Of a stretch of DNA of 64,000 nt, positions 1 to 64,000 are shown piece after piece. Position 1 is the stretch's first letter. Every line of letters begins with the position of its first letter. The DNA comes from Thermococcus piezophilus. Lineage in GTDB: Archaea; Methanobacteriota_B; Thermococci; Thermococcales; Thermococcaceae. The position numbers and the translations under genes are program-made. The notes under the pieces are model-generated. The model saw only the letters and a list, made by a program, of their open reading frames with translations. It searched no databases and was not told the DNA's origin. The stretch lies in NCBI RefSeq assembly GCF_001647085.1, contig NZ_CP015520.1, positions 310,001 to 374,000 of the forward strand, in the 5' to 3' direction.

Positions 1-102
1 TACCTCACTCCTGTTGGGATAGACTCCCTTTCTAACAAGCTGATCCATGGCGTTTATCAAACCCTGCGGGAGCTGTACACTAATGACGCGCATCTTGCTC
101 AT
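1..102 (-). CDS. Ribbon-helix-helix (CopG-type) regulator, N-terminal part
   Basis: Only the first 34 codons lie in the window; the gene continues past position 1. Read on the minus strand from ATG at 102, the peptide begins MSKMRVISVQLP and continues with an LINAMDQLVRKGVYPNRSEV segment. This is the classic beta-strand plus helix 1 and the PNRSE turn of CopG/Arc/MetJ-type DNA-binding proteins. It is expected to act as a dimeric repressor; its target cannot be told from here. It is divergent from the Cgi121 gene. Confidence 0.8.
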   Translation of the reverse strand, partial: MSKMRVISVQLPQGLINAMDQLVRKGVYPNRSEV

Positions 103-312
103 CACTGCACCACCTAGTCTAATAAGCTGCTAAAATAAGTAGTGCTTTAATTAGTTAAATACTTTGCGCTTGCTTAATATTATCAGCATATTATAATTTT
201 CAAAAAATTTTAAAAAAAAGTTTAAATGAACAAAAAATACATTAATCCTCGAAAAGACGGGGGAGAGAAAGGGTTTTAACGTCGAAAATTTCAGCTAACT
301 TTGGGTGGCTCG

Positions 313-720
313 ATGAGAAAAATAAGGGAGAACCTCTACATTGCAAAAGTTCACGTGAAAAACGCAGATAAGCTCATCCCCAAGCTGGGCGGGGACTTTC
401 AGATCGTTTACACCGAATGCTGGGAAGCGGCGGCATTTGCAGCACTCTTAGCCATCCGCTCATTCGAAAGAGGTAAAAACCACGCAAGAACCCCAAGTGG
501 TGAGCTGCTCCTCCGCCTCGCCGGAACCCTGCAGATAAAAGACGCCATAGCCCAGCACGGAGTTAGGAACGGGGAGAATTATCTCATTGTCTTTGGAAAC
601 CGCAGCAGGATGGAGGCCATTATTCGAGAGCTGGGCCTGAAAGAGCTGCCGATGGACGACTGTGATAAAGAAAAAGTGAAAACTTTTTTTGAAAAAGCAG
701 CACTTGTTGAAGTTTTATAG
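313..720 (+). CDS. KEOPS complex subunit Cgi121
   Basis: A 135-residue protein matching Cgi121, the small KEOPS subunit that binds the tRNA 3' end and helps make the universal t6A37 modification. Family hallmarks seen are the central ECWEAAAFAALLAIRSFERG helix, the RTPSGELLLRLAGTLQI block and the IVFG segment. The start is set at ATG 313 because GGTGG (304-308) lies at the right distance; an upstream TTG at 301 overlaps that site. The gene stands alone, with an AT-rich divergent promoter region (about 130-290) upstream. The family assignment is from conserved motifs. Confidence 0.88.
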   Translation: MRKIRENLYIAKVHVKNADKLIPKLGGDFQIVYTECWEAAAFAALLAIRSFERGKNHARTPSGELLLRLAGTLQIKDAIAQHGVRNGENYLIVFGNRSRMEAIIRELGLKELPMDDCDKEKVKTFFEKAALVEVL

Positions 721-758
721 GGGCCATATGACTATTTTCTGTACTCCCTCTAGGATAG

Positions 759-770
759 ATTTATAAAATC
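759..770 (+). promoter_or_regulatory. TATA box of the aminotransferase operon
   Basis: The sequence atttataaaatc lies 35-46 bases before ATG 805, which predicts a transcription start near 790 and a very short leader holding only the GGGGTGGT ribosome binding site. Confidence 0.6.
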
Positions 771-804
771 CCTTCCTCATTTTGGACTGCTTGGGGTGGT
801 GCTC

Positions 805-1983
805 ATGAAGTATAAAAAGCGCAAGTACTTCCTTGCGGGGCGTATAAACCTGATTCAACGCTCAAAGATCAGAGAGCTTTTCGAAAAGGCTTCAAAGATG
901 GAAAATGTCATTTCCCTTGGCATCGGCGAACCCGACTTTGACACGCCTGAAATCATCAAAGAGGCCGCAAAAAGGGCCCTCGATGAGGGATACACCCATT
1001 ACACACCCAATGCGGGCATTCCAGAGTTCAGAGAGGCGATAGCCGAATACTATAAGAGCTACTATAAGGTAGACGTTTCTCCAAATGATATAATCGTTAC
1101 CGCCGGAGCTTATGAAGCTACATATCTCGCTTTCCAGACGCTCCTCGAGAAGGATGACAACGTTATCATTCCAGATCCGGCTTTTGTATGCTACGTTGAG
1201 GATGCCAAGATAGCAGAAGCGGGAATAATCAGGATTCCCCTCCGTGAGGAGAACGAGTTCCAGCTTAACCCAGACGAGCTCGTCGAGGCCATAACCAAGC
1301 GCACGAGGATGCTCGTCATCAACTACCCGAACAATCCTACCGGAGCCATACTGAAGAAGAAGACTGTAAAGGCCATAGCCGACATAGCCGAGGACTACAA
1401 CCTCTACATCCTCAGCGACGAGCCCTACGAGCACTTCCTCTATGAGGGAGCAAAACACTACCCGATGATAAAGTACGCCTCAGACAACACGATTTTAGCG
1501 AACAGCTTCTCCAAGACTTTCGCCATGACGGGCTGGCGCCTCGGATTCGCCATAGCCCCGACCCAGGTAATAAGAGACATGATAAAGCTCCACGCCTACA
1601 TCGTCGGAAACGTCACCTCCTTCGTCCAGATAGCAGGGATAACCGCCCTTCGCGACAAGCGCAGCTGGGAAGCCGTTGAAAGAATGCGCCAGACCTACGC
1701 CGAGAGAAGGAAAGTCGTTCTCAGATACCTCAACAAGATGCCACACATAACACCCTTCAAGCCAAAGGGTGCTTTCTACATATGGGCAAAGATAGATCCG
1801 GAGCTAGACATGAGCAGCGAGGACTTCGCTGAGTGGCTTCTGGAGAATGCCAGAGTTGTCGTCATACCCGGAACGGCCTTCGGAAAGGCCGGCGAGGGCT
1901 ACATTAGAATCAGCTACGCCACCAAGAAGAGCCAGCTAATCGAGGCAATGGAGAGGATGAAGGCAGCCCTCTTAGAACTATGA
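805..1983 (+). CDS. Class I/II PLP aminotransferase
   Basis: A fold-type I pyridoxal-phosphate aminotransferase of 392 residues (ATG 805, preceded by GGGGTGGT). Landmarks are the ISLGIGEPDFDTP N-terminal substrate loop, YTPNAG, the NYPNNPTGA cofactor motif, SDEPYE, and NSFSKTFAMTGWRLG, in which the Schiff-base lysine is K237. It ends with a C-terminal small domain containing GYIRISYA. The family includes aspartate, alanine and aromatic aminotransferases, and the amino donor cannot be fixed from sequence alone. It is followed directly by a small membrane protein gene whose start overlaps or abuts its stop, so they are probably co-transcribed. Confidence 0.88.
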   Translation: MKYKKRKYFLAGRINLIQRSKIRELFEKASKMENVISLGIGEPDFDTPEIIKEAAKRALDEGYTHYTPNAGIPEFREAIAEYYKSYYKVDVSPNDIIVTAGAYEATYLAFQTLLEKDDNVIIPDPAFVCYVEDAKIAEAGIIRIPLREENEFQLNPDELVEAITKRTRMLVINYPNNPTGAILKKKTVKAIADIAEDYNLYILSDEPYEHFLYEGAKHYPMIKYASDNTILANSFSKTFAMTGWRLGFAIAPTQVIRDMIKLHAYIVGNVTSFVQIAGITALRDKRSWEAVERMRQTYAERRKVVLRYLNKMPHITPFKPKGAFYIWAKIDPELDMSSEDFAEWLLENARVVVIPGTAFGKAGEGYIRISYATKKSQLIEAMERMKAALLEL

Positions 1984-1994
1984 TGGTGAAGGTA

Positions 1995-2258
1995 ATGGAC
2001 GGAATACTCGCGGTTTTTATTGCAATTTTTCTTGCTGAACTGGGCGACAAGACTCAGCTTGCCACCATAGCTTTTGCCTCCAAGTACGGCTGGAAGACAG
2101 CCTTCGTCGGTGCAATTTTCGGTCTCACGGCAGTCACCCTCATCGGGGCCTTTCTGGGCGACAAACTCGGAGATGTTCTCCCCCTCGATGTTGTCCACAA
2201 GGTAGCCGGAGGGCTTTTCATTCTTTTCGGGGTGCTGATGATACTTGGAAAGCTGTAG
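1995..2258 (+). CDS. Gdt1/TMEM165-type (UPF0016) membrane protein
   Basis: An 87-residue protein with about three hydrophobic segments and the family signature ELGDKTQL near its start. Gdt1/UPF0016 proteins are cation (Mn2+/Ca2+) transporters. The prokaryotic versions are often single-repeat proteins of about 90 residues that pair up, which fits the length here. The start is placed at ATG 1995 after GGTGAAGG; two ATGs at 1980 and 1983 are in frame but lack a good ribosome binding site and overlap the upstream stop. The transport role is inferred from the family. Confidence 0.8.
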   Translation: MDGILAVFIAIFLAELGDKTQLATIAFASKYGWKTAFVGAIFGLTAVTLIGAFLGDKLGDVLPLDVVHKVAGGLFILFGVLMILGKL

Positions 2259-2272
2259 GGAGGAGAGATAGC

Positions 2273-3478
2273 ATGGATAAACGGTGGAAATCAGTTTTGT
2301 TAGATACCCTCGTCATGACGGCTGGATTCGGAACGCTGAGCATGATGGCAGTTGCGAAGCCCGACGTTATGGCTCACTTCGGAATAGATGCTAATACCTA
2401 CGAGTGGCAGCACATAGCTTATGTTTTCGGTCTTTTCATCGCTTTTCTCCTCGGTCATACTAAGATATATAAAGGCAGCTTCAAGAGGAGCGTTGCCATA
2501 GCCCTGAGCTGGGCCGCGATAACCCAAGCACTCATCCCCCTCGCACCGAACTGGTACGTTGTCGTCTTCTTGAGATTTATCCAGGGTTTTGTCGTCACCC
2601 TTGTCCCCCTCTTCAGCACTCAGATAGCCCACTTCTTCGTCGCCGAGAGACCCTTTGCCAAGGGCATAATTCTCTCGGGCATCTTCTGGGGAGGGGTCTT
2701 CGGAAGCATGAGCGCCAAATACGCGGTTGAAGCCCTCGGCTGGAAGGGTGGGTTCTGGAGCACGGTTCTTATTATGTACGCGGTTCTCGCCATCTGGTGG
2801 CTTCTCACTGAAGACTTTGAGATATCCCACAAGAGTGAGACAACCACCAAGGTCAACGTCTGGAAGATGAAGTTCACATGGGTGCTCGGTTCCACATTTT
2901 TCCCAGCACTGTGGGTCATATTCACCATCGTGGGTTTCTCTGCTTCCCTCGGTTACAGCATGGGGTGGACTAAGGACCACGTGGCAACACTCAGCACGAG
3001 CCTCAACATATCCAAGGCCCTTTGGTCAATAGGCATGGGCTACATCGGCTACATGCTCTCAAGGAAGAACCCAACCGCCAAGGGACTCTTCAAGGCCATC
3101 GTCCAGGTCATGATATTTTCCTATGCTATCTCCTTCATAGGACTTGTCATCTACGCCAAGGCCATGCTCGACGGCAACTACACCTTAGCGCTCGCCTCTG
3201 TTGTCCTCATTGGGGCCCTCCAGGGAACTGGCCCGGCGTTCTGGACGAGCGCCCCGGCGACATATCCAAAGAGCATCTTCCCGAAGGCCTCGTTCGCCCT
3301 CGGGCTAATCTCCAACTCGGCCAACGCTGTGGCACCGACCGTTACGGATATATTCGCAAGGCAGAGCACCACACTGGCCCTAGGGGAGCTGGCCTTAATG
3401 CCGCTCCTCGGAATCCTGACCCTTATAGCAGTCTCAAGAATGAAGCTCCCCGTAGAGGAGCTAGGCGATGCGGCCTAA
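2273..3478 (+). CDS. Major facilitator superfamily transporter
   Basis: A 401-residue polytopic protein with about 12 membrane segments in two halves joined by a charged loop (around residues 180-205, TEDFEISHKSE). This is the usual MFS layout. GGAGGAGA precedes ATG 2273. No substrate motif is recognisable. The next gene overlaps its 3' end by 11 bases in another frame, so translation is probably coupled. Confidence 0.82.
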   Translation: MDKRWKSVLLDTLVMTAGFGTLSMMAVAKPDVMAHFGIDANTYEWQHIAYVFGLFIAFLLGHTKIYKGSFKRSVAIALSWAAITQALIPLAPNWYVVVFLRFIQGFVVTLVPLFSTQIAHFFVAERPFAKGIILSGIFWGGVFGSMSAKYAVEALGWKGGFWSTVLIMYAVLAIWWLLTEDFEISHKSETTTKVNVWKMKFTWVLGSTFFPALWVIFTIVGFSASLGYSMGWTKDHVATLSTSLNISKALWSIGMGYIGYMLSRKNPTAKGLFKAIVQVMIFSYAISFIGLVIYAKAMLDGNYTLALASVVLIGALQGTGPAFWTSAPATYPKSIFPKASFALGLISNSANAVAPTVTDIFARQSTTLALGELALMPLLGILTLIAVSRMKLPVEELGDAA

Positions 3479-3794
3479 AACGGTTGTCTTTTCCTTCTTT
3501 TTAATTCTCTCGGTGTATTTCTACGGCATGGCCGCTATAAGCGTTGGGGAGAAATACACATTCTGGGGCTTTCTGATAATCGCAACAATTCATCTGGCCT
3601 TTTCCTACGGCATCAAAAAGGGCCACGAGCCCATTGTGGACGCCTCCCCGCACATAGCGCTTCTCGATTTACTCTTTGGCCTCCTGTGGGTTCTCATAGG
3701 CCTGTCAGTTCCAGCGGTAAGCTTAACGCTGCTCTCAGCACTGGCACTTTTCATACTCCTGGATGAGGAGGTTAGAATGGAGCTGAAGAGCTGA
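3468..3794 (+). CDS. Small four-helix membrane protein, unknown function
   Basis: A 108-residue protein with about four hydrophobic helices (SFFLILSVYFYG..., FWGFLIIATIHLAF, LLDLLFGLLWVLIGL, a C-terminal LLSALALFILL) and a short acidic tail. It starts inside the 3' end of the MFS gene, which suggests an accessory role to that carrier. I do not recognise a named family. Confidence 0.7.
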   Translation: MRPKTVVFSFFLILSVYFYGMAAISVGEKYTFWGFLIIATIHLAFSYGIKKGHEPIVDASPHIALLDLLFGLLWVLIGLSVPAVSLTLLSALALFILLDEEVRMELKS

Positions 3795-4683
3795 ACGACA
3801 CTTCTGCCTGTGCATCCTGAGACTGTCGTCTCAGTCCCCAGGCTCCGCCGAATGAAGGTTGATCAAAGAGTTATCTTCTCAAATCCATGAGTTTAACGTG
3901 AGCTTGACTTAAAAGCTAGCGAATGAAGAGTCCTGCGAAGTTAGTACGTGAAGAAAAATGCACGAACCCCGTCAATTCCTCCAGCAAAGTGGAGAGGCTA
4001 AGACAACAGTCTTAGAACGCGAAGGTGAACAACCTTTGCCTTCGCATGTTGAGACTTTCGTCTCAACACGTCGGGAAGCTTCGCTTCCCACGAAGGCGGA
4101 CCAAAGTTGTGACTGCTCGATAAATTGGCCATTTAACGGTGTGCACTTTCTTCAAACTCGTCCGTTAAGGGGGATTTCATGATGAAAAACCGACCCCATG
4201 GACTTTAGAGTCTGCTTTTCTTCTTGACGCCCTTCGGGTGTCATACCGTGAGAGACTCATCGAAAATGGCCAGTTAACAAAAAAATCCGGCTTAAACTCT
4301 GTTACTTGAGCAAGTGCACTCTCAAAAGCCAGTATTTCAAAAGCAGCCAGAATTTTTCAGCCATCCGTCAGGATGCTTGAGCGTTAGCAAAAGCGGCGCT
4401 TTGCGCCAGCAAAGCAAACTTTACAGTGCAAAGTTTGATCAAAGAGTCAACTTCACCTTAAATCCGCTGGAATGAGTTTGCATGTTTTTTAAAAACAGCA
4501 ATTTCCAGGGGTTTAACTTGAAAACCTGCGAATTGAAATGTTTCACTCTCCTCTTAACGCCCGAAGGACTTTATTCCTGCAGTGAAACGCTATAAAACTG
4601 GCAAAATGCAAAGTAAATCAAAAACTACCAGTTTGAGAAGACATGCGAGCCTTGATCAAACTTCGCCTGCACGAAGTTTGTTA
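3795..4683. other. Gene-free stretch rich in short hairpins, left of the integrated element
   Basis: About 890 bases with no convincing gene. Clear inverted repeats with short loops sit at 3818-3833, 4048-4067 (8-bp stem, GTTGAGAC arm), 4073-4089, 4226-4242, 4395-4407, 4415-4437 (CAAACTTT arm) and 4657-4680 (9-bp stem, CAAACTTCG arm). The last directly abuts the attachment site. The motif ttgatcaaagagt recurs at about 3857 and 4436, each followed by a similar run (cttc...aaatcc...gtttaac). Before integration this stretch lay immediately 3' of tRNA-Gly. It may be a non-coding RNA, a set of degenerate repeats, or the remains of an older insertion. Confidence 0.5.
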
Positions 4684-4735
4684 GAATGGTGCGGTGGCCG
4701 GGATTTGAACCCGGGTCACGGCTTGGAAGGCCGGT
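4684..4735. repeat. attL: duplicated 3' half of tRNA-Gly
   Basis: 52 bases identical to 23039-23090. They correspond, on the minus strand, to the tRNA-Gly 3' portion from the anticodon region through CCA plus a few flanking bases. This copy is not a complete tRNA: to its right the sequence becomes the integrase C-terminal coding region. Confidence 0.95.
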
Positions 4736-5552
4736 AGAGTTCAACGAGTTGTGGGTCAGGTACAAGGGGCAGTTTGCAGAGGCTCTCGTTGCAGAAGTGG
4801 CTGAATCCACAGCGAAAGACTACTTGAGCGCGCTCGACCGCTTTTTCGGTGCCCACAGAATCAGCACAACTGAAGAACTTCGCAGGGCATACATAGCAAA
4901 CGGCCAGAAGCGGAACTACGGGAAAGCCCTCAGGAAGTTCTTTGGCTTCCTCTACGACCACGACGTCATCTCCGGCGAGCTCTACATGAAGCTCAAGAGG
5001 ATCATCAAAATCAAGGAGGCAAAGGTTCGCAAGCTCCACATCCTTCCCGAGGAGATCCGTGAGGGTTATGAGTACTTCAAGAAATACGGCCGGCCTGAGG
5101 AGGTTCTGCTCTACAAGCTGCTCGTCCTCAGCGGCGCAAGGCTCAAGCACCTGGTCGAGCTGCTCCTTAACAACTACACGCCCGAGAAGCTGACCGTACT
5201 GAAGGATAAAGGCATAGCAAAGTACGCGCTGTTCTACCACGAGGGCACGAAGTCAATGTTCTACGTCTACATGCCAGCTGAGCTGGCGAACGAGCTGTTC
5301 AGGAGCGACTACTCATATGACATGGCGAAGAAGTACCTGCGCTACGGCCGGCTGAATGCGAGCCACATCAGAACCTGGTTCTCGGATTACCTCGTTGAAC
5401 TCAAGGTTCAGCCGGCGGTCATTAACTACATCCAAGGTAGGGTTCCGAAGAAGGTTCTGGACGCTGATTATTCTCTCCTCGAAAGGCACGCGGATAGGGA
5501 ATACGCCGAGATTGTTGACAAGTTGAAAGCCGTGTTGGAGGGGTCGGAATGA
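4686..5552 (+). CDS. SSV-type integrase, C-terminal catalytic fragment int(C)
   Basis: An open frame of 288 residues running out of attL. Its first 16 or so codons are a read-through of the tRNA repeat; the genuine protein starts around VEFNELWVRYKG. It is the catalytic domain of an archaeal tyrosine recombinase: SAM-like N-terminal helices (AKDYLSALDRFFGAH), box-I arginine in LVLSGARLKHLVEL, the HIRTWFSDYL box, IQGR, and tyrosines near the C-terminus (DADYSLL and DREYAEI). After integration the gene is separated from int(N) at the other end, so the fragment is probably silent. The frame of int(C) does not match that of int(N) across the core. Confidence 0.88.
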   Translation: MVRWPGFEPGSRLGRPVEFNELWVRYKGQFAEALVAEVAESTAKDYLSALDRFFGAHRISTTEELRRAYIANGQKRNYGKALRKFFGFLYDHDVISGELYMKLKRIIKIKEAKVRKLHILPEEIREGYEYFKKYGRPEEVLLYKLLVLSGARLKHLVELLLNNYTPEKLTVLKDKGIAKYALFYHEGTKSMFYVYMPAELANELFRSDYSYDMAKKYLRYGRLNASHIRTWFSDYLVELKVQPAVINYIQGRVPKKVLDADYSLLERHADREYAEIVDKLKAVLEGSE

Positions 5553-5698
5553 GCCCGGTTTGGATGCTCCTGCTTGGAGCCCTTATTTTCCTTGCATTTT
5601 GTATAGAAGCGCATGGCTATATCGACGGCTACAATGATGGCGTCCGCGACGCAGACATCTCTTTATTTAATGGGGGGAGGGGTGAGTGGAGCGCGTGA
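5549..5698 (+). CDS. 49-residue single-span membrane protein
   Basis: ATG 5549 overlaps the int(C) stop (ATGA arrangement). The peptide has one hydrophobic segment (MLLLGALIFLAFCIEA) followed by a polar tail with GYIDGYNDGVRDAD. Its 3' end overlaps the next gene by 13 bases. Tight overlap on both sides supports a real gene. Function unknown. Confidence 0.6.
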   Translation: MSPVWMLLLGALIFLAFCIEAHGYIDGYNDGVRDADISLFNGGRGEWSA

Positions 5699-5880
5699 GG
5701 ATTGTTTCGATAAGAGGAATCGCACGGAAGTATGGCCTTAACCATATGAAGGTCTGGCGGCTGTTCAACCTTTATCATTCCATTTACGGCGATGACCCAC
5801 GGTATGTGATTATCGACGCCGATGGCAGACGAAAACCGACGCAGAGATTCGAGAATTTTGTGAAAAAAGCCCTCCTATGA
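5686..5880 (+). CDS. Small helix-turn-helix protein of the element
   Basis: A 64-residue basic protein starting at GTG 5686 behind a strong GGGGGAGGGGTGA site. The stretch SIRGIARKYGLNHMKVWRLF is a typical helix-turn-helix, followed by a beta-rich PRYVIIDADGRRKPTQRF segment like a winged or excisionase-type wing. Next to int, such a protein could be an excisionase or repressor; that role is inference from position. Confidence 0.7.
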   Translation: MERVRIVSIRGIARKYGLNHMKVWRLFNLYHSIYGDDPRYVIIDADGRRKPTQRFENFVKKALL

Positions 5881-5895
5881 TTTCTTTTGAAACAT

Positions 5896-6025
5896 TGTAT
5901 TTAAGCTTTCCTTACCAATTCACCTTCTTAGAACACCCCACTTGCTCAAATCACTTCTTTCACATTCATGGTGGAGGGCTGAGCCGGCAGAGCGATGAGG
6001 CCCGGCTGAAAACCTCCGCGGAGGG
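5896..6025 (+). promoter_or_regulatory. Promoter/leader of the exported-protein operon with a hairpin
   Basis: Gene-free stretch before the first exported protein. A TATA-like gtatttaagc is present near 5896-5905. A 6-bp GC stem (AGCCGG 5982-5987 with CCGGCT 6002-6007) lies upstream of the GGAGGG ribosome binding site (6020-6025). The hairpin could influence translation or mark a processing site. Confidence 0.4.
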
Positions 6026-6033
6026 ATGTGGAT

Positions 6034-7812
6034 GTGAAGAAGACGGGCATTTTGGCGATGGTTATTTTTCTCGTCGGCGTAGTTGGCTCGGTGAGCGCTG
6101 CAACTCCCGACCTGCCAAAGTGGGTCATCGTCCCTGAAGATGCATTAAACTTCGCCGACGTTACCCTGTTCTGCCCGCTGGACGCTATGGACGTGACCAA
6201 TAACGTGACTTTATGCTATGTGAACGGGACACCGGTGAATGCGACAATTGTCTTCAACACCACGACGGGGTATCCAAAACTCACAACGGGCAAAATCGAG
6301 AATGCGTTTGAGTTTACGGGTGGAACATATGTACAGGGAAATATCAACATTCCGGCAACGGGAGTTCTCACATTTGTGGTATGGGGGAGACTAATACAGC
6401 AGGATGCTGGATATGATTTTCCAGATATGTTAATAATATTGGGTCCAAGCTGGACGAATATTAGACTTGAGTTTGCTACGGGATATTCAGCAAATTTGGA
6501 TGCAAAGGACAGATCAGTCTTTATAATTAATAACGGAACAGCGCAGATTGGTGTGGAGTGGTATGGAGACATTTCACAGTGGCATATGTACGTGGGAAAA
6601 GTTGATTTCAACATAAAGCAGATATGCTTGAGGGTTGATGATGGAGAGTGGACATGCAAAGACTTCTCAAGTCTTGGTGGGCTTGATGGTCTGGTGTATA
6701 ACTACTTCAGGAGTGGGGATCCAGGCTATCAAGGGTTGCATGTATGGGATGTTGATGAAGCGCGCATTTACAACCGAGCACTCACAGACGACGAGATAAA
6801 GCTCTTGTATTTAGCAGGCAGGAAAAAACTCTCCGAGCTAGCGAACTTCAGACAGATTTCCAGTCCGTTCATAGATATATCCCGCGATAGGGCAACGTTC
6901 TATGCTGGTCTCGAGGTCAGCACGTCCGACCCGAATGGCTACGTGCCCGTGCCCGAGTCTGCCGTAAACATGAGCATCACCAGCGCTCCGAAATTGGTCT
7001 CCGATTATACAGGTGCTCCATTTTATTATCAGGGCCACTACTGGTATCGTGCCGACAAAATCCAGTTCAATTTGCCGATACAGTTTGAAACCGTCCGCGA
7101 AAAAGGAGGCTTCTCCAAGACGGTTTTGCTTAACGGAGACAAGAAGACGTTTGTCTATGAGAAGGAGTTCAAAGTAACGAATCCAACTGCTACACGCTTG
7201 AACGTCGTCTATTCTGTTGACCCAACTTCTTTGGGCTTTAGCGTTCTCCAATATCCGCAGTTTGAAATTGATGGCATCAGGATGGCAGAGTGGAGACCAT
7301 CAAACAGCTCGACGCTCTATCTCATCAGCACAGACAGCCTTGAGCCGGGCGAGATTTCAACGCATTGGATACGCTCGGTATGGACTATCTCAAAGGAGGA
7401 GCTTGAGTTTCCGGCAAAGCTTGACGACTTCAGAAGCATCACCGACTGGACAGTAGCGCAAAGAATGGCTGAGAATGCCATCAAGGGTAAGACTGATACT
7501 TATGTGAAAGTCATCAAGATAGATAGCAACGCTGATGTGAGCAACGTCACCGTTCTTGTCCCGCTTAACGTCGAAGATGAGGACGATGTTATTGAAGCCG
7601 TGGCCCTAACTGGCTCAAGAGAGACGCTTCAGATCGAGAGACTGGATGACGGCAAGATAGTCGTGAAAGTGCCCGCTGATGCCTTTGTTTCCGGGCATGC
7701 TGAGATAAAAGTCCTCTATAACAAGTCAGACTCTTGGTTCAGCAATCTACTTGAAAAGATACGCTCGCTTATGAGGAAGATTCTGAGTTTGTTTGGGCTT
7801 GGAGGTGGCTGA
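6034..7812 (+). CDS. Large exported protein with LamG-like domain
   Basis: 592 residues. GTG 6034 is chosen because GGAGGG lies 8 bases upstream; GTG 6028 is too close to it. An N-terminal signal peptide (KKTGILAMVIFLVGVVGSVSA, cut before ATPDL) is followed by a concanavalin-like LamG domain (about residues 40-250). This ends in the diagnostic DEARIYNRALTDDEIKLLY. Then come beta-rich regions and a C-terminal amphipathic, basic helix (LLEKIRSLMRKILSLFG) that could sit on a membrane. LamG folds usually bind sugars or proteins, so a surface-binding role is plausible. First gene of a run of some eleven genes for exported or membrane proteins. Confidence 0.8.
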   Translation: MKKTGILAMVIFLVGVVGSVSAATPDLPKWVIVPEDALNFADVTLFCPLDAMDVTNNVTLCYVNGTPVNATIVFNTTTGYPKLTTGKIENAFEFTGGTYVQGNINIPATGVLTFVVWGRLIQQDAGYDFPDMLIILGPSWTNIRLEFATGYSANLDAKDRSVFIINNGTAQIGVEWYGDISQWHMYVGKVDFNIKQICLRVDDGEWTCKDFSSLGGLDGLVYNYFRSGDPGYQGLHVWDVDEARIYNRALTDDEIKLLYLAGRKKLSELANFRQISSPFIDISRDRATFYAGLEVSTSDPNGYVPVPESAVNMSITSAPKLVSDYTGAPFYYQGHYWYRADKIQFNLPIQFETVREKGGFSKTVLLNGDKKTFVYEKEFKVTNPTATRLNVVYSVDPTSLGFSVLQYPQFEIDGIRMAEWRPSNSSTLYLISTDSLEPGEISTHWIRSVWTISKEELEFPAKLDDFRSITDWTVAQRMAENAIKGKTDTYVKVIKIDSNADVSNVTVLVPLNVEDEDDVIEAVALTGSRETLQIERLDDGKIVVKVPADAFVSGHAEIKVLYNKSDSWFSNLLEKIRSLMRKILSLFGLGGG

Positions 7813-7843
7813 TTTGGTTGTTTGTTATGGAGGTGGTTGAGAT

Positions 7844-9154
7844 ATGAAATGGAAGAAACCTCTTGGGCTGTTTGTGGCCCTTGTGGTTGTGTTTTCAATT
7901 GCAGTAGTAAGGGCAGCAACCATTACAGACGTAATATGGGAGAACGCCATAACCGAGCCGGAGATTGAGCTTATTCCCGGCTATCCGGCTACAGTGAACG
8001 TCACCATTCTGACCTCCAATGGTGATCCTTTTGACCTCGCAAACATCGCCGGCGCGGATACCATCTCTGTGACGGGCAAGTTTGTCGATGAGTATGGAAA
8101 CGCTCTTGACATGAATGGAGACGGCACTGCCGACATCTACACCTTCACGAACACGAGCACACCCGGCCTCTGGACTGCTACCATAAACGTCTCAAATGTC
8201 CAGCCCGGCCTATACACACTTAAAATCGATGCTATAGCGCAGAACAGTACCACAAACACAATCATTGACAACGCGACCCTTGAGCTTCAAGTTTGGGTCG
8301 CTGGTGGTGAGTATTGGGTTGCAGTCGCTGACGTCAAGGACGGCGATACTATCGAGATTGGCACCATGAGCTTTACTATCAGAGGACTGAGCGACCTTGG
8401 GGCCATCCTTGACCTCGGAAACCTTACAACGCAGACGATAACTGACGATAATCGCGATGGAATTTTCAGCTGGAGCACGGATGTAACGGGGGACGGTGTA
8501 GGCGACTGGATCGTCTTTGCGAGGAGCAATGATGGTAAGTATGTACTAATGGTCTACTCAAATGATGGGAACATTCTAAACGACTTCAATCTCGAAAACA
8601 CGTTCGAAGTGAGAGAGTCAGATGGAAGGGTAAAGTTTACGAACAAGATATTCAAGGACGGAAGCAATTACAGAGCTTACGTCGTGTGGGACGAGAGCTG
8701 GCTCGCAAAGCTTGGCATAAAGGCAGTCGACTATTATATCATTCCTTTACGCGGTAGAGAACACTGGAGAGAAGGATTTGGCAACGTTGAGAGAACAGAC
8801 GTCAAGGTGATAAAGAGGACAACGTACTTCTTTGGACTGTTCGGGAAGGAAGAGGAGGTGTACAGTGGCAACATCTTCAATAAGAACGTGAATATTGACA
8901 ACATTATCACGGTCTTTGGAAAGTGGGTTGGGAACGCGGCAATGATAAGATGGAGAGTATGGGAGATACGTAAGGGCCTTGGTGATATTACGATTCCAAA
9001 CAGCTACAGCCTACGTGAGCGCTCGCTGAACGAGCTTGCCGTGAGTTCTGAAGACTTCAGAGGATTCAATCCTGTCCTAAACCCAAGTGGAAGGGGGTTG
9101 TTCAAGCCGGGCATCGATTGGAAATCAATCCTCGGGTTTGAGGATGAGTCCTGA
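7844..9154 (+). CDS. Exported beta-sandwich protein of the element
   Basis: 436 residues with a signal peptide (MKWKKPLGLFVALVVVFSIAVVRA, then ATITD). Residues 25-150 look like an immunoglobulin-type beta sandwich (PGYPATVNVTILTSNGDPFDL..., GLWTATINVSNVQPGLYTLKIDA), with several NxT/S sequons. A DxNGDGTAD-type calcium-binding loop appears twice in similar form (DMNGDGTADIY and VTGDGVGDW). No transmembrane anchor is seen at the C-terminus. It sits between the LamG protein and the subtilase and could be a partner or substrate of either. Confidence 0.72.
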   Translation: MKWKKPLGLFVALVVVFSIAVVRAATITDVIWENAITEPEIELIPGYPATVNVTILTSNGDPFDLANIAGADTISVTGKFVDEYGNALDMNGDGTADIYTFTNTSTPGLWTATINVSNVQPGLYTLKIDAIAQNSTTNTIIDNATLELQVWVAGGEYWVAVADVKDGDTIEIGTMSFTIRGLSDLGAILDLGNLTTQTITDDNRDGIFSWSTDVTGDGVGDWIVFARSNDGKYVLMVYSNDGNILNDFNLENTFEVRESDGRVKFTNKIFKDGSNYRAYVVWDESWLAKLGIKAVDYYIIPLRGREHWREGFGNVERTDVKVIKRTTYFFGLFGKEEEVYSGNIFNKNVNIDNIITVFGKWVGNAAMIRWRVWEIRKGLGDITIPNSYSLRERSLNELAVSSEDFRGFNPVLNPSGRGLFKPGIDWKSILGFEDES

Positions 9155-9167
9155 GGGGGCTGATTGA

Positions 9168-10739
9168 ATGAGGCCCCTTTCAGCGACTTTTATTGTCTTT
9201 ATTGTCCTTCTTTCTTTATTCAGCGTTGCAGTAGCTGACAGTAGCCTTCCAGCCGCTATCGAGACCACACAGGTTAAGTTTGATGTCCCTTCCCTCACTC
9301 TCTCCGACTACATGAATAAAATCCTAATCAAGTTCAAGGAGTGGCGTTTCGACAGCACCGGGTTAATCAGAACCAATACTGGTATCTATGTCGATGAGAG
9401 GTTTTGGAATTGGGTCACGGGTTCGATTCAGGTGAGTGCCAACCTCACTGACATGGCTTTGAACTGGCTGAACACATTCAAGCAAAAGGTTCAGAACGAC
9501 GAAGAAGTCGATTGGATCATCATCACTTGGACGAAGCCAAATGATCGCGTAAAAGAAGCTCTCGAAGCAATTGGGGCAAAGGTTCTTTACGTCGATGAGG
9601 ATATCAATGCCATAACCATCCGTGCCCGCCCGAGCCTCGTCAAGAACCTCGTCTATTCAAAGGCATTTGACTTTAACTATCGCTTTTACATCCGTGAGGT
9701 TTGGCCTGACTTTTACGTCGCCAACAGCCCTGTGTACATTGAGAACACCAGTGCTGTATTTATTCAGGGGAATATTACTCCCGAGCAGGTTGCTAATGCC
9801 AACTGGAACATCAAGCTCATCAAGGCAGATTTGGCCTGGAGCAAGAAGGGTATCACGGGCAGGGGCGTCACGATAGCGGTTCTCGACACTGGAGTGGACT
9901 GCAATCATGTCATGCTTCAAGGAGCTTGTGTTGGCGTGGCAAACTTTGTGAACAACGAGCCCCCTGATGACCTAAATGGACACGGAACCCATGTGGCCTC
10001 GATAGCGGCTGGAAGGCCAGTCAAGGCGAACGTAGATGGTCAGATCGTCTATGTCTCAGGAGTAGCTCCTGAAGCAAACGTCCTCGCGGTCAAGGTTCTC
10101 GGCAAGGACGGCGGCGGGACGATGACTCAGATCATCCAGGGCCTCGACTATGTGGTTGAGTGGCACAAGAAGCACCCGGACGAGCCGATAGTCGTGAGTA
10201 TGAGCCTCGGAAGCCCCTTTGGGAGTCCAAGAGACCCAATGGTTCAGAAGGTCGAACAATTGATTCGCGAGGAGCACATTCCGGTCGTCATCGCGGCTGG
10301 AAATGAGTTCGTGGTCATTGACTCTCCAGGAATTGCAACGGGTGCAATCACAGTTGCGGCAGTTGGCAGAGACATGAAGGTGGCGGAGTTCAGCGGAAAA
10401 GGGCCCGGCCTAAACATCTACGACATCAAGCCCGACATAGCGGCTCCTGGCGTCAGGATTGTGGCTGCGAAGGCAGGAACAAGGAGCCAACTAATAGCTA
10501 TGAGTGGAACCTCGATGGCAACTCCTCATGTCTCTGGAGTTGTAGCCCTGCTCCTCCAAAAGCATGGAACACTCACACCCGAGACAATCAAAATGATTCT
10601 ACAGAAGACCGCTTATCCTCTCGAGGGCATCAACGCCCTGCCAACTTGGAGTGGAGCCGGCCTTGTTGACGCCTACGCCGCGGTAACTGCAAACGTTCAG
10701 AGTTCAATATGGGACCGGTTCAGGAGGTTGTTGCCATGA
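9168..10739 (+). CDS. Exported subtilisin-like serine protease (S8)
   Basis: 523 residues: signal peptide (about 1-24, ending AVAD), a long propeptide region (about 25-210), then a subtilase domain with the full triad. The triad is D240 in AVLDTGVD, H272 in GHGTHVAS and S449 in GTSMATPHVSG, with the oxyanion asparagine in AAGNEF. It is expected to be active outside the cell, perhaps maturing the neighbouring exported proteins or cutting the cell's S-layer; both roles are inference. The stop overlaps the start of the next gene (ATGA). Confidence 0.92.
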   Translation: MRPLSATFIVFIVLLSLFSVAVADSSLPAAIETTQVKFDVPSLTLSDYMNKILIKFKEWRFDSTGLIRTNTGIYVDERFWNWVTGSIQVSANLTDMALNWLNTFKQKVQNDEEVDWIIITWTKPNDRVKEALEAIGAKVLYVDEDINAITIRARPSLVKNLVYSKAFDFNYRFYIREVWPDFYVANSPVYIENTSAVFIQGNITPEQVANANWNIKLIKADLAWSKKGITGRGVTIAVLDTGVDCNHVMLQGACVGVANFVNNEPPDDLNGHGTHVASIAAGRPVKANVDGQIVYVSGVAPEANVLAVKVLGKDGGGTMTQIIQGLDYVVEWHKKHPDEPIVVSMSLGSPFGSPRDPMVQKVEQLIREEHIPVVIAAGNEFVVIDSPGIATGAITVAAVGRDMKVAEFSGKGPGLNIYDIKPDIAAPGVRIVAAKAGTRSQLIAMSGTSMATPHVSGVVALLLQKHGTLTPETIKMILQKTAYPLEGINALPTWSGAGLVDAYAAVTANVQSSIWDRFRRLLP

Positions 10740-10882
10740 TCAAAAAGTTCGTCATCTTCCTTATCGTTATCCTCCTCTTTACAGTGATCCTCGTCGGCTT
10801 CGACAAGTTCCTGGAGAACGTTGCCCTGGCCATAACAATCGCTCTCGTGCTCAAATTGGTTGATGAATGGGTGGAGGATTAA
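10736..10882 (+). CDS. 48-residue membrane peptide
   Basis: Begins inside the subtilase stop (ATGA) and encodes two hydrophobic stretches (KKFVIFLIVILLFTVILVGF and ENVALAITIALVL) with an acidic tail. Overlap with the upstream stop and spacing to the next start make it a credible small operon member. Function unknown. Confidence 0.6.
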   Translation: MIKKFVIFLIVILLFTVILVGFDKFLENVALAITIALVLKLVDEWVED

Positions 10883-10885
10883 GCT

Positions 10886-11143
10886 ATGTGGGGGTTGGAA
10901 AGTAAGCCTTTGCCTGTTAGGTTGGGGATAGCGATTATCGCTGATGTTATTGACGCGTTTAATATGATCCCGGGAATCAGTGATCTCATCGAAGCTCCAA
11001 TCAATGCTTTTGTGGCGTATGCTCTCACTGACAACGTCAAGGCGCTCGCAGTTGGAGCAGCAGATGGTATCCTTCCAGCGCCGATTGATTTGTTTCCGAG
11101 TGCCACGGTGATGGTGATAGCGGATGAGCTCGGCTGGATCTGA
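10886..11143 (+). CDS. 85-residue small membrane protein
   Basis: A hydrophobic protein with two to three helices containing paired PGISDLIEAPINAF and PAPIDLFPSATVMVIADELG segments. These look like a short internal repeat around the motif ADxID/PAPID. It lies four bases after the preceding stop. I do not recognise a family. Confidence 0.62.
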   Translation: MWGLESKPLPVRLGIAIIADVIDAFNMIPGISDLIEAPINAFVAYALTDNVKALAVGAADGILPAPIDLFPSATVMVIADELGWI

Positions 11144-11184
11144 GTTTTCTTTTTTCCTATTTTGAGGTAAGGAGGGAGATAAGA

Positions 11185-11565
11185 ATGGGAATGTTGGCAG
11201 TAGTCATACTCACAGGAATCATTATCTTTGGAATTACGACAATGTGGTATTCAAGTGGAGAGGCGGCGTTCTTCATTAGTTTAGTTATCATTGGGTTGCT
11301 TTTCTTGTGGGATCTGTCGAGCAATCAAGGCCAATTAATGATGACCCCTGTTCTTATGATTGGAAACTGGCTCGGAATTAGACTCTGGACGGCGCTTTTC
11401 CTCTATATGACGTTCCTTGGAAGCTACGTTTTTGGAACGCCGGGCAAGGTACTTGTCGTCATAGTATTTGTTCTGATAGTGCTCCACGCCCTTGGCGTCT
11501 TGGGACCAATAAAAGAAGGAGATCTGAGTGCGTTGAAAGGAGTAATCAAGATTGGAGGTGGTTGA
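11185..11565 (+). CDS. Membrane protein with four predicted spans
   Basis: 126 residues, nearly all hydrophobic, with about four helices. ATG 11185 follows GGAGGGAG. The stop overlaps the region of the next gene's start. Probably part of a membrane assembly with the two following proteins; no family recognised. Confidence 0.65.
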   Translation: MGMLAVVILTGIIIFGITTMWYSSGEAAFFISLVIIGLLFLWDLSSNQGQLMMTPVLMIGNWLGIRLWTALFLYMTFLGSYVFGTPGKVLVVIVFVLIVLHALGVLGPIKEGDLSALKGVIKIGGG

Positions 11566-11567
11566 GC

Positions 11568-12272
11568 GTGTATTCAGCTTCTCTTGCACAAGCGAGCAAT
11601 CATGGAATTATACTGAGCGTGCTGATAGTTGCGGTTGCGTTGGGAGCTTATTTCATGCTCTCAAGGAGAGCCGAAATCTTGGGAGCATCGATGATAATAC
11701 TCATCATGGCGTTTGTGGCTAAAGATTACTATCACATAGTCTATGTGGCTGGAGGAATGCTCTTCCTTGCATTGCTGATGTATATGACAGACTTTGATGA
11801 AGGAACCATTCGAGGGAGCTTTTTCTATGCAGGAATTGGACTTTTTGTTGGGCTTATCCTATACTACCTGATGCCAGTCACTATTCCTGGAAACATTGAC
11901 AAGACTTTTTTAATTGCACTCGTTCCTGCAACTGTCATTGTCATTATTGAGGGATTCAGAGGGGGCTTTACCTACGATAGCGAGGCAGCAATTGCAATTA
12001 TCACAGCATTTGCGGTCTCATTTTTCCTTGTCAGCGTTGTTGGAGTAACTCATTTAATTTGGGGCATAGGCTTCATGGTAGCGGGAATACTCTTTGAATA
12101 TTTTATTGGAGGCTTTGTTGCAACAACGAGCTTCATCGCTGGACTGATAATCTGGCTGGACGATGTAGTGGGATACTCTGTATATAACCAGAACCAACAC
12201 GCGCTTGCTCTATTGCTCCCAATTGGCTTGGTTTTGATTGGAATCTTTCTAGTTTTGCAGTGGGGTGATTGA
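11568..12272 (+). CDS. Polytopic membrane protein with about seven spans
   Basis: 234 residues. GTG 11568 is preferred because GGAGGTG (11553-11559) lies 8 bases upstream; a TTG at 11562 is in frame but badly spaced. About seven or eight hydrophobic helices cover the whole length. As the largest integral membrane protein in the operon it is a candidate for a channel or scaffold component; that is inference from context only. Confidence 0.68.
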   Translation: MYSASLAQASNHGIILSVLIVAVALGAYFMLSRRAEILGASMIILIMAFVAKDYYHIVYVAGGMLFLALLMYMTDFDEGTIRGSFFYAGIGLFVGLILYYLMPVTIPGNIDKTFLIALVPATVIVIIEGFRGGFTYDSEAAIAIITAFAVSFFLVSVVGVTHLIWGIGFMVAGILFEYFIGGFVATTSFIAGLIIWLDDVVGYSVYNQNQHALALLLPIGLVLIGIFLVLQWGD

Positions 12273-12273
12273 T

Positions 12274-12936
12274 ATGAAGAAAGCCATTGCGGTTGTGGTT
12301 TTGTTTTTGATAATTGCCCCTTCAGTGAGCGCATGGAGTCTGAGCGACCTCCTAAAGAGCACCATATCCAATGCTCTGGAGATTTTCAAGCGTGAAGTCA
12401 TGCCGGTAGACGGTTATACGGGCGTGGAGGTGGGGAAGAGTTTCATCATTGAGGGTGCAAACTGGTGGAATCCTGATTACTACGTCCGTCTTGAGGATGT
12501 AAAAGTCCGGTTTAGCTGGTGGATCCCACGAGAAGTGACTGTGAAAGTTACCGTCTACAAAGTCTATCTTGGCATTTTTGCATTCAAATATGCCGAATAT
12601 GATGACATCTGGTGGACAAAAGAAAAGATTGGGGACGGCTGGATTGGAGCATTCTTCGTTTGGGGATTTGACTGGAAAAGGACCGGATGGAGTAATGCCA
12701 CAAAGGCATACATAGCATACAACCTGCCTTCAGCGAGCGACCTCAACATCAAAAACGTGACTATCCTTGAAAATGGCACTGTCAGGCTTCTCTTCGACGA
12801 CAACACAACAAAACTCATGAGTTTTGAAGAGTTTGAAGGCTTTGGGAACGTGACTGTTGTGGATGTCACGTATAAGCACATAATTAAGTCGCTTTATATT
12901 GTCAGAAAGAAGGAGAAGAAGGGGGAGGAAGGATAA
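12274..12936 (+). CDS. Exported protein with aromatic-rich beta domain
   Basis: 220 residues. ATG 12274 follows GGGGTGA. It has a signal peptide (KKAIAVVVLFLIIAPSVSA, then WSLSD), an amphipathic helix (LLKSTISNALEIFKR), then a beta-rich region crowded with W and Y. The C-terminus is very basic and charged (RKKEKKGEEG). Function unknown. Confidence 0.65.
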   Translation: MKKAIAVVVLFLIIAPSVSAWSLSDLLKSTISNALEIFKREVMPVDGYTGVEVGKSFIIEGANWWNPDYYVRLEDVKVRFSWWIPREVTVKVTVYKVYLGIFAFKYAEYDDIWWTKEKIGDGWIGAFFVWGFDWKRTGWSNATKAYIAYNLPSASDLNIKNVTILENGTVRLLFDDNTTKLMSFEEFEGFGNVTVVDVTYKHIIKSLYIVRKKEKKGEEG

Positions 12937-13251
12937 ATGGAGTTTAAAGCTGGAGCGATTTTAGCATCTACATATTTCATTCCACTCCTACTAATAGCGG
13001 GCTTTCCAGTCAACGAACCAACAGCAGGTCTCATTGCATTCGTATACTTGTGTCTTTCAGTAATACTCCTCGTTGTAACCGCGTTCGTCGCAAAGTTCAT
13101 CTTTGATATTCCATTGTGGCCATGGGGAGTAACATTGGTCCTTGGCTCGTTGGCACTGATATTCCTCCTAAATCCAGTGCTCGACCTCATCAGGGCAGTA
13201 TGGTTCATTCCACCGGTCGTGGCGTTTGTAATTGGGATAACACAGGGGTGA
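12937..13251 (+). CDS. Three-span membrane protein
   Basis: 104 residues with three to four hydrophobic helices. The ATG follows the preceding stop directly (TAAATG). Unrecognised family; member of the membrane-protein run. Confidence 0.62.
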   Translation: MEFKAGAILASTYFIPLLLIAGFPVNEPTAGLIAFVYLCLSVILLVVTAFVAKFIFDIPLWPWGVTLVLGSLALIFLLNPVLDLIRAVWFIPPVVAFVIGITQG

Positions 13252-13256
13252 CGGGA

Positions 13257-13403
13257 ATGGACAAAGTTAGGATGCCCGAGAGAAAACTTGACGTGATAAG
13301 AGAACTTAAAGTGCGCATTGCTAGGGAAGAGGCGCGTCTACTAAGGCTATTGAAGCAGGCGAAAGAGGTGAGGGCTCATGGAAGAAATGCAAAAGGATAT
13401 TAG
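13257..13403 (+). CDS. 48-residue basic coiled-coil peptide
   Basis: ATG 13257 sits 5 bases after the preceding stop. The product is a highly charged helix (RKLDVIRELKVRIAREEARLLRL...) with heptad-like leucines, ending inside the next gene (26-base overlap in another frame). Charge and overlap suggest a real small regulatory or adaptor peptide; unproven. Confidence 0.5.
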   Translation: MDKVRMPERKLDVIRELKVRIAREEARLLRLLKQAKEVRAHGRNAKGY

Positions 13404-14268
13404 GGAGGAGCTTGCGCAGAAGGTCAATGAAGATCAGAAGACTAAGATCATCAAATACGCCCTCATTGGGATCGGCATTGGTGTAGCAGTTGGACTCATC
13501 ATGCTCGCCTTTCCTGGCTTCTATGAGACTCTGACAGAAATCCACAAGAGCCTCGCCGCGCCAAGATATTCCTTCTACGTCCTTGTGGGTTCAATAGCAT
13601 TCGTCGAGTTTATGAGGATGACGTGGGTCGAGAGCGCAAAGGCTAGGAGCAAAAGGCTCATTCCCCTAACCTCGCCAGAGACTGAGATATGGGTCAAGGA
13701 GAAGCCACTCATCGGGCTCAAGCTTCCGTTCACAAATCGCGAGATCAAGAACAAGAGAATAAAGCCGCACATTGTTGAGACCGAGCTCGGCTGGCGCGTG
13801 TATCCGAACAAGTCCCTCCTTTCACCGCAGTGGGACGGCACAGTTCATTACATTCCAGGTGATGCTATCTTTGGCTATGGAAACACAAGAATCATCGCCG
13901 CGAAGAAGCCAAGCAAACCTACGTTCTACGAGATTGACAAGAACACAGGTGAAAGCATTCCGGTCTATGTGTGGGAGCCAATCAACATTGCGGACGAGCT
14001 CTATATGAGGGCCCTGAAGGAAATCGAGTATCTAAAAGCAGAAAACTCTGCACTGAGAGCCTATGCAGAGAAGGGTTACGAGCTTGCAAGAACCATAGCG
14101 GCTCTCCCAAGAGAGTTCTTCGACAGCCTACGTGAGAAGGGTTACGAGGATGCGGTGAGAATAATGAAAGAGGTGCTCGGAAAAGGCTTCTTTGCAGAGA
14201 TGGGTAAGATGAGGAAAGAGGAGCTTACGGCAATCATAAATGCACTCAAAAAAGAGGGAGAACTTTGA
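13378..14268 (+). CDS. Membrane-anchored protein with cytoplasmic coiled coil
   Basis: 296 residues; ATG 13378 follows GAGGTGAG. It has a basic N-terminus, two membrane helices (about residues 22-42 and 58-75), then a large soluble domain. A likely coiled coil (YMRALKEIEYLKAENSALRAY) and a helical C-terminus complete it. Last gene of the first operon, followed by a strong structured intergenic region. Confidence 0.65.
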   Translation: MEEMQKDIREELAQKVNEDQKTKIIKYALIGIGIGVAVGLIMLAFPGFYETLTEIHKSLAAPRYSFYVLVGSIAFVEFMRMTWVESAKARSKRLIPLTSPETEIWVKEKPLIGLKLPFTNREIKNKRIKPHIVETELGWRVYPNKSLLSPQWDGTVHYIPGDAIFGYGNTRIIAAKKPSKPTFYEIDKNTGESIPVYVWEPINIADELYMRALKEIEYLKAENSALRAYAEKGYELARTIAALPREFFDSLREKGYEDAVRIMKEVLGKGFFAEMGKMRKEELTAIINALKKEGEL

Positions 14269-14282
14269 TCTTTTACATTTTT

Positions 14283-14347
14283 GCCGTCCAGAATGCGGGC
14301 AGTGGGCCAAGTAGGGATTCCGAACGGCCCAAGCCCGTATGGACGGC
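14283..14347 (+). promoter_or_regulatory. Three-tier GC-rich hairpin between the two element operons
   Basis: Nested perfect stems: GCCGTCCA (14283-14290) with TGGACGGC (14340-14347), GCGGGC (14295-14300) with GCCCGT (14333-14338, one G-T pair), and GGGCC (14304-14308) with GGCCC (14326-14330). Just downstream are further pairings: GGCCC/GGGCC at 14345-14360, and TTCGGG at 14379-14384 with CCCGAA at 14394-14399. ATTCGGG at 14351-14357 competes for the same CCCGAAT partner. This could be a terminator-like or processing structure, a small RNA, or part of a replication origin. Confidence 0.6.
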
Positions 14348-14437
14348 CCGATTCGGGGCCAAAAAATCAGGAGGTGACTTCGGGAGAATCCCACCCGAAT
14401 TTCACGCTCCATGACTGATCGGAAAGAGGGGGTCTAA

Positions 14438-15013
14438 ATGATGGAGGGAGAGAAAGCCACAACAGGGTTAGTGTGGGGTATAGATCACGTTCTTTCACGC
14501 GTTGAGAAGGAAGCTCGTATCCTGCCAACTGCCAAATACCTTGACATCGCAATTTCAGTTGCAAAAAGGGCAGAGGCAATAGAAAAGCAAGCACGCGAAC
14601 TGCCGAACATCTACGTTAGCAAAAAGCTTGAACTGGCCATAGAATCAATAGAGCGCTGGAAAGAAGCATTTGAGTACCTTCTCCGCGCCATTTATGCCGC
14701 TGAGGACGTTTCTATTCAAATCGAGAACATGAAACGAGCACTTGGAGGACGCGCAAGCCTCCGCACGCGCATCATTATGGCTCTTCTTGTCCACGGAGAA
14801 CTAAAAGCAAATGAGCTCGCAAAAATTCTTGACAAGAGTGAAAGCACCATTAGCGAAGCCCTTAGATTTCTCATAGAAATGGGCTATGTAGAGAGGGGCA
14901 AAAACGGGCTCCACATTCGCAAAGGCATAATTAACGCACTCTTTGAATTATTTGATACCGCTTATGACCGGCTGGAAGAAGAATATCTTCTCAGAGGGGA
15001 TGATGACAAATGA
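14438..15013 (+). CDS. Winged-helix DNA-binding protein with helical N-terminus
   Basis: 191 residues after an AGAGGGGGT site. Residues 1-105 form long charged helices; residues 108-175 form a winged helix (RIIMALLVHGELKANELAKILDKSES recognition helix region, then EMGYVERGKNGLHI wing), like MarR/ArsR-type regulators. It opens the second operon and overlaps the ATPase gene start by four bases, so it may regulate it or act as its DNA-binding partner. Confidence 0.75.
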   Translation: MMEGEKATTGLVWGIDHVLSRVEKEARILPTAKYLDIAISVAKRAEAIEKQARELPNIYVSKKLELAIESIERWKEAFEYLLRAIYAAEDVSIQIENMKRALGGRASLRTRIIMALLVHGELKANELAKILDKSESTISEALRFLIEMGYVERGKNGLHIRKGIINALFELFDTAYDRLEEEYLLRGDDDK

Positions 15014-16302
15014 GTCTGGCCCTTCGGGATATTCTAAATGAATACATCCCCAAGTATGAAGAAAAAGTTGCACATTCCGAGAATCCACTCTTGGCATTTG
15101 GCCTGACAAAAAGAGGCAAACTTGCCTATCCAATCAATGAACCAAGTCATAGACTTATAATGGGACAAACGGGCGCAGGAAAAACAACACTCGCTCAAAC
15201 CCTGATGGAAATAGACTTCTTAAGAGGCCGTAAGGTTTTTGAGCTTGAACCGGCACTTGAGGCCAAATCTGAAAGAGCCTTCATGAATCTCCCCAACAAT
15301 GACAGCAAAATGCTCCAAGTCCTTCGTGAAAAGTTTGGAATAGACATAGAGGACTTCAAAGAGTGGCCCTTTCAAACGGTCGTTTACAGTCCACCTACCC
15401 CGAGGTTTGCAAGCTTTCTTAAAAAGTACGAAAACTCACCAGGAATTAAATTTTTCAGAGCGCTCACTTTCACAGAGAGTGACATTATAGACATTATTGC
15501 CAGAATTCTGCCCACTGGTTCAATTGAGGGTCTAATTGTGGCAGACGCATACGATCAGTACATCAGCGTGGTAAAGAAGAGGAAAAAACGAAACATCGAA
15601 GAATTCAAAAACTACGTACAGGAAATTGGCAAAGGAACAAATGTAAACATAGAAAACACTCTAATGAAGATAAATAGATTTTATCATGTCCTAAAAGGTG
15701 TCAAGATTACAAACGGAACATCACTCAAAGACATGATGAAAAACCAGAACGAGATAAGCGTTTTCACCACCCATTTCATCGAGAGGCCCGAGGACCGTTA
15801 CATCTGGACCTTTGCCATTCTCGTGACTGTATACTCCAACTGGATTGATAACCTCAAGCGGGACTATCTCATGAGCTTCTTTGTCGCGGACGCCAATCTG
15901 CTTGCACCAAACTCCACAAGAGACATCATAGAGAAGTTATCCTATTTCCAGACCTTAATGAGACAAGAACTCCAAATCTATGTGAAGATTTCCCGCGGGA
16001 AAAATATGGCCTGGACCCTAGACACGCAAAGGCATGACGACCTAAGTCCAAGTATTGTTAGTGAGTGTAAAGAATGGTTCATCAAAAGGATGTACGCAAG
16101 GGAGTTCGCCCCAAGGTTAGGAATTGAGCCAAAAGTCCTTAGAATGCTATCTGTTGAAAAAGGCATCTACGTGGGACCATTGACAAAATATAAAGTCCTC
16201 CTGCGACCTCCAGTTTCCCGAAAAGCTGCCGCTGGAGAATACGCACCAATTCATTTTCTCGACGCATACGAGAGGTGGGAGAATGAGGAGGCAACTTATT
16301 AG
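15010..16302 (+). CDS. HerA/VirB4-like P-loop ATPase
   Basis: 430 residues. Walker A is GQTGAGKTT near residue 55. A C-terminal LDTQRHDDLSPSIVSEC block is the HerA/FtsK-type glutamine-sensor motif. The Walker B equivalent is probably SFFVADANLL, where the usual catalytic glutamate after the aspartate is an alanine. ATPases of this superfamily pump DNA or protein across membranes. Among membrane and exported neighbours, a motor for DNA packaging, conjugation or secretion is likely. Overlaps its neighbours on both sides, a sign of translational coupling. Confidence 0.82.
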   Translation: MSLALRDILNEYIPKYEEKVAHSENPLLAFGLTKRGKLAYPINEPSHRLIMGQTGAGKTTLAQTLMEIDFLRGRKVFELEPALEAKSERAFMNLPNNDSKMLQVLREKFGIDIEDFKEWPFQTVVYSPPTPRFASFLKKYENSPGIKFFRALTFTESDIIDIIARILPTGSIEGLIVADAYDQYISVVKKRKKRNIEEFKNYVQEIGKGTNVNIENTLMKINRFYHVLKGVKITNGTSLKDMMKNQNEISVFTTHFIERPEDRYIWTFAILVTVYSNWIDNLKRDYLMSFFVADANLLAPNSTRDIIEKLSYFQTLMRQELQIYVKISRGKNMAWTLDTQRHDDLSPSIVSECKEWFIKRMYAREFAPRLGIEPKVLRMLSVEKGIYVGPLTKYKVLLRPPVSRKAAAGEYAPIHFLDAYERWENEEATY

Positions 16303-17452
16303 CATCCTATTCATAATTATGAACATAGTGCCTTGTACCTACGCACTTGCATTTACATGGCAAAAGGAAGTCAAGCTCGGTGAGCCCATCCTCGTGTATC
16401 ACAACGATACCCTGCTCTACAACATCACCATTGAGATCAACAAACAAGACAACCACACCTACGCCCTCATCCAAGACCTTCAAACCGGAAGGCTCTTGGT
16501 CGAGAACATTGACTGGAACACCATCGAGCTTGACAGCACGAACATCAGCATAGTCAGCACAAGAAAGAACCTGCAAAACAAGACTGCTCTCGTCATCATA
16601 ACCGGCCCTGATACCTACACCGTTCTGCTCCAGAGCGAACTGGCCGAACCAGCGAACCTGACGAACATCACCGTCGCGAACCAGACAAACCAGACCAAGG
16701 CGAACCTGACGGTTAATCTCACCCCTGTAAACCTGACTCTCGTAATAATTCCCGAAAACATTACCTGCGAGAGCGTCGAGGAGTGCCAACAAATAATCAA
16801 TAACCTAACAGCACAACTCAAACAGCTGAAAAAAGAACGCGACGAGCTGGTCAAACAGCTACAATACCTCCAGCAACAGCTCAACATGACAATGACTGAG
16901 AACGAGCAACTGAGAAAGCAGATCGAGATACTCCAGAAAGCCCTCGAGGAGAGGAACCGGCAAATCAAGGAATTAGAAGAAGAGATTGAGCGTCTCAAGG
17001 CTGAACAGTGGTCATGGGAAACGGCGAAAGAGAAGGCCGAAGAGCAATACATCCTATGGGTTCCATACCTATTTCCGCTTGTCTTGGGCGGGCTTGTCGT
17101 GAGCTATCGGAAGTATAAGAAGATGAAGAAGTATATGGAAGTCCAGATTGACCTCAAGGCGAAAGAGCTCAAGGAGGAGCTTCTCTCTGAATACCTCAAG
17201 AAGGACCTGCTGAAGGCAAAGATCGAGACCATCGTCGATGATCCAAACCTCCTAGTCATTCTGAAAACCATCATCCCACAGATAACCGGCTCGCCAGAAA
17301 TCACAAAAGGCGATATACTCGAACTTGATATCGAAAAAGTCGCAGAACTTGCGAGAAAGCGCTTCCTGCTAAAAGAAAACCGTGTTGAGTACCTGAAGAA
17401 AAAGCTGGCCGAACTGAAGGAGAAGATAAAGGAGGAGGAAAACAATGTTTGA
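16283..17452 (+). CDS. Single-span surface coiled-coil protein
   Basis: 389 residues starting 20 bases inside the ATPase gene. Order: signal peptide (RRQLISILFIIMNIVPCTYA); an extracellular domain with many N-x-T sequons (around residues 130-155, NLTNITVANQTNQTKANLT); and a long coiled coil (about 172-245). A transmembrane helix follows (YILWVPYLFPLVLGGLVVSY, about 255-275), then a charged cytoplasmic domain. It could link an outer structure to the cytoplasmic ATPase encoded just upstream; this is inference. Confidence 0.72.
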   Translation: MRRQLISILFIIMNIVPCTYALAFTWQKEVKLGEPILVYHNDTLLYNITIEINKQDNHTYALIQDLQTGRLLVENIDWNTIELDSTNISIVSTRKNLQNKTALVIITGPDTYTVLLQSELAEPANLTNITVANQTNQTKANLTVNLTPVNLTLVIIPENITCESVEECQQIINNLTAQLKQLKKERDELVKQLQYLQQQLNMTMTENEQLRKQIEILQKALEERNRQIKELEEEIERLKAEQWSWETAKEKAEEQYILWVPYLFPLVLGGLVVSYRKYKKMKKYMEVQIDLKAKELKEELLSEYLKKDLLKAKIETIVDDPNLLVILKTIIPQITGSPEITKGDILELDIEKVAELARKRFLLKENRVEYLKKKLAELKEKIKEEENNV

Positions 17453-17699
17453 GTGGTTCTTCATCATTTCGTTGATTTTGGGTGGCTGGCTGATATACGA
17501 GCTCATCACCGACAAAATTCACGGTCCCGGAAGATACTGGATAACCATCAACGTCGAGGGCGACGCGGACAGAGTAGAATACATCATCAGACAGCTGGCA
17601 AAAGACAAGAAAATCAAGATCAGAAGCTACAAAGTCACAACCGAAAAACCAGCGCTCAGGAAGAAAGCAAAAACCCTAAAAGGAATCCCCGAACTATAA
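17445..17699 (+). CDS. 84-residue membrane-anchored small protein
   Basis: An N-terminal membrane helix (MFEWFFIISLILGGWLIYEL) is followed by a small alpha/beta domain (YWITINVEGDADRVEYIIRQ...KIKIRSYKV) and a basic tail. It overlaps the upstream gene by 8 bases. Function unknown. Confidence 0.62.
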   Translation: MFEWFFIISLILGGWLIYELITDKIHGPGRYWITINVEGDADRVEYIIRQLAKDKKIKIRSYKVTTEKPALRKKAKTLKGIPEL

Positions 17700-17718
17700 T
17701 AAATCAATGGTGATGCCT

Positions 17719-19122
17719 ATGCGGAAGGTTACCACCTTTCTAATTCTTTTTCTTCTTATCTGTACGGTAGAGATAATGGCCGAAGAACCAGTTGCAACAA
17801 TACACATCATCTCCGGGCAGAGCACAACAGCCCAACTCCCGCACGCCACAGTGGAATATTACGGAGAGTTCTGGTGGATCAATGGAGAAATCTGCGCACC
17901 AATCCATGTAATCTATGACAACGGCGGAGACCACGGCGTTTGTGCCCGTCCGAGCGGTGAGACCGACCCCGAAAAGCTCTATGAATTCAAGCTTGAGAAC
18001 ATTGAATTTGACACATGGCACCAGATCCAAGAGCTTAAGGCCGATGACACGGACGCCGAGAGCACCTTCAAAGTAGACAACGTTGACCCCCTCCTCGGAA
18101 CCGTCAGACTCTACCTTCTCCACGAAGACAGGACCGTGACGCTCTCTGTCGGCGATAGCATCACAGCAAAAGGCGTTCCACAGGCCACAATTAAGCTAAT
18201 TGACATTAATATCGGCCTTTTTAGCACAACGGTAAAGTTCAATGTCACCTACAAAACACCCATCGAGGCTGATATCGTCGTGTATCACTACCAAGCACAA
18301 GGAACTCCAGGAGCAACCCCCAATGAAAACCAGACGAACGAAAGTCCAAAAATCCCGCCCCTTAACATCAGCACGCCCATCGCGATGATCGTCGTCGGTG
18401 AGCACGCGGCAGGGGCCGACGTTGCAGCTGGAGCAAAAGTCGGAATAGCCGTCCAAAAATGGATAGACATTCTCAAAGATAAGACGGCGGGGGAAGCTGC
18501 CAGGGGATTCCTCGGACCTCTCGGGCCCGCAATAATCAAAACTACCATGGCACCGATCCAGAACCTCAACGCCGATGCCATGCTTGACACGGAAGTGAAA
18601 GACCCTGACACGATAGCACCAGTCGTTTACACCGTCGGCGGGCCAGCGGCCAACGAATACACCAAAACTATTCTTGAGAAGAATGCCAACAGACTGCCAG
18701 TCAAGTTCGTCAAAGAGAACGGCAAGTGGTACCTGGTAAGCAGATACGGGGACAAATGGGACGGCAGTTATGGAATCATCCTCACAATCCCTACCGCGAA
18801 GGACGTGTTTGAGTTCCAGCAAAGAAGGATCGAAGGTAAGATAAAAGTAGCCGATATTGTGGTTGCAGGCCTCGACAGGTGGGGCACCTACGCCGCCTGC
18901 GAACTCCTTCAAGGAGAGTTCATGAAGCCAATCCTTGGAGAAAAGCCAAGACCTGAACTCGAATACCTCATTGAACTCCAAGGTCGCGCCCTCATGCTCT
19001 TCAGCCAGAACCCACTCGAAGCGTTTACCATCACAATAGACCCAAACAACCCATTCAAGCTCCAGCCAATCGCCATCATTGTGGATAAAAACGGCCAGAT
19101 AGTAAAAGTACTCGTCGGTTAA
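17719..19122 (+). CDS. Exported protein with S-layer-like C-terminal domain
   Basis: 467 residues; ATG 17719 follows GGTGAT (ATG 17707 is an alternative). A signal peptide (RKVTTFLILFLLICTVEIMA) precedes a beta-rich N-terminal half. The C-terminal half contains VVYTVGGPAANEYTK, GSYGIILTIP and VVAGLDRWGTYAACELL. These match the pattern of the archaeal S-layer C-terminal domain (a glycine-rich 'vGGPxxN' start and a 'vAGxDxxGTxAA' block). An element-encoded S-layer-like protein fits a role in altering or crossing the host envelope. The domain call is by eye. Confidence 0.68.
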   Translation: MRKVTTFLILFLLICTVEIMAEEPVATIHIISGQSTTAQLPHATVEYYGEFWWINGEICAPIHVIYDNGGDHGVCARPSGETDPEKLYEFKLENIEFDTWHQIQELKADDTDAESTFKVDNVDPLLGTVRLYLLHEDRTVTLSVGDSITAKGVPQATIKLIDINIGLFSTTVKFNVTYKTPIEADIVVYHYQAQGTPGATPNENQTNESPKIPPLNISTPIAMIVVGEHAAGADVAAGAKVGIAVQKWIDILKDKTAGEAARGFLGPLGPAIIKTTMAPIQNLNADAMLDTEVKDPDTIAPVVYTVGGPAANEYTKTILEKNANRLPVKFVKENGKWYLVSRYGDKWDGSYGIILTIPTAKDVFEFQQRRIEGKIKVADIVVAGLDRWGTYAACELLQGEFMKPILGEKPRPELEYLIELQGRALMLFSQNPLEAFTITIDPNNPFKLQPIAIIVDKNGQIVKVLVG

Positions 19123-19154
19123 TTCTTCTCTTTTCATTACCTTTTTTAAAAGCC

Positions 19155-19166
19155 AAATTTATATAC
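19155..19166 (+). promoter_or_regulatory. TATA box of the AbrB-like gene
   Basis: aaatttatatac lies about 50 bases upstream of ATG 19215, which gives a transcription start near 19190. Confidence 0.55.
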
Positions 19167-19214
19167 TACATTCACAGAATACCAAAAGACAGCTACAAGT
19201 TCAGAGGTGAGCCA

Positions 19215-19655
19215 ATGAGCCAGCCAAAACGAGGAATAATAGAGCCACTAGCGAAGTTCCACGCCCAAGTTTACCGCAACGGCAGAATAGCGGTACCTAA
19301 GAACGAGCGAGATTACTACGGACTGGACCAGCACGACATAGTCGAGCTAATCGTGAGAAAATACGAAGGCGATAAAATCATAGGTAGAGGCTGGTTTCTG
19401 GCACAGCTGACTGTTAGGGGAGTTTTAACAATTCCTCTCGGCCTAAGACGTGAGTTAAGTATCTCAGATGGCGATTTTGTGGAAGTTCTGCTCATTGGGT
19501 TCATCAGGATTGAAGACGTAATTGGAGATCATGGGTTGAGAATCATGAAGGCTCTACGCTCGAATGAATACAAACTCATCTCAGAAGAAGACGAGAAGAG
19601 ACTTCTCTCTATGCTCTCTAAAGGTATATATCATATATCTTATTTTGGCGAATAA
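19215..19655 (+). CDS. Tandem AbrB/SpoVT-type regulator
   Basis: 146 residues with two swapped-hairpin AbrB domains: residues about 16-50 (FHAQVYRNGRIAVPKNERDY then DIVELIV) and about 60-95 (FLAQLTVRGVLTIPLGLRRE then DFVEVLL). A helical tail follows. AbrB proteins bind DNA as dimers of these hairpins; a tandem chain gives a pseudo-dimer. GAGGTGAGCC precedes ATG 19215. Adjacent palindromes at 19655 and 19876 are candidate operators. Confidence 0.8.
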   Translation: MSQPKRGIIEPLAKFHAQVYRNGRIAVPKNERDYYGLDQHDIVELIVRKYEGDKIIGRGWFLAQLTVRGVLTIPLGLRRELSISDGDFVEVLLIGFIRIEDVIGDHGLRIMKALRSNEYKLISEEDEKRLLSMLSKGIYHISYFGE

Positions 19656-19673
19656 ATTGTTTAACAAACAATT
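19655..19673 (+). promoter_or_regulatory. Palindrome 1 (candidate operator or origin site)
   Basis: AATTGTTT-AAC-AAACAATT, 8-bp arms with a 3-base centre, beginning at the AbrB stop codon (TAA 19653-19655). The same 19-bp site occurs reversed at 19878-19898. Confidence 0.65.
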
Positions 19674-20046
19674 AATTTCTCTTCTGAGAATTATCTGTTT
19701 AGTGTATTCTCCTCTAAGAGGGCTTGGTTATTTATAAATGCTCATGCTGTTAGAAAATTCTGAACATTATTTGACTGCTGAGTAATGTCCACTATTTTTT
19801 AACATAATTGACCTTTATAAATAAAGCAGGTCTCAAAAAGCTGAGAACAGCTAAAGGAGCTGGTAAAGAGGAAAAATAAATTGTTTGTTAAACAATTTAT
19901 CTGCCAATATACTACATACTACTATTACTTACCCTGTCTCTGTTCTGTTCTCTGAATTGTGTAACAATGAACTTTTAAGTTCCCGAAAGGTTTATTAAAT
20001 AATAACAACAATTACGTTATGATGAAAATATTGTTAGGTGATGGAG
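19656..20046. other. AT-rich intergenic control region of the element
   Basis: About 390 bases without a gene. It contains the two palindromes and several TATA-like runs (ttatttataaatg at about 19729, cctttataaataaag at about 19811, ggtttattaaataa at about 19989). There is also a related half-palindrome TTGTGTAACAA near 19957. The combination of low melting stability, paired palindromes and regulator genes on both sides marks it as the best candidate for the element's control region or replication origin. Confidence 0.5.
19876..19900 (+). promoter_or_regulatory. Palindrome 2 (reverse copy of palindrome 1)
   Basis: ATAAATTGTTT-GTT-AAACAATTTAT with 11-bp perfect arms. The central 19 bases are the exact reverse complement of 19655-19673. 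Confidence 0.65.
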
Positions 20047-20214
20047 ATGGCCCGTCCAAAGAAGTATGAACACGGTCCAACAATCCTCTCGATTTCCGCT
20101 GCTCCAGAAGTGGCGGAAGAGTTTGAGCGCAGAAGAGAAGCCCGAGGAATGACCCGTGGTGAATACCTCGCCTGGCTTCTGGAGAAGACCCGTAACATTG
20201 AGGCGTTGAGTTGA
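20047..20214 (+). CDS. Small ribbon-helix-helix-like protein
   Basis: 55 residues; ATG 20047 is favoured over 20041 by spacing from GGTG (20037-20040). A short strand (GPTILSISA) is followed by two helices (EVAEEFERRREARGM, TRGEYLAWLLEKTR). This is the strand-helix-helix order of RHH repressors and suits copy-number or promoter control. Confidence 0.68.
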   Translation: MARPKKYEHGPTILSISAAPEVAEEFERRREARGMTRGEYLAWLLEKTRNIEALS

Positions 20215-20231
20215 TTTGACAGGTGGCGAGC

Positions 20232-20771
20232 ATGGCTAGGAAGGCAGAGTACAGAAATCCAAGAACGTTCTCAGTAACCGTCGAGGCAGAAATCAAAGAC
20301 GAGATCGACCAGTTCAGGGGTAGGCTTAGTTACGGCAAAGTGTTCACTCTCCTCTGGCAGGCTCACAAAGGAGAGGTCGTTAATGCTATAGAGCTGGAGA
20401 ACCTCCGCAGAGAAAACGTGGAGCTTAAGGCCCGCGTGGAAGAGCTTACAAGACTCGTCCAAAAGCTTCAGGAACAGCTGGAGAAAACCGGTAGAGTATC
20501 AGCTCGCGAACGCGAAGCCAAGGACCTCCACAAGGAGATTCACCAAATCCTCTCTACTTACAATGAGCTTAAGCTTCTCGAACTGCTCCGCCACCTTGGC
20601 TATTCTGAGACTGGCGATGCGCTGAAGAAGAAAGCGGAAGCGTTCCTTAAGCGCTGGTTCGTGCTGGAGGGGAAGGTTTTCGTTTCTAAGGAGCTTGGTG
20701 TTGCCCTTGAGCCTTCCGAGCACGTGGGCATGCTCGGTTGGAAAGTTCGCAAGTTGGAGGTGAAAGCATGA
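20232..20771 (+). CDS. Coiled-coil DNA-associated protein of the element
   Basis: 179 residues; ATG 20232 follows GGTGGCGAG. The N-terminal strand FSVTVEAEIKDEIDQF resembles an RHH beginning. A long coiled coil (about residues 55-95, ELENLRRENVELKARVEEL...) and a C-terminal helical/beta domain follow. It could be a partition or replication accessory protein; no firm family match. Confidence 0.6.
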   Translation: MARKAEYRNPRTFSVTVEAEIKDEIDQFRGRLSYGKVFTLLWQAHKGEVVNAIELENLRRENVELKARVEELTRLVQKLQEQLEKTGRVSAREREAKDLHKEIHQILSTYNELKLLELLRHLGYSETGDALKKKAEAFLKRWFVLEGKVFVSKELGVALEPSEHVGMLGWKVRKLEVKA

Positions 20772-21019
20772 GTTTGGGGGCTGAGGTGGAGTTTTGGGAG
20801 TTTGTTGCTCGGGAAAGGAGTAGGGTAGTGGTGGAGCAGCAGAAGAACCTGGATTGGTTTTTTGAGTGGTTGGAGAAGGAGCTTAGGGTTGCGGAGAAGT
20901 CAAAGCGTGATTTGTTTGGAAAGCAGGGTTATGAGTATTGGGAGGGCTACTTTGAAGCTCTCCTGGATGTAAGGAGGGTCCTCAGGGGGGTGGTGTTGGA
21001 TGGACTTTGTAAGGGCTGA
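20768..21019 (+). CDS. 83-residue helical protein, unknown
   Basis: ATG 20768 overlaps the preceding stop and follows GGAGGTGA. Charged helical protein with many aromatics (EFWEFVARERSR, LDWFFEWLEKELR). Codon use here is unusually G-rich, unlike the host genes. Function unknown. Confidence 0.58.
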   Translation: MSLGAEVEFWEFVARERSRVVVEQQKNLDWFFEWLEKELRVAEKSKRDLFGKQGYEYWEGYFEALLDVRRVLRGVVLDGLCKG

Positions 21020-21158
21020 TTTGTTGGCTGAGGTGGAGGAGGCTCTTAGAAGGATTGATTACGTGGAGTTTAAGGTTGCGGATTGGTCTCTTAAGATTGA
21101 GTTGGAGGAGGCAAGGAGGGCGTTGTATAGGCTGAGGGAGAAGTTGGGGGTGGTTTGA
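21000..21158 (+). CDS. 52-residue helical peptide, unknown
   Basis: ATG 21000 overlaps the end of the upstream gene by 20 bases and its stop overlaps the next ATG at 21158. One long charged helix (EVEEALRRIDYVEF, KIELEEARRALYRLREKLG). Overlaps on both sides support it being translated. Confidence 0.52.
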   Translation: MDFVRADLLAEVEEALRRIDYVEFKVADWSLKIELEEARRALYRLREKLGVV

Positions 21159-21682
21159 TGGCTTCGCGGACGGCTTTTGTTTATCAGGATGTTCTCAGTG
21201 TTGAGGACGCTTTCACTTATTTTAAGAGACTCATGCAGGATGCTGAGAACAGGGTTCACTTCAGCCGGGCGCTGCAGAAGGCTCGTAAAGGCTTGGGCGT
21301 GCATATGTATGTGACGGACATTGACAGCCTCATCGTCCAGTACCTTCAGCGGAACGGCGTCAAGGGCTTCCGTTTCACTGGCTTTGAACTCAAAAACATG
21401 AACCCGCGCTCGGCGGTTGTGAATAGGATGATTAAGGTGAATGGGAAGCAGTACAAGGGGCACAGGATGTTTGCCCTCAAAGCGGGCATTGACTTTTACT
21501 ACCTCGTTAACCTTGGGCGGGAGTTCTTGGTCTGGAACGTGGTGAACACGCCGGTGAGCTTTGACTGGCATGGGCACGGCCCGGCCCATGATTACTACGC
21601 GTTCGTCCACCTCGATGATGTGATCCGCGTTCCTGCTCAGGACCTACCCGAGACACTCAGGATCCTGCTATGGGGGAGGTGA
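21158..21682 (+). CDS. 174-residue element protein of unknown function
   Basis: An alpha/beta protein with a helical N-terminus (VEDAFTYFKRLMQDAENRVHF), a basic middle (NRMIKVNGKQYKGHRMFAL) and a histidine-rich stretch near the C-terminus (DWHGHGPAHDYYAF). The HxH and nearby tyrosines could hint at a metal-dependent nuclease, but the classical HUH motif is not met. ATG 21158 is chosen over TTG 21155. Confidence 0.6.
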   Translation: MASRTAFVYQDVLSVEDAFTYFKRLMQDAENRVHFSRALQKARKGLGVHMYVTDIDSLIVQYLQRNGVKGFRFTGFELKNMNPRSAVVNRMIKVNGKQYKGHRMFALKAGIDFYYLVNLGREFLVWNVVNTPVSFDWHGHGPAHDYYAFVHLDDVIRVPAQDLPETLRILLWGR

Positions 21683-21687
21683 TGGTG

Positions 21688-21948
21688 GTGGCAACGCTCA
21701 ATGATTTCCTAAATAAATTAAATGAACTGGAACAACTGAGGAAGGAACTTAAAATCACAATATCTGATAGATATAACAGTCTCATAGAGATTGAAGCAGA
21801 TCTCGATGTAGACAACAAACCATACTTTCACATTCTCCACGACCATTTCCAAACAGAGCTTTCATTGTCAGAGATGAGAAAACTCGCGGAATGGTTAATG
21901 AAAATTGGGATTCTCGAAATTGGGAAGGAGCGTGATGGTCGTGGCTGA
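21688..21948 (+). CDS. Small unknown protein
   Basis: About 86 residues. Candidate starts crowd here (ATG 21670, ATG 21682, GTG 21688); the GGAGGTGAT at 21675-21683 best serves GTG 21688. N-terminal helix (LNDFLNKLNELEQLRKEL), a beta hairpin (SLIEIEADLDVDNKPYFHI) and a C-terminal helix. No family recognised. Confidence 0.52.
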   Translation: MATLNDFLNKLNELEQLRKELKITISDRYNSLIEIEADLDVDNKPYFHILHDHFQTELSLSEMRKLAEWLMKIGILEIGKERDGRG

Positions 21949-22207
21949 GATTGTAAACACATATAATAAAGAGAATTTTACAGAAAAAGAGAGACAAATA
22001 CTTAGCTATTTTGCAAACAAGTTTCTCAGACAAATGCTTGATGAGGAAGTCAAAGTGAAAACAAGATACGCAGAAGAAGAGGACATTAAGAGGCTCATTG
22101 AAAAGCTCAAAGAATGGAACGAAGACGAGGTTGATTTAATTGACGTTCTTGAGACTAAGCTTGATGCAATGACAAGCATCATGGTTATAGCAGTTAGGTT
22201 GTGGTAG
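21935..22207 (+). CDS. Small acidic helical protein, unknown
   Basis: 90 residues from ATG 21935 behind GGGAAGGAG, overlapping the previous gene by 14 bases. Charged helices (TEKERQILSYFANKFLRQML, EEEDIKRLIEKLKEW), hydrophobic end. The start region (cgtgatggtcgtggctga) is closely copied at the next gene's start (cgtgatggccgtggctaa). Confidence 0.52.
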   Translation: MVVAEIVNTYNKENFTEKERQILSYFANKFLRQMLDEEVKVKTRYAEEEDIKRLIEKLKEWNEDEVDLIDVLETKLDAMTSIMVIAVRLW

Positions 22208-22214
22208 GGGCGTG

Positions 22215-22418
22215 ATGGCCGTGGCTAATGTAAAGAAAGTGGATAATGACAGTTTTGTGTTATTATCATTTTTCTTAAGACATTTTTCTCGTTTGGACAA
22301 GGTCAAACAAAGCAAATGTGGAATACTTGCGTCTAAATGCAGTATTCTTCCCCAACCAGCGAACCGCACCACAAGAGATAACATTACGTTCATCGCAGTT
22401 AGTGTCGGGGGGGTGTAA
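22215..22418 (+). CDS. 67-residue hypothetical protein
   Basis: ATG 22215 follows TAGGGGCG. Mixed composition with two cysteines; no recognisable fold. Supported only by a ribosome binding site and by filling an otherwise coding strand. Confidence 0.35.
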   Translation: MAVANVKKVDNDSFVLLSFFLRHFSRLDKVKQSKCGILASKCSILPQPANRTTRDNITFIAVSVGGV

Positions 22419-22420
22419 TT

Positions 22421-22774
22421 ATGCCGAGGAAAAGACGCCTTCCAGATGTTGTGAGTATTAAGTTGCCAGTATACCAGCCACCCGAAGACATCTTTGAAGT
22501 GGTCTTTGAGAGTGAAGATGCGAGAGAGATGGCCGAGAAGATCATAGAGCATATAAAGAGGAATGGCAGAATGGGTTGGGACGAGTACAGGAGCATCTTC
22601 CCTCCAGAGAAACATTACCTATACTTTAGGGTGATAAAGAGGCTTGAAGCACTTGGATTTATTAGTCGTGGTGCTTACCACACGTACATTTTGAGCAAAA
22701 AATTCTGCGATAGGATGGAACACCTGTCAAAACTATGGCTCTTCAAAATAGGCAAAGTCGAAGAAATCTGGTGA
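22421..22774 (+). CDS. Winged-helix protein of the element
   Basis: 117 residues. The centre (AREMAEKIIEHIKRNGRMGWDEY, then YLYFRVIKRLEALGFISRGAYHTYIL) is a winged helix with recognition helix and wing. Short basic N-terminus. Probably a transcriptional regulator, placed just before int(N). Confidence 0.68.
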   Translation: MPRKRRLPDVVSIKLPVYQPPEDIFEVVFESEDAREMAEKIIEHIKRNGRMGWDEYRSIFPPEKHYLYFRVIKRLEALGFISRGAYHTYILSKKFCDRMEHLSKLWLFKIGKVEEIW

Positions 22775-22825
22775 ACCCCCAATGTTCATAAGTACTATTA
22801 TGTATATTAGTGTTGGTGGAAGATT

Positions 22826-23107
22826 GTGGGACAATGGCCCAAAAAGGCCCACAAAAATAGCGGCTCTCATTTGGGAGATTTGGGCAAAAAGAGCCGAAAG
22901 ACACGCATCCACATATACATTGATGAAGAGGTGGTCGGTGCCATGAACGAGATGGGCATTAACAAGTCGCAATTCTTCAACAAAACAGCGAGGTGGATCT
23001 TCTTGGGCGAGGAAGTTCCAGAAATCATCGTAAAACTGGAATGGTGCGGTGGCCGGGATTTGAACCCGGGTCACGGCTTGGAAGGCCGGTGTCCTAGACC
23101 AGGCTAG
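22826..23107 (+). CDS. Putative SSV-type integrase N-terminal fragment int(N)
   Basis: GTG 22826 after GGTGGA. A basic start (KKSRKTRIHIYIDEEV) and a helix (INKSQFFNKTARWIFLGEE) resemble an RHH-like DNA-binding region. The frame then runs into the attR core as WCGGRDLNPGHGLEGR and ends within the tRNA. Position and orientation are those of int(N) in SSV-type elements. The frame here, if joined to int(C) across the core, hits TAG at once, so the reconstructed gene is not open. It could also be a separate RHH protein. Confidence 0.55.
   Translation: MGQWPKKAHKNSGSHLGDLGKKSRKTRIHIYIDEEVVGAMNEMGINKSQFFNKTARWIFLGEEVPEIIVKLEWCGGRDLNPGHGLEGRCPRPG
23039..23090. repeat. attR: core overlapping the intact tRNA-Gly
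   Basis: 52 bases identical to 4684-4735. This copy lies inside the complete tRNA-Gly gene, so integration restored the tRNA. Confidence 0.95.
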
Positions 23108-23118
23108 ACTACCACCGC
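23042..23118 (-). tRNA. tRNA-Gly (TCC)
   Basis: Minus-strand tRNA: 7-bp acceptor GCGGTGG/CCACCGC, T arm CCGGG-TTCAAAT-CCCGG, anticodon loop with TCC (reads GGA), discriminator A and an encoded CCA (23042-23044). Its 3' half is the element's attachment core. It lies 12 bases downstream of tRNA-Phe and shares its promoter. Confidence 0.95.
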
Positions 23119-23130
23119 ACTGAGAGAAAG

Positions 23131-23207
23131 TGGTGGGGCGAGGGGGATTTGAACCCCCGACACCCGGATCTTCAGTCCGGCGCTCTCCCAGGCTGAGCTA
23201 CCGCCCC
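23131..23207 (-). tRNA. tRNA-Phe (GAA)
   Basis: Minus-strand tRNA: acceptor GGGGCGG/TCGCCCC (one G-T pair), anticodon stem-loop CCGGA-CTGAAGA-TCCGG with anticodon GAA, T arm GGGGG-TTCAAAT-CCCCC, encoded CCA at 23131-23133. Confidence 0.96.
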
Positions 23208-23234
23208 ATGCCCAAAGATAAGGGGCAAACCGGG

Positions 23235-23244
23235 ATTTATAAAT
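23235..23244 (-). promoter_or_regulatory. TATA box of the tRNA-Phe/tRNA-Gly unit
   Basis: atttataaat lies 28 bases upstream of the tRNA-Phe 5' end, the standard archaeal spacing. Confidence 0.75.
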
Positions 23245-23511
23245 CTTGCGGTGGATGACCAAGTTTTGTGGTCCTCAAGGACTGTTTCATTTTATTGCCT
23301 GTCTTAGGATTCCTTCAGCACATGATCAATGAGAGCCATTTGCTGTTACCCAGTGTGTCCAATTGTGTCTGCAATTTTTAATTTTTATTAAGTTGGGTGT
23401 TTGCTAAAAATACTCCATAGTTATAATGATAAAAAATACTTAACAAAGTTTTTTAAAATCTGAAGTACTTATGTAAATTGCCAAGTCTCCACAAAAATGG
23501 GGGTGCCACAA

Positions 23512-24070
23512 ATGGGGAAGCGTTTGGGAGGTGCATTGCTGGGTTTAGTGTTTTGGGATTTGTCGTGGCTCCCGTCAGTGCCGGAGCCTCGGAAGTTGTG
23601 CAGTTAGATAGAGCCAAGCTGGCCATTGAAAACGTGAAGTCAATGAGCGTTTCTGTTGGAGGTGGATACGCGGGAGTAACTGTAACCGTCTCAACTACTT
23701 TTAACGATAACATGGGTTCGCATTTGGTGCTACCCTGACTGGAGTTTACGATTCATACCTTCACAAGTATGTCTTGTTTGGCAGGGACTATGATTATGCT
23801 GAGAAAGAGTACGACACATGGGGGCCAATTAATTTCACAAAAATATACTACTAGCACAGTTTTAGATGGATCAAATGGATTGAGATCAAAAGAAGTTCAA
23901 GTGGATGGATATATGTTTCTACTGCTTTTAGGTTAAAAGTAACCAAGATCACAAAGAAACTTATAGGCTCAGATTCAATCGTTATCATTGCTAATTATAA
24001 GGATTATGAATTGGTCGGAGTAGCAGCCCCATATGCAACAATGCTGTCTGTGAACCCCAGTGAATCATAA
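23512..24070 (+). pseudogene. Broken exported-protein gene
   Basis: ATG 23512 (after GGGGGTG) begins a signal peptide MGKRLGGALLG that continues one frame over as FSVLGFVVAPVSAGASE. The body (LDRAKLAIENVKSMSVSVGG...) then breaks again near 23720 (continuing GATLTGVYDSYLHKYVLFG) and near 23865, finishing as KVTKITKKLIGSDSIVII...VNPSES. At least three frameshifts or stops. It was an extracytoplasmic protein of unknown family and is the first of four adjacent decayed genes. Confidence 0.7.
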
Positions 24071-24936
24071 TGGTGCGATATTGGATGGACAGAATAAAGC
24101 TCTTCCCAATTTCATATTTATTCTCCTGCTGTCCCCTCTCGCCACGGCCCAAGCGGCGGCTGATTCCCCGTTCTACAACGTCTCCGAAACCCTCCTCTAC
24201 TGGAACGGAAATGGATACCTGCCGGTTATAGAGCCTGGTACTGGGGATATTATTCTTGCGAGTGTTGGGTAAAAAGCTTTAATAACCAATGTGACCGTTG
24301 TTAACGATTCTACCGATTCCTGCACTGTTAGGGTTTTTATAAAATAACCACACCTTTGGTGTTAACGTTACGATTAACAAGATCCTTAAGAGGGTCTTTG
24401 AGGTGGACAAAAAACGAACTCCATAGTCCTCAACAGAACAAAGGCATTCCGCCCCTTCTACATACGCAACGAAAAGCTCAAGTTCACTTACCACTTCAAC
24501 GAACGTGTATCTGTCAAGAAGAAGCCGATGAAGTGATATGGTGGAACGTCAATTTCAGCGGATTCCCTGTAAATCTAACCTTTGGACCAAGCTATTCTTT
24601 GGTGGGGAAGACCGTTATGGGTTACTTTTGTTCCAAGGTTGATATCGAAGCCAGAAAATGTGTTGGCTTTGAGCCCCAACCTGATTCAGTTTTGGATGTA
24701 GACTTCACCGGTAACTATCCAACTGGTGTCCACGGAATATACCCCATCGACTCCTTGGGCGTATTAGATGGGCCCGTTGAGTTCACCTCACAGATGATTG
24801 AATCTGAAAGAAACGCCCAGCTCATTGGGGCTAGGCCTTTGAAGGTTCAGATGATGACTCAAAAACGTCCCTCTACCTTGGAGGGGCCATTCTCGTTGCC
24901 GTCATAGCGTTGGCGCTGTGGAGGGATAAGAGATGA
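24070..24936 (+). pseudogene. Broken exported, C-terminally anchored protein gene
   Basis: Starts in a TAATG overlap with the previous gene. Signal peptide in a shifted frame (NFIFILLLSPLATAQA), then beta-rich pieces in different frames (VNDSTDSCTVRVFIK; HTFGVNVTINKILKRVFEV; RPFYIRNEKLKFTYHFNER; VIWWNVNFSGFPVNLTF). It ends in an anchor helix SLYLGGAILVAVIALALWRDKR. Multiple frameshifts and stops. Its end overlaps the permease start (ATGA). Confidence 0.7.
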
Positions 24937-25587
24937 GATGGCTTGGAAAGAGGCTGACGTCGGATCCCGGTGTTGTCTTTCTGATGTTACTTTCACCTGC
25001 TCTGATATATTATGGGATGTGGAAGAAGGCCACCTCTTATTGGCCCTCCGGGCTCGCCGGCTCTCTCAGGCTCGTCCCATATAATACAACAGAAGGTCTT
25101 CCGACGGACGTTGTTTCAAAAGCCATCGCGTTTTTTCCAAGCTTTCCATCCTTCAGGAGAAGGCCTTTTTCGATACTTTCCACTGGGGACTCCTTGCGGT
25201 GTTTTTCCTCTCCGGAACTTTTGCTGCGTACTCCTTTGGAAGGGCCCTTTCGAGTGGGGATATAGTCAACATTGTTTCACTTCTTGGATCAAAGAGAAGA
25301 GCTTTTGTCGAGTACATAAGATATCCCTTGAGGTCTCAGGGATGTACCGCGTTGATGTTCCCAATGGCTCTACCCTAATAACGCCAAGTGGGATCCTTAA
25401 AGGCCCCGGAAAGATTCACCTGAAACTGCGTGGCGTCTACTTCTACTATCCAGGTCCAATGAACGAGACTGTGGTGGTGAGGCTCATCCCAAAACCAGAA
25501 ATTGGCAACTTGGCCCTCTACCTGGGTCTGGGCTTCATTGGGGGTGTGAGCGTTGCACTCGCTTTTAGAGTGTTCGGGTTTGAGTAA
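24933..25587 (+). pseudogene. Broken ABC transporter permease gene
   Basis: Opens MRWLGKRLTSDPGVVFLMLLSPALIYYG, shifts frame around 25140 to FFDTFHWGLLAVFFLSGTFAAYSFGR, then shifts again to RVDVPNGSTLITPSGILKG. A last membrane helix (LALYLGLGFIGGVSVALAF) closes it. The topology and the ATPase directly downstream make an ABC permease likely. Broken by at least two frameshifts. Confidence 0.62.
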
Positions 25588-26353
25588 AACGTACGGAAGG
25601 GGGAAAGACGCTGTGAAAGCCCTTGATGATGTCAGCTTTGCCCTTACCGAGGGTATTTCCTACATCCTTGACCCCAACGGCAGTGGAAAGAGCACCTTGA
25701 TAAAGATAATCGCCAAGTTGATAAGGCCTGACTCGGGAGAGGTGAGGATCAAAGGTGTCCCTCTCGATGAATACCCTATGGAAAAGGGCAGACTTTGCGT
25801 TTGAGAGGCCGGTAATCCACCCAGACTCGTGTTGGTTAGCACATAAGGGACGTTGCAGCATACAGGGAGACGACAACAGTGAAGAACTCCTTCAGCTCTT
25901 CGGCCTTGAGGGGTTAAAGCCAAAAGATTCAACGAGCTGTCAATGGGTTACAAAAAGCGTTCCTGGTTGCCCTTGCATTTGTCGGCTTTCCAGAGGTTGT
26001 TTTACTAGATGAACCCTTCAGCAACGTCGACATTGTGGCGAAGAGGGAAAATAAAGATCCTCCAGTAGGAACACGGGACTAGTGTAGTCATAGTTTCGCA
26101 CGTCTTCGACAACCTGACTGAAATAGGCTCCATGGTGGTACTCTACGGCGGCAAGGTTGTTGCGAATCCAATCGGGAAGGAAATAAAACTCCTTAGGAAG
26201 ATCAGGTTCGTCTTTCCTGATGAAATCGTTGAAAACAATCTTCCACGGGCCGTTGAACTAATACAGGCCGGAAAGGAACCCACAACCATCGAGTGTATCG
26301 GGGTCGAAGAGGGGATAATGGAGCTCCTGAAGAAAGGGATGGGAGGAGGCTAA
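25553..26353 (+). pseudogene. Broken ABC transporter ATP-binding protein gene
   Basis: Recognisable pieces in order: N-terminal LSKTYGRGKDAVKALDDVSF; Walker A as LDPNGSGKST (normally GPNGxGKST); a Walker B/D-loop block VVLLDEPFSNVDIVAKRE in another frame; an H-loop block VVIVSHVFDNL; and the C-terminal domain to 26353. The signature motif is partly obscured. Several frameshifts and stops; the exporter is dead. Confidence 0.8.
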
Positions 26354-27069
26354 ATCTTCGGCTCCACCGCGTAGACAGTCCTGTCCTCGCCGATGGCCTC
26401 GATAAGACCGCGGTGCCTCCTCACGCAGCTCTCACACTCACCGCAGTGTATTGGCTTCTCATCATCGGTGAAGCCCCTGGGCATGTAACAGGAGCTGGAG
26501 TATTCGTATTTGGCATCGAGCTCCTTCAAAAGCCTCGCTATGCCTTTCTTGTCGAGTTCGATGAGCGGGGCAACAACTTTGACCTTCGCCATGGTGCCGT
26601 ACTTCAGCATCTCGTTCATCCTCTCGACGAACTCTGGCGTGTTGTCCGGGAAGGTCGCCCCTTCCTCGGCGTTAAAGCCAACTATTATGTCCCCGCCGCC
26701 GAGGGCATCCAAAAGTGATGCTGCAACGCTTATGAGGACGACGTTTCTAGCCGGAACCCAGACGCTTTTGGCTGTTTCTTTGGCCCTCTCGAAGTCTTCA
26801 AGCTCCTCGGCGGTAACCTTTGGCGTCTCACCGCCGACGAGCGTTGTCCCCCTGAGCTTCGAGAACTCCTCGAGGAAGTCAAGGCGGATTACCTTGAACG
26901 GAACGTTGAGTTCTTTGGAGAAAAACTCAGCAACCCTGTTCATAACCTTCTCCTCGTTGCTGCTGTAGTTTGCGGTGAGCATTATAACTTCATCGTAGTT
27001 CTTCTTCGCCCAGTAGAGGCAGGCCGTCGAGTCGAGCCCACCGCTGAAGAGAACGACCGCGCGCTTCAT
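26350..27069 (-). CDS. queC: 7-cyano-7-deazaguanine synthase QueC
   Basis: 239 residues. Converts 7-carboxy-7-deazaguanine to preQ0 with ATP and ammonia, in archaea a step to archaeosine in tRNA. Seen are the PP-loop FSGGLDST near the N-terminus, the [17 protein letters not shown] substrate region, and four zinc-binding cysteines in SSCYMPRG...[11 protein letters not shown]. Full family length. The start is ATG at 27069. Its 3' end meets the 3' end of the decayed ABC ATPase gene (4-base overlap). Confidence 0.96.
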
Positions 27070-27117
27070 GTTATCACCCTCTCTTTTTGATTCAAAAGTG
27101 ATGTTGGGGTTAAAAAC

Positions 27118-28020
27118 TTACTCCAGGGCCAGGCCCACTATCTCCTCCACGCTCGAAAAACCCTCACTTTCAAGGTATCTCTCGATTCCCTCGTTAATCT
27201 CCCTAAAGACCTTCCACCCGCGGAGCGAGACGGCCGTTCCAATCTGAAGGGCCGAAGCCCCGGCAAGGAGGAACTCAACTGCATCCTGCCAGGTCGTTAT
27301 TCCACCCATCCCCATGAGGGGGATGTCGAGGATCCTCGCCAAATCGTAGACGGCTCTCAGGGCGACGGGCTTAACACCCGGTCCGGAGTAGCCGCCGACT
27401 CGGTTGCTCAGTATTGGTCTTCTCGCGTAGACGTCTATGACTATAGCCTTAAGGGTGTTTATGGCCGAGACCGCATCTGCTCCAGCCCTTTCAGCGGCGA
27501 GTCCGAGCTTTGTGATATCATCTATGTTAGGAGTGAGCTTCGCCATTACTGGCTTATCCGTCGCGTCCTTTACTGCTTTGACGACCTCGTAGACCATCTC
27601 CGGCCTCTGACCTATCTCCATGCCGTAGCCCTTCGCATGGGGGCAGCTAAGGTTGAGCTCGAAAGCATCTGCCACGTCGCTCAGTTTTTCAGCGAGAAAG
27701 GCGAACTCCTCCGGCGTTCCCCCAAAAATCGAGACTATCAGCGGAAAGTCGAAGGTATAGTCCTTAATCATCTCCAGAAAGCCCCTCCAGCCAGGATTCG
27801 GCAGCCCCATCGCGTTTATCAGTCCATAAGGAAGCTCCACGATAGTGGGGTTGTCGTAGCCATTTCTCGGCTCGATTCCTATCGATTTTGTAACAACTCC
27901 GCCTGCTCCTTCGCGGTGGGCTCTTATCCACTGTTCAGGCGTCTTGTCGTTTATGCCGGAGGCAAGAATGAGCGGGTTATCAAGCTTAATCCCGGCAACC
28001 TCAACTTCAAGTTTGGCCAC
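27118..28020 (-). CDS. pyrD: Dihydroorotate dehydrogenase, catalytic subunit
   Basis: About 300 residues; GTG 28020 is preferred (GAGGTG 7 bases upstream), with GTG 28029 an alternative. FMN TIM-barrel enzyme oxidising dihydroorotate in pyrimidine synthesis. Diagnostic blocks are NPLILASGINDKTPE, ELNLSCPHAKGYG with the catalytic cysteine typical of class 1B enzymes, AKLTPNIDDI, GGYSGPGVKPVALR, MGGITTWQDAVEFLLAGA and IGTAV. Class 1B enzymes pair with PyrK, which is not in this window. Confidence 0.95.
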   Translation of the reverse strand: MAKLEVEVAGIKLDNPLILASGINDKTPEQWIRAHREGAGGVVTKSIGIEPRNGYDNPTIVELPYGLINAMGLPNPGWRGFLEMIKDYTFDFPLIVSIFGGTPEEFAFLAEKLSDVADAFELNLSCPHAKGYGMEIGQRPEMVYEVVKAVKDATDKPVMAKLTPNIDDITKLGLAAERAGADAVSAINTLKAIVIDVYARRPILSNRVGGYSGPGVKPVALRAVYDLARILDIPLMGMGGITTWQDAVEFLLAGASALQIGTAVSLRGWKVFREINEGIERYLESEGFSSVEEIVGLALE

Positions 28021-28099
28021 CTTTAACACCTCAAAGGCAAAAGATTCGGTTGACTATTAAGGTTTTTGTCATCATCTTAAAAAAGAGTGGATTTCTAAC

Positions 28100-28417
28100 G
28101 GCGGCGGGCGCGCCCGGGGGTGGGAACCCTCCACCGCTCCCTTCCACCGGGGCTCGCTCACCCCCGCTACCCCACGAGCGCCGAACGTCCCGCCTACCGC
28201 TGCTCCCTTCCGGGCCTTGCGGGGTTCGGCGGGCAAAGGACGTTAGCGGAGCCCTTCAGCTCCGCCCCGCCCACCGCCGGCCCCGTGGGACGAGGGCTCA
28301 TCGTTGTGCCCCGGCTTCCGGGGACGGCTTTGGGAACCGCCCCCCGGGCTTCGGCCCCGGCATATCGGCGGTTTCCGGTTACAGGGGACGCCGAACCCCC
28401 CGGCCTAGCCCGCCGCC
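28100..28417 (-). ncRNA. Signal recognition particle 7S RNA
   Basis: A very GC-rich, about 318-nt gene. On the minus strand its ends pair (GGCGGCGGGC at 28417-28408 with GCCCGCCGCC at 28109-28100). The Alu-domain part carries the archaeal CCCTGTAACCGG element, and helix 8 has the SRP54-binding sequence CCGGAAGGGAGCAGC. It scaffolds SRP19 and SRP54 for membrane targeting. A TATA box lies about 25 bases upstream, and a T-run (27-base window around 28077-28084 on the minus strand) follows as a likely terminator. Confidence 0.95.
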
Positions 28418-28437
28418 AAGGTTAGTTTCTGAGCTGG

Positions 28438-28447
28438 GTATATAAAT
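28438..28447 (-). promoter_or_regulatory. TATA box of SRP RNA
   Basis: Minus-strand ATTTATATAC, about 25 bases upstream of the predicted RNA 5' end. Confidence 0.75.
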
Positions 28448-28509
28448 GTTTGGTAGGCCTGGATACCGAAAACCTCTTATTTTTGTGTTAGGGTAATGCG
28501 GGCAGTATT

Positions 28510-28697
28510 ATGATGTTTGGGTTCTCCGGCGAGAGGATAGTGGTGAAAACACAATATCCCTCTGATGAAAGAATTCTGACAATTTTAGTACTCAGCATTG
28601 GTGTCATAGCGGGGTAGCTCTTTACAGGGCTCGCAAGAGAAAAGGGCTCTAGCCCAGGGTTAAACACCTTGCAGGTTTACACTATGGGTCTATAAAG
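28510..28697 (+). pseudogene. Remnant of a small membrane protein
   Basis: From ATG 28510 a frame reads MMFGFSGERIVVKTQYP then a membrane helix ILTILVLSIGVIAG, is cut by TAG (28615-28617) and stays open afterwards as LFTGLAREKGSSPG. It may be a decayed gene or chance. The rest of 28448-28875 shows nothing but promoter-like AT runs before the proline dehydrogenase operon. Confidence 0.3.
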
Positions 28698-28875
28698 TTT
28701 CCCTGCTGGGGGTCGTTAGATTCACATGCAGTACCAAATAAGATCTGAAACGGACGGATTTGAGTTCTTTTCCTTTTCTCTATATACCTCTCGGCTCGAA
28801 AACCAAAGGTGAAGAACCTTCGGGTTGAAAAATTTTCATAAGCTCAGTTCTTTACCAGTTCATAGGTGACGGTCA

Positions 28876-30315
28876 ATGCGCCTCAATGAGCATCCTGTTC
28901 TGAGATTTGAGCACGGCAGGGAAATCACGATATACTTTGAGGGACGGCCAATCAGGGCCTATGAGGGTGAAACAATAGCTACGGCCCTTCACGCCGCTGG
29001 AATTAGGGTTCTAAACTACTCGCCCAACGAGAAGCGCCCAAGGGGCCTCTTCTGCGCCATCGGCAAGTGCTCCTCCTGCTTGATGGTAGTGAACGGAATT
29101 CCAAACGTGAGAACCTGCATAACACTCGTCGAGGATGGTATGAGGATAGAGCGCCAGCATGGGAGGGCGAAACTGCCGAGAGAAGCCAAACCACCAGAGT
29201 TCAGGGACGCAAAGGTAGTAACTGCCGACATTGTCATCATCGGCGGCGGGCCTGCAGGACTTATGGCAGCAATTCATGCGGCGGATGCGGGAGCTAGGGT
29301 TGTTCTCCTCGATGAGAACCACATGCTCGGCGGCCAGCTCGTCAAGCAGACGCACAAGTTCTTCGGAAAGCGCGAGCAGTTCGCCGGTGTTAGGGGCGTT
29401 GAGATAGCGAGAATCCTTGAAGAGGAACTCAAGAAGAGGGAGAACATTGAAATATTCCTTGAAACTTCCGCGGTGGGAATCTTTCAGGAAGGCGATGAAA
29501 AGCTCGTCTTGGCAGTCAGGAAGAACCGTGAGCTATTGGAGTTCAGGGGGAGGGCCATCGTAGTGGCCACAGGCGCGATGGAGAAGATGATACCCTTCGA
29601 AAACAACGACTTGCCGGGAATCTATGGTGCTGGAGCTATTCAAACGCTCATGAACACCTACGGCGTAAAACCTGGTGATAGAGTTCTCATCGTTGGAGCT
29701 GGAAACGTGGGGCTTATCTTGGCTTACCAGCTCATACAGGCGGGCGTAGAAGTCAAAGCAATAGTCGAGGCGATGCCGAAGGTCGGCGGCTACTTCGTCC
29801 ACGCGGCGAAGGTCAGAAGGCTTGGCGTTCCGATACTCACGAGGCACACGATTCTTCGCGCTGAGGGAAAGGAGAAGGTAGAGAGAGCTGTTGTGGCTCA
29901 GCTCGACGAGAACTGGCAGGTAACTCCCGGGACTGAGAAAACTTTCGAGGTTGACGTCATAGCCCTTGCCGTTGGACTAAGGCCGAGCATAGAACTTCTT
30001 CACCAGGTGGGCTGTCAGATAAAGTACGTCCGCGAGCTCGGCGGTCACGTGGCGGTTCGCGACGAGTGGATGGAGACAACCGTTCGGGGAATCTTCATTG
30101 CTGGTGACTCAGCCGGAATAGAGGAGGCGACTACTGCGATGCTTGAGGGGAAGATAGCGGGTATTGCCGCGGCTCTCAGACTCGGCATAGCCAATGAGAG
30201 CTGGGTGAAGGGGCTTGAGACTGCCCAGCGCGACCTCGATGAGTTCCGCTCCGGACCGTTCGGCAGGCACATCGCTGATGGGATAAGGAAGATACTGGCG
30301 GAGGTGAGAGCATGA
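28876..30315 (+). CDS. pdhA: Dye-linked L-proline dehydrogenase PDH2, alpha subunit
   Basis: 479 residues. N-terminal [2Fe-2S] domain (RGLFCAIGKCSSCLMVVNG ... RTC), then a two-nucleotide-domain flavoprotein with IIGGGPAGLMAAIHA and VLIVGAGNVGLILAYQL, and an IFIAGDSAG motif. Size and the following gene order (A, F, X, B) match the four-subunit proline dehydrogenase of Thermococcus profundus/Pyrococcus horikoshii, in which the alpha subunit moves electrons to an acceptor (NADH/dye). Start ATG 28876 after GGTGACGG. ATGA overlap with pdhF. Confidence 0.9.
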   Translation: MRLNEHPVLRFEHGREITIYFEGRPIRAYEGETIATALHAAGIRVLNYSPNEKRPRGLFCAIGKCSSCLMVVNGIPNVRTCITLVEDGMRIERQHGRAKLPREAKPPEFRDAKVVTADIVIIGGGPAGLMAAIHAADAGARVVLLDENHMLGGQLVKQTHKFFGKREQFAGVRGVEIARILEEELKKRENIEIFLETSAVGIFQEGDEKLVLAVRKNRELLEFRGRAIVVATGAMEKMIPFENNDLPGIYGAGAIQTLMNTYGVKPGDRVLIVGAGNVGLILAYQLIQAGVEVKAIVEAMPKVGGYFVHAAKVRRLGVPILTRHTILRAEGKEKVERAVVAQLDENWQVTPGTEKTFEVDVIALAVGLRPSIELLHQVGCQIKYVRELGGHVAVRDEWMETTVRGIFIAGDSAGIEEATTAMLEGKIAGIAAALRLGIANESWVKGLETAQRDLDEFRSGPFGRHIADGIRKILAEVRA

Positions 30316-30818
30316 GCAAGATTCCCGCTTACCTTCAGAGGGGATACATAACGCCTGAGGAGCTCTTCTCGATAATCCCAAAGCCAAGCGAGGAGAGGCT
30401 AAGGAAAAGGCCCGTTGCCGTTCCTGAGTGCCCCCAGGAGATTCCGTGCGCCCCCTGCAGAGAAATATGTCCCACCGGAGCAATCAGCATGCCGACCCCG
30501 AACGATTTGCCGGTCGTTGACTATGAGAAGTGCATAGGCTGCTCCCTTTGCGTCCAGATTTGTCCCGGGTTGGCCTTCTTCATGGTTCACTACGTCGGCG
30601 ACAAGGCCCGGATAACGATGCCTCATGAACTTCTCCCAGTCCCTGAGAGGGGCGAGGAGGTTGTTCTTCTCAACAAGGTTGGGGAGCCAGTCGGAATGGG
30701 GAAAGTCATAACCGTCGTCCCGAGGGAGAAGAGCAAGGGGGACACGCCGATAATCGTCGTCGAGGTGCCGATTGAGCTGGCGTGGGATGTAAGGGCGGTT
30801 AAGGTGGTGAGAGAATGA
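30312..30818 (+). CDS. pdhF: Proline dehydrogenase PDH2, ferredoxin-like delta subunit
   Basis: 168 residues, about 19 kDa. Ferredoxin-like with clusters bound by CPQEIPCAPCREICPTG and KCIGCSLCVQICPG, followed by a beta-rich tail. Carries electrons between the proline-oxidising and acceptor-reducing subunits. ATGA overlaps at both ends place it firmly in the operon. Confidence 0.88.
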   Translation: MSKIPAYLQRGYITPEELFSIIPKPSEERLRKRPVAVPECPQEIPCAPCREICPTGAISMPTPNDLPVVDYEKCIGCSLCVQICPGLAFFMVHYVGDKARITMPHELLPVPERGEEVVLLNKVGEPVGMGKVITVVPREKSKGDTPIIVVEVPIELAWDVRAVKVVRE

Positions 30819-31087
30819 GCGGGAAGAAAATCGTCTGCCGCTGCAACGATGTAACCGTTGAGGACGTCGAGAGGCTCATCGACTCAGGCATCACCGACAT
30901 CGAGGAAATTAAGAGACTCCTCAGAATAGGCATGGGGCCATGCCAAGGAAGGACTTGCATTCCGATTGTAATCTCAATCCTCGCAAGGAAGACCGGGAGG
31001 AAACCTGAGGGGATACCCCTGCCTAAAGCGAGGGTTCCCATCAGGCCCGTCCGCGTTGAGGTTCTCGTGGGTGGTGGCGATGAGTAG
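30815..31087 (+). CDS. pdhX: Proline dehydrogenase PDH2, [2Fe-2S] gamma subunit
   Basis: 90 residues, about 10 kDa, a BFD-type [2Fe-2S] domain: CRCNDVTVEDVERLI at the start and MGPCQGRTC after about 33 residues. In the second proline dehydrogenase of this window (48100-49584) the same domain is fused to the alpha chain. Confidence 0.87.
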   Translation: MSGKKIVCRCNDVTVEDVERLIDSGITDIEEIKRLLRIGMGPCQGRTCIPIVISILARKTGRKPEGIPLPKARVPIRPVRVEVLVGGGDE

Positions 31088-32246
31088 AATAGCGGTAATC
31101 GGCGGCGGGATAATCGGCGTTGCTACGGCCTACGAGCTGGCGAAGCTGGGGGAGGAGGTAATTCTCTTTGAAAAGAACTACTTCGGCTCTGGCTCCACCT
31201 TCCGCTGTGCAACCGGCATAAGGGCACAGTTCACCGATGAGGCGAACATAAGGCTCATGAAGTATTCCATCGAACGCTGGGAGAAGCTTGGAGAGGAACT
31301 CGAAGCGGAGATAGGGTTCAGGCACTCGGGATACCTCTTCCTAGCCACGAGCGAGGAGGAGGTCGAAGCCTTCAAAAACAACATAAATCTCCAGAACAGA
31401 TTTGGGGTCTCCACAAGGCTAATCGAGATGGACGAGGCCAGAGAAATCGTTCCCATCCTGAACACCGAGCCGTTCTTGGCCGGGGCCTGGAACCCCATGG
31501 ATGGTAAAGCAAATCCCTTCAAGACGCTCTTCGCGTATCTGGCCAAGGCCAAGGAGCTGGGCGTCGATGCCAGGGAGCACACCGAGGTAATCGGAGTAGA
31601 GCGCGAAGGTGATGAGGTTAAGGCGGTTAAGTTCAGGAGCAACGGGAAGGTTGAGAGTGTTAAGGTCGATGCCGTTTTAAACGCCTCCAATGCATGGGCA
31701 CCGCTCATAAACGAGATGGCAGGGCTTAAGAAGGACCTGATCCCGATAACCCCTTACAAGCACCAGCTTGTGAAGACCGAGCCTCTTAAGGAAGGTCAGG
31801 TCGAACCGTTGGTATGCCCCCCAAGCTGGAACGACAGCTACGTTATTCAAGACGGCGAGGACGGCGGAATAATCTGCGGCTCGGGAATAGAGCACGAGGC
31901 CAAAAGTCTGGACGACTACGAACCAACCTACAATTTCCTGAGGGGCGTGCTGAGATACGCAGTGAAAATAATTCCCGCCATCAGACACGCCCATATCGTT
32001 CGCCAGTGGGCCGGCTTCTACGCTAAAACGCCTGACAAGAACCCTGCCATAGGAAGGCTCCTCGACAACTTCTACATCGCTGCCGGCTTCAGCGGCCACG
32101 GCTTCATGATGGCTCCAGCGGTTGCCCAAGCGATGGCGGAGTTCATGACCAAAGGAAAAAGCAAAGTGCCCCTCGACTGGGAGTGGTACGACCCGTACAG
32201 ATTCGAGCGCGGCGAACTGAGGAGCTCGGCCTTTCAGATAGGCTGA
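31080..32246 (+). CDS. pdhB: L-proline dehydrogenase PDH2, FAD catalytic beta subunit
   Basis: 388 residues; ATG 31080 lies inside the end of pdhX behind GGGTGGTGGCG. A DAO/DadA-type flavoenzyme: AVIGGGIIGVATAYELAKLG dinucleotide site, GSTFRCATGIRAQF, and a C-terminal NFYIAAGFSGHGFMMAPAVAQ flavin motif. Oxidises L-proline to pyrroline-5-carboxylate. Paralogue of the beta subunit at 46934-48094. Confidence 0.93.
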   Translation: MSRIAVIGGGIIGVATAYELAKLGEEVILFEKNYFGSGSTFRCATGIRAQFTDEANIRLMKYSIERWEKLGEELEAEIGFRHSGYLFLATSEEEVEAFKNNINLQNRFGVSTRLIEMDEAREIVPILNTEPFLAGAWNPMDGKANPFKTLFAYLAKAKELGVDAREHTEVIGVEREGDEVKAVKFRSNGKVESVKVDAVLNASNAWAPLINEMAGLKKDLIPITPYKHQLVKTEPLKEGQVEPLVCPPSWNDSYVIQDGEDGGIICGSGIEHEAKSLDDYEPTYNFLRGVLRYAVKIIPAIRHAHIVRQWAGFYAKTPDKNPAIGRLLDNFYIAAGFSGHGFMMAPAVAQAMAEFMTKGKSKVPLDWEWYDPYRFERGELRSSAFQIG

Positions 32247-32399
32247 TATATCCCAAAAGTCTGCCAAATATTCTTTTGTTTTCTACACTATGTGACGCAG
32301 GTTATTCGAGAATGGGAGTAAAATTTAAATAGATATTCTCAGAATTAATGCACGCATACGTACTTCCACGCCTCTTTCTGTCCTCTTCAAGGTCAGGAG

Positions 32400-32408
32400 G
32401 TGATCACC
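32400..32408 (+). promoter_or_regulatory. Unusually strong ribosome binding site
   Basis: GGAGGTGATCACC (about 32398-32408 with flanks) is a near-complete complement of the 16S rRNA 3' end and ends directly at GTG 32409. It decides the start of the KamA-type gene against the earlier GTG 32400, which lies inside it. A TATA-like aaatttaaatag precedes at about 32321. Confidence 0.6.
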
Positions 32409-34319
32409 GTGGTTAGGGTTGAGAGTGCCCTTTCAGCCTTTGGGGTTGAGAAGTCTCCATGGGGTCTTGAGCAGGGGGTGGGGCACGGAGAATTCATGGA
32501 AATCTTCGAGCCACTTCCAGAAATAGGCGAAATTCTCCAGAAGAGCGAGAGTCTTGAGGAGGCAAGGGAGAAGCTCCTGGAATTCACGAAGAACCTGGGG
32601 TGGAAGTTCAAAAGCGGCGAGATAGATGTAAGCCCAATAGACAGGTGGCTCGCCATCTATGCCTGCGACGTCTTTGAGAACATTCTCTCGCCATACAACG
32701 AAAAGGCAGCAGGCTTCTCAACGCTGGAATATCTCTGGAAAGCCGCCAAGGGCGACGAAAAGACCCTCAGTATTATCACTAAGGGATTCCTCGAGGAGTT
32801 CAGGCACCTCTTCCTTGCCATGTCTGGTAAAGCCAACTACTCCAAGGGCTGGCTTGGGCCGAAGCTGGAAAAAGCAAGCATAGTTTCACCCGATTTCAGT
32901 AAGGTTCATGGCAGGGAGGCAGGGAAGCTGCGCTCCGACTACCTCGATAAGGTCTACAAGTACATAAAGGCCTGGCTCGACCGCTATCCGAGTGGACTCG
33001 ACGAGAGGATAATCAAGAAGAGGGAGGAGCAGAGGAAGCAGCTCGAGGAGTACTGGGGCATAGACGATGAGGAGTGGTTCGACTACAGGTGGCAGTTCAG
33101 CCATGTCCTCAAGGGCAGGAAGGGCCTTGAAATCCTCAGAGAGCTCAACGAACTTGGCATCGTCAAGGTTCCAGAGGAGGATCTGGAAGAAGTCGAGAGG
33201 GCAGTCAAGTATCGCATTCCCTGGGGAATAACACCTTACTACCTCCACCTCTGGGACTTTAAGGAGCCCTACAAGGAGGACAGGCACGTCAGAAGGCAGG
33301 TGATGCCGCCCAAGTGGTACATGGACAACATGATACTCCACCGCAAGGACAGAGAGTACGCCTTCGACTTCATGGGCGAGCACGACACCTCTCCGATAGA
33401 CCTCGTCACGAGGAGGTACGTGATGATAGCGATCCTCAAGGCCTTCGACACCTGTCCGCAGATATGCGTCTACTGCCAGAGAAACTGGGAGGTCCTTGAA
33501 CCCTTTATGGCAGGCTCGTTCCCAGGATGGGACAAGATAGAGAAGGCTATAGCGTGGTTCGGCGAGCGCGAGTCGATGATAGACGTGCTCATAACAGGAG
33601 GAGATCCCTTCGCCCTGAGCAACAAGATTATAGACAAGATAATGTCCCGTCTGGGCGAGTTCGACCACGTCATTAACATCCGCTGGGGAACAAGGATTCC
33701 AGTGACCGTCCCAATGCGCGTAACTGAAGAGCTGGCCGAGATACTCGGATCGTATATCGAACCAGGCAAGAGGAACGTGGCCGTCTCGACCCATATAGAA
33801 ACGGCCTACGAGGTGACCCCAGAGATGGCCAGGGCAGTCTACAACCTTAGGAGGCAGGGAATATACGTCTACAACCAGCTGGTCTACCAGAGAAACGTCA
33901 GCAGGCGCTTCGAGAACGTTGCACTTAGAATAGCCCTCAAGAAGATCGGCATCGATCCATACTACACCTTCTATCCCAAAGGTAAGATCGAGCAGAGAGA
34001 CTACCTCGTGCCGATAGCGAGGGTCATCCAGGAGAGGAAAGAGGAGGCAAGGCTCCTACCGGGCCAGTTCAGGACTGACGAGCCAATCTTCAACGTGCCG
34101 AGGATGGGCAAGAACCACCTAAGGGCCTGGCAGGACAGGGAGCTCATAGCCATAAAGCCCGACGGAAGCAGGGTATACCTCTTCCACCCGTGGGAGAAAG
34201 GCATCAGCGAGACGAAGCTTTACACCTACACGGACGTCCCGATAGAGGAGTATCTCCGCTATCTGGAGAGCATCGGGGAGAAGAGGGAAGACTACGAGAC
34301 CATCTGGTACTACTACTGA
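32409..34319 (+). CDS. KamA-family radical SAM protein (lysine 2,3-aminomutase-like)
   Basis: 636 residues. The radical SAM cluster is C349-C353-C356 (CPQICVYC). Downstream are LITGGDPFALS, IRWGTRIPV, VSTHIETAYEVTPE and NQLVYQRNVSRRFENV, the KamA core pattern. About 340 residues precede the core, far more than in bacterial lysine aminomutase. The substrate is unknown: a beta-amino-acid osmolyte route is one possibility, but no acetyltransferase partner is next to it. Stands alone between two other transcription units. Confidence 0.85.
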   Translation: MVRVESALSAFGVEKSPWGLEQGVGHGEFMEIFEPLPEIGEILQKSESLEEAREKLLEFTKNLGWKFKSGEIDVSPIDRWLAIYACDVFENILSPYNEKAAGFSTLEYLWKAAKGDEKTLSIITKGFLEEFRHLFLAMSGKANYSKGWLGPKLEKASIVSPDFSKVHGREAGKLRSDYLDKVYKYIKAWLDRYPSGLDERIIKKREEQRKQLEEYWGIDDEEWFDYRWQFSHVLKGRKGLEILRELNELGIVKVPEEDLEEVERAVKYRIPWGITPYYLHLWDFKEPYKEDRHVRRQVMPPKWYMDNMILHRKDREYAFDFMGEHDTSPIDLVTRRYVMIAILKAFDTCPQICVYCQRNWEVLEPFMAGSFPGWDKIEKAIAWFGERESMIDVLITGGDPFALSNKIIDKIMSRLGEFDHVINIRWGTRIPVTVPMRVTEELAEILGSYIEPGKRNVAVSTHIETAYEVTPEMARAVYNLRRQGIYVYNQLVYQRNVSRRFENVALRIALKKIGIDPYYTFYPKGKIEQRDYLVPIARVIQERKEEARLLPGQFRTDEPIFNVPRMGKNHLRAWQDRELIAIKPDGSRVYLFHPWEKGISETKLYTYTDVPIEEYLRYLESIGEKREDYETIWYYY

Positions 34320-35075
<756 letters not shown>

Positions 35076-35097
35076 GGTTTCTTTCAATTTTGCTTCA

Positions 35098-35450
35098 CAA
35101 CGTTTATAATTGATGAGCTCGTGGAGAGTGGCGAGTTCTCAAGCCGGAGCGAGCTTATGAATCTCCTGAAGAGCTCTGGGAGACATATAAACTCCTCGCG
35201 AAGGAGAGGAGGGTTCCATCGGAGGAAGAAATCGAAAATTTCGGGCCTCGTCAATCCTTGTTGAGCCTGCTGAGCATTTTGAAGTCTCGCCTGACCCGGA
35301 TGACAACAAGTTTTTTGACGCGGTGTATTCAGCCAGGGCGGATTTTCTGATAAGCCTCGACAACTGACGCTGAGGGACGAGAATAGAAAATTCGTTTAGA
35401 ACGGGCACGAGTTTCTAATTCTAACTCCAGCCGAGTTTCTTAAAGTTTAA
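35098..35450 (+). pseudogene. Broken PIN-domain (VapC-like) gene
   Basis: Scattered frames read TFIIDELVESGEFSSRSELM, LWETYKLLAKERRVPSEEEIENF, then VEPAEHFEVSPDPDDNKFFDAVYSARADFLISLDN and LRDENRKF, FLILTPAEFLK. The D-N-x-F-x-D-x-A-x-x-A block and the ADFLISxDxxL...TPxEFL end are PIN nuclease hallmarks. Stops and frameshifts throughout, so it is inactive. Nothing else recognisable lies between 35451 and 35590. Confidence 0.68.
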
Positions 35451-35618
35451 GTTATATTGCAAACTCCTGAACTTTTTATTGCCAAAGTATTAATTAGTGC
35501 ACACAACACAAACATACGAAATGCTGGGCGCTACCACTGGAACAGCCATGATTCAGTTGGACTCTAAAGTTATCCTTTTATTTTTGATTTTTATACTTCC
35601 AAACATAAAGAGGTGGTT

Positions 35619-35813
35619 ATGGTGAAGTATAATGTGACCATTAGGGAGGAGCCATTCGGAGTGTATGTTCACTTAAGAGAAGGTGCTCAAGTCAGGATAG
35701 TATCCCCTGTAGAGGAAGTCGTTTCAGGATTTCTCGAGGAGCCATCAGACATGATGGAAGAGATCTTCGAAGTCTCACTCAGCTCAATGGACACAGTAGA
35801 GACTGGAGACTAG
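35619..35813 (+). CDS. 64-residue RPExFG-type protein beside a radical SAM gene
   Basis: ATG 35619 after AGGTGG; TATA-like tttttatact about 30 bases upstream. The sequence VTIREEPFGVYVHL...VRIVSPVEEVVSGFL recalls the small MftB/PqqD-type peptide-recognition proteins (REEPFG motif, beta strands, then a helix). These present a precursor peptide to a radical SAM enzyme. It could instead be the precursor itself. Open and intact, unlike its neighbours downstream. Family link is by eye and tentative. Confidence 0.5.
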   Translation: MVKYNVTIREEPFGVYVHLREGAQVRIVSPVEEVVSGFLEEPSDMMEEIFEVSLSSMDTVETGD

Positions 35814-35820
35814 AGACTAG

Positions 35821-36745
35821 AATAATAACACCATCCAAAACTCCAGTTTTAGTCCTTCAGCTCCTTATGATGTGTCAGTAGATGTGACCAACGCGTGCAA
35901 TCTATCATACCACCACTGCTATGCAAGTGCTTTGCACCGCGGGAAACATGCCCGCTTTATGGATCTCGTCAGGATATTGTCAAAATTAGATTCAGCAGGA
36001 GCCACTCATCTAGCTATTACTGGAGGAGAACCTTTCCTTCACCCCGAACTGGAGAGAATAATCCGGTACATTTACCTCTCAACAAAACTCAACTTCACTG
36101 TGCTAACGAACGGAGCCATATTCCGCGAGGAGGTTATTAATCTCCTGTCTAAGGTTAGAGAGGTGGGGGGTCTTTTTATAAGCCTCGATGATGTGGACAG
36201 CGAGAACCATAACGAATTCAGGGGAACACCAGGTGCGTGGGAGCAAACTGGAGAATCAATAAGATTAACAAAACCGAAATCCCATTTATGAAATACCAAC
36301 TGGAGCGTCTTGTTGAGAAGTACTCCACAGACACGTTCAAGGTAATGTTAGGTGACTTCGGGTATACATTTACTTGGGAAAAACATCCAGACTCTTTTAG
36401 CACGCTAAAGGAACTAAATTTAGCAGGAGTCTGTGCTGCAAGAAGAACTCTCCACTTGGACAATTCAGGGAATGTATACCTATGTTCTCTGTTTCTAGGC
36501 CATAAGGAGTTCATAGCCGGAAACCTCATTAAACAGGATTTCTATGACTTCTGGGTAAACTAGGAGGTGCTAAATACTTTCAGAAGCAAGAGGGTGATTA
36601 CCTTAGAAAGCACAAACTGTTCAAAATGCCAATTTTCAACATCTGCAAAGGTGGATGTGCATACAACTGATATGCATTTTACGGTACTATCAACCGGAAG
36701 GATCCCCTATGTCCGCACATAGAGAAGGTTCAAATGGGCAACTAA
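35821..36745 (+). pseudogene. Broken radical SAM/SPASM peptide-modifying enzyme gene
   Basis: The core reads VDVTNACNLSYHHCYAS; the second cluster cysteine of CxxxCxxC is a tyrosine (one base, TGC to TAC). LAITGGEPFLHPELERII and FISLDDVDSENHNEFRG follow. The frame shifts near 36240, then gives GVCAARRTLHLDNSGNVYLCSLF (SPASM cysteines). It shifts again near 36630 to FNICKGGCAYN, a stop, then YAFYGTINRKDPLCPHIEKV ending at 36745. No proper start codon. The ancestor was a SPASM enzyme modifying a peptide, sitting between the REEPFG protein and an MFS exporter. Confidence 0.75.
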
Positions 36746-37790
36746 TCTTTCTTCTGTTCTATTTTCTACTCTCCGTCTCCATGTACCTACCGGGACCCTA
36801 TTTCGTACTGTATCTTAACGCGTACGTCGCCCTACCTTGGATTGGTTTGGCATACCCCTTGAACAGAGTCCCCAATCTTCTGCTAGAGTATCCATCCGGG
36901 GTGCTGGCCGATAGGGTTGGAAGGATTAAATCAACGATGTTGGGTTCATTTTTGCTTGGAATGAGTATGCTTGTACTGGTGATTTTTGAAGCACCCAAGG
37001 GTTACATTGTAATTCTCTCCGCCGTACTTGGAAGCGCGGGAATGGCTTTCATCTCCGGTTCCTTAGAGGCCTGAGCGGTGGATACCTTTGGCAGGGCCAA
37101 CTTGAAAAAATTGTTCTCCAAGATGGGAACACTGAAGAACACTGATGGGGTGGTCGTATCAGTGTTAGCTGGGATTTCTGTCAAATATATGGGCCTGAAA
37201 TGGCCACTGTTGCTCTCCGGTGCCTTGGGCGTTCTTTCTCCAGCAATGTTATTTTCCTGAAAGATAACAGGGGCCATCATGACAGCAGAACAATCCTATT
37301 AAAAAATCTAAGGATGTTTAGGGACATCAGATTTTCTATGCTGGTGCTGATTATTCTTTTAGTATCCTCAATGCTCTCAGTGTTCTTTGTGATATGGCCG
37401 ATAACCCTGAGGGATGTGGGCATAGATGAACTTGGGTTTGTGTATTTCGTGCTAATGACCTTTATGGCCATAGGTAGTTACCTCGCAAGAAGGACATCCA
37501 GTGAAATAAGAGGGTACAGATGTTCCTAATTGGTGGCACCGTCATTACATCGACCGTAGCCCTACTGCTAAAATCAAACCCCACCAAACCTACTGCAATG
37601 TTAATATTAGTGCTTCTGTTTGTCTTTGAGATATTAATCGGTTCATACTACGTCTTTATCGCTCACCTGAGGAACTCTGTAATCACTTCTGAGATACGAG
37701 CTTCAGCTATTTCAATGATTTCACTGGTAAACTCCGGGGTTGGTATGGTAGTGCTACCCTTGTTCCTCGCCCTGGGAAATCTAGCCACAA
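36709..37790 (+). pseudogene. Broken MFS exporter gene
   Basis: ATG 36709 lies inside the SPASM gene end. First half: FLLFYFLLSVSMYLPGPYFVLYLNAY, NLLLEYPSGVLADRVGRIKS (MFS loop 2-3 motif). A TGA at 37072-37074 occurs where homologues would have a codon such as TGG (SLEA-stop-AVDTF) and the frame stays open after it. Frameshifts near 37255 and 37515 follow; the last piece has IGSYYVFIAHLRNSVITSEIRASAISMISLVNS. Probable peptide exporter of the decayed cluster. Confidence 0.75.
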
Positions 37791-37896
37791 CAAATAGCAC
37801 AAACAAGCCCTTTCAATGTGAGGAGGAAGTCATACAGAACATACACCCCCTTTTATTGTTATATATCGTTATATATTTTGAACAAACAAACAGAAA

Positions 37897-37906
37897 ACTT
37901 ATAAAC
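37897..37906 (+). promoter_or_regulatory. TATA box of the transglutaminase-like gene
   Basis: aacttataaa, about 35 bases before ATG 37938; GGGTGAT serves as the ribosome binding site. Confidence 0.55.
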
Positions 37907-37937
37907 TTTTAACACCAACTTATATTGGGTGATATAG

Positions 37938-39314
37938 ATGATTAAAGTAATATTAAAACCCATTGCATTTATTTTTATCATCTTTCTTATTGTAGGAAAT
38001 TATACTGCACCTGCTGAGGTTACTAGGAGTAATGTTCAAGTTGATGGAGCTTTAGGAGTATTATACAATATAGGAAAATTCATTGTAACACCATTCAAGG
38101 CAGTATATTACAGGTACCAAATTGAGAAGGGAGAAACAGTTATTAGCATGGAAGTTGGAACTGAAAAATCTAAAATTTATACACCTGACGATTACATTGA
38201 AGACTACTTTGAATTCCAAGGAAAACTATCCAAGTATTACAAGCCACTCAGCCAACCAAAAATAGGAATCAAACCAAACTTTACACTTAAGAAAATTGAA
38301 CATGGACAAGAAGGAGCCGATATGTGGTACTCTTTTACAGCAAAAGACTTGGTTGATGACCTGCAAAGCAAACCAGTACAAGAAGTCTTTAAGGCCATCC
38401 TGGATGCAATGTATGGGCAGTATGATAAAAAAATCATCAATGAATATGTCAAAAAAGACTACTGGTGTGGAAGGGGAGTATGTGATTTCGATGGGGTAGG
38501 AGCCTTCAAGCGAATCAAAAGCTTAGAAGAGCTCAACCTTCCCCCAACCCCAGAAATCCTGAGAGAATACACATTTATAAACTTATTCTACTTTGTTAAA
38601 GGGAGAGATGGTAATGACCCCACCCTGCCTTCAAAAGCAATTCTAGGTAAACCAATAGACTGTGATGGGTACGTCCTCTACCACTATGCAATGATTTACA
38701 ACATAAACAGGTTACTGGGGATTAAGGCTGAATATTATCAAGTTGATGTCTACCCATCAGGGAGTGGTAATGGTCATTCAGAGTTGTTTGTGTACTACCC
38801 AGAAACTGGAACTTGGGAGATTTACAGTTACTTTGTTAGTGCCAGTTACTTTTACAAGTACAGGGGTGGAGTGAATGTAGAGGCTTATAGAAAATTGATA
38901 AAAGCTAAAAAGATTCATGCATTTGAATATGGGCATGGTTATCCAAGTAACGGAGATTTACCCACTTCCCAGTATGCTGTCACCTTCAGGGACGTTGGGA
39001 TTTCAATGCTTTCAGAAGTGTATGTGCCTGCTGGGAAGATACAATTCAACAGTTTTGAAGAGGCACTGTACTGGTACTTGAGCCACCAGAAGCTGTATCA
39101 TACAGATAAATTCTGGTTTGAAGTGTGGAAGCTCCCAACACCAGATGACCCATACTTGTACTATGTTAAAAACTGGAGTGACAGGGTTATATCTATCAGT
39201 GAGTTAAAACAGATACTTGTTGAAAGGGGATTGTACAGGGAAATTAATGTTTACATTAATAAGGGTAGGGCTCCAGAAAAGTTGGGAGACCCGAGCTGGG
39301 TTGTTAATGATTAA
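37938..39314 (+). CDS. Exported transglutaminase-like protein
   Basis: 458 residues with a signal peptide (KVILKPIAFIFIIFLIVGNYTAPA). The centre has GKPIDCDGYVLYHYAMIYNI, LLGIKAEYYQVDVYP and NGHSELFVYYPETGTW. This is Cys, His and a following acidic/aromatic block in the spacing of transglutaminase/cysteine-protease-fold proteins. A CGRGVCDF pair lies earlier and could form a disulfide. Low-GC codon use unlike the flanking host genes suggests recent acquisition. Role outside the cell unknown. Confidence 0.7.
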   Translation: MIKVILKPIAFIFIIFLIVGNYTAPAEVTRSNVQVDGALGVLYNIGKFIVTPFKAVYYRYQIEKGETVISMEVGTEKSKIYTPDDYIEDYFEFQGKLSKYYKPLSQPKIGIKPNFTLKKIEHGQEGADMWYSFTAKDLVDDLQSKPVQEVFKAILDAMYGQYDKKIINEYVKKDYWCGRGVCDFDGVGAFKRIKSLEELNLPPTPEILREYTFINLFYFVKGRDGNDPTLPSKAILGKPIDCDGYVLYHYAMIYNINRLLGIKAEYYQVDVYPSGSGNGHSELFVYYPETGTWEIYSYFVSASYFYKYRGGVNVEAYRKLIKAKKIHAFEYGHGYPSNGDLPTSQYAVTFRDVGISMLSEVYVPAGKIQFNSFEEALYWYLSHQKLYHTDKFWFEVWKLPTPDDPYLYYVKNWSDRVISISELKQILVERGLYREINVYINKGRAPEKLGDPSWVVND

Positions 39315-39328
39315 ACAAAAGTTAAGAG

Positions 39329-39727
39329 TTAAGGATTATAGACTGGAGTTCCTTTCTTTATCCATTTTACAAAGTTTTTGTTGTGCATTAGATTATAAGT
39401 GATGGTTATGAGTGAGTACAGTGTTGGGAAAAGGTAGGTGGTGACTTTGGTTAATAGGTCGGGGGTGGTGGGTTTTAAGCCCAATGGGATTATTACTATG
39501 CTCAAACTGAGGGTTAGGAGGATGTTTGCTGTGGTTAGTCTGTTGTTCCAGGTTGTTTCAAAGGTTAGTATCAGGTTGACTGTGAGTGCTGTAAGGTAGA
39601 GGATGTTGAATAATAACCATTCAATTTGGCCCGTTTTAATTGAATTGTAAGTGTTTATTATTGGGATTGCATATAAGAGAACTGTGGTATACATAAGAAG
39701 TATGTCTGTGATTATAGTTATCTTCAT
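39329..39727 (-). CDS. Four-span membrane protein, unknown
   Basis: 132 residues on the minus strand with four to five hydrophobic helices and a short basic C-terminus (NFVKWIKKGTPVYNP). Threonine- and isoleucine-rich, AT-rich codons. Convergent with the transglutaminase-like gene. Family unknown. Confidence 0.58.
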   Translation of the reverse strand: MKITIITDILLMYTTVLLYAIPIINTYNSIKTGQIEWLLFNILYLTALTVNLILTFETTWNNRLTTANILLTLSLSIVIIPLGLKPTTPDLLTKVTTYLFPTLYSLITITYNLMHNKNFVKWIKKGTPVYNP

Positions 39728-39848
39728 ACTGTCTTTCCCATAATTTTATTTTCTATTTTGCTTAAAAAATTAAATTTTGTTTGTGTTCAGAATTTGAGAT
39801 ACTTTTGACACTGTATGAATGTGTAAAATTGTGTAGTGCTTGATATGC

Positions 39849-40070
39849 TTATTCACTTAGGGCTCTTTCTATATGCTTTCTCATCAGTCTTTTTTCATCT
39901 GGTTGAGTGTTTGTTATGCTTTTGCTTATCAGTTTTTTGAGGAGTCTTTTAACTTCTTCTTCAAGGGCTTCGTAATAACTGGATGAGATTTGCATATATT
40001 TACCATATTTTTTTAGTTCTTCTTTAATCATTTGTTCAACTGGTGATTTTTTAATAATCTCTGTTTTCAT
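39849..40070 (-). CDS. Small helical protein, possibly histone-fold-like
   Basis: 73 residues; ATG 40070 follows GGTGA (ATG 40082 is an alternative). Sequence pattern ISSSYYEALEEEVKRLLKKLI ... DEKRLMRKHIERAL resembles the helix 1 - long helix - helix 3 layout of archaeal histone-fold proteins, with a charged leader. The similarity is faint; it may be another helical DNA-binding protein or an antitoxin. Confidence 0.45.
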   Translation of the reverse strand: MKTEIIKKSPVEQMIKEELKKYGKYMQISSSYYEALEEEVKRLLKKLISKSITNTQPDEKRLMRKHIERALSE

Positions 40071-40262
40071 TTTATTCACCATTTTATTATACTGAAAATC
40101 AGTCTTAGCAATTGAGGGGAGTGTTTATAAACTATTACTTTGTACTGTGAGTGATTTAACAGTGAAATTGAGGTTGGCTTTACCTGGTAAAGTAATTGTG
40201 GTTGGTATGGCTGTAATTGGAATTAGTGATGTGGCTAATCAACTATCCTTTGTGAGTAAAAG

Positions 40263-40271
40263 TTTTATAAG
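40263..40271 (+). promoter_or_regulatory. TATA-like box before the GC-rich hairpin RNA candidate
   Basis: ttttataag, which would start transcription at about 40290-40297, just at the foot of the structured segment. Confidence 0.4.
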
Positions 40272-40276
40272 TCTTT

Positions 40277-40450
40277 GTGATTAGAGGTGAGTGTATATGG
40301 GGACTTGGGGTCGCCCTGAGTGGGGGTGAGACCGATGATTTACGCCCCAGTGAACCCAGAGGGGAGTTGAGGCTGATGAAACCCAAGTCCGTTGTGGGGG
40401 TGGATTTGAACGGGAGGACTTTCACTCACATATCAACCCAAAACCTCACG
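40277..40450 (+). mobile_element. Probable 3' remnant of an IS605/IS1341-type tnpB with omega-RNA-like structure
   Basis: A GC-rich island in AT-rich surroundings. An open frame reads WGLGVALSGGETDDLRPSEP then RGELRLMKPKSVVGVDLNG, similar in style to the poorly conserved C-terminal tail of archaeal TnpB proteins that overlaps the guide RNA. The segment folds: GGACTTGGG (40301-40309 region) pairs with CCCAAGTCC (40381-40390 region). No TnpB catalytic core or TnpA is present. Alternative: a free-standing structured non-coding RNA. Confidence 0.45.
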
Positions 40451-40539
40451 ACGGACAGACCCCTTCGAGTGGATTATATGTTCACTCCTATTGGTTTTTG
40501 GCATGATTGTATTTGAACTCTGGAAAACGAAATACACAC

Positions 40540-40639
40540 AGCAGGCTGGCTCAAGGCATTGAGTGCAATCGAAGCTCTCACCGGTGCCGTCTTCATGGCG
40601 CTTATCGTCGCCGTCATAGCTCGCAAATGGATGCGCTAA
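40540..40639 (+). pseudogene. C-terminal fragment of an ion-channel-like gene
   Basis: The last 32 codons read WLKALSAIEALTGAVFMALI then VAVIARKWMR. This resembles the final pore-lining helix and basic end of two-span potassium-channel-type proteins. No upstream part remains; it abuts the tnpB-like remnant, which may have replaced the rest. Confidence 0.5.
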
Positions 40640-40700
40640 TCAACCTTCGGTTAAGGGCAGATTTTTATATCTCCCCTTCATCTTTTCTCTGGTGGTGTCT

Positions 40701-42020
40701 ATGAAAATCGTCGTCATCGGTTCTGGAACTGCCGGAAGCAACTTCGCCCTCTTCATGAGGAAGCTCGACAGGAAAGCTGAGATAACCGTCATCGGAAAGG
40801 AACCAACGATGCAGTACTCCCCATGCGCCCTGCCGCACGTGATAAGCGGCACGATAGAGAAGCCCGAGGACGTTATCGTCTTCCCTAACGAGTTCTACGA
40901 GAAGCAGAAAATAACCCTCATGCTTGGCACCGAGGCTAAAGCAATAGATCGCGAGAGGAAAGTTGTGATTACGGACAAGGGTGAAGTTCCCTACGATAAG
41001 CTCGTCCTTGCTACGGGCTCAAAAGCCTTCGTTCCACCAATTAAGGGCGTCGAGAACGAAGGCGTCTTCACGCTCAAGAGCCTCGACGATGTGAGGAAGA
41101 TAAATGCATACCTATCCGAGAGGAAGCCGAAGAAGGCTGTCGTCATTGGCGCCGGCCTGATCGGTCTTGAAGGCGCGGAGGCCTTCGCAAAGCTCGGCAT
41201 GGAGGTTCTCGTCGTCGAGCTGCTGGACAGGCTTCTACCCACGATGCTCGACAAAGATACTGCCAAGCTCGTTCAAACGGAGATGGAGAAGCACGGTGTT
41301 TCCTTCCGCTTTGGCGTCGGTGTGAGCGAGATAATGGGTAGCCCCGTCAAGTCCGTCAAAATTGGTGACGAGGAAGTCGAGGCTGATTTAGTTATCGTTG
41401 CCACCGGTGTGAGGGCCAACGTTGACCTTGCTAAAAAAGTGGGCCTCGAAGTTAACCGCGGAATAGTTGTCAACGAGCACCTCCAGACGAGCGACCCAGA
41501 CATATACGCGATAGGCGACTGTGCGGAAGTTATTGACGCCGTTACCGGAGGGAGAATCCTCAGCCAGCTGGGAACTTCTGCAGTGAGGATGGCGAAAGTG
41601 GCAGCGGAGCACATAGCAGGAAAGGACGTCTCCTTCAGGCCCGTCTTCAACACGGCAATAACCGAGCTCTTCGGCCTTGAGATCGGCACCTTCGGCATAA
41701 CGGAGGATAGGGCGAAGAAAGAGGGCATCGCAATAACCGTCGGTAAGTTCAAAGGCTCCACCAAGCCCGAGTACTACCCCAGCGGCAAGCCGATAACAGT
41801 TAAGGTCATCTTCAGAAAGGACGATAGAAAGCTCATCGGCGCGCAGATAGTCGGCGGCGAGCGCGTCTGGGGTAGAATAATGACCCTCTCCGCGTTAGCC
41901 CAGAAGGGCGCGACGGTTGATAATGTCGTTTACCTCGAAACGGCTTACGCCCCGCCAATAAGCCCGACGATAGATCCGATAAGCGTTGCGGCCGAGATGG
42001 CTTTGAGAAAGCTCAGGTGA
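40701..42020 (+). CDS. FAD-dependent NAD(P)H oxidase / CoA-disulfide reductase
   Basis: 439 residues; ATG 40701 after GGTGGTG. Pyridine nucleotide-disulfide reductase fold: VVIGSGTAGSNFALFM (FAD), single redox cysteine C42 in QYSPCALPHVISG, GAGLIGLEGAEAFAKLG (NAD(P)H), DIYAIGDCAEV, and a C-terminal dimer domain. Thermococcales members reduce CoA disulfide, polysulfide/sulfur or oxygen. Sequence alone does not separate these activities. Confidence 0.9.
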   Translation: MKIVVIGSGTAGSNFALFMRKLDRKAEITVIGKEPTMQYSPCALPHVISGTIEKPEDVIVFPNEFYEKQKITLMLGTEAKAIDRERKVVITDKGEVPYDKLVLATGSKAFVPPIKGVENEGVFTLKSLDDVRKINAYLSERKPKKAVVIGAGLIGLEGAEAFAKLGMEVLVVELLDRLLPTMLDKDTAKLVQTEMEKHGVSFRFGVGVSEIMGSPVKSVKIGDEEVEADLVIVATGVRANVDLAKKVGLEVNRGIVVNEHLQTSDPDIYAIGDCAEVIDAVTGGRILSQLGTSAVRMAKVAAEHIAGKDVSFRPVFNTAITELFGLEIGTFGITEDRAKKEGIAITVGKFKGSTKPEYYPSGKPITVKVIFRKDDRKLIGAQIVGGERVWGRIMTLSALAQKGATVDNVVYLETAYAPPISPTIDPISVAAEMALRKLR

Positions 42021-42119
42021 GTCATTTTCTTTTCTATATCCCTTGTGAGGCCAAGCGAGACGGCCACTACGGGCAAACTTTAAGTCCTCCTAGGTCAAAC
42101 CGCATACTTAGGTGATACC

Positions 42120-43856
42120 ATGAAAGTGAGCGAGAAGGACAGAATGCTGCTCGGGATAGGAACTGGAGTTCTGCTGGCATCGAGTTTGAGGGTTTTCGTC
42201 GCTGGAGCTTACTCAAGTCTGGAGAAGACCTTTTTCTATGGTGTCAACTTTCCTTCGGCACTGGGGATAGTCCTCTTCGTAATCGCAGCGTTCTTAGTGG
42301 GTAAGATAAGCAGGAAGGTAGGAGCAGCGGTGATGGTCGCTTACGCTCTAGCGTCGCTCCTCACGGATGCAACGGAATACACCCACCTCATAGCAGCTCT
42401 GACCATTCCAGTAGCCCTCGCACTCGTCAAGGAACTAGACGTTAAATACTTTGCAATCGGCCTTGCGGCGGATTTGAGCTTAAGAGTTCTTGCCGTTGGC
42501 GGTGAGCCGATAGACTTCCCACACACGAGGGTTCTCCTGGCGGTTCTGGTGCTCCTTGCAGCCTTTGCGCTTTGGAAGGAAGCGGGAACACTCAAAAAGC
42601 CTGGCTTCGGCCTTTACGCCTTCGTGGCTCTAATTGAGCTTGGCCTAATCTATCCCAACGCTGTCCTGAGGTATTCCGGGGTTACTGTCTATTACCTCCC
42701 CCAGTTCATTGCCTACTCCTTCGTGATTGCTCTGGCAATTCTCGCTGGACCATACCTGGCCAAGAAATCGGGCATCGCATCGCTCCTCTTGGTTCTGGGC
42801 GCGGCGACGCTCTTCGTTGAACCGCTCGGCCTCCTCGGCCTCCCGCTGGCATTAGCTTCTTCACTTGCCCTCCTTGAGAACACCAAAGGAGGCCGCTTCG
42901 GAGTAATAGGCTCGGTTTACCTCTTCCTCGTGGCAACTTTGGCTTTGGGCGCCTACGTCGGTAGGGATATCGGACTGCCCTTCATGGAGGACAACCTTGA
43001 AGCCCTAATTCTAGCCACTTCCGTGATCTACGCCCTCGCGAGCTACAGTGGAAGTGCTGAGGTTAGACTTCCAAACGCAAAAGAAATAGCGAGCTCGCTC
43101 CTCGGCCTCGCAGTGGTTTCGATAATAGTTCTCGCCATATTCAATACAGGCCCAACTTACGTTGAGGCCAAGAGGGACATCCTTATCTGGACCTACAACG
43201 TCCACCAGGGCTTTGGACCCTACGACGGCACCTTCAACGGCTACGAGCTGATTAACCTCCTGAAGGAGCAGAAGCCCGATATCTGGGCGGCGCAGGAGGT
43301 CGTCGGTGGAATGATAGGCAACGGCTACCAAGATGTTCCCCTGATGATCTCCGCATACCTCGGCTATGCCTACGAGTACAAACCGGCCGTTGAAGGAACC
43401 TACGGCATAGCGGTCTTCTCGCACTGGCACATGAAGACGGAGAGTGAACTCAATCTCGAGAGCGTCGGACAGGCGAGGCCGGCTCAGAAGGTGACCATCG
43501 ATGAGCTCGGGTTAACCCTCGTCAACGTCCACATGGGGCTCTCGCCCGAGGAGAGGGCGATGCAGGCGGAAGAGCTCCTCAAGTTCGCTGAAGCTTCGCC
43601 GGTGGCGCAGATAATAGCAGGCGACACCAACGCCGAGCCGGATGAGGAGGCGATAGCCATACTCACGCGCGAATACTATGACACCTTCGAGAAAAGACCG
43701 CCATACACCTTCAACTGGGGCAACATAGACATCGAAAACATAGACTATATCCTGCTCAAAAAGGGCTGGCCTGCAAAGGTCAAAGACTACGGCTGCCTCT
43801 GCGATGTGGAAGTTTCCGACCACAGGCCCATATGGGCCGTCATCGAGCTGCTGTGA
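42120..43856 (+). CDS. Membrane protein with endonuclease/exonuclease/phosphatase domain
   Basis: 578 residues: about ten membrane helices (residues 10-345), then a soluble EEP domain (about 355-578). Metal and catalytic motifs are visible: YNVHQGF, WAAQEV, LVNVHMGLSPEER, IIAGDTNAEPDE and SDHRPIWAVIE. Members with this layout often act on phospholipid or phosphoester headgroups at the membrane; DNA cleavage is less likely. Single gene with its own TATA-like aaactttaag upstream. Confidence 0.82.
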   Translation: MKVSEKDRMLLGIGTGVLLASSLRVFVAGAYSSLEKTFFYGVNFPSALGIVLFVIAAFLVGKISRKVGAAVMVAYALASLLTDATEYTHLIAALTIPVALALVKELDVKYFAIGLAADLSLRVLAVGGEPIDFPHTRVLLAVLVLLAAFALWKEAGTLKKPGFGLYAFVALIELGLIYPNAVLRYSGVTVYYLPQFIAYSFVIALAILAGPYLAKKSGIASLLLVLGAATLFVEPLGLLGLPLALASSLALLENTKGGRFGVIGSVYLFLVATLALGAYVGRDIGLPFMEDNLEALILATSVIYALASYSGSAEVRLPNAKEIASSLLGLAVVSIIVLAIFNTGPTYVEAKRDILIWTYNVHQGFGPYDGTFNGYELINLLKEQKPDIWAAQEVVGGMIGNGYQDVPLMISAYLGYAYEYKPAVEGTYGIAVFSHWHMKTESELNLESVGQARPAQKVTIDELGLTLVNVHMGLSPEERAMQAEELLKFAEASPVAQIIAGDTNAEPDEEAIAILTREYYDTFEKRPPYTFNWGNIDIENIDYILLKKGWPAKVKDYGCLCDVEVSDHRPIWAVIELL

Positions 43857-44025
43857 GGTTTTACTCTTCCAACCTTTTTCGAAAATTGGACCACAACTCT
43901 TAAATTCCAAACCAGACGTATCTCTGTTCGGTGAAAATATGAAGAAGATTTCATTGATTCTGGTGTCCATTGCAACCGTCCTTGGTCTTCCCCTCATCAT
44001 GAGATAGTGGGGCCGCAAAATCCTG

Positions 44026-45094
44026 ATGGAAGAACTACCAAAGAAAGAGAAAAACTACAATCTGCTGAAGGCTGAGGTCATCTGTATCTTTGGGGCCTTC
44101 GTATTCTACTTCCCGACGATGATAGCCCTCGATTGGACCTCTTACGTGGTAGATAAGCTTCCCCTACCTGAAATATTCAAGGTGTTTGCATTTGCAGCAA
44201 TCCTGCTTTTCTCGCTTCTCCTGTCAATCTTCCTCATCATCTACGAGACTGTCAAAGCAGGAATGAATATTACAGAGGAAAAGATTGAAAATCCAAAAAA
44301 AGGAGGTTCTAAAAGCTATCGCACTAATCCCGGGCCCAATCATTGGCTTTGCCTTTATCTGGCTGCTGCTGATGCTCTACCTGCCAGAGAGTTAACCTCA
44401 AAGTGGTGGTTCGACCTGCTCATGTACTTAATTCTAATACTCGCTTTCTTTGCGCTCTTTCCGCTCATCCTCATTAGAGTTGGGACAAGAAGCGAGCTCG
44501 GCCCCGAGCTTAAGGCCGGGCTAAGGAGGTTCTGTGAGGAGCAGGGAGCTAAAGTCAGGGACATCATCGTTAAAGGAAAGCCCGGCCAAAAGCTTACCAA
44601 CGCCATGGTTACGGGTATAATTCCCCGCTACTGCTACGTTGTTTTAACCCGCTATCTGGTTGATAACTCCGAAGAGGACGAGATTAAAGCGGTCTTAGCC
44701 CATGAGATAGGGCACATAAAAGGAAAGCACCTCTAGATAAACGCGGCTTTGAGCATCAGCTGGTTCCTCTTCCAGATAGGACTCATTTACATCCTCCGCA
44801 AATTCAACGTTCAGCTGTTTTCCTCGCCGTGGGTTTTCTTCGGGAGTTTCTTCTTTGCCTCCTACCCCTGGCTCTTTGTTATTGAACAAGGATAGCCATA
44901 AGGAACGAGTTAAAGGCAGATGAGTTTGCGGCGGATGTCGTGGGACTTGAGCCAACTCTAAGGGCGCTTAAAAAGCTGGCCGAGCTCAACCTGCTGCCGG
45001 AAAAACGGGGAAATGGTTTAACCTGCTGAACAGACACCCTTCAATTGAAAAGAGGGCAGAGCATTTAAAACGTCTCACCAACCTTGAACCATGA
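44026..45094 (+). pseudogene. Broken M48-family membrane metalloprotease gene
   Basis: Starts with an ATG at 44026 and membrane helices. The N-terminal part of the protease domain includes RRFCEEQGAKVRDIIVKGKP and AVLAHEIGHIKGKHL (zinc HExxH as HEIGH). TAG stops it at 44734-44736. The same frame continues INAALSISWFLFQIGLIY, and after a further frameshift RNELKADEFAADVVGLEPTL supplies the third-ligand ExxxD region. Also shifted near 44290. An HtpX-like enzyme once; ends overlapping the KptA start. A 22-codon open frame at 43939-44007 before it is probably not a separate gene. Confidence 0.75.
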
Positions 45095-45626
45095 ACCGCG
45101 TGGAGGTCAGCAAGCTAATGGACTACATCCTGCGGCACTCGCCGGAGGAGTTCGGACTGAGGCCTGACGTGGAGGGCTTCGTGCCCCTTTCCGAGCTCGT
45201 CGAGGCCCTAAAAACTGTCTATCCAGACGTTACGGAGGAGTTCGTAAGAAGGACAGTCGAACTCGATTCCAAGGGTCGCTACGAAATCAGAGGAAACAAA
45301 ATCCGCGCCTGCTACGGCTACAGCCTTCCGGGAGCCTGAACCACGAGGAGAACAGGGAAAACAAGATTCTCTACCATGGTACGCCGGGGAGGAACCTCGA
45401 GAGCATCCTCCGCGAGGGTTTGAAGCCCATGAAGAGGCAGTTCGTCCACCTCAGTACAATCAAAAGCGAGGCAATCGAAACCGGCAGGCGGCACGGGCGG
45501 GACGTGGTTCTTCTGGTAATAGACGTCGAATGCCTTCGAAAGAAAGGCTTGAAGATTTACAAAGCCTGGAAGAAGGTCAGGATAGTCGAGAGGGTTCCGC
45601 CAGAGTGCATCACTCTGGAAGTCTGA
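45091..45626 (+). pseudogene. kptA: RNA 2'-phosphotransferase KptA/Tpt1, frameshifted
   Basis: First part: [20 protein letters not shown] ... [11 protein letters not shown] ... [20 protein letters not shown], then TGA at 45337-45339. The second part, one frame over, restores the family: [44 protein letters not shown], and the [19 protein letters not shown] end. A single one-base change near 45335 would reopen the gene. KptA removes the 2'-phosphate left by tRNA ligation. Either a recent loss or a sequence error. Confidence 0.85.
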
Positions 45627-46846
45627 CTGCCAGGAGAAAAGGCCAAGCCGAGGGGAACGAGCGTGCTCGTGAAGTTCAGCTCGAAGCTCATGCTCGAGAG
45701 ATAGCCTCCGATGAACGGCCCAATCACCCAGCCAAGGCTCATCACCGCGTTGAGCAGGCCCATAGCCTGGCCCCTCTCTACGGCTTTTACCTTAGTTGCC
45801 ACGTATGTGGACGAAACTCCAATGGTCATAGCCCACTTGACGCCCGAGAGAATCGCCACAGCAACCATCATGGGCAGGCTCTTGGCAAAGGCGTAACTGA
45901 GGAAGGCAATAGCATAGCCCGCTATCGCCAGAAGGTAGAACTCCTTTGCACCGTACCTGCCTATGAGCTCCCAAGGAGGTAGCCGCTTAAAGCAGCTGCG
46001 AGGGAATCTATGCCAAAGAGAAGGCCGACCCACTCGCTGCCAAATGTCTTTTCGAAGTATACCGAGACCACCGAATAGACCGGACCTGAAGCTACATTAC
46101 GAGCAGAACTGTGAGGTAGAAAACGCCCAGTGAACCGCGCATGAGCCACTTGAATGCCGCACCCTGGAAGGTTGCATTCTCGCTTTCCCTCCCTTTCTGG
46201 ACGAGTATAAGCTTTCTTGGAGCCCTCTTCGGCCTGGTCTCTCCCTGAGGAGGAGAACTATCGCAGAGGAGAGGACGGGGAAAGCCCCCGCTATGAGGAA
46301 GATTCCCCTAATCCCAACGTACTTATGATGAATCCCCCGGGGAAGTTGCCCAGCATGTAGCCTGCGTTCTCAATCGAGCCGAAGAGCCCATAAGCTGAGC
46401 CTACCCTCGTGGATAGCTCTGCTATCAGAGCTGAGTGAGCAGGCATCATGGCCGAGCCGAAGGCCCCTCTGAACAGTCCTCAGGACGAGGGGGGCGATGG
46501 GAGTGGATACGAAGGCCATGAGTGCGTAGATCGCGCCGGTGGAGACGAGGCCGAAAGATATGAAGGCCTTCCTGTTGTGCGTCCTGTCTGAGAAGTAGCC
46601 AAAGGGGTACTGAAAGACAGTCGAGGTCAGGTTGAAGGCCACGCTTAGTAAACCCACCATAAGCATGCCACCACCAAGGAGCCTCATGTAGAGGCTCAGA
46701 TAGGGAAAGGCCACGCCAAAGGCGACGTTGGCCAGAAACATGCCTACAGATAACAGAACCACGTTCCGGCGCTTGATTCTTATTTTGCGAACCTCCTCTG
46801 CCTTCTCGCGCCTTCCCTGAGTTACGACGAGCTCCCTTCTGCTCAT
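45627..46846 (-). pseudogene. Broken MFS transporter gene
   Basis: On the minus strand from ATG 46846: NVVLLSVGMFLANVAFGVAFPYLSLYMRLL, YPFGYFSDRTHNRKAF (loop motif), frameshift near 46480, a middle part in fragments, and then FGSEWVGLLFGIDSLAAALSGYLLGS. A last segment (YLLAIAGYAIAFLSYAFAK, AMGLLNAVMSLGWVIGPFIGGYLSS) lies in another frame. At least three breaks. Convergent with kptA. Confidence 0.75.
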
Positions 46847-46933
46847 TGCTCGCGCCTAGGAGATTCCCCTTTATAAAATTTCTCCGGCTCTAAAAGCGCT
46901 GAAAACGCTTGAAAAGTCAAAGAAAGGAGGGAC

Positions 46934-48094
46934 TCAGCCCATCTGGAGCGCCTGTCCCCTGAGCTCACCGCGCTCGAAGCGATACGGGTCGTACCAATCG
47001 ACTGGAAGGTCGGTCCTACCCTTGGTTATCAAGTCAGCCACCATCTCGGCAACGGCCGGCGCCATCATGAAGCCGTGGCCGGAGAAGCCCGCAGCTATGT
47101 AGTAGTCACTCAGCTCCTCGATTTTTCCTATGGCAGGGTTGCTGTCGAGCGTTTTGGCATAGTAGCCCGCCCAGGTTCTCAGGATAAGGAGCTCCCGCAG
47201 GGCAGGGATTATCTTGGTGAAGTAATAGCTCACCCCACGCATGAACTCGTAGGTCGGCGTGAGATCATAGGTCGGCCCTATCTCGTAGCCCACACCACCA
47301 ACGACTCCGCCGTGGCTGGTCTGGGTGAGGTAAGCGTGGCCGTACTTGAATGAGATGACCATGGGCTTTATGGCGTCCCTCTTGATGGGCTGGGTTATCA
47401 CCGCCTGGTGCTTGTAGGGCTCTATCGGGATGCTCGTCTTTATTCCGGCCATCGCGTTGATGAGCTTGGCCCAAGCGTTGGTGGCGTTAACGACTATGCC
47501 CGTCTTTATGACGCCCCTGCTCGTCTTAAGGCCCTTTATCTCGCCCTTCTCGATGATGAAATCCTTGACCTCGGTGTATTCAACCAGCTTTGCCCCGAAC
47601 TTCTCAGCGTTGAGGGCGAAGGCAGCGGTTGAGTGGAAGGGACTGGCCTTACCATCGGTCGGGTTCCATGATGCAGCTATCACCTCGCTTATATCGAGGA
47701 GGGGAACTATCTCCTTGGCCTCTTCTGGCGTTATGAGCCTCGTGGGGACGCCGAAGCGGTTCTGTATCGCTATGTTCCTCTTGAACTCCTCGACTTCCCC
47801 CTCATCATATAGCAAGAAGAGGTAGCCCGTCTGCTTGAAGGAGAAGCCATACTCCTTGCTGTATTTCTTCCACAGCTCCACTGAGCGCTTCATAACCTGA
47901 ACGTTGGCTTCATCGTTGAACTGCTGCCTGATACCCGTTCCGCAGCGGAAGGTGGAGCCGGAGCCTATGAAGCGCTTCTCTATGACGGTAACTTCCTCAC
48001 CGCGCTTGGCCAGCTCGTGGGCGAGGGTAACGCCTATTATCCCCCCGCCGATGATTACGATTTGACTCTTCTCGGGGAGTTTCCTCGTCGGCAT
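46934..48094 (-). CDS. Dye-linked L-proline dehydrogenase PDH1, FAD catalytic beta subunit
   Basis: 386 residues; ATG 48094 after GGGATGA, with ATG 48103 an alternative overlapping the alpha stop. DAO-type flavoenzyme: VIIGGGIIGVTLAHELAKRGEEV, GSGSTFRCGTGIRQQFNDEAN, YYIAAGFSGHGFMMAPAVAEM. Closely parallel to pdhB at 31080. Together with the alpha chain just upstream it forms the alpha4beta4-type proline dehydrogenase described in Pyrococcus horikoshii. Confidence 0.92.
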   Translation of the reverse strand: MPTRKLPEKSQIVIIGGGIIGVTLAHELAKRGEEVTVIEKRFIGSGSTFRCGTGIRQQFNDEANVQVMKRSVELWKKYSKEYGFSFKQTGYLFLLYDEGEVEEFKRNIAIQNRFGVPTRLITPEEAKEIVPLLDISEVIAASWNPTDGKASPFHSTAAFALNAEKFGAKLVEYTEVKDFIIEKGEIKGLKTSRGVIKTGIVVNATNAWAKLINAMAGIKTSIPIEPYKHQAVITQPIKRDAIKPMVISFKYGHAYLTQTSHGGVVGGVGYEIGPTYDLTPTYEFMRGVSYYFTKIIPALRELLILRTWAGYYAKTLDSNPAIGKIEELSDYYIAAGFSGHGFMMAPAVAEMVADLITKGRTDLPVDWYDPYRFERGELRGQALQMG

Positions 48095-48099
48095 GGCAA

Positions 48100-49584
48100 T
48101 CATCCCCTAGCGGCAGTAACCTTCATCCTCACGTTTTTGAGTGGAGGCCTCGCAACAGGCAGATCGATCTTCGCCATGTCGGTTCCCGTTCTCTGGGAGA
48201 CCACCACTGCGCCGTTGAAGAGGCAGAATCTTCCCTGACAGAAGCCCATGGCAAGGTGCGTCAGGCGCTTGATTATCTGCAAGTCCGTTATGCCCTGCTT
48301 GACGACGTCGTCAACCTTCTTCAAGCTTACATCGCAGCCGCATATCTGGATGTCCTCGAGGTTGAACTCCTCGAAGGGTATCCTGTGAATCGGAACAGCT
48401 TCAGGCTCGTACTCCTTCAACCTCTCCTTGTAGATACAGGGGTTAGCCTCGTAGCCTAACTCCTGGAGAATGTACGCTCCAACAAGCCTCCCCTCAAGGT
48501 AGTTCGCATAGTGCGGCTTTATGCTGACAGCGCTTCCCGCTACGTAAATTCCATCCCTTATCCGGTGCTTTGAGTCGAGAACAGGGGTGTAATAGCCCCT
48601 CTTGAAGCGAAGCTTTCCTCCAGCTTGGGTTATAGGGTTTATGTCGGGCCTCCTACCGTCGGAAACAATGACGGCATCAACCTCGTAAACGTTGCCGTTC
48701 ATGTCTATGAGTCTTTCAACCTTCTCGTCTCCCTCGACGCGCTTTGGATTCGGAACGACGACGTAGTCAATTCCCCAGCGCTCCAGCTCAGGAGTTACAT
48801 CCTCGGGCCTGCTTCCAACGACGGCGACCTTCCTCCCGGGAGCGACTCCCCAGACGTTCATAACCTCCAGCGCGAAGTCCCTCCTGAAGACACCTGGAAA
48901 CTCGTTATTCTCGAAGAGGAGGATGTTGTCCACCGATCCAGTGGCCAAAACGATGCGCTTAGCCATTATCTCGATGAGCTGGTTTTCCCTAACGACTGGA
49001 ACGAGGAAGTACTCACCCTCGTCGAAGACTCCCAATGCTATAGTCTTCCTGAAAACCCTAATGCTCTCGTTGAACTTCCCGGTGAGCCCTTTGATGACCC
49101 CCTTTGGCTCGCCCTCAAAGCCTTCCTGGGGGAGGCCCTTGAGCCACATGTCGCCGCCGAGCCAGCCGCGCTCCTCGATGAGGGCAACGGTCAGATGCTC
49201 CTGAATCTCCAACGCTGCCCCTATCCCGGCGGGTCCAGCACCTATTATAGCGACGTCAACGACTTGCCTCAGAACTGGCTTGCCCTCGTCAACCTTAACG
49301 GCCTCCTGAAAGTCGCCGTAACCCTGCCTTTCAAGTCTCATTCCGTTCCTTACTGCGGTCTTCCTCGCGTTGACATTCCTGACGCCGTTAACAACCATCG
49401 GAACCGGGCCGAAGGTGAAGGCCCCGCGCTTTCTACCTTCCGTGCTCGTGGTGAGCCAGTAGATTCCGTTGGCGAGGAGGGCCACCGTTATCTTCTCTCC
49501 CTCGTAGGCCTTGAGAGGTTGGCCTTCAAAGTAAATAGTGATTCTCCCAGAAGGGTCCTTCTCGGTTAGATCAAGTTTGCGCAT
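48100..49584 (-). CDS. Dye-linked L-proline dehydrogenase PDH1, alpha subunit
   Basis: 494 residues; ATG 49584 after GGTGGGAG. Layout: N-terminal ferredoxin-like domain (RITIYFEGQPLKAYEGE) in which the iron-sulfur cysteines are gone (RGAFTFGPVPMVVNGVRN, compared with RGLFCAIGKCSSC in pdhA). The flavoprotein core (AIIGAGPAGIGAALEIQ, KVAVVGSRPED, GIYVAGSAVS) follows. A C-terminal BFD [2Fe-2S] domain (QICGCDVSLKKVDDVV ... MGFCQGRFC) closes it, fused here but separate (pdhX) in the other system. Confidence 0.9.
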   Translation of the reverse strand: MRKLDLTEKDPSGRITIYFEGQPLKAYEGEKITVALLANGIYWLTTSTEGRKRGAFTFGPVPMVVNGVRNVNARKTAVRNGMRLERQGYGDFQEAVKVDEGKPVLRQVVDVAIIGAGPAGIGAALEIQEHLTVALIEERGWLGGDMWLKGLPQEGFEGEPKGVIKGLTGKFNESIRVFRKTIALGVFDEGEYFLVPVVRENQLIEIMAKRIVLATGSVDNILLFENNEFPGVFRRDFALEVMNVWGVAPGRKVAVVGSRPEDVTPELERWGIDYVVVPNPKRVEGDEKVERLIDMNGNVYEVDAVIVSDGRRPDINPITQAGGKLRFKRGYYTPVLDSKHRIRDGIYVAGSAVSIKPHYANYLEGRLVGAYILQELGYEANPCIYKERLKEYEPEAVPIHRIPFEEFNLEDIQICGCDVSLKKVDDVVKQGITDLQIIKRLTHLAMGFCQGRFCLFNGAVVVSQRTGTDMAKIDLPVARPPLKNVRMKVTAARG

Positions 49585-49715
49585 GCTCCCACCTCGAAGA
49601 ATTTTAAGCCAGCGTTCGACCTTATACACCGATGCTTATAAACATTGGGTTGTCCAAAAATGGTTCTCAACGTTAGGTTAAATCTTACCACCCCCAAAAT
49701 AGAAATGAAGGGAAA

Positions 49716-51332
49716 TCAGGCGAGTCCCGTCGCGAGAATGAACTCTGCGACGTTTTCGACCTGACTCTTGGCCCTGGCCTGCATAACGGTCTTGCCGCCC
49801 TTCTCAATGGGCACCTTCCTAAATATCTCATCGTGGAGCTTGATTACCTCTTCAGACGGCTTAGTGAGCAGGCTGACGACAATTATGACGAACAGCGTCA
49901 CGAAGAAGTTTATGAAGAACACTGGCACGGCGTTGAACCACTGGCCTAAGGTGCCGAAGAAGCCAGGAGCATCCGGGTTGAATGCCCAACCGTATATCTT
50001 AGCCTCAAGAATGACCTCGCTGATGAGACCGTAGGCCATTCCTATTATTCCGCCCTCTTTGGTAACGCGTTTCCACCAGAGGCTCAGTGTCAGTATCGGA
50101 CCAAAGCCAACCGCGAGGCCGCCCCAGGCAGTGGCGACCATTTGGTAGACGACCTTATTGCCAGTGAGGGCGAAGTAGAGGCCCACCAGGGCGATACCCG
50201 TAACGACTATCCTCGCAATATTGACCATCTGCCTCTTGCCGAGCTCTTTGCCGAGAACCTTGTGGTAGAAGTCCCTCGCGATGGCGGATGAAGCCACTAG
50301 GAGCTGGGAATCCGCAGTACTCATGACGGCCGAGATTATGCCCGCTATGACGAAGCCCGCCAACCAGCTGGGCATCAGTTCAACCGCCATAGCAGGGATG
50401 ACCTTCTCCGGGTCACTGACCTGGAGGATGCCCGTCTGATACATGGCGTAGCCGAGAAAGCCCGTGAAGAAGGCTCCCCAGAGGACTATTATCGTCCAGA
50501 TGCCGCTGATGAATATACCCGGCCTCCTGAGCTTCCTCGGATCCTCAACGCTCATGTAACGGGTAACTATGTGCGGCTGTCCAAGGTAACCAACTATCCA
50601 GCTGGCATAGCCTATGGCAAAGATTAGGGCAGCCCATCCCGTTGCTCCACCGAATGGGTCGAGATGCGTTGGGTTGCTCGCGGCTATGATTTCCGTGGCC
50701 TTTCCAAAGCCGCCAACCCTTGCAAGCGCCAAGAACGGGACGATTATGAGGGTCAGTAGCATGAACATGGCCTGAACAACATCAGTCCAAACGACGGCGA
50801 AAAAGCCACCGGTGATAACGTAGGCAGTGAGGATTATCACCGTCAGGATTATTCCCATGTTGTCGCTTATCCCAAAGCCCTCCGCAAAGGTCTTTCCTCC
50901 GGCGGTAAACTGGGCCGCAACGTATGCCGTCATGAATATCACGATGATTAGCGCTCCGAGAATCCTGATAAGCTTGGTGTCATCCTTGAGCCTTGCCTCA
51001 AGGTAGTCAGGAACCGTTATGGCCCTGAACTTTCCGGTGTATATCCTGAGCCTCGGCCCTATAAGAAGGTAGTCAGCCAGAGTTCCAAAGAAACAGCCAA
51101 CGGCTGCCCAGAATGCTCCGAGACCGCTCTTGAAGGCCGCTCCGGGATAGCCGAGCATCAGCCAGCCCGAGAAGTCGCTCGCCTTGTCACTCAAGGTGGC
51201 TGCCAGGACATGGACTTTCCTTCCTCCGACGAAGTACTGGTCTTCAGTTTTAGTGTAGCGGTTGGCCCACCAGCCTATATAAGCAAGGAGGACAAGGTAA
51301 ATCAGGAAACCGAAGAGTATTCCCATGTTCAT
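49716..51332 (-). CDS. putP: Sodium:proline symporter
   Basis: 538 residues with about 13 membrane helices, SSS family. Typical blocks are DKASDFSGWLMLGYPGAAF, ITVPDYLEARL, AYVAAQFTAGGKTFAEGF, SAVMSTADSQLLVASSAIARD. PutP assignment rests on these and on the proline dehydrogenase genes directly downstream; other SSS substrates remain possible. Its start overlaps the stop of the small partner protein upstream. Confidence 0.87.
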   Translation of the reverse strand: MNMGILFGFLIYLVLLAYIGWWANRYTKTEDQYFVGGRKVHVLAATLSDKASDFSGWLMLGYPGAAFKSGLGAFWAAVGCFFGTLADYLLIGPRLRIYTGKFRAITVPDYLEARLKDDTKLIRILGALIIVIFMTAYVAAQFTAGGKTFAEGFGISDNMGIILTVIILTAYVITGGFFAVVWTDVVQAMFMLLTLIIVPFLALARVGGFGKATEIIAASNPTHLDPFGGATGWAALIFAIGYASWIVGYLGQPHIVTRYMSVEDPRKLRRPGIFISGIWTIIVLWGAFFTGFLGYAMYQTGILQVSDPEKVIPAMAVELMPSWLAGFVIAGIISAVMSTADSQLLVASSAIARDFYHKVLGKELGKRQMVNIARIVVTGIALVGLYFALTGNKVVYQMVATAWGGLAVGFGPILTLSLWWKRVTKEGGIIGMAYGLISEVILEAKIYGWAFNPDAPGFFGTLGQWFNAVPVFFINFFVTLFVIIVVSLLTKPSEEVIKLHDEIFRKVPIEKGGKTVMQARAKSQVENVAEFILATGLA

Positions 51333-51508
51333 ACCTTACCCCCCTTCCCGAGTTCTTCCATAAGGTCTTCGTCATAGGCCAGAATCTCGTCGTCTACGTA
51401 GTACTCCTTGCCCGTTATCTTGTCCCAATAGCCGTAGAGCACCATCACCAAAATGCCCAAAATAGTTGGAACCAAAAGGGTCGCCCAAGCTGCACTACTT
51501 AGACCCAT
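51329..51508 (-). CDS. Small membrane partner of the symporter
   Basis: 59 residues, ATG 51508 after GGGAGGG. One membrane helix (WATLLVPTILGILVMVLYGYW) and an acidic tail (DDEILAYDEDLMEELGKG). SSS-family transporters often have such a short co-encoded subunit. ATGA coupling to putP. Confidence 0.7.
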   Translation of the reverse strand: MGLSSAAWATLLVPTILGILVMVLYGYWDKITGKEYYVDDEILAYDEDLMEELGKGGKV

Positions 51509-51570
51509 TTTGAACCCTCCCGAATATATATGCTGACTAATGATCAGCAACATTCAATAGACACCAAAAT

Positions 51571-51580
51571 ATTATAAACC
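51571..51580 (-). promoter_or_regulatory. TATA box of the symporter operon
   Basis: Minus-strand ggtttataat, about 63 bases upstream of ATG 51508, which gives a leader of some 35 bases. The plus strand of this same gap must also drive the gene at 51652. Confidence 0.5.
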
Positions 51581-51651
51581 TATCGTTGAAAACTATTGAT
51601 TGAGATTGCGAGTTAAGTTGGGCCCAATAGATTGTAACGGAGGATACCCAG

Positions 51652-52134
51652 ATGAGGGTTAAAGTCATGCGTCCAATATTCCAGCCTGAAGGGAATTCTA
51701 AGTTCGTACTCTATCCTTATTGGATATTTCACCTCAAACTCTTCTACAAGCGCCTCGGCAGGAGCGACAGGGTTCTTGACTACTACGCCTACGTTGACCT
51801 CTACCGCCTCGGCGCCGAGAGGGGCGACGGTTTCATAGAGCTCTATGAGTGGGACGTTAACGAGAACCGGATAATGGGGCCCATTGTGGACTATGAAGAA
51901 GCCAAAATGAAGGCCTTTGAGAGCGCCATCCACTGGGGCAACATGAAAATAATCTCTTGGTGGTTACCTAGGATTGAGATAGTAATGGATGTGATGGCCT
52001 ACAAGGTCTTCTGGGTTTTCAAGAGGGACGGAGAAAAGTTCGTGATGGACAGCCTGGACGGAAAGGGGTTCAGGCTGAAGGATTTAACAAGAATAGAAAG
52101 ACGACCAACATGCCGCAGACTGAGATGTAGGTGA
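51652..52134 (+). CDS. Hypothetical protein
   Basis: 160 residues; ATG 51652 after GGAGGAT. Alpha/beta protein rich in aromatics (FVLYPYWIFHLKLFYKRLG; FESAIHWGNMKIISWWLPRIEIV), perhaps membrane-associated. The last residues (RPTCRRLRCR) look unlike the rest, so the true end may be altered by a frameshift. No family recognised. Confidence 0.6.
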   Translation: MRVKVMRPIFQPEGNSKFVLYPYWIFHLKLFYKRLGRSDRVLDYYAYVDLYRLGAERGDGFIELYEWDVNENRIMGPIVDYEEAKMKAFESAIHWGNMKIISWWLPRIEIVMDVMAYKVFWVFKRDGEKFVMDSLDGKGFRLKDLTRIERRPTCRRLRCR

Positions 52135-52139
52135 CAAGA

Positions 52140-53306
52140 TCACCGCGCGTGAATCTCCACTATATCTCCGTCCTCCAAGACGTGATCCGCTCCGACCCTC
52201 TGGCCCGGGAACTTGACGCTCTTGCCCCAAACCCTAGCGTAGCGGAAGTTCTTGGCGAAGTCCTTGTGAATCCTCTCGGCCAAGTCCATAACCGTTGAGC
52301 CCTTCTTGAGCGGGACTGGTGGATAAGCTGGCTCCTCCCCTGGGCTTTTCGTGAAGACGCGGATTATTTCGGCGAGCTCGTATAGTTCATCCTTCAGCCT
52401 ATCAAGGTTTATCTTCCTCTTTGCGGAAACGGGGACTATCTTAAAGCAGTCACTGTAAACCTTAACGAGTTTCTCGTAGTTTTCTTTACTCCCCAGAGAG
52501 TCACCCTTGTTGGCTATTATCATCGCTCTTCGCCAAACCAGACTCTCGTCGAGCGCATCGGCGAACTCCTCCAGAGTTACAGGCTCTTTGACGGTTATCT
52601 CCGCGGAGTGAATTCTTTCCTCGCGAAGCATCTTCATGACCTCTTGAATGTCGCCCTTTATGTTCTCCTGGCCGTTGATGATTATTCCGCCGCTGGCGGT
52701 TCTCTTTATCTCGACCCCCGGGCGGCGCTTGTTGAGCTTTATTCCAGCTCTCTCGAACTCTCTCAGGAGGATTTCCATCTGCTTCACAGGATCCTGGGAG
52801 AGGTCAACGACTATCGCTATGGCGTCTGCGTTTCTTACAACGCTTAAAAGCTGCGGCCCCATGCCCTTACCGAGAGCGGCCCCCTCAACGAGGCCAGGAA
52901 CCTCAACGAGCTGGATTTGAACATCATTATGGTGCATCATTCCCGGGATGGGCTCGACGGTGGTGAAGGCGTAGTCAGCAACGTCTATGTCAACATTGGT
53001 CAGTGCCTTCATAAGCGAGCTTTTCCCAACGTTTGGAAGGCCAGCCAGGACTATCTGTGCCGCCCCTTCTTTCCTCACGCTGAAGGAGTAACCACTACCC
53101 TTCTTCTGAGCCTGCCTCTGCTTTTCAAGCTCCTTCCTCAGCTCGGCTAGCTTTCGCTTTATCTGGAGCCTAAGTTTCTCAGTCCCCTTGTGTTTTGGCA
53201 CGGTGGCGTACATCTTCTCGAGCGCCCTTATCTTCTCTGAGATAGTTTTGGCGTTCCTGTACTCATCCTCGGCCGCTAAGTACTCTGCCGTAACGTTGGT
53301 TGGCAT
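52140..53306 (-). CDS. OBG/DRG-type GTPase with TGS domain
   Basis: 388 residues; ATG 53306 after GGAGGG. An N-terminal coiled-coil (KIRALEKMYA ... KRKLAELRKELEK), then G1 AGLPNVGKSSLMKAL, switch TTVEPIPGM, G3-like EVPGLVEGA (D replaced by E as is common in this group), G4 NKGDS and VSAKRK. A C-terminal TGS domain ends VLEDGDIVEIHAR. Developmentally-regulated GTP-binding (DRG) type, thought to act with ribosomes. Confidence 0.92.
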   Translation of the reverse strand: MPTNVTAEYLAAEDEYRNAKTISEKIRALEKMYATVPKHKGTEKLRLQIKRKLAELRKELEKQRQAQKKGSGYSFSVRKEGAAQIVLAGLPNVGKSSLMKALTNVDIDVADYAFTTVEPIPGMMHHNDVQIQLVEVPGLVEGAALGKGMGPQLLSVVRNADAIAIVVDLSQDPVKQMEILLREFERAGIKLNKRRPGVEIKRTASGGIIINGQENIKGDIQEVMKMLREERIHSAEITVKEPVTLEEFADALDESLVWRRAMIIANKGDSLGSKENYEKLVKVYSDCFKIVPVSAKRKINLDRLKDELYELAEIIRVFTKSPGEEPAYPPVPLKKGSTVMDLAERIHKDFAKNFRYARVWGKSVKFPGQRVGADHVLEDGDIVEIHAR

Positions 53307-53381
53307 GGCTGACCCTCCAGAAGTTTCTGAATTAAGGAGAGGGAGGTATTTTATAAAGGTATGGTTCCCGGAAATCGGCAA

Positions 53382-53392
53382 GTTTATATAAC
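53382..53392 (+). promoter_or_regulatory. TATA box of the Lrp-type regulator
   Basis: gtttatataac, 33-43 bases before ATG 53425. A separate minus-strand TATA (tttataaaat, 53348-53357) serves the GTPase, so the two promoters sit back to back. Confidence 0.65.
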
Positions 53393-53424
53393 CTTCCGAA
53401 AATTTTTTACAGACGGTGATGCTC

Positions 53425-53877
53425 ATGCTAGTGGGTTTGGACGAAATCGACAAGAAGATTCTCACCATACTTCAGAAGAACAGTAGAACGCCCTTGAGAG
53501 AGATTTCTAAAGAGGTCAACTTGGCCGAATCGACCGTTTATGAGAGAATAAAGAAGCTAAAGGAAAGGGGAATCATACGGAAGTTCACAGTCATTCTCGA
53601 TCCAGACTCCCTTGGCTTCAAGATACTGGCTTTCATCCTCATAAAGTCGAAAGCCGGCAAATACACCCACGTCGCCAAGGAGCTCACGAAATACCCGCAG
53701 ATAATTGAAATCTATGAGACGACGGGCGACTACGACATGCTTGTGAAGATAAGAACCAAGGGAAGCGAGGAGCTCAACAAGTTCCTGGACACCATCGGTG
53801 AAATCGAGGGCGTTGAATCGACCAACACCATGGTCGTGCTCAAGGTCCACAAAGAGACCACCGAACTGCCCCTTTAA
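53425..53877 (+). CDS. Lrp/AsnC feast/famine regulator, FL11-like
   Basis: 150 residues; ATG 53425 after GGTGATGCTC. N-terminal helix-turn-helix (LDEIDKKILTILQKNSRTPL, EVNLAESTVYERIKKLKERG) and C-terminal RAM ligand domain (YETTGDYDMLVKIRTKGSEE, ESTNTMVVLKVHKETTELPL). The C-terminal string is nearly that of the Pyrococcus FL11 protein, which senses amino acids and controls metabolic genes. Ligand and targets not visible here. Confidence 0.9.
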   Translation: MLVGLDEIDKKILTILQKNSRTPLREISKEVNLAESTVYERIKKLKERGIIRKFTVILDPDSLGFKILAFILIKSKAGKYTHVAKELTKYPQIIEIYETTGDYDMLVKIRTKGSEELNKFLDTIGEIEGVESTNTMVVLKVHKETTELPL

Positions 53878-53954
53878 TTGCCCATCTCTGTCCACAAAAG
53901 CTTATAAGTATCCCATTTCTATTTCTCTCTGAGCGTTAATACGGAGGTGTTTCT

Positions 53955-54455
53955 ATGAAAGTGCTGTTTCTAAGCGCGGATGACTTCGAGGATCTGGAGC
54001 TGATATACCCGCTCCACAGGATTAAAGAGGAGGGCCACGAGGTCTACGTTGCGAGCTTTCAAAGGGGGAAGATAACGGGCAAGCACGGCTACACCGTGAA
54101 CGTTGACCTAGCTTTTGACGAGGTTGATCCTGATGAGTTCGATGCCCTCGTTCTTCCTGGTGGAAAGGCCCCGGAGATAGTCAGGCTCAACGAAAAGGCC
54201 GTGGCAGTAACGAAGAAGATGTTTGAGGACGGAAAGCCGGTAGCGAGCATATGCCACGGGCCGCAGATACTCATCTCCGCCGGAGTGCTTAAGGGCAGGA
54301 AGGGAACGAGCACAATAACCATAAGGGACGACGTTGTCAACGCCGGTGCCGAGTGGGTAGATGCCGAGGTCGTCGTCGACGGTAACTGGGTCAGCTCAAG
54401 GCATCCGGGCGACCTCTACGCCTGGATGAGAGAGTTCGTGAAGCTCCTTCGCTGA
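53955..54455 (+). CDS. pfpI: Intracellular protease PfpI / DJ-1 family
   Basis: 166 residues, the exact length usual for PfpI. Nucleophile C100 with H101 in ASICHGPQIL, and acid residue E12 in DDFEDLE. PfpI forms hexameric rings; activities as peptidase and protein deglycase have been reported for the family. Confidence 0.94.
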   Translation: MKVLFLSADDFEDLELIYPLHRIKEEGHEVYVASFQRGKITGKHGYTVNVDLAFDEVDPDEFDALVLPGGKAPEIVRLNEKAVAVTKKMFEDGKPVASICHGPQILISAGVLKGRKGTSTITIRDDVVNAGAEWVDAEVVVDGNWVSSRHPGDLYAWMREFVKLLR

Positions 54456-54533
54456 GCTCCAACTTTTCTTGTTAACTTTTCTCCAACATAAGCCTTATAC
54501 AGAAAAGTGATGAGAATTTCATAGGTACAGGCC

Positions 54534-55251
54534 ATGAAAAGGCGGGGCTCTCGGCACATTTATCACGTTCATCCTAGTGGCGGTTCTCGTGGGTGCCGCT
54601 GTGACGTTAGCCTTAGCGCTCCACGGTGACATCGAGATCAGAGGCATAACCCCGAAAGAGACCGCCGGAGCGCTTGTCAAGTTTGGAGAGTCTAACGCAT
54701 CATCCCTCGTCATCAGGAACACCGTGGGAGATGTATACGTGGTTAAGGCAAACGTGAGCGGCCTCGTGGTCAAGAGCAACCTCCCCATAAACGTCAGCTT
54801 TGAAAACGGCATCCTCGAAGTGTACTACCCGATCAAGGAAAGCATTATCGGGAGGAGGAACGTCTGCAAAGACTACAGGAACGGCACTGTTGTGGTAGAA
54901 GTTGGTGGAGAGCTCGAGTACCTAGGCATAAGGGACGCCGTCGGGGACTTCTTAGTCTCGGCAGGGGCCAAGAGAGTGATCGTGAGAGACTTTGTCGGCA
55001 ATTTTAAAGGCGAGAACTGGGCAGAATACACAGTCGAGGATGTCGTAGGGGATATAACGCTCCACGCCAGCGACCATGTTGGGATCAACAACGTCGTTGG
55101 GGACATCCTGATAACAGCCCCACCGGACTTTAGTGTGAACCTCAACGCGGAGGACGTGCTGGGAGGCGTCACGAACACCGCGGGCGGAGAAAATGGCACA
55201 ATAATCGTTTCAATTTCCAACGTAGTTGGAGACGTGAACATTAGGGGATGA
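54534..55251 (+). pseudogene. Membrane-anchored beta-helix protein, probably frameshifted at its start
   Basis: The body from GTG 54577 is open (224 residues). It is a TM helix plus repeats around the motif VGD (NTVGDVYV, DAVGDFLV, DVVGDITL, NVVGDILI, NVVGDVNI), as in DUF4097-type adhesin domains. The anchor starts further left: reading from 54548 in the body's frame gives GALGTFITFILVAVLVG, but ATG 54534 (MKRR) is one base out of phase across a GGGG run. Deleting one G would give a continuous protein. Either a fresh frameshift or a sequence error; the GTG reading is the fallback. Confidence 0.6.
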
Positions 55252-55293
55252 CTTTTTAAGCCCCTTTCACTTTCTTACAACCGGTGATGAGAA

Positions 55294-55722
55294 ATGGCAA
55301 AGAGGCTGATGCGCTCAAAGGACAACAGGGTCTTCCTGGGGGTTCTCGGAGGGATAGCCGAGCACCTCGAGATAGACCCGACGCTCGTGAGAGTAATCTT
55401 TGTAGTTCTGCTTGTATTCAACCCCTCCGCGATGACCCTGCTGTACTTCCTGCTGGCGCTGGTCATGCCAGAGGAAGAGAACGGGGAAACGTCGCTCGAG
55501 GAGAAGCTCAACAAGCTGGCGGATGAAACTGAAAAGAAGATCAACGATATCTTTTCGGGCAGCAACAGCACAAAGACCTTCGCAATAATACTGATAGCCA
55601 TCGGTGCAGCTATTGTAGCAAAGCCGCTCTTCCCTCTGATAATTGGCCCGATTGGCGGAACTACACTCCTAGCCCTCACCCTCTTGGTAATAGGCATAAT
55701 ACTGCTCAAGAGGAGTGATTGA
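55294..55722 (+). CDS. PspC-domain membrane protein
   Basis: 142 residues. PspC domain at the N-terminus (KRLMRSKDNRVFLGVLGGIA, LEIDPTLVRVIFVVLL), an acidic linker (EEENGETSLEEKLNKLA), then two C-terminal membrane helices. In other organisms PspC senses envelope stress. Overlapped or abutted by the next two genes in a likely operon. Confidence 0.87.
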   Translation: MAKRLMRSKDNRVFLGVLGGIAEHLEIDPTLVRVIFVVLLVFNPSAMTLLYFLLALVMPEEENGETSLEEKLNKLADETEKKINDIFSGSNSTKTFAIILIAIGAAIVAKPLFPLIIGPIGGTTLLALTLLVIGIILLKRSD

Positions 55723-55723
55723 G

Positions 55724-55951
55724 ATGCGGACGCTCGGGATAATACTCATCTTCCTCGGAATCGTTCTTCTGGTAAGAGAGTTCAATCCAGCATTTATCTC
55801 GTGGATTGCACCCTACGCTCACCAAATCAAGGGCGCCTTCTGGGGCGTTACGCTGATAGCCTTCGGTCTCTACATGCTCACCAGAAGAACCGCCAGGAAG
55901 CTCGTCCTCATAGCGTACCTCATCTACCTTCTCCTCTACCTGGTGGTCTGA
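55724..55951 (+). CDS. Small membrane protein next to PspC
   Basis: 75 residues; ATG 55724 directly after the PspC stop (AGGAGTGATTGAG). Three hydrophobic helices, with an RRTARK motif between the last two. Likely works with the PspC protein; unnamed family. Confidence 0.68.
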   Translation: MRTLGIILIFLGIVLLVREFNPAFISWIAPYAHQIKGAFWGVTLIAFGLYMLTRRTARKLVLIAYLIYLLLYLVV

Positions 55952-56848
55952 ATGGAGCGGTGGAGGATCATAAAGGCCTTCACCCTCGGGTCCCTCCTAG
56001 AGGCGGCCATCCCGAAGCCGGGCAACGTGAACCGCTACGTTGACTTCGAAGACCTGACCCTCTACCACTTCATCTTCGCGGAGACCTGGATAATAGACAT
56101 ACTCCACGAGGCCACTAAGATCGGTGACCAGCTCAGGAGGGGAACCTACCGGCTCAACGAGGCCGGAATAGGCGAGCTGATAAAGCGCGCCGTCCAGAAC
56201 ACAAGGGAGGTTCAGGATGCAAACCCGAACTTCGGGATAGTGGCACTCCAGATCCCGCTCGTGATAGCCCTCTCAATGAGCAGGAACATGCTCGAGGCTC
56301 GGGACTGTGTCAGAAGGCTCCTAGACGAGTCCACTGTCCGGGACACGATGGAGCTCTACCGGGCGATAAGAATAGCGAACCCCAAGGGAATCCCGAGCGG
56401 GGTCAAGTACGACGTCTATTCCGATGACTCCTTCAGGGAGCTGTTTAGGGACGGCATCAACCTGAAAAGGCTGGCCGAAATAAGCTGTGAAAGGGAGTTA
56501 ATCTTCTGCGAGTGGCTCAACGGCTACGAGCTGAGTTATAAAACCTTTGCGAGGCTCTACGAGCTGACGAAAGAAATGACGCTCGAAGAGGCAGTTCAGG
56601 GGGCGTTCGTCGAACTTCTGGCCGAAAACACTGACACCCTCATTGTGAGAAAGGCAGGAAAGGAAGAAGCGGAACTCGTCAAGGAGAGAGCCAGGGAAGT
56701 CCTCGAGGGAAGGCTCACTCTCGAGGAGTTCGACGCCTTCCTGAGAGGAAAGAAGGACTTAAGGAATCCGGGAAGTCTGGCCGATATAATGACCATCGCC
56801 CTGGGCCTGTTCGTTCTCAAGGGCTACCGCCTCACTCGAGAACCTTAA
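55952..56848 (+). CDS. CitG/MdcB-type triphosphoribosyl-dephospho-CoA synthase family protein
   Basis: 298 residues starting right after the preceding stop (TGAATG). The family pattern near the N-terminus (LEAAIPKPGNVNRYVDFEDL, YHFIFAE) and the helical body fit CitG/MdcB, which makes the prosthetic group precursor of citrate lyase and malonate decarboxylase. Neither partner enzyme is nearby, and archaeal members probably do a different nucleotide transfer. Ends overlap the next, convergent gene by 17 bases. Confidence 0.8.
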   Translation: MERWRIIKAFTLGSLLEAAIPKPGNVNRYVDFEDLTLYHFIFAETWIIDILHEATKIGDQLRRGTYRLNEAGIGELIKRAVQNTREVQDANPNFGIVALQIPLVIALSMSRNMLEARDCVRRLLDESTVRDTMELYRAIRIANPKGIPSGVKYDVYSDDSFRELFRDGINLKRLAEISCERELIFCEWLNGYELSYKTFARLYELTKEMTLEEAVQGAFVELLAENTDTLIVRKAGKEEAELVKERAREVLEGRLTLEEFDAFLRGKKDLRNPGSLADIMTIALGLFVLKGYRLTREP

Positions 56849-57113
56849 AGCGCTTCGCTCCCCCCAGGCCGAGGCCCAAAGCTTTGCTGTCAACGACGAC
56901 CGCGTCCTTTCCGAGCTCGTCGAGGAGACGAACCTTCATGCCAGAAAGCTCCAGCACCTCCTCCTCACCGCCGAACTCCTTGTTCACCTGGTTCTTCAGG
57001 AACTCGTAGGCCTCGAAGCCGAAGAGAACGACATCTGGCTCGTAACCGTCGAGCGTGAGCTCGTTGGCCTTCTCCTCAATGAGGCTGAGAATCTTAATCA
57101 GCTCTCCCCGCAT
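56832..57113 (-). CDS. Family-4-encapsulin-like (HK97 A-domain) small protein
   Basis: 93 residues (GELIKILSLIEEKANELTLDG, PDVVLFGFEAYEFLKNQVNK, DAVVVDSKALGLGLGGAKRF). The sequence pattern recalls the small Pyrococcus furiosus protein of known structure that corresponds to the A-domain of HK97-type shell proteins and has been grouped as family 4 encapsulins. Those are restricted to hyperthermophiles and found next to metabolic enzymes. Assignment from memory of the pattern; not tested by search. Confidence 0.55.
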   Translation of the reverse strand: MRGELIKILSLIEEKANELTLDGYEPDVVLFGFEAYEFLKNQVNKEFGGEEEVLELSGMKVRLLDELGKDAVVVDSKALGLGLGGAKRFKVLE

Positions 57114-57157
57114 ACCATCACCAGGGACAGTTAGAAAAAAGACTTAAAAAGCCTTCC

Positions 57158-57798
57158 TCAAAGGCCAAAGGCACCCTTGATGCCGTTGAGTATCATCTGC
57201 ACTGCCATAGATGTCAGAATTAGGCCCATCATCCTCGTCATGACTTTGATTCCAACCCTCCCAAGCTTGTCTTTATCCTATTGGCTGAACATAGTACGAG
57301 CCAAACGGTGAAACCTATCGCGACTATGCTCGCTATTACCGCAGCCCTCTCTGATACGCTGAGGCTTTTGGCCATATAGAGCATAACGGTTGTTATCGCG
57401 CCTGGGCCAGAGATTAGGGGAATCGCGAGTGGAATTATGGCGACCTCCTCAAGAGTAACGACCTCTTCGTCGAACTCCTCCGTCTCTTCCCTACTTATCT
57501 TAATCGAGGAGAGACTTCCCGAGAGCATATCCATCGCCATGCGGAAGAGCAAAATACCGCCGGCTATCGAGAACGCGTCTGCGCTCGAGCCGAAGAACCG
57601 GAATATCCACTGACCGATGAGGGCGAAGGTAATGAGGGTTATGACTACAGTTACGGCAGTTTTGGCCGCTATCTCGCGCCTCTCCTCCATGGAAAGGTCA
57701 TGAGTAACGCTTAGAAAGACCGGGACAGCACCGACTGGGTTGGTAATTGCAAACAGTCCGCCGTAGAGGAGCACGAAGTACTTGATAATCTCTATCAC
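57158..57798 (-). pseudogene. MarC-family membrane protein, frameshifted near its C-terminus
   Basis: Open for 186 codons from ATG 57798: six-helix MarC pattern with NPVGAVPVFLSVTH, GGILLFRMAMDML, IPLAIPLISGPGAIT. It reads out of phase after ANRIK near 57280. In the neighbouring frame the normal family end follows (DKLGRVGIKVMTRMMGLILT, AVQMILNGIKGAFGL), stopping at 57158-57160. A single missing A in an A-run explains the break. Without the repair the last helix is lost. Confidence 0.8.
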
Positions 57799-57837
57799 GC
57801 GACCACCCGTGCTGGCTAAGAAGGAGAAATTAAAAGG

Positions 57838-58245
57838 TTAACTCTTGATAATCTCATAGGAGTACGTGAGCTTTGCACCACTGAGCTTTATGTGGGCCGA
57901 GGCGGAGCAATACTTGTCTTGACTGAGCTCTATGGCGCGCTTTGCTTTCTCATCCTTCACATTGCCGTAAATTCTGTAGTGGAGGTGAACCTTTTCATAC
58001 ATCCTTGGGTGCTCCTCGCGCCTCTCGCCGCTTATCTCCACTTCAAGCCCTTCTATAGGTTCCCTCATCTTCTGGAGTATCATAACCACGTCATAGGCAG
58101 TACAGCCAGCGACGCCGAGGAGAAGGAGTTTCATCGGGCTTATCCCGCCGTCCCCAAGGACGATCGAGCACCTCCCAGGCTCCACCTTGCCGATGAACTG
58201 CCCCTTCTCAACCCACTTTACACTACCCCTAACCTCGCTTGACAC
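57838..58245 (-). CDS. OsmC/Ohr-family protein
   Basis: 135 residues. OsmC fold with the peroxidatic-type cysteine in LLGVAGCTAYDVVMILQK and the second cysteine in LSQDKYCSASAHIKLSGAKL. Family members reduce organic hydroperoxides using this cysteine pair. Complete; divergent from the radical SAM gene. Confidence 0.9.
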   Translation of the reverse strand: MSSEVRGSVKWVEKGQFIGKVEPGRCSIVLGDGGISPMKLLLLGVAGCTAYDVVMILQKMREPIEGLEVEISGERREEHPRMYEKVHLHYRIYGNVKDEKAKRAIELSQDKYCSASAHIKLSGAKLTYSYEIIKS

Positions 58246-58304
58246 TTTTTTTCACCCGTAAGTGGAAACGCAATCCATTTTAAGGCATTTTCGTAGACAG
58301 AAAC

Positions 58305-59147
58305 ATGTACATCCGACCCTTCGACCCATGGAAGGCAAAGCTCTGCACATGCCCGTTCAAGTATACGCTGAACGTTTACACCGGTTGCGACCATGCTTGT
58401 CTTTACTGCTACATAACGAGCTACATCCCCAAGGCCTTCCGCGTGAGGACGAAGGAGGGGCTTTTGCCGAAGCTGGAACGCGAGCTGAGGAAGTTCGATA
58501 GGAGGTACATAATAGCTCTCTCCTATTCCTCCGACCCGTACCCAACCATCGAGAAAGAGCTAGGCATAACAAGAAAGGTGCTCGAATTGTTCCGGCGATA
58601 CGACGTGAGGTGTCTTTTGCTTACAAAATCAGACATCTTCGAGCGCGACCTCGATATTCTGAGCGAGCTGAAGTGTGCCGTGGGGATCACCGTTACGACC
58701 ATTGATGAAAGAACTGCCAAGCTCATAGAGCCGAAGACACCGAAGCCAGAGGACAGGATACGGGCGCTTAAAAAGGCCAAGAGTGCAGGAATTCCAGTCT
58801 ACGCGCGCATAGACCCGATAATTCCATTCTACAATTGGGGAGACTTCGATAAGACCCTCGACGCGCTGAGCTTCGTGAGCCACATAACGGTCTCGACGCT
58901 GAAGCTGAGGCCCGATGGGTTGAGTAGAATGAAGGCAAAGCTGCCAGAGGTTATGGAAAGGCTGGAGCCCCTCTATGAGAAAGGTGAGAGGATTGGAGGC
59001 TACTATTACCTGCCAAGAGAATTCAGGATGAAAATCCTCAAAGAGGCGAGGAGAAAGATAGAGGATAGGGGAATCACATTTGGCTCGTGTCGGGAGGGTT
59101 ACTACTCGTTTCCGAGCTGCGATGGCTCTCACTTAGTTCCTCCCTGA
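58305..59147 (+). CDS. Radical SAM protein, spore-photoproduct-lyase-like group
   Basis: 280 residues with cluster cysteines C28, C32, C35 (GCDHACLYC). TSYIPKAF, SYSSDPYPTIEKELG, LLLTKSD, ITVTTIDE, YARIDPIIP are typical of the archaeal SplB-like radical SAM family. Two extra cysteines (C14, C16) precede the motif. Function unknown; nucleic-acid repair or modification is the usual guess. Its last 74 bases overlap the 3' end of the gene on the other strand. Confidence 0.83.
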   Translation: MYIRPFDPWKAKLCTCPFKYTLNVYTGCDHACLYCYITSYIPKAFRVRTKEGLLPKLERELRKFDRRYIIALSYSSDPYPTIEKELGITRKVLELFRRYDVRCLLLTKSDIFERDLDILSELKCAVGITVTTIDERTAKLIEPKTPKPEDRIRALKKAKSAGIPVYARIDPIIPFYNWGDFDKTLDALSFVSHITVSTLKLRPDGLSRMKAKLPEVMERLEPLYEKGERIGGYYYLPREFRMKILKEARRKIEDRGITFGSCREGYYSFPSCDGSHLVPP

Positions 59148-59910
59148 CTTTAGCTTCTATCTCCCGCCTATCCATATCGAGCTTTTTGGCACGGTATTCA
59201 GCCGCAGCGAGGACGAAGGCCTCGAAGAGCCTTTCCATCTCTGGAAGATACTCCGCCTGCCATTGGACACCCACGATGAGGCCTTCTCCACCCTCTATCG
59301 CCTCTATGAGGCCGTCCACGGCATAGGCGACCGGCTTTACTCCCTCCCCGACCCGCTTGATGGCCTGATGGTGGAAGCTGTTCACGCGAAGGAACACATC
59401 GCTGGTGCCCTCTATGTTCAGCTCTTCCTTCAGTATCTCGTAGAGCCTCGAACTCGTTTTTATCCTCACCCCGTGGACACGCTGCGTTGGTCCCATCAGG
59501 TGAAGGTCCCAGTCGTGTTTTATCGCCTTAGGAATCTCTGCTGAAACATCTTGGTAGAGCGTTCCACCGAGGGCGACGTTTATCACCTGCATGCCCCTGC
59601 CGATGCCCAGAATGGGCACCCCATTCTCAACGGCTTTTTTCACCAGGCATATCTCTAACTCATCCCTTGCAACATCCACGTATTTGAGGACACCGGAAGG
59701 ATCCTCCCCGTAGAAGTGGGGGTGTATATCCGGACCCTCGATGAGGAGGATTCCATCAACGTGTTTTATAACCTCATCAGGGGACGAATCTGCGCTGAAA
59801 ACAGCGGGAATTCCCCCAACATTGAGTACCTTCTCCAAGTGGGCCTTGTTGAGGAAAAGGCGGTTCTTGGAGTAGTCCATACTACCGATTACACCGATTA
59901 AGGGCTTCAT
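59074..59910 (-). CDS. Glutamine amidotransferase-like (peptidase C26) protein lacking catalytic residues
   Basis: 278 residues; ATG 59910 after GGTGGTTG. The fold is that of gamma-glutamyl hydrolases (LLIEGPDIHPHFYGED, VNVALGGTLYQDV, SFHHQAIKRVGEGV). At the nucleophile elbow, however, the sequence is LGIGRGMQ with G104 where family enzymes have cysteine, and GVQWQAEYLPE replaces the usual WHPE histidine. So it is probably not a hydrolase. The C-terminal 20-30 residues are serine-rich and overlap the radical SAM gene. Confidence 0.8.
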   Translation of the reverse strand: MKPLIGVIGSMDYSKNRLFLNKAHLEKVLNVGGIPAVFSADSSPDEVIKHVDGILLIEGPDIHPHFYGEDPSGVLKYVDVARDELEICLVKKAVENGVPILGIGRGMQVINVALGGTLYQDVSAEIPKAIKHDWDLHLMGPTQRVHGVRIKTSSRLYEILKEELNIEGTSDVFLRVNSFHHQAIKRVGEGVKPVAYAVDGLIEAIEGGEGLIVGVQWQAEYLPEMERLFEAFVLAAAEYRAKKLDMDRREIEAKVREELSESHRSSETSSNPPDTSQM

Positions 59911-59975
59911 CACAACCACCCAGAGGGAGAAACGCTGTAGGGTATAAAAAGATTTACAGAAGAAAATAAAGGAGT

Positions 59976-61238
59976 TCAGCCCTTAAGAGCTTTGATTTCC
60001 TCCTTGATGACCTCAGCGAGCCTCTTAACGCCTTCACGTATCGTCTCCTCTGGCACGTAGGTAAAGTTCAGGCGCATGGTGTTCTTGACGTCCCTGTAGG
60101 CGAAGAACGCCTCGCCAGGAACGTAGGCAACTCCCTTGGCGACGGCCTTCTCCATCATGAGCTTGGTATCGACGCCCTCTGGAAGGGTTACCCAAATGAA
60201 CATTCCTCCGTCCGGCTTGGTCCACCTGACTCCCTCTGGCATGTACTCTTCCAAAGCTTCGAACATAGCGTCCCTCCTCGGCTTGTAGAACTCGATGATC
60301 TTGGGGATGTGCTCGTCGAGGTGACCGTCTGCGACGTACTTCCAGGCTATGACCTGAGCAAATGGGTTGGCGCAGAGGTCAACGGCCTGCTTGGCTATCT
60401 CTATCTTCCTGATGAAGTGTGGATGAGCAGCTATCCAGCCAAGCCTGAAGCCGGGGGCAAATATCTTCGAGAATGTGCCGAGGTATATGACCCTGCCCTC
60501 ATCATCGAAGTGCTTGATGGGTGGAATCGGCTTGCCGGAGTAGCGAAGCTCGCTGTATGGGCTATCCTCGACGATAAGGAAGTCATACTCGTGTGCGAGC
60601 TCTATGAGCCTCTTCCTCCTCTTAAGGCTCATCGTAACTCCCGCTGGATTCTGGAAGGTCGATACAGTATAGACGAACTTGACCTTCTTCCCCTCTGCCT
60701 TAAGCTCCTTCAGCTTCTCCTCGAGGATGTCCACAATCATTCCATCGTCGTCCATTGGAATAGAGAGGAATTCCGGATCGTAGTACTTGAAGGCGTTGAG
60801 GGCAGCGAGGTAAGTCGGGCCTTCAACGACGACTATGTCCCCAGGATCGATGAAGACCCTTCCGATGAGGTCGAGGGCCTGCTGCGAGCCAGCAACCATC
60901 ATTATCTCAACCTTGGACATCGGGATTCCGTAGCGCTTCTCCATCCACTCGGCAAGGGCAAGTCGGAGCGGCGTGAAGCCCTTGGTGGTTCCGTACTGAA
61001 GGGCCTTATCCGCGTGGGTCTTGAGGATCTCCTCCGTTATGGCCTTGATTGTTTCCACCGGGAATGTCTCGGGCGCTGGAAGGCCACCGGCGAGCGAGAT
61101 TACGTCCGAGCTCTCAACGAGCTTAAGAAGCTCTCTAATCTCAGAGGCTTTCATTTCCATTGCCTTCTCCGAGAAGTATGACTCAAAATCCAGTGACCCT
61201 GAACCCAACTTCTTTATAAGCTTTTCCTCCACTTCCAT
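59976..61238 (-). CDS. PLP aminotransferase of the KAT/LysN (2-aminoadipate/aromatic) group
   Basis: 420 residues, fold type I. Blocks include MKASEIRELLKLVESSDVISLAGG, YGTTKGFTPLR, GSQQALDLIGRVFIDPGD, FQNPAGVTMSLKRR, VEDSPYSELRY and the PLP-lysine motif LGTFSKIFAPGFRLGW. Thermococcales members transaminate aromatic amino acids, kynurenine or 2-aminoadipate. Separate transcription unit from the C26-like gene downstream. Different subfamily from the aminotransferase at 805. Confidence 0.88.
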   Translation of the reverse strand: MEVEEKLIKKLGSGSLDFESYFSEKAMEMKASEIRELLKLVESSDVISLAGGLPAPETFPVETIKAITEEILKTHADKALQYGTTKGFTPLRLALAEWMEKRYGIPMSKVEIMMVAGSQQALDLIGRVFIDPGDIVVVEGPTYLAALNAFKYYDPEFLSIPMDDDGMIVDILEEKLKELKAEGKKVKFVYTVSTFQNPAGVTMSLKRRKRLIELAHEYDFLIVEDSPYSELRYSGKPIPPIKHFDDEGRVIYLGTFSKIFAPGFRLGWIAAHPHFIRKIEIAKQAVDLCANPFAQVIAWKYVADGHLDEHIPKIIEFYKPRRDAMFEALEEYMPEGVRWTKPDGGMFIWVTLPEGVDTKLMMEKAVAKGVAYVPGEAFFAYRDVKNTMRLNFTYVPEETIREGVKRLAEVIKEEIKALKG

Positions 61239-61458
61239 TCCCCCCTTAGATGAACAATACTGTCTACGTCATCAATTTTATACACTTAAGAAGTGGCGAC
61301 GATTGGTTATAAATCTTTCTGCAATGGTCGTTAGAGCCCTTTACTTTTGCAAAGGGAAAGTTCTAAGCCTCTTTATGAACATCAAAGCACAGAGGATTTC
61401 ATCAGTGAACATAAAAAGCTCTATAAACCCCCTCAGCATAATTTGGGGTTACCAATGA

Positions 61459-62439
<981 letters not shown>

Positions 62440-62493
62440 GGTTTTTCCTTGTCTCTTTATTTCTCGTCATTTGATGGTGAAAAATGAAAGGCT

Positions 62494-63360
62494 TTAACCT
62501 CCGACGCTTCCTGCGGTGAACGCTTCGGCATATGCCTTCACGACTTCCTCATCGCCCATTATCATGAGGACTCTGACCAAATCCATGCCTTTGACCTCCG
62601 AGAATTCAACGTAGAGGTACTGGTTACCCTTGCGGTAGAGTTTGACACTGAGCGGCTTGAAATACTCGTTTTTAGTCGGTTTTTTCTCCAAGATTACCTC
62701 CTCAAACCCCTTAGCCGTTATGGCATCATCGAGCTGCGCAATCACTGCCTCGACCGGACACGTGCATGTACCGGTGAGCTGTGTCCTCCTTCTCTCCGAG
62801 ATGCCGCTGCTCATCAGGAAGTCCGTCCCGTTCGAGTTCGCAAGGTTTTCCGTTACCTCCCAGGGGGTATTCTTCAAGGGTATCACGTAGTGGACGAAGT
62901 AAACGTCTCCTGATGGTAGTTCGATGTCCTGCCTTTTTATCTCTCCCCTGTTTCCGACAACTACTGGGTAGTACATTCCTCTCGTGGTGTCGTTGTTCTC
63001 GAAGAAGACGGCACTACCGGCAAGGGTGCACTTGGGCGCTATGCCCAGCTCTGCCGGTCAGTCATCTGCGTGAAGGTAACCGCTACTCTTCCCTTCACTC
63101 AGCGATACCTTTGGAATCAACTCCAGGAAATCAGTGAACTCTACCATGCGGTTGTCTACAAGCTCTCTGATGCTCCAGCCAGTCCAAGCGTTTGCGTGGG
63201 TGAACTGGGGCTCCGTCTCAAGCGTGCAGGTTGCGGTGGAGTAGTCCACCCCGTCGCTGAAGTCCTTGCTTGGTAGCTAGTTCTCAGGTATGTAGTAACC
63301 CAGCGTGAGAACCAAAATAAAAGAGAAAACGAGAACTATAATCCTCACATTTCTGTCCAC
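62494..63360 (-). pseudogene. Single-anchor extracellular protein gene with two in-frame stops
   Basis: From GTG 63360 (after GAGGTGATTAG) the minus strand reads an anchor helix (RIIVLVFSFILVLTLGYYIPEN), hits TAG (63277-63279), continues VDYSTATCTLETEPQFTHAN, hits TGA (63058-63060), and continues PAELGIAPKCTLAGS. The ending runs to 62494. All three pieces share one frame with no indel, so only two stop codons break it. The last piece (from ATG 62976, 160 residues) could still be translated alone. Family unknown. Confidence 0.65.
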
Positions 63361-63371
63361 TTCTAATCACC

Positions 63372-63560
63372 TCATAAGATTTTTACCGGGTTAATCAGTG
63401 TAAGTGTTCTGACGCTGCCGATGCTGTCTAGAAGTATCCATGCTGAGTATGGATCATCGTAAGTTATGTGAAATGTATAAGTAGTTTTCACCATTGTCGT
63501 ATACATTATAGCCAACTACTGTGATTGTATGGAGCACTGAAGGGGCCTTCCGGTTCATAA
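63372..63560 (-). pseudogene. Fragment of a C39-peptidase-like gene
   Basis: Minus-strand pieces read VLHTITVVGYNVYDNGENYL and, after a frameshift, TFHITYDDPYSAWILLDSIG ... NPVKIL-stop. The H-x-I/V-T-VVGYN...YDDP pattern is that of cysteine peptidases of the C39/papain-like group. Start and cysteine region not found; the remaining bases up to 63815 show no clear gene. Confidence 0.5.
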
Positions 63561-63822
63561 CCTGCACCCCCAATGAGGAAATGGCATTACAAAATATACC
63601 AATTGGGCTACTATTTAACTCTCTCTATCATCAGAAGTGAAAACTTGGCTGGAACTAAGTTATACTGGTATAAATCCCACGTCGTTGCACATACATAAAC
63701 CTATGCGATGCGGATCGATGACCATTAAAACCCAAACTGATCTGGTTTATCGACTGCAGGCATGCCTATATGGGGGATTAATACTGTAACGAATACACGC
63801 AAGGGTTTAAAACGCCTAACCC

Positions 63823-63831
63823 TTTTATACT
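63823..63831 (+). promoter_or_regulatory. TATA box of the aNop56 gene
   Basis: ttttatact, 31-39 bases upstream of ATG 63862. Confidence 0.6.
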
Positions 63832-63861
63832 TTGGAGACAAAAACTGAGAGGGTGATTATA

Positions 63862-64000
63862 ATGAAAGCGTACCTTGCTGAGAACGTCAGGGGCATCTAC
63901 GCCTTTGACGAGAGCGGTAATCTCATCGACCAGAAAGTATTCTCGGGAAAGCCAGAGGTTAGCCTTGACAGGCTTTTGAAGGGCGAGCCGAGCGACGAGC
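63862..64000 (+). CDS. C/D box methylation guide RNP subunit aNop56/Nop5, N-terminal part
   Basis: 46 codons before the window ends: MKAYLAENVRGIYAFDESGN and LIDQKVFSGKPEVSLDRLLKGEP. This is the characteristic beginning of archaeal Nop5/Nop56, which joins L7Ae and fibrillarin to guide rRNA 2'-O-methylation. GGGTGATTATA precedes the ATG. The fibrillarin gene usually follows, beyond the window. Confidence 0.9.
   Translation, partial: MKAYLAENVRGIYAFDESGNLIDQKVFSGKPEVSLDRLLKGEPSDE

Follow-up and report, generated by a model that had tools for sequence, protein, structure and literature searches.

A probably pseudogenised radical SAM/SPASM RiPP cassette in Thermococcus piezophilus, intact in two relatives

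What was once encoded around positions 35619-37790 of the 64,000-nucleotide stretch of Thermococcus piezophilus DNA analysed here (the window), and can any of it still function? A first-pass annotation, made from the letters alone, saw in this region the ruins of a cluster for a RiPP (a ribosomally made, post-translationally modified peptide), in the order small protein, radical SAM enzyme and exporter, with one small gene still intact. Comparison with two related hyperthermophilic archaea, congeners that carry the cluster intact (genomes G021 and G007, the two intact copies available), makes it very probable that the region is a pseudogenised RiPP cassette of Thermococcus-type archaea, a dead set of precursor, radical SAM/SPASM maturase and exporter. 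The intact form consists of a 26-residue precursor, a maturase of about 430 residues and an MFS protein, the start of the MFS gene overlapping the end of the maturase gene (in G021, L004:11887-13056 and L004:10634-11923). All three genes are lost in the window. The ruins are real but the boundaries first drawn around them are too short, since a precursor remnant lies upstream and the 3' end of the MFS gene lies past a large insertion. The features of the locus, with the intact precursor genes used for comparison, are:

35109..35438, plus strand: remnants of vapB (RHH antitoxin, about 35109-35239) and vapC (PIN toxin, about 35233-35438), located by tblastn with G021 proteins
35520..35567, plus strand: precursor-peptide gene remnant, core NAGRYHWNSHDSVGL and stop, aligned directly with the intact 26-codon ORFs of G021 and G007
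35619..35813, plus strand: 5' end of the gene for the radical SAM/SPASM maturase, with native residues 1-61, then three out-of-register residues and TAG; 79% and 73% identity to the intact enzymes
35848..36291, plus strand: radical SAM core fragment, residues 73 to about 215, Pfam Radical_SAM E 2.4e-14, 85% identity to G021; ends in TGA after frameshifts
36264..36740, plus strand: SPASM half of the maturase, residues 269-429; 78% identity to G021 residues 269-393 and, in another frame, 63% to 375-428 (tblastn with G021 proteins)
36709..37786, plus strand: codons 1-362 of the gene for the MFS transporter, 73-75% identical to the intact G021 MFS, and 63% near the end, by tblastn; also aligned three ways with G112 and G021
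37787..40461, no strand: insert of about 2.7 kb that splits the MFS gene after codon 362, where the sequence is uninterrupted in G112 (L018) and G021
40464..40544, plus strand: 3' end of the MFS gene, 27 codons moved away by the insert; matches residues 363-389 of the G021 MFS by tblastn and aligns with G112
L004:10488-10568, plus strand: intact precursor ORF of G021, 26 codons
L005:4611-4691, minus strand: intact precursor ORF of G007, 26 codons

The small gene thought to have survived is the N-terminus of the maturase. The ORF and its REEPFG motif exist as described, with 64 residues from ATG 35619 (66 from GTG 35613) to the TAG at 35811-35813, but they do not make a separate intact gene, and the window copy retains no intact gene at all. 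Among relatives, a search matched these residues in no more than two further genomes, in each case inside an open frame (441 and 436 codons), the identity being 79% to residues 1-61 of the continuous G021 enzyme and 73% to residues 1-60 of that of G007. These enzymes, of 429 and 431 residues, are 80% identical to each other. The stop was created by a 14-bp insertion at 35797, which places the TAG after codon 64.

The remainder of the maturase gene is broken in the way first described. CNLSYHHC, at 35896-35919, has Tyr (codon 35908-35910) in place of the second (middle) cluster cysteine of CxxxCxxC, and the reading frame is disrupted by deletions of 1 nt at 35846, 4 nt at 36254 and 168 nt after 36291 (with TGA). 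The SPASM half contains a TAG at 36561-36563, a 1-nt deletion at 36634 and a TGA at 36668-36670, and scores slightly under the Pfam threshold. The intact G021 enzyme is over the cut-off for both Pfam families (Radical_SAM, 81.7 bits; SPASM, 42.6 bits) and has CNLSCKHC at residues 89-96. The seven-cysteine SPASM motif has been defined as CX9-15GX4CXnCX2CX5CX3CXnC (PMC5715301); in the intact enzyme it is complete at residues 325-419, in the form CX12GX4C...CX2CX5CX3C...C, as is CX3CX2C. Both motifs thus place the intact G021 enzyme among the radical SAM/SPASM proteins, whereas the window copy, with its middle cysteine changed to tyrosine and its frame broken, lacks them. Substitutions private to the window number 15, 14 and 41 at codon positions 1, 2 and 3, against 12, 9 and 45 on the G021 branch; from this third-position bias we infer that selection acted over much of the window branch and that decay of the window copy would be fairly recent.

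The MFS gene, whose start overlaps the maturase end in the window also, had likewise been recognised as carrying TGA and frameshifts: there is a TGA at 37072-37074, a 1-nt deletion that leads to a TGA at 37258-37260, and further deletions of 6 nt and 1 nt. The fragment still matches Pfam at E 4e-05; the intact G021 protein matches MFS_1 at E 1.1e-25.

Intact relatives lacking a peptide partner were looked for, but in each of the two intact relatives a short, conserved gene for a peptide sits immediately 5' of the maturase gene, and the idea of a ruined RiPP-like cluster is borne out. When the 220 bases that precede the enzyme gene were aligned for the window, G021 and G007, both intact loci showed a 26-codon ORF with the consensus MK(R/K)KLKI(K/R)KL(T/S)NAGCYHWNSHDSVGL, that is, a basic leader (MKxKLKIxKL) followed by an invariant core; the peptides of the two genomes are MKRKLKIKKLTNAGCYHWNSHDSVGL and MKKKLKIRKLSNAGCYHWNSHDSVGL. 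A ribosome-binding site precedes the ORF (GGAGGTGA or GAGGTA in the two intact genomes), and the gap from its stop to the maturase start is about 65 bases at both loci. The two ORFs differ at 16 nucleotides, 12 of them at third positions, which leaves nine codons changed silently, three conservative amino acid changes and an unchanged core, the most conserved part of the ORF at the amino acid level. None of 20000 random placements of 16 changes gave so few amino acid changes. This pattern points to an ORF that evolves as a protein, under purifying selection. Thus, as is characteristic of RiPPs, a short encoded peptide is conserved beside a modifying enzyme in G021 and G007. In the window the start codon, ribosome-binding site and leader of the precursor have been deleted and the core cysteine changed to arginine; the DNA kept at 35520-35567 (AATGCTGGGCGC...CTCTAA) encodes NAGRYHWNSHDSVGL and a stop. 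A first reading of the upstream DNA in frame +1, as 'ATTGTAM', was dropped: the synonymous changes sit in the 26-codon frame and the other two frames have stops.

The cassette of the window and that of G021 are flanked on one side by an amino-acid-kinase gene with vapBC and on the other by an NADH-oxidase-like gene. The vapBC pair is a neighbour of the cluster and not part of the peptide pathway; it is intact at this place in G021 (Pfam RHH_1 and PIN_3), and its window counterpart is interrupted by frame breaks and an in-frame stop. In G007 the cassette is at another place, beside a second candidate RiPP cassette. The locus is also damaged in G112, a MAG from another genus of the family with 92% DNA identity here (L018). 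In it the kinase gene, at its end, runs straight into the maturase at about codon 303, so that vapBC, the precursor and the greater part of the maturase are missing, and the MFS gene is frameshifted by a 5-bp deletion of its own. The locus has decayed independently in the window and in G112. The cassette may thus be mobile and dispensable and have been lost on two or more occasions, and independent loss in two relatives is as expected for an accessory trait of competition or signalling.

The cassette is rare. Among 94 Thermococcales genomes, precursor core and enzyme occur together in the same three (the window genome, G021 and G007), and a fourth, G112, has remnants of the enzyme and MFS genes only. 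The precursor pattern found the three enzyme-bearing genomes and two chance matches, and a reversed control pattern gave one chance match; the two chance matches of the precursor pattern, in G085 and G028 and with two mismatches each, were set aside since the tryptophan is lost. A search of 115 genomes of the phylum at E 1e-50 gave no further copy of the enzyme, and scanning with a peptide pattern a collection of about 85,000 species genomes, which may omit near relatives, also gave none. Scanning that whole collection with the precursor pattern gave 22 matches, where an estimated 15 or so are expected by chance, and none had the precursor layout. Viral contigs gave 0 matches, and plasmids gave remote radical SAM proteins only, with less than 30% identity among the matches listed.

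The likeness of the 64-residue protein to MftB or PqqD, suggested in the first-pass annotation from the REEPFG motif, found no support. The intact maturase has a 72-residue N-terminal extension ahead of the radical SAM domain; profile and PDB matches start only at residues 73-83, and the N-terminal domain is not alignable. Residues 1-64 matched no PqqD, MftB or other RRE family in Pfam or NCBIfam at E values up to 10, the sole match being IF-2 alpha, at chance level. A PF05402 scan gave no match at the window-type locus, a PDB profile search for RRE or PqqD likeness of the N-terminus returned nothing usable, and hhalign against the PqqD domains of sister enzymes (see below) aligned only about 10 columns, around REExFG, with a probability of about 1%. 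The AlphaFold single-sequence model of the extension, with three short strands at pLDDT 50, is too poor for comparison with the winged fold of three strands and three helices that marks an RRE. That the extension is a diverged RRE is an unproven possibility.

Besides heme-pathway enzymes, the best NCBIfam and PDB matches of the intact enzyme are peptide maturases (WgkB, mycofactocin, AlbA, StsB, SkfB, SuiB and CteB), all far below equivalog cut-offs. The tryglysin wgkABCD operon of streptococci, a RaS-RiPP operon, encodes a 21-aa precursor, a radical SAM/SPASM maturase as the next gene, an RRE function and a transporter downstream (PMC8092268). The window-type cassette is similar in its very short precursor (26 residues), its maturase as next gene and its downstream transporter; the WgkB profile is among the best for its maturase, and the sister precursor cores also end in WGK. 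However, the window-type core, NAGCYHWNSHDSVGL, is without WGK, a separate gene for an RRE is missing, and no family matches the N-terminal extension; with NF050035 at 151 bits against a cut-off of 650, the enzyme lies outside the tryglysin/WgkB family. The best account is that the cassette would work like tryglysin-type operons without being one of them. Sactipeptide and ranthipeptide maturases (AlbA, SkfB, StsB, CteB) belong to the radical SAM/SPASM enzymes and bind the leader through an N-terminal region. By sequence, the PDB entry that the maturase matches best is SkfB (E 7.5e-23), followed by SuiB and CteB, and the one invariant cysteine of the window-type core is a candidate thioether former, but the core has only this single cysteine and the N-terminal domains do not align. 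The mycofactocin system MftB/MftC also uses a radical SAM/SPASM peptide maturase, and the MftC profile scores 135 bits, though this is below its cut-off of 265 bits and the N-terminus has no MftB match.

In the intact cluster, the radical enzyme is likely to cross-link the 26-residue peptide and the MFS protein is likely to be an exporter. Leader binding, cross-link chemistry, export of the peptide and biological role may all four be inferred along the following lines. The N-terminal extension of the maturase would bind the precursor leader; the CxxxCxxC cluster would cleave SAM to give a 5'-deoxyadenosyl radical, which would abstract hydrogen from a core residue; and the two auxiliary SPASM clusters would take up the electron while the cross-link forms. 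Candidates for the cross-link are the invariant Cys, Tyr, His, Trp, Asn and Asp of the core. The MFS protein would then export the product, perhaps as an antagonist of relatives or as a signal.

Cassettes of the same order and layout occur in G016, G025 and G078, with a short conserved ORF upstream of an N-terminally extended radical SAM/SPASM enzyme and an adjacent MFS gene. They differ from the window type in having, at the position of its N-terminus, a true PqqD domain with VxRxExFGG, and an unrelated precursor with the core (E/Q)W(T/A)(L/I)W(S/G)(V/L)WGK. In their radical SAM/SPASM part these fusion enzymes share 28-30% identity with the window-type enzyme, and homology of their MFS proteins to that of G021 is not detectable by blastp. 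WgkB (NF050035) is the best NCBIfam match for two of the three enzymes (175-180 bits) and the second best for the third, far below its cut-off. The exact pattern WxxWxxWGK was found in these three genomes, at a second place in G016 and in G093, and the reversed control gave 0 matches. The corresponding candidate RiPP family, the third of the set and one that recalls tryglysin, has 32-38-aa precursors (L070, L071, L072, L080 and L081), and the fusion and MFS genes were seen in three of its four genomes. The second candidate cassette, in G007 and G020 (L005:7678-9139, minus strand, and L074/L048), has the 31-aa precursor MVKTILSRLISGPTPAGGCCNRSQRCKNLLF upstream of a radical SAM/SPASM gene nearest to CefB/geopeptide maturases, with an ABC ATPase and two ABC-2 permeases downstream; its precursor is identical at 31/31 residues in the two genomes despite many silent changes. 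A reading of the window cassette as precursor, maturase and exporter is much more likely in the light of these independent sister cases.

For that reading, the gene order, the coding conservation of the precursor, the complete CxxxCxxC and seven-cysteine SPASM motifs and the co-occurrence of peptide and enzyme are all observed; against it count an N-terminal extension that sequence comparison does not recognise as an RRE, AhbD as the best single NCBIfam match, the small number of intact copies (two) and the lack of a protease gene for leader removal adjoining the cluster. An enzyme acting instead on a small molecule, in a heme, cofactor or sugar pathway (as AhbD or NirJ), with the upstream ORF a regulatory leader peptide or incidental, is unlikely. 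AhbD heme b synthase is the top NCBIfam score of the intact enzyme, and MFS transporters export many small molecules, the best MFS names here being drug efflux pumps. However, the AhbD score (160.9 bits) is far under the cut-off of 500, which leaves the enzyme outside AhbD, and the most conserved part of the ORF is a core with conserved Cys, Trp, His and Tyr rather than the codon runs of an attenuator. The region has no Rfam element, and the sister family repeats this layout around another peptide that is just as conserved.

It is highly improbable that the 64-residue ORF encodes a small protein conserved in its own right, of RRE, PqqD or MftB type and still functional in the window. The ORF does have 64 codons, with a start and a sequence resembling an RBS; its REEPFG does recall PqqD-type sequences, and the sister enzymes have a genuine PqqD domain there. 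Yet both intact relatives read through into the radical SAM domain, the last three residues before the inserted stop are out of register, no RRE family matches, no stand-alone form occurs in the 94 genomes and, with maturase, exporter and precursor dead, no partner is left. The notion that the lesions are assembly or sequencing errors in a cluster that is really intact deserves least credence of all: several are single-base changes in runs, but the damage also takes in the 168-nt deletion, the loss of precursor leader and ribosome-binding site, the 14-bp and 2.7-kb insertions, the Cys-to-Tyr change and the decay of vapBC, and G112, a close relative at this locus, shows an independent loss of vapBC, of the precursor and of the greater part of the maturase.

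A pseudogenised RiPP cassette thus being favoured, its wider setting can be considered. RiPP pathways of Thermococcales appear to be almost undescribed; the first-pass annotation had called them rarely described there, and a literature search, open-access only, found no papers on RiPPs in the order. The locus has led to two further precursor families in Thermococcales. A bolder reading, that there are several unrelated, undescribed RiPP families in the order (with CYHWNSHDSVGL, WxxWxxWGK and GGCCNRSQRC cores) and that the CYHW family carries a cross-link of a new kind, the work of a hyperthermophilic maturase whose leader-binding domain has diverged, is tentative and would sooner be doubted than accepted. 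Thermococcales include genetically tractable hyperthermophiles, and the two intact genomes provide a short precursor-maturase pair that can be tested. A thermostable peptide cross-linking enzyme, if it is one, would be useful in practice. The copy in the window is dead.

The insert in the MFS gene lacks clear terminal repeats, a target duplication or repeats marking a known transposon, is present as a single copy in its own genome and has no Pfam match for its ORFs. These ORFs encode 458 aa (plus strand) with a hydrophobic N-terminus, a hydrophobic 132 aa (minus strand) and 77 aa (minus strand).
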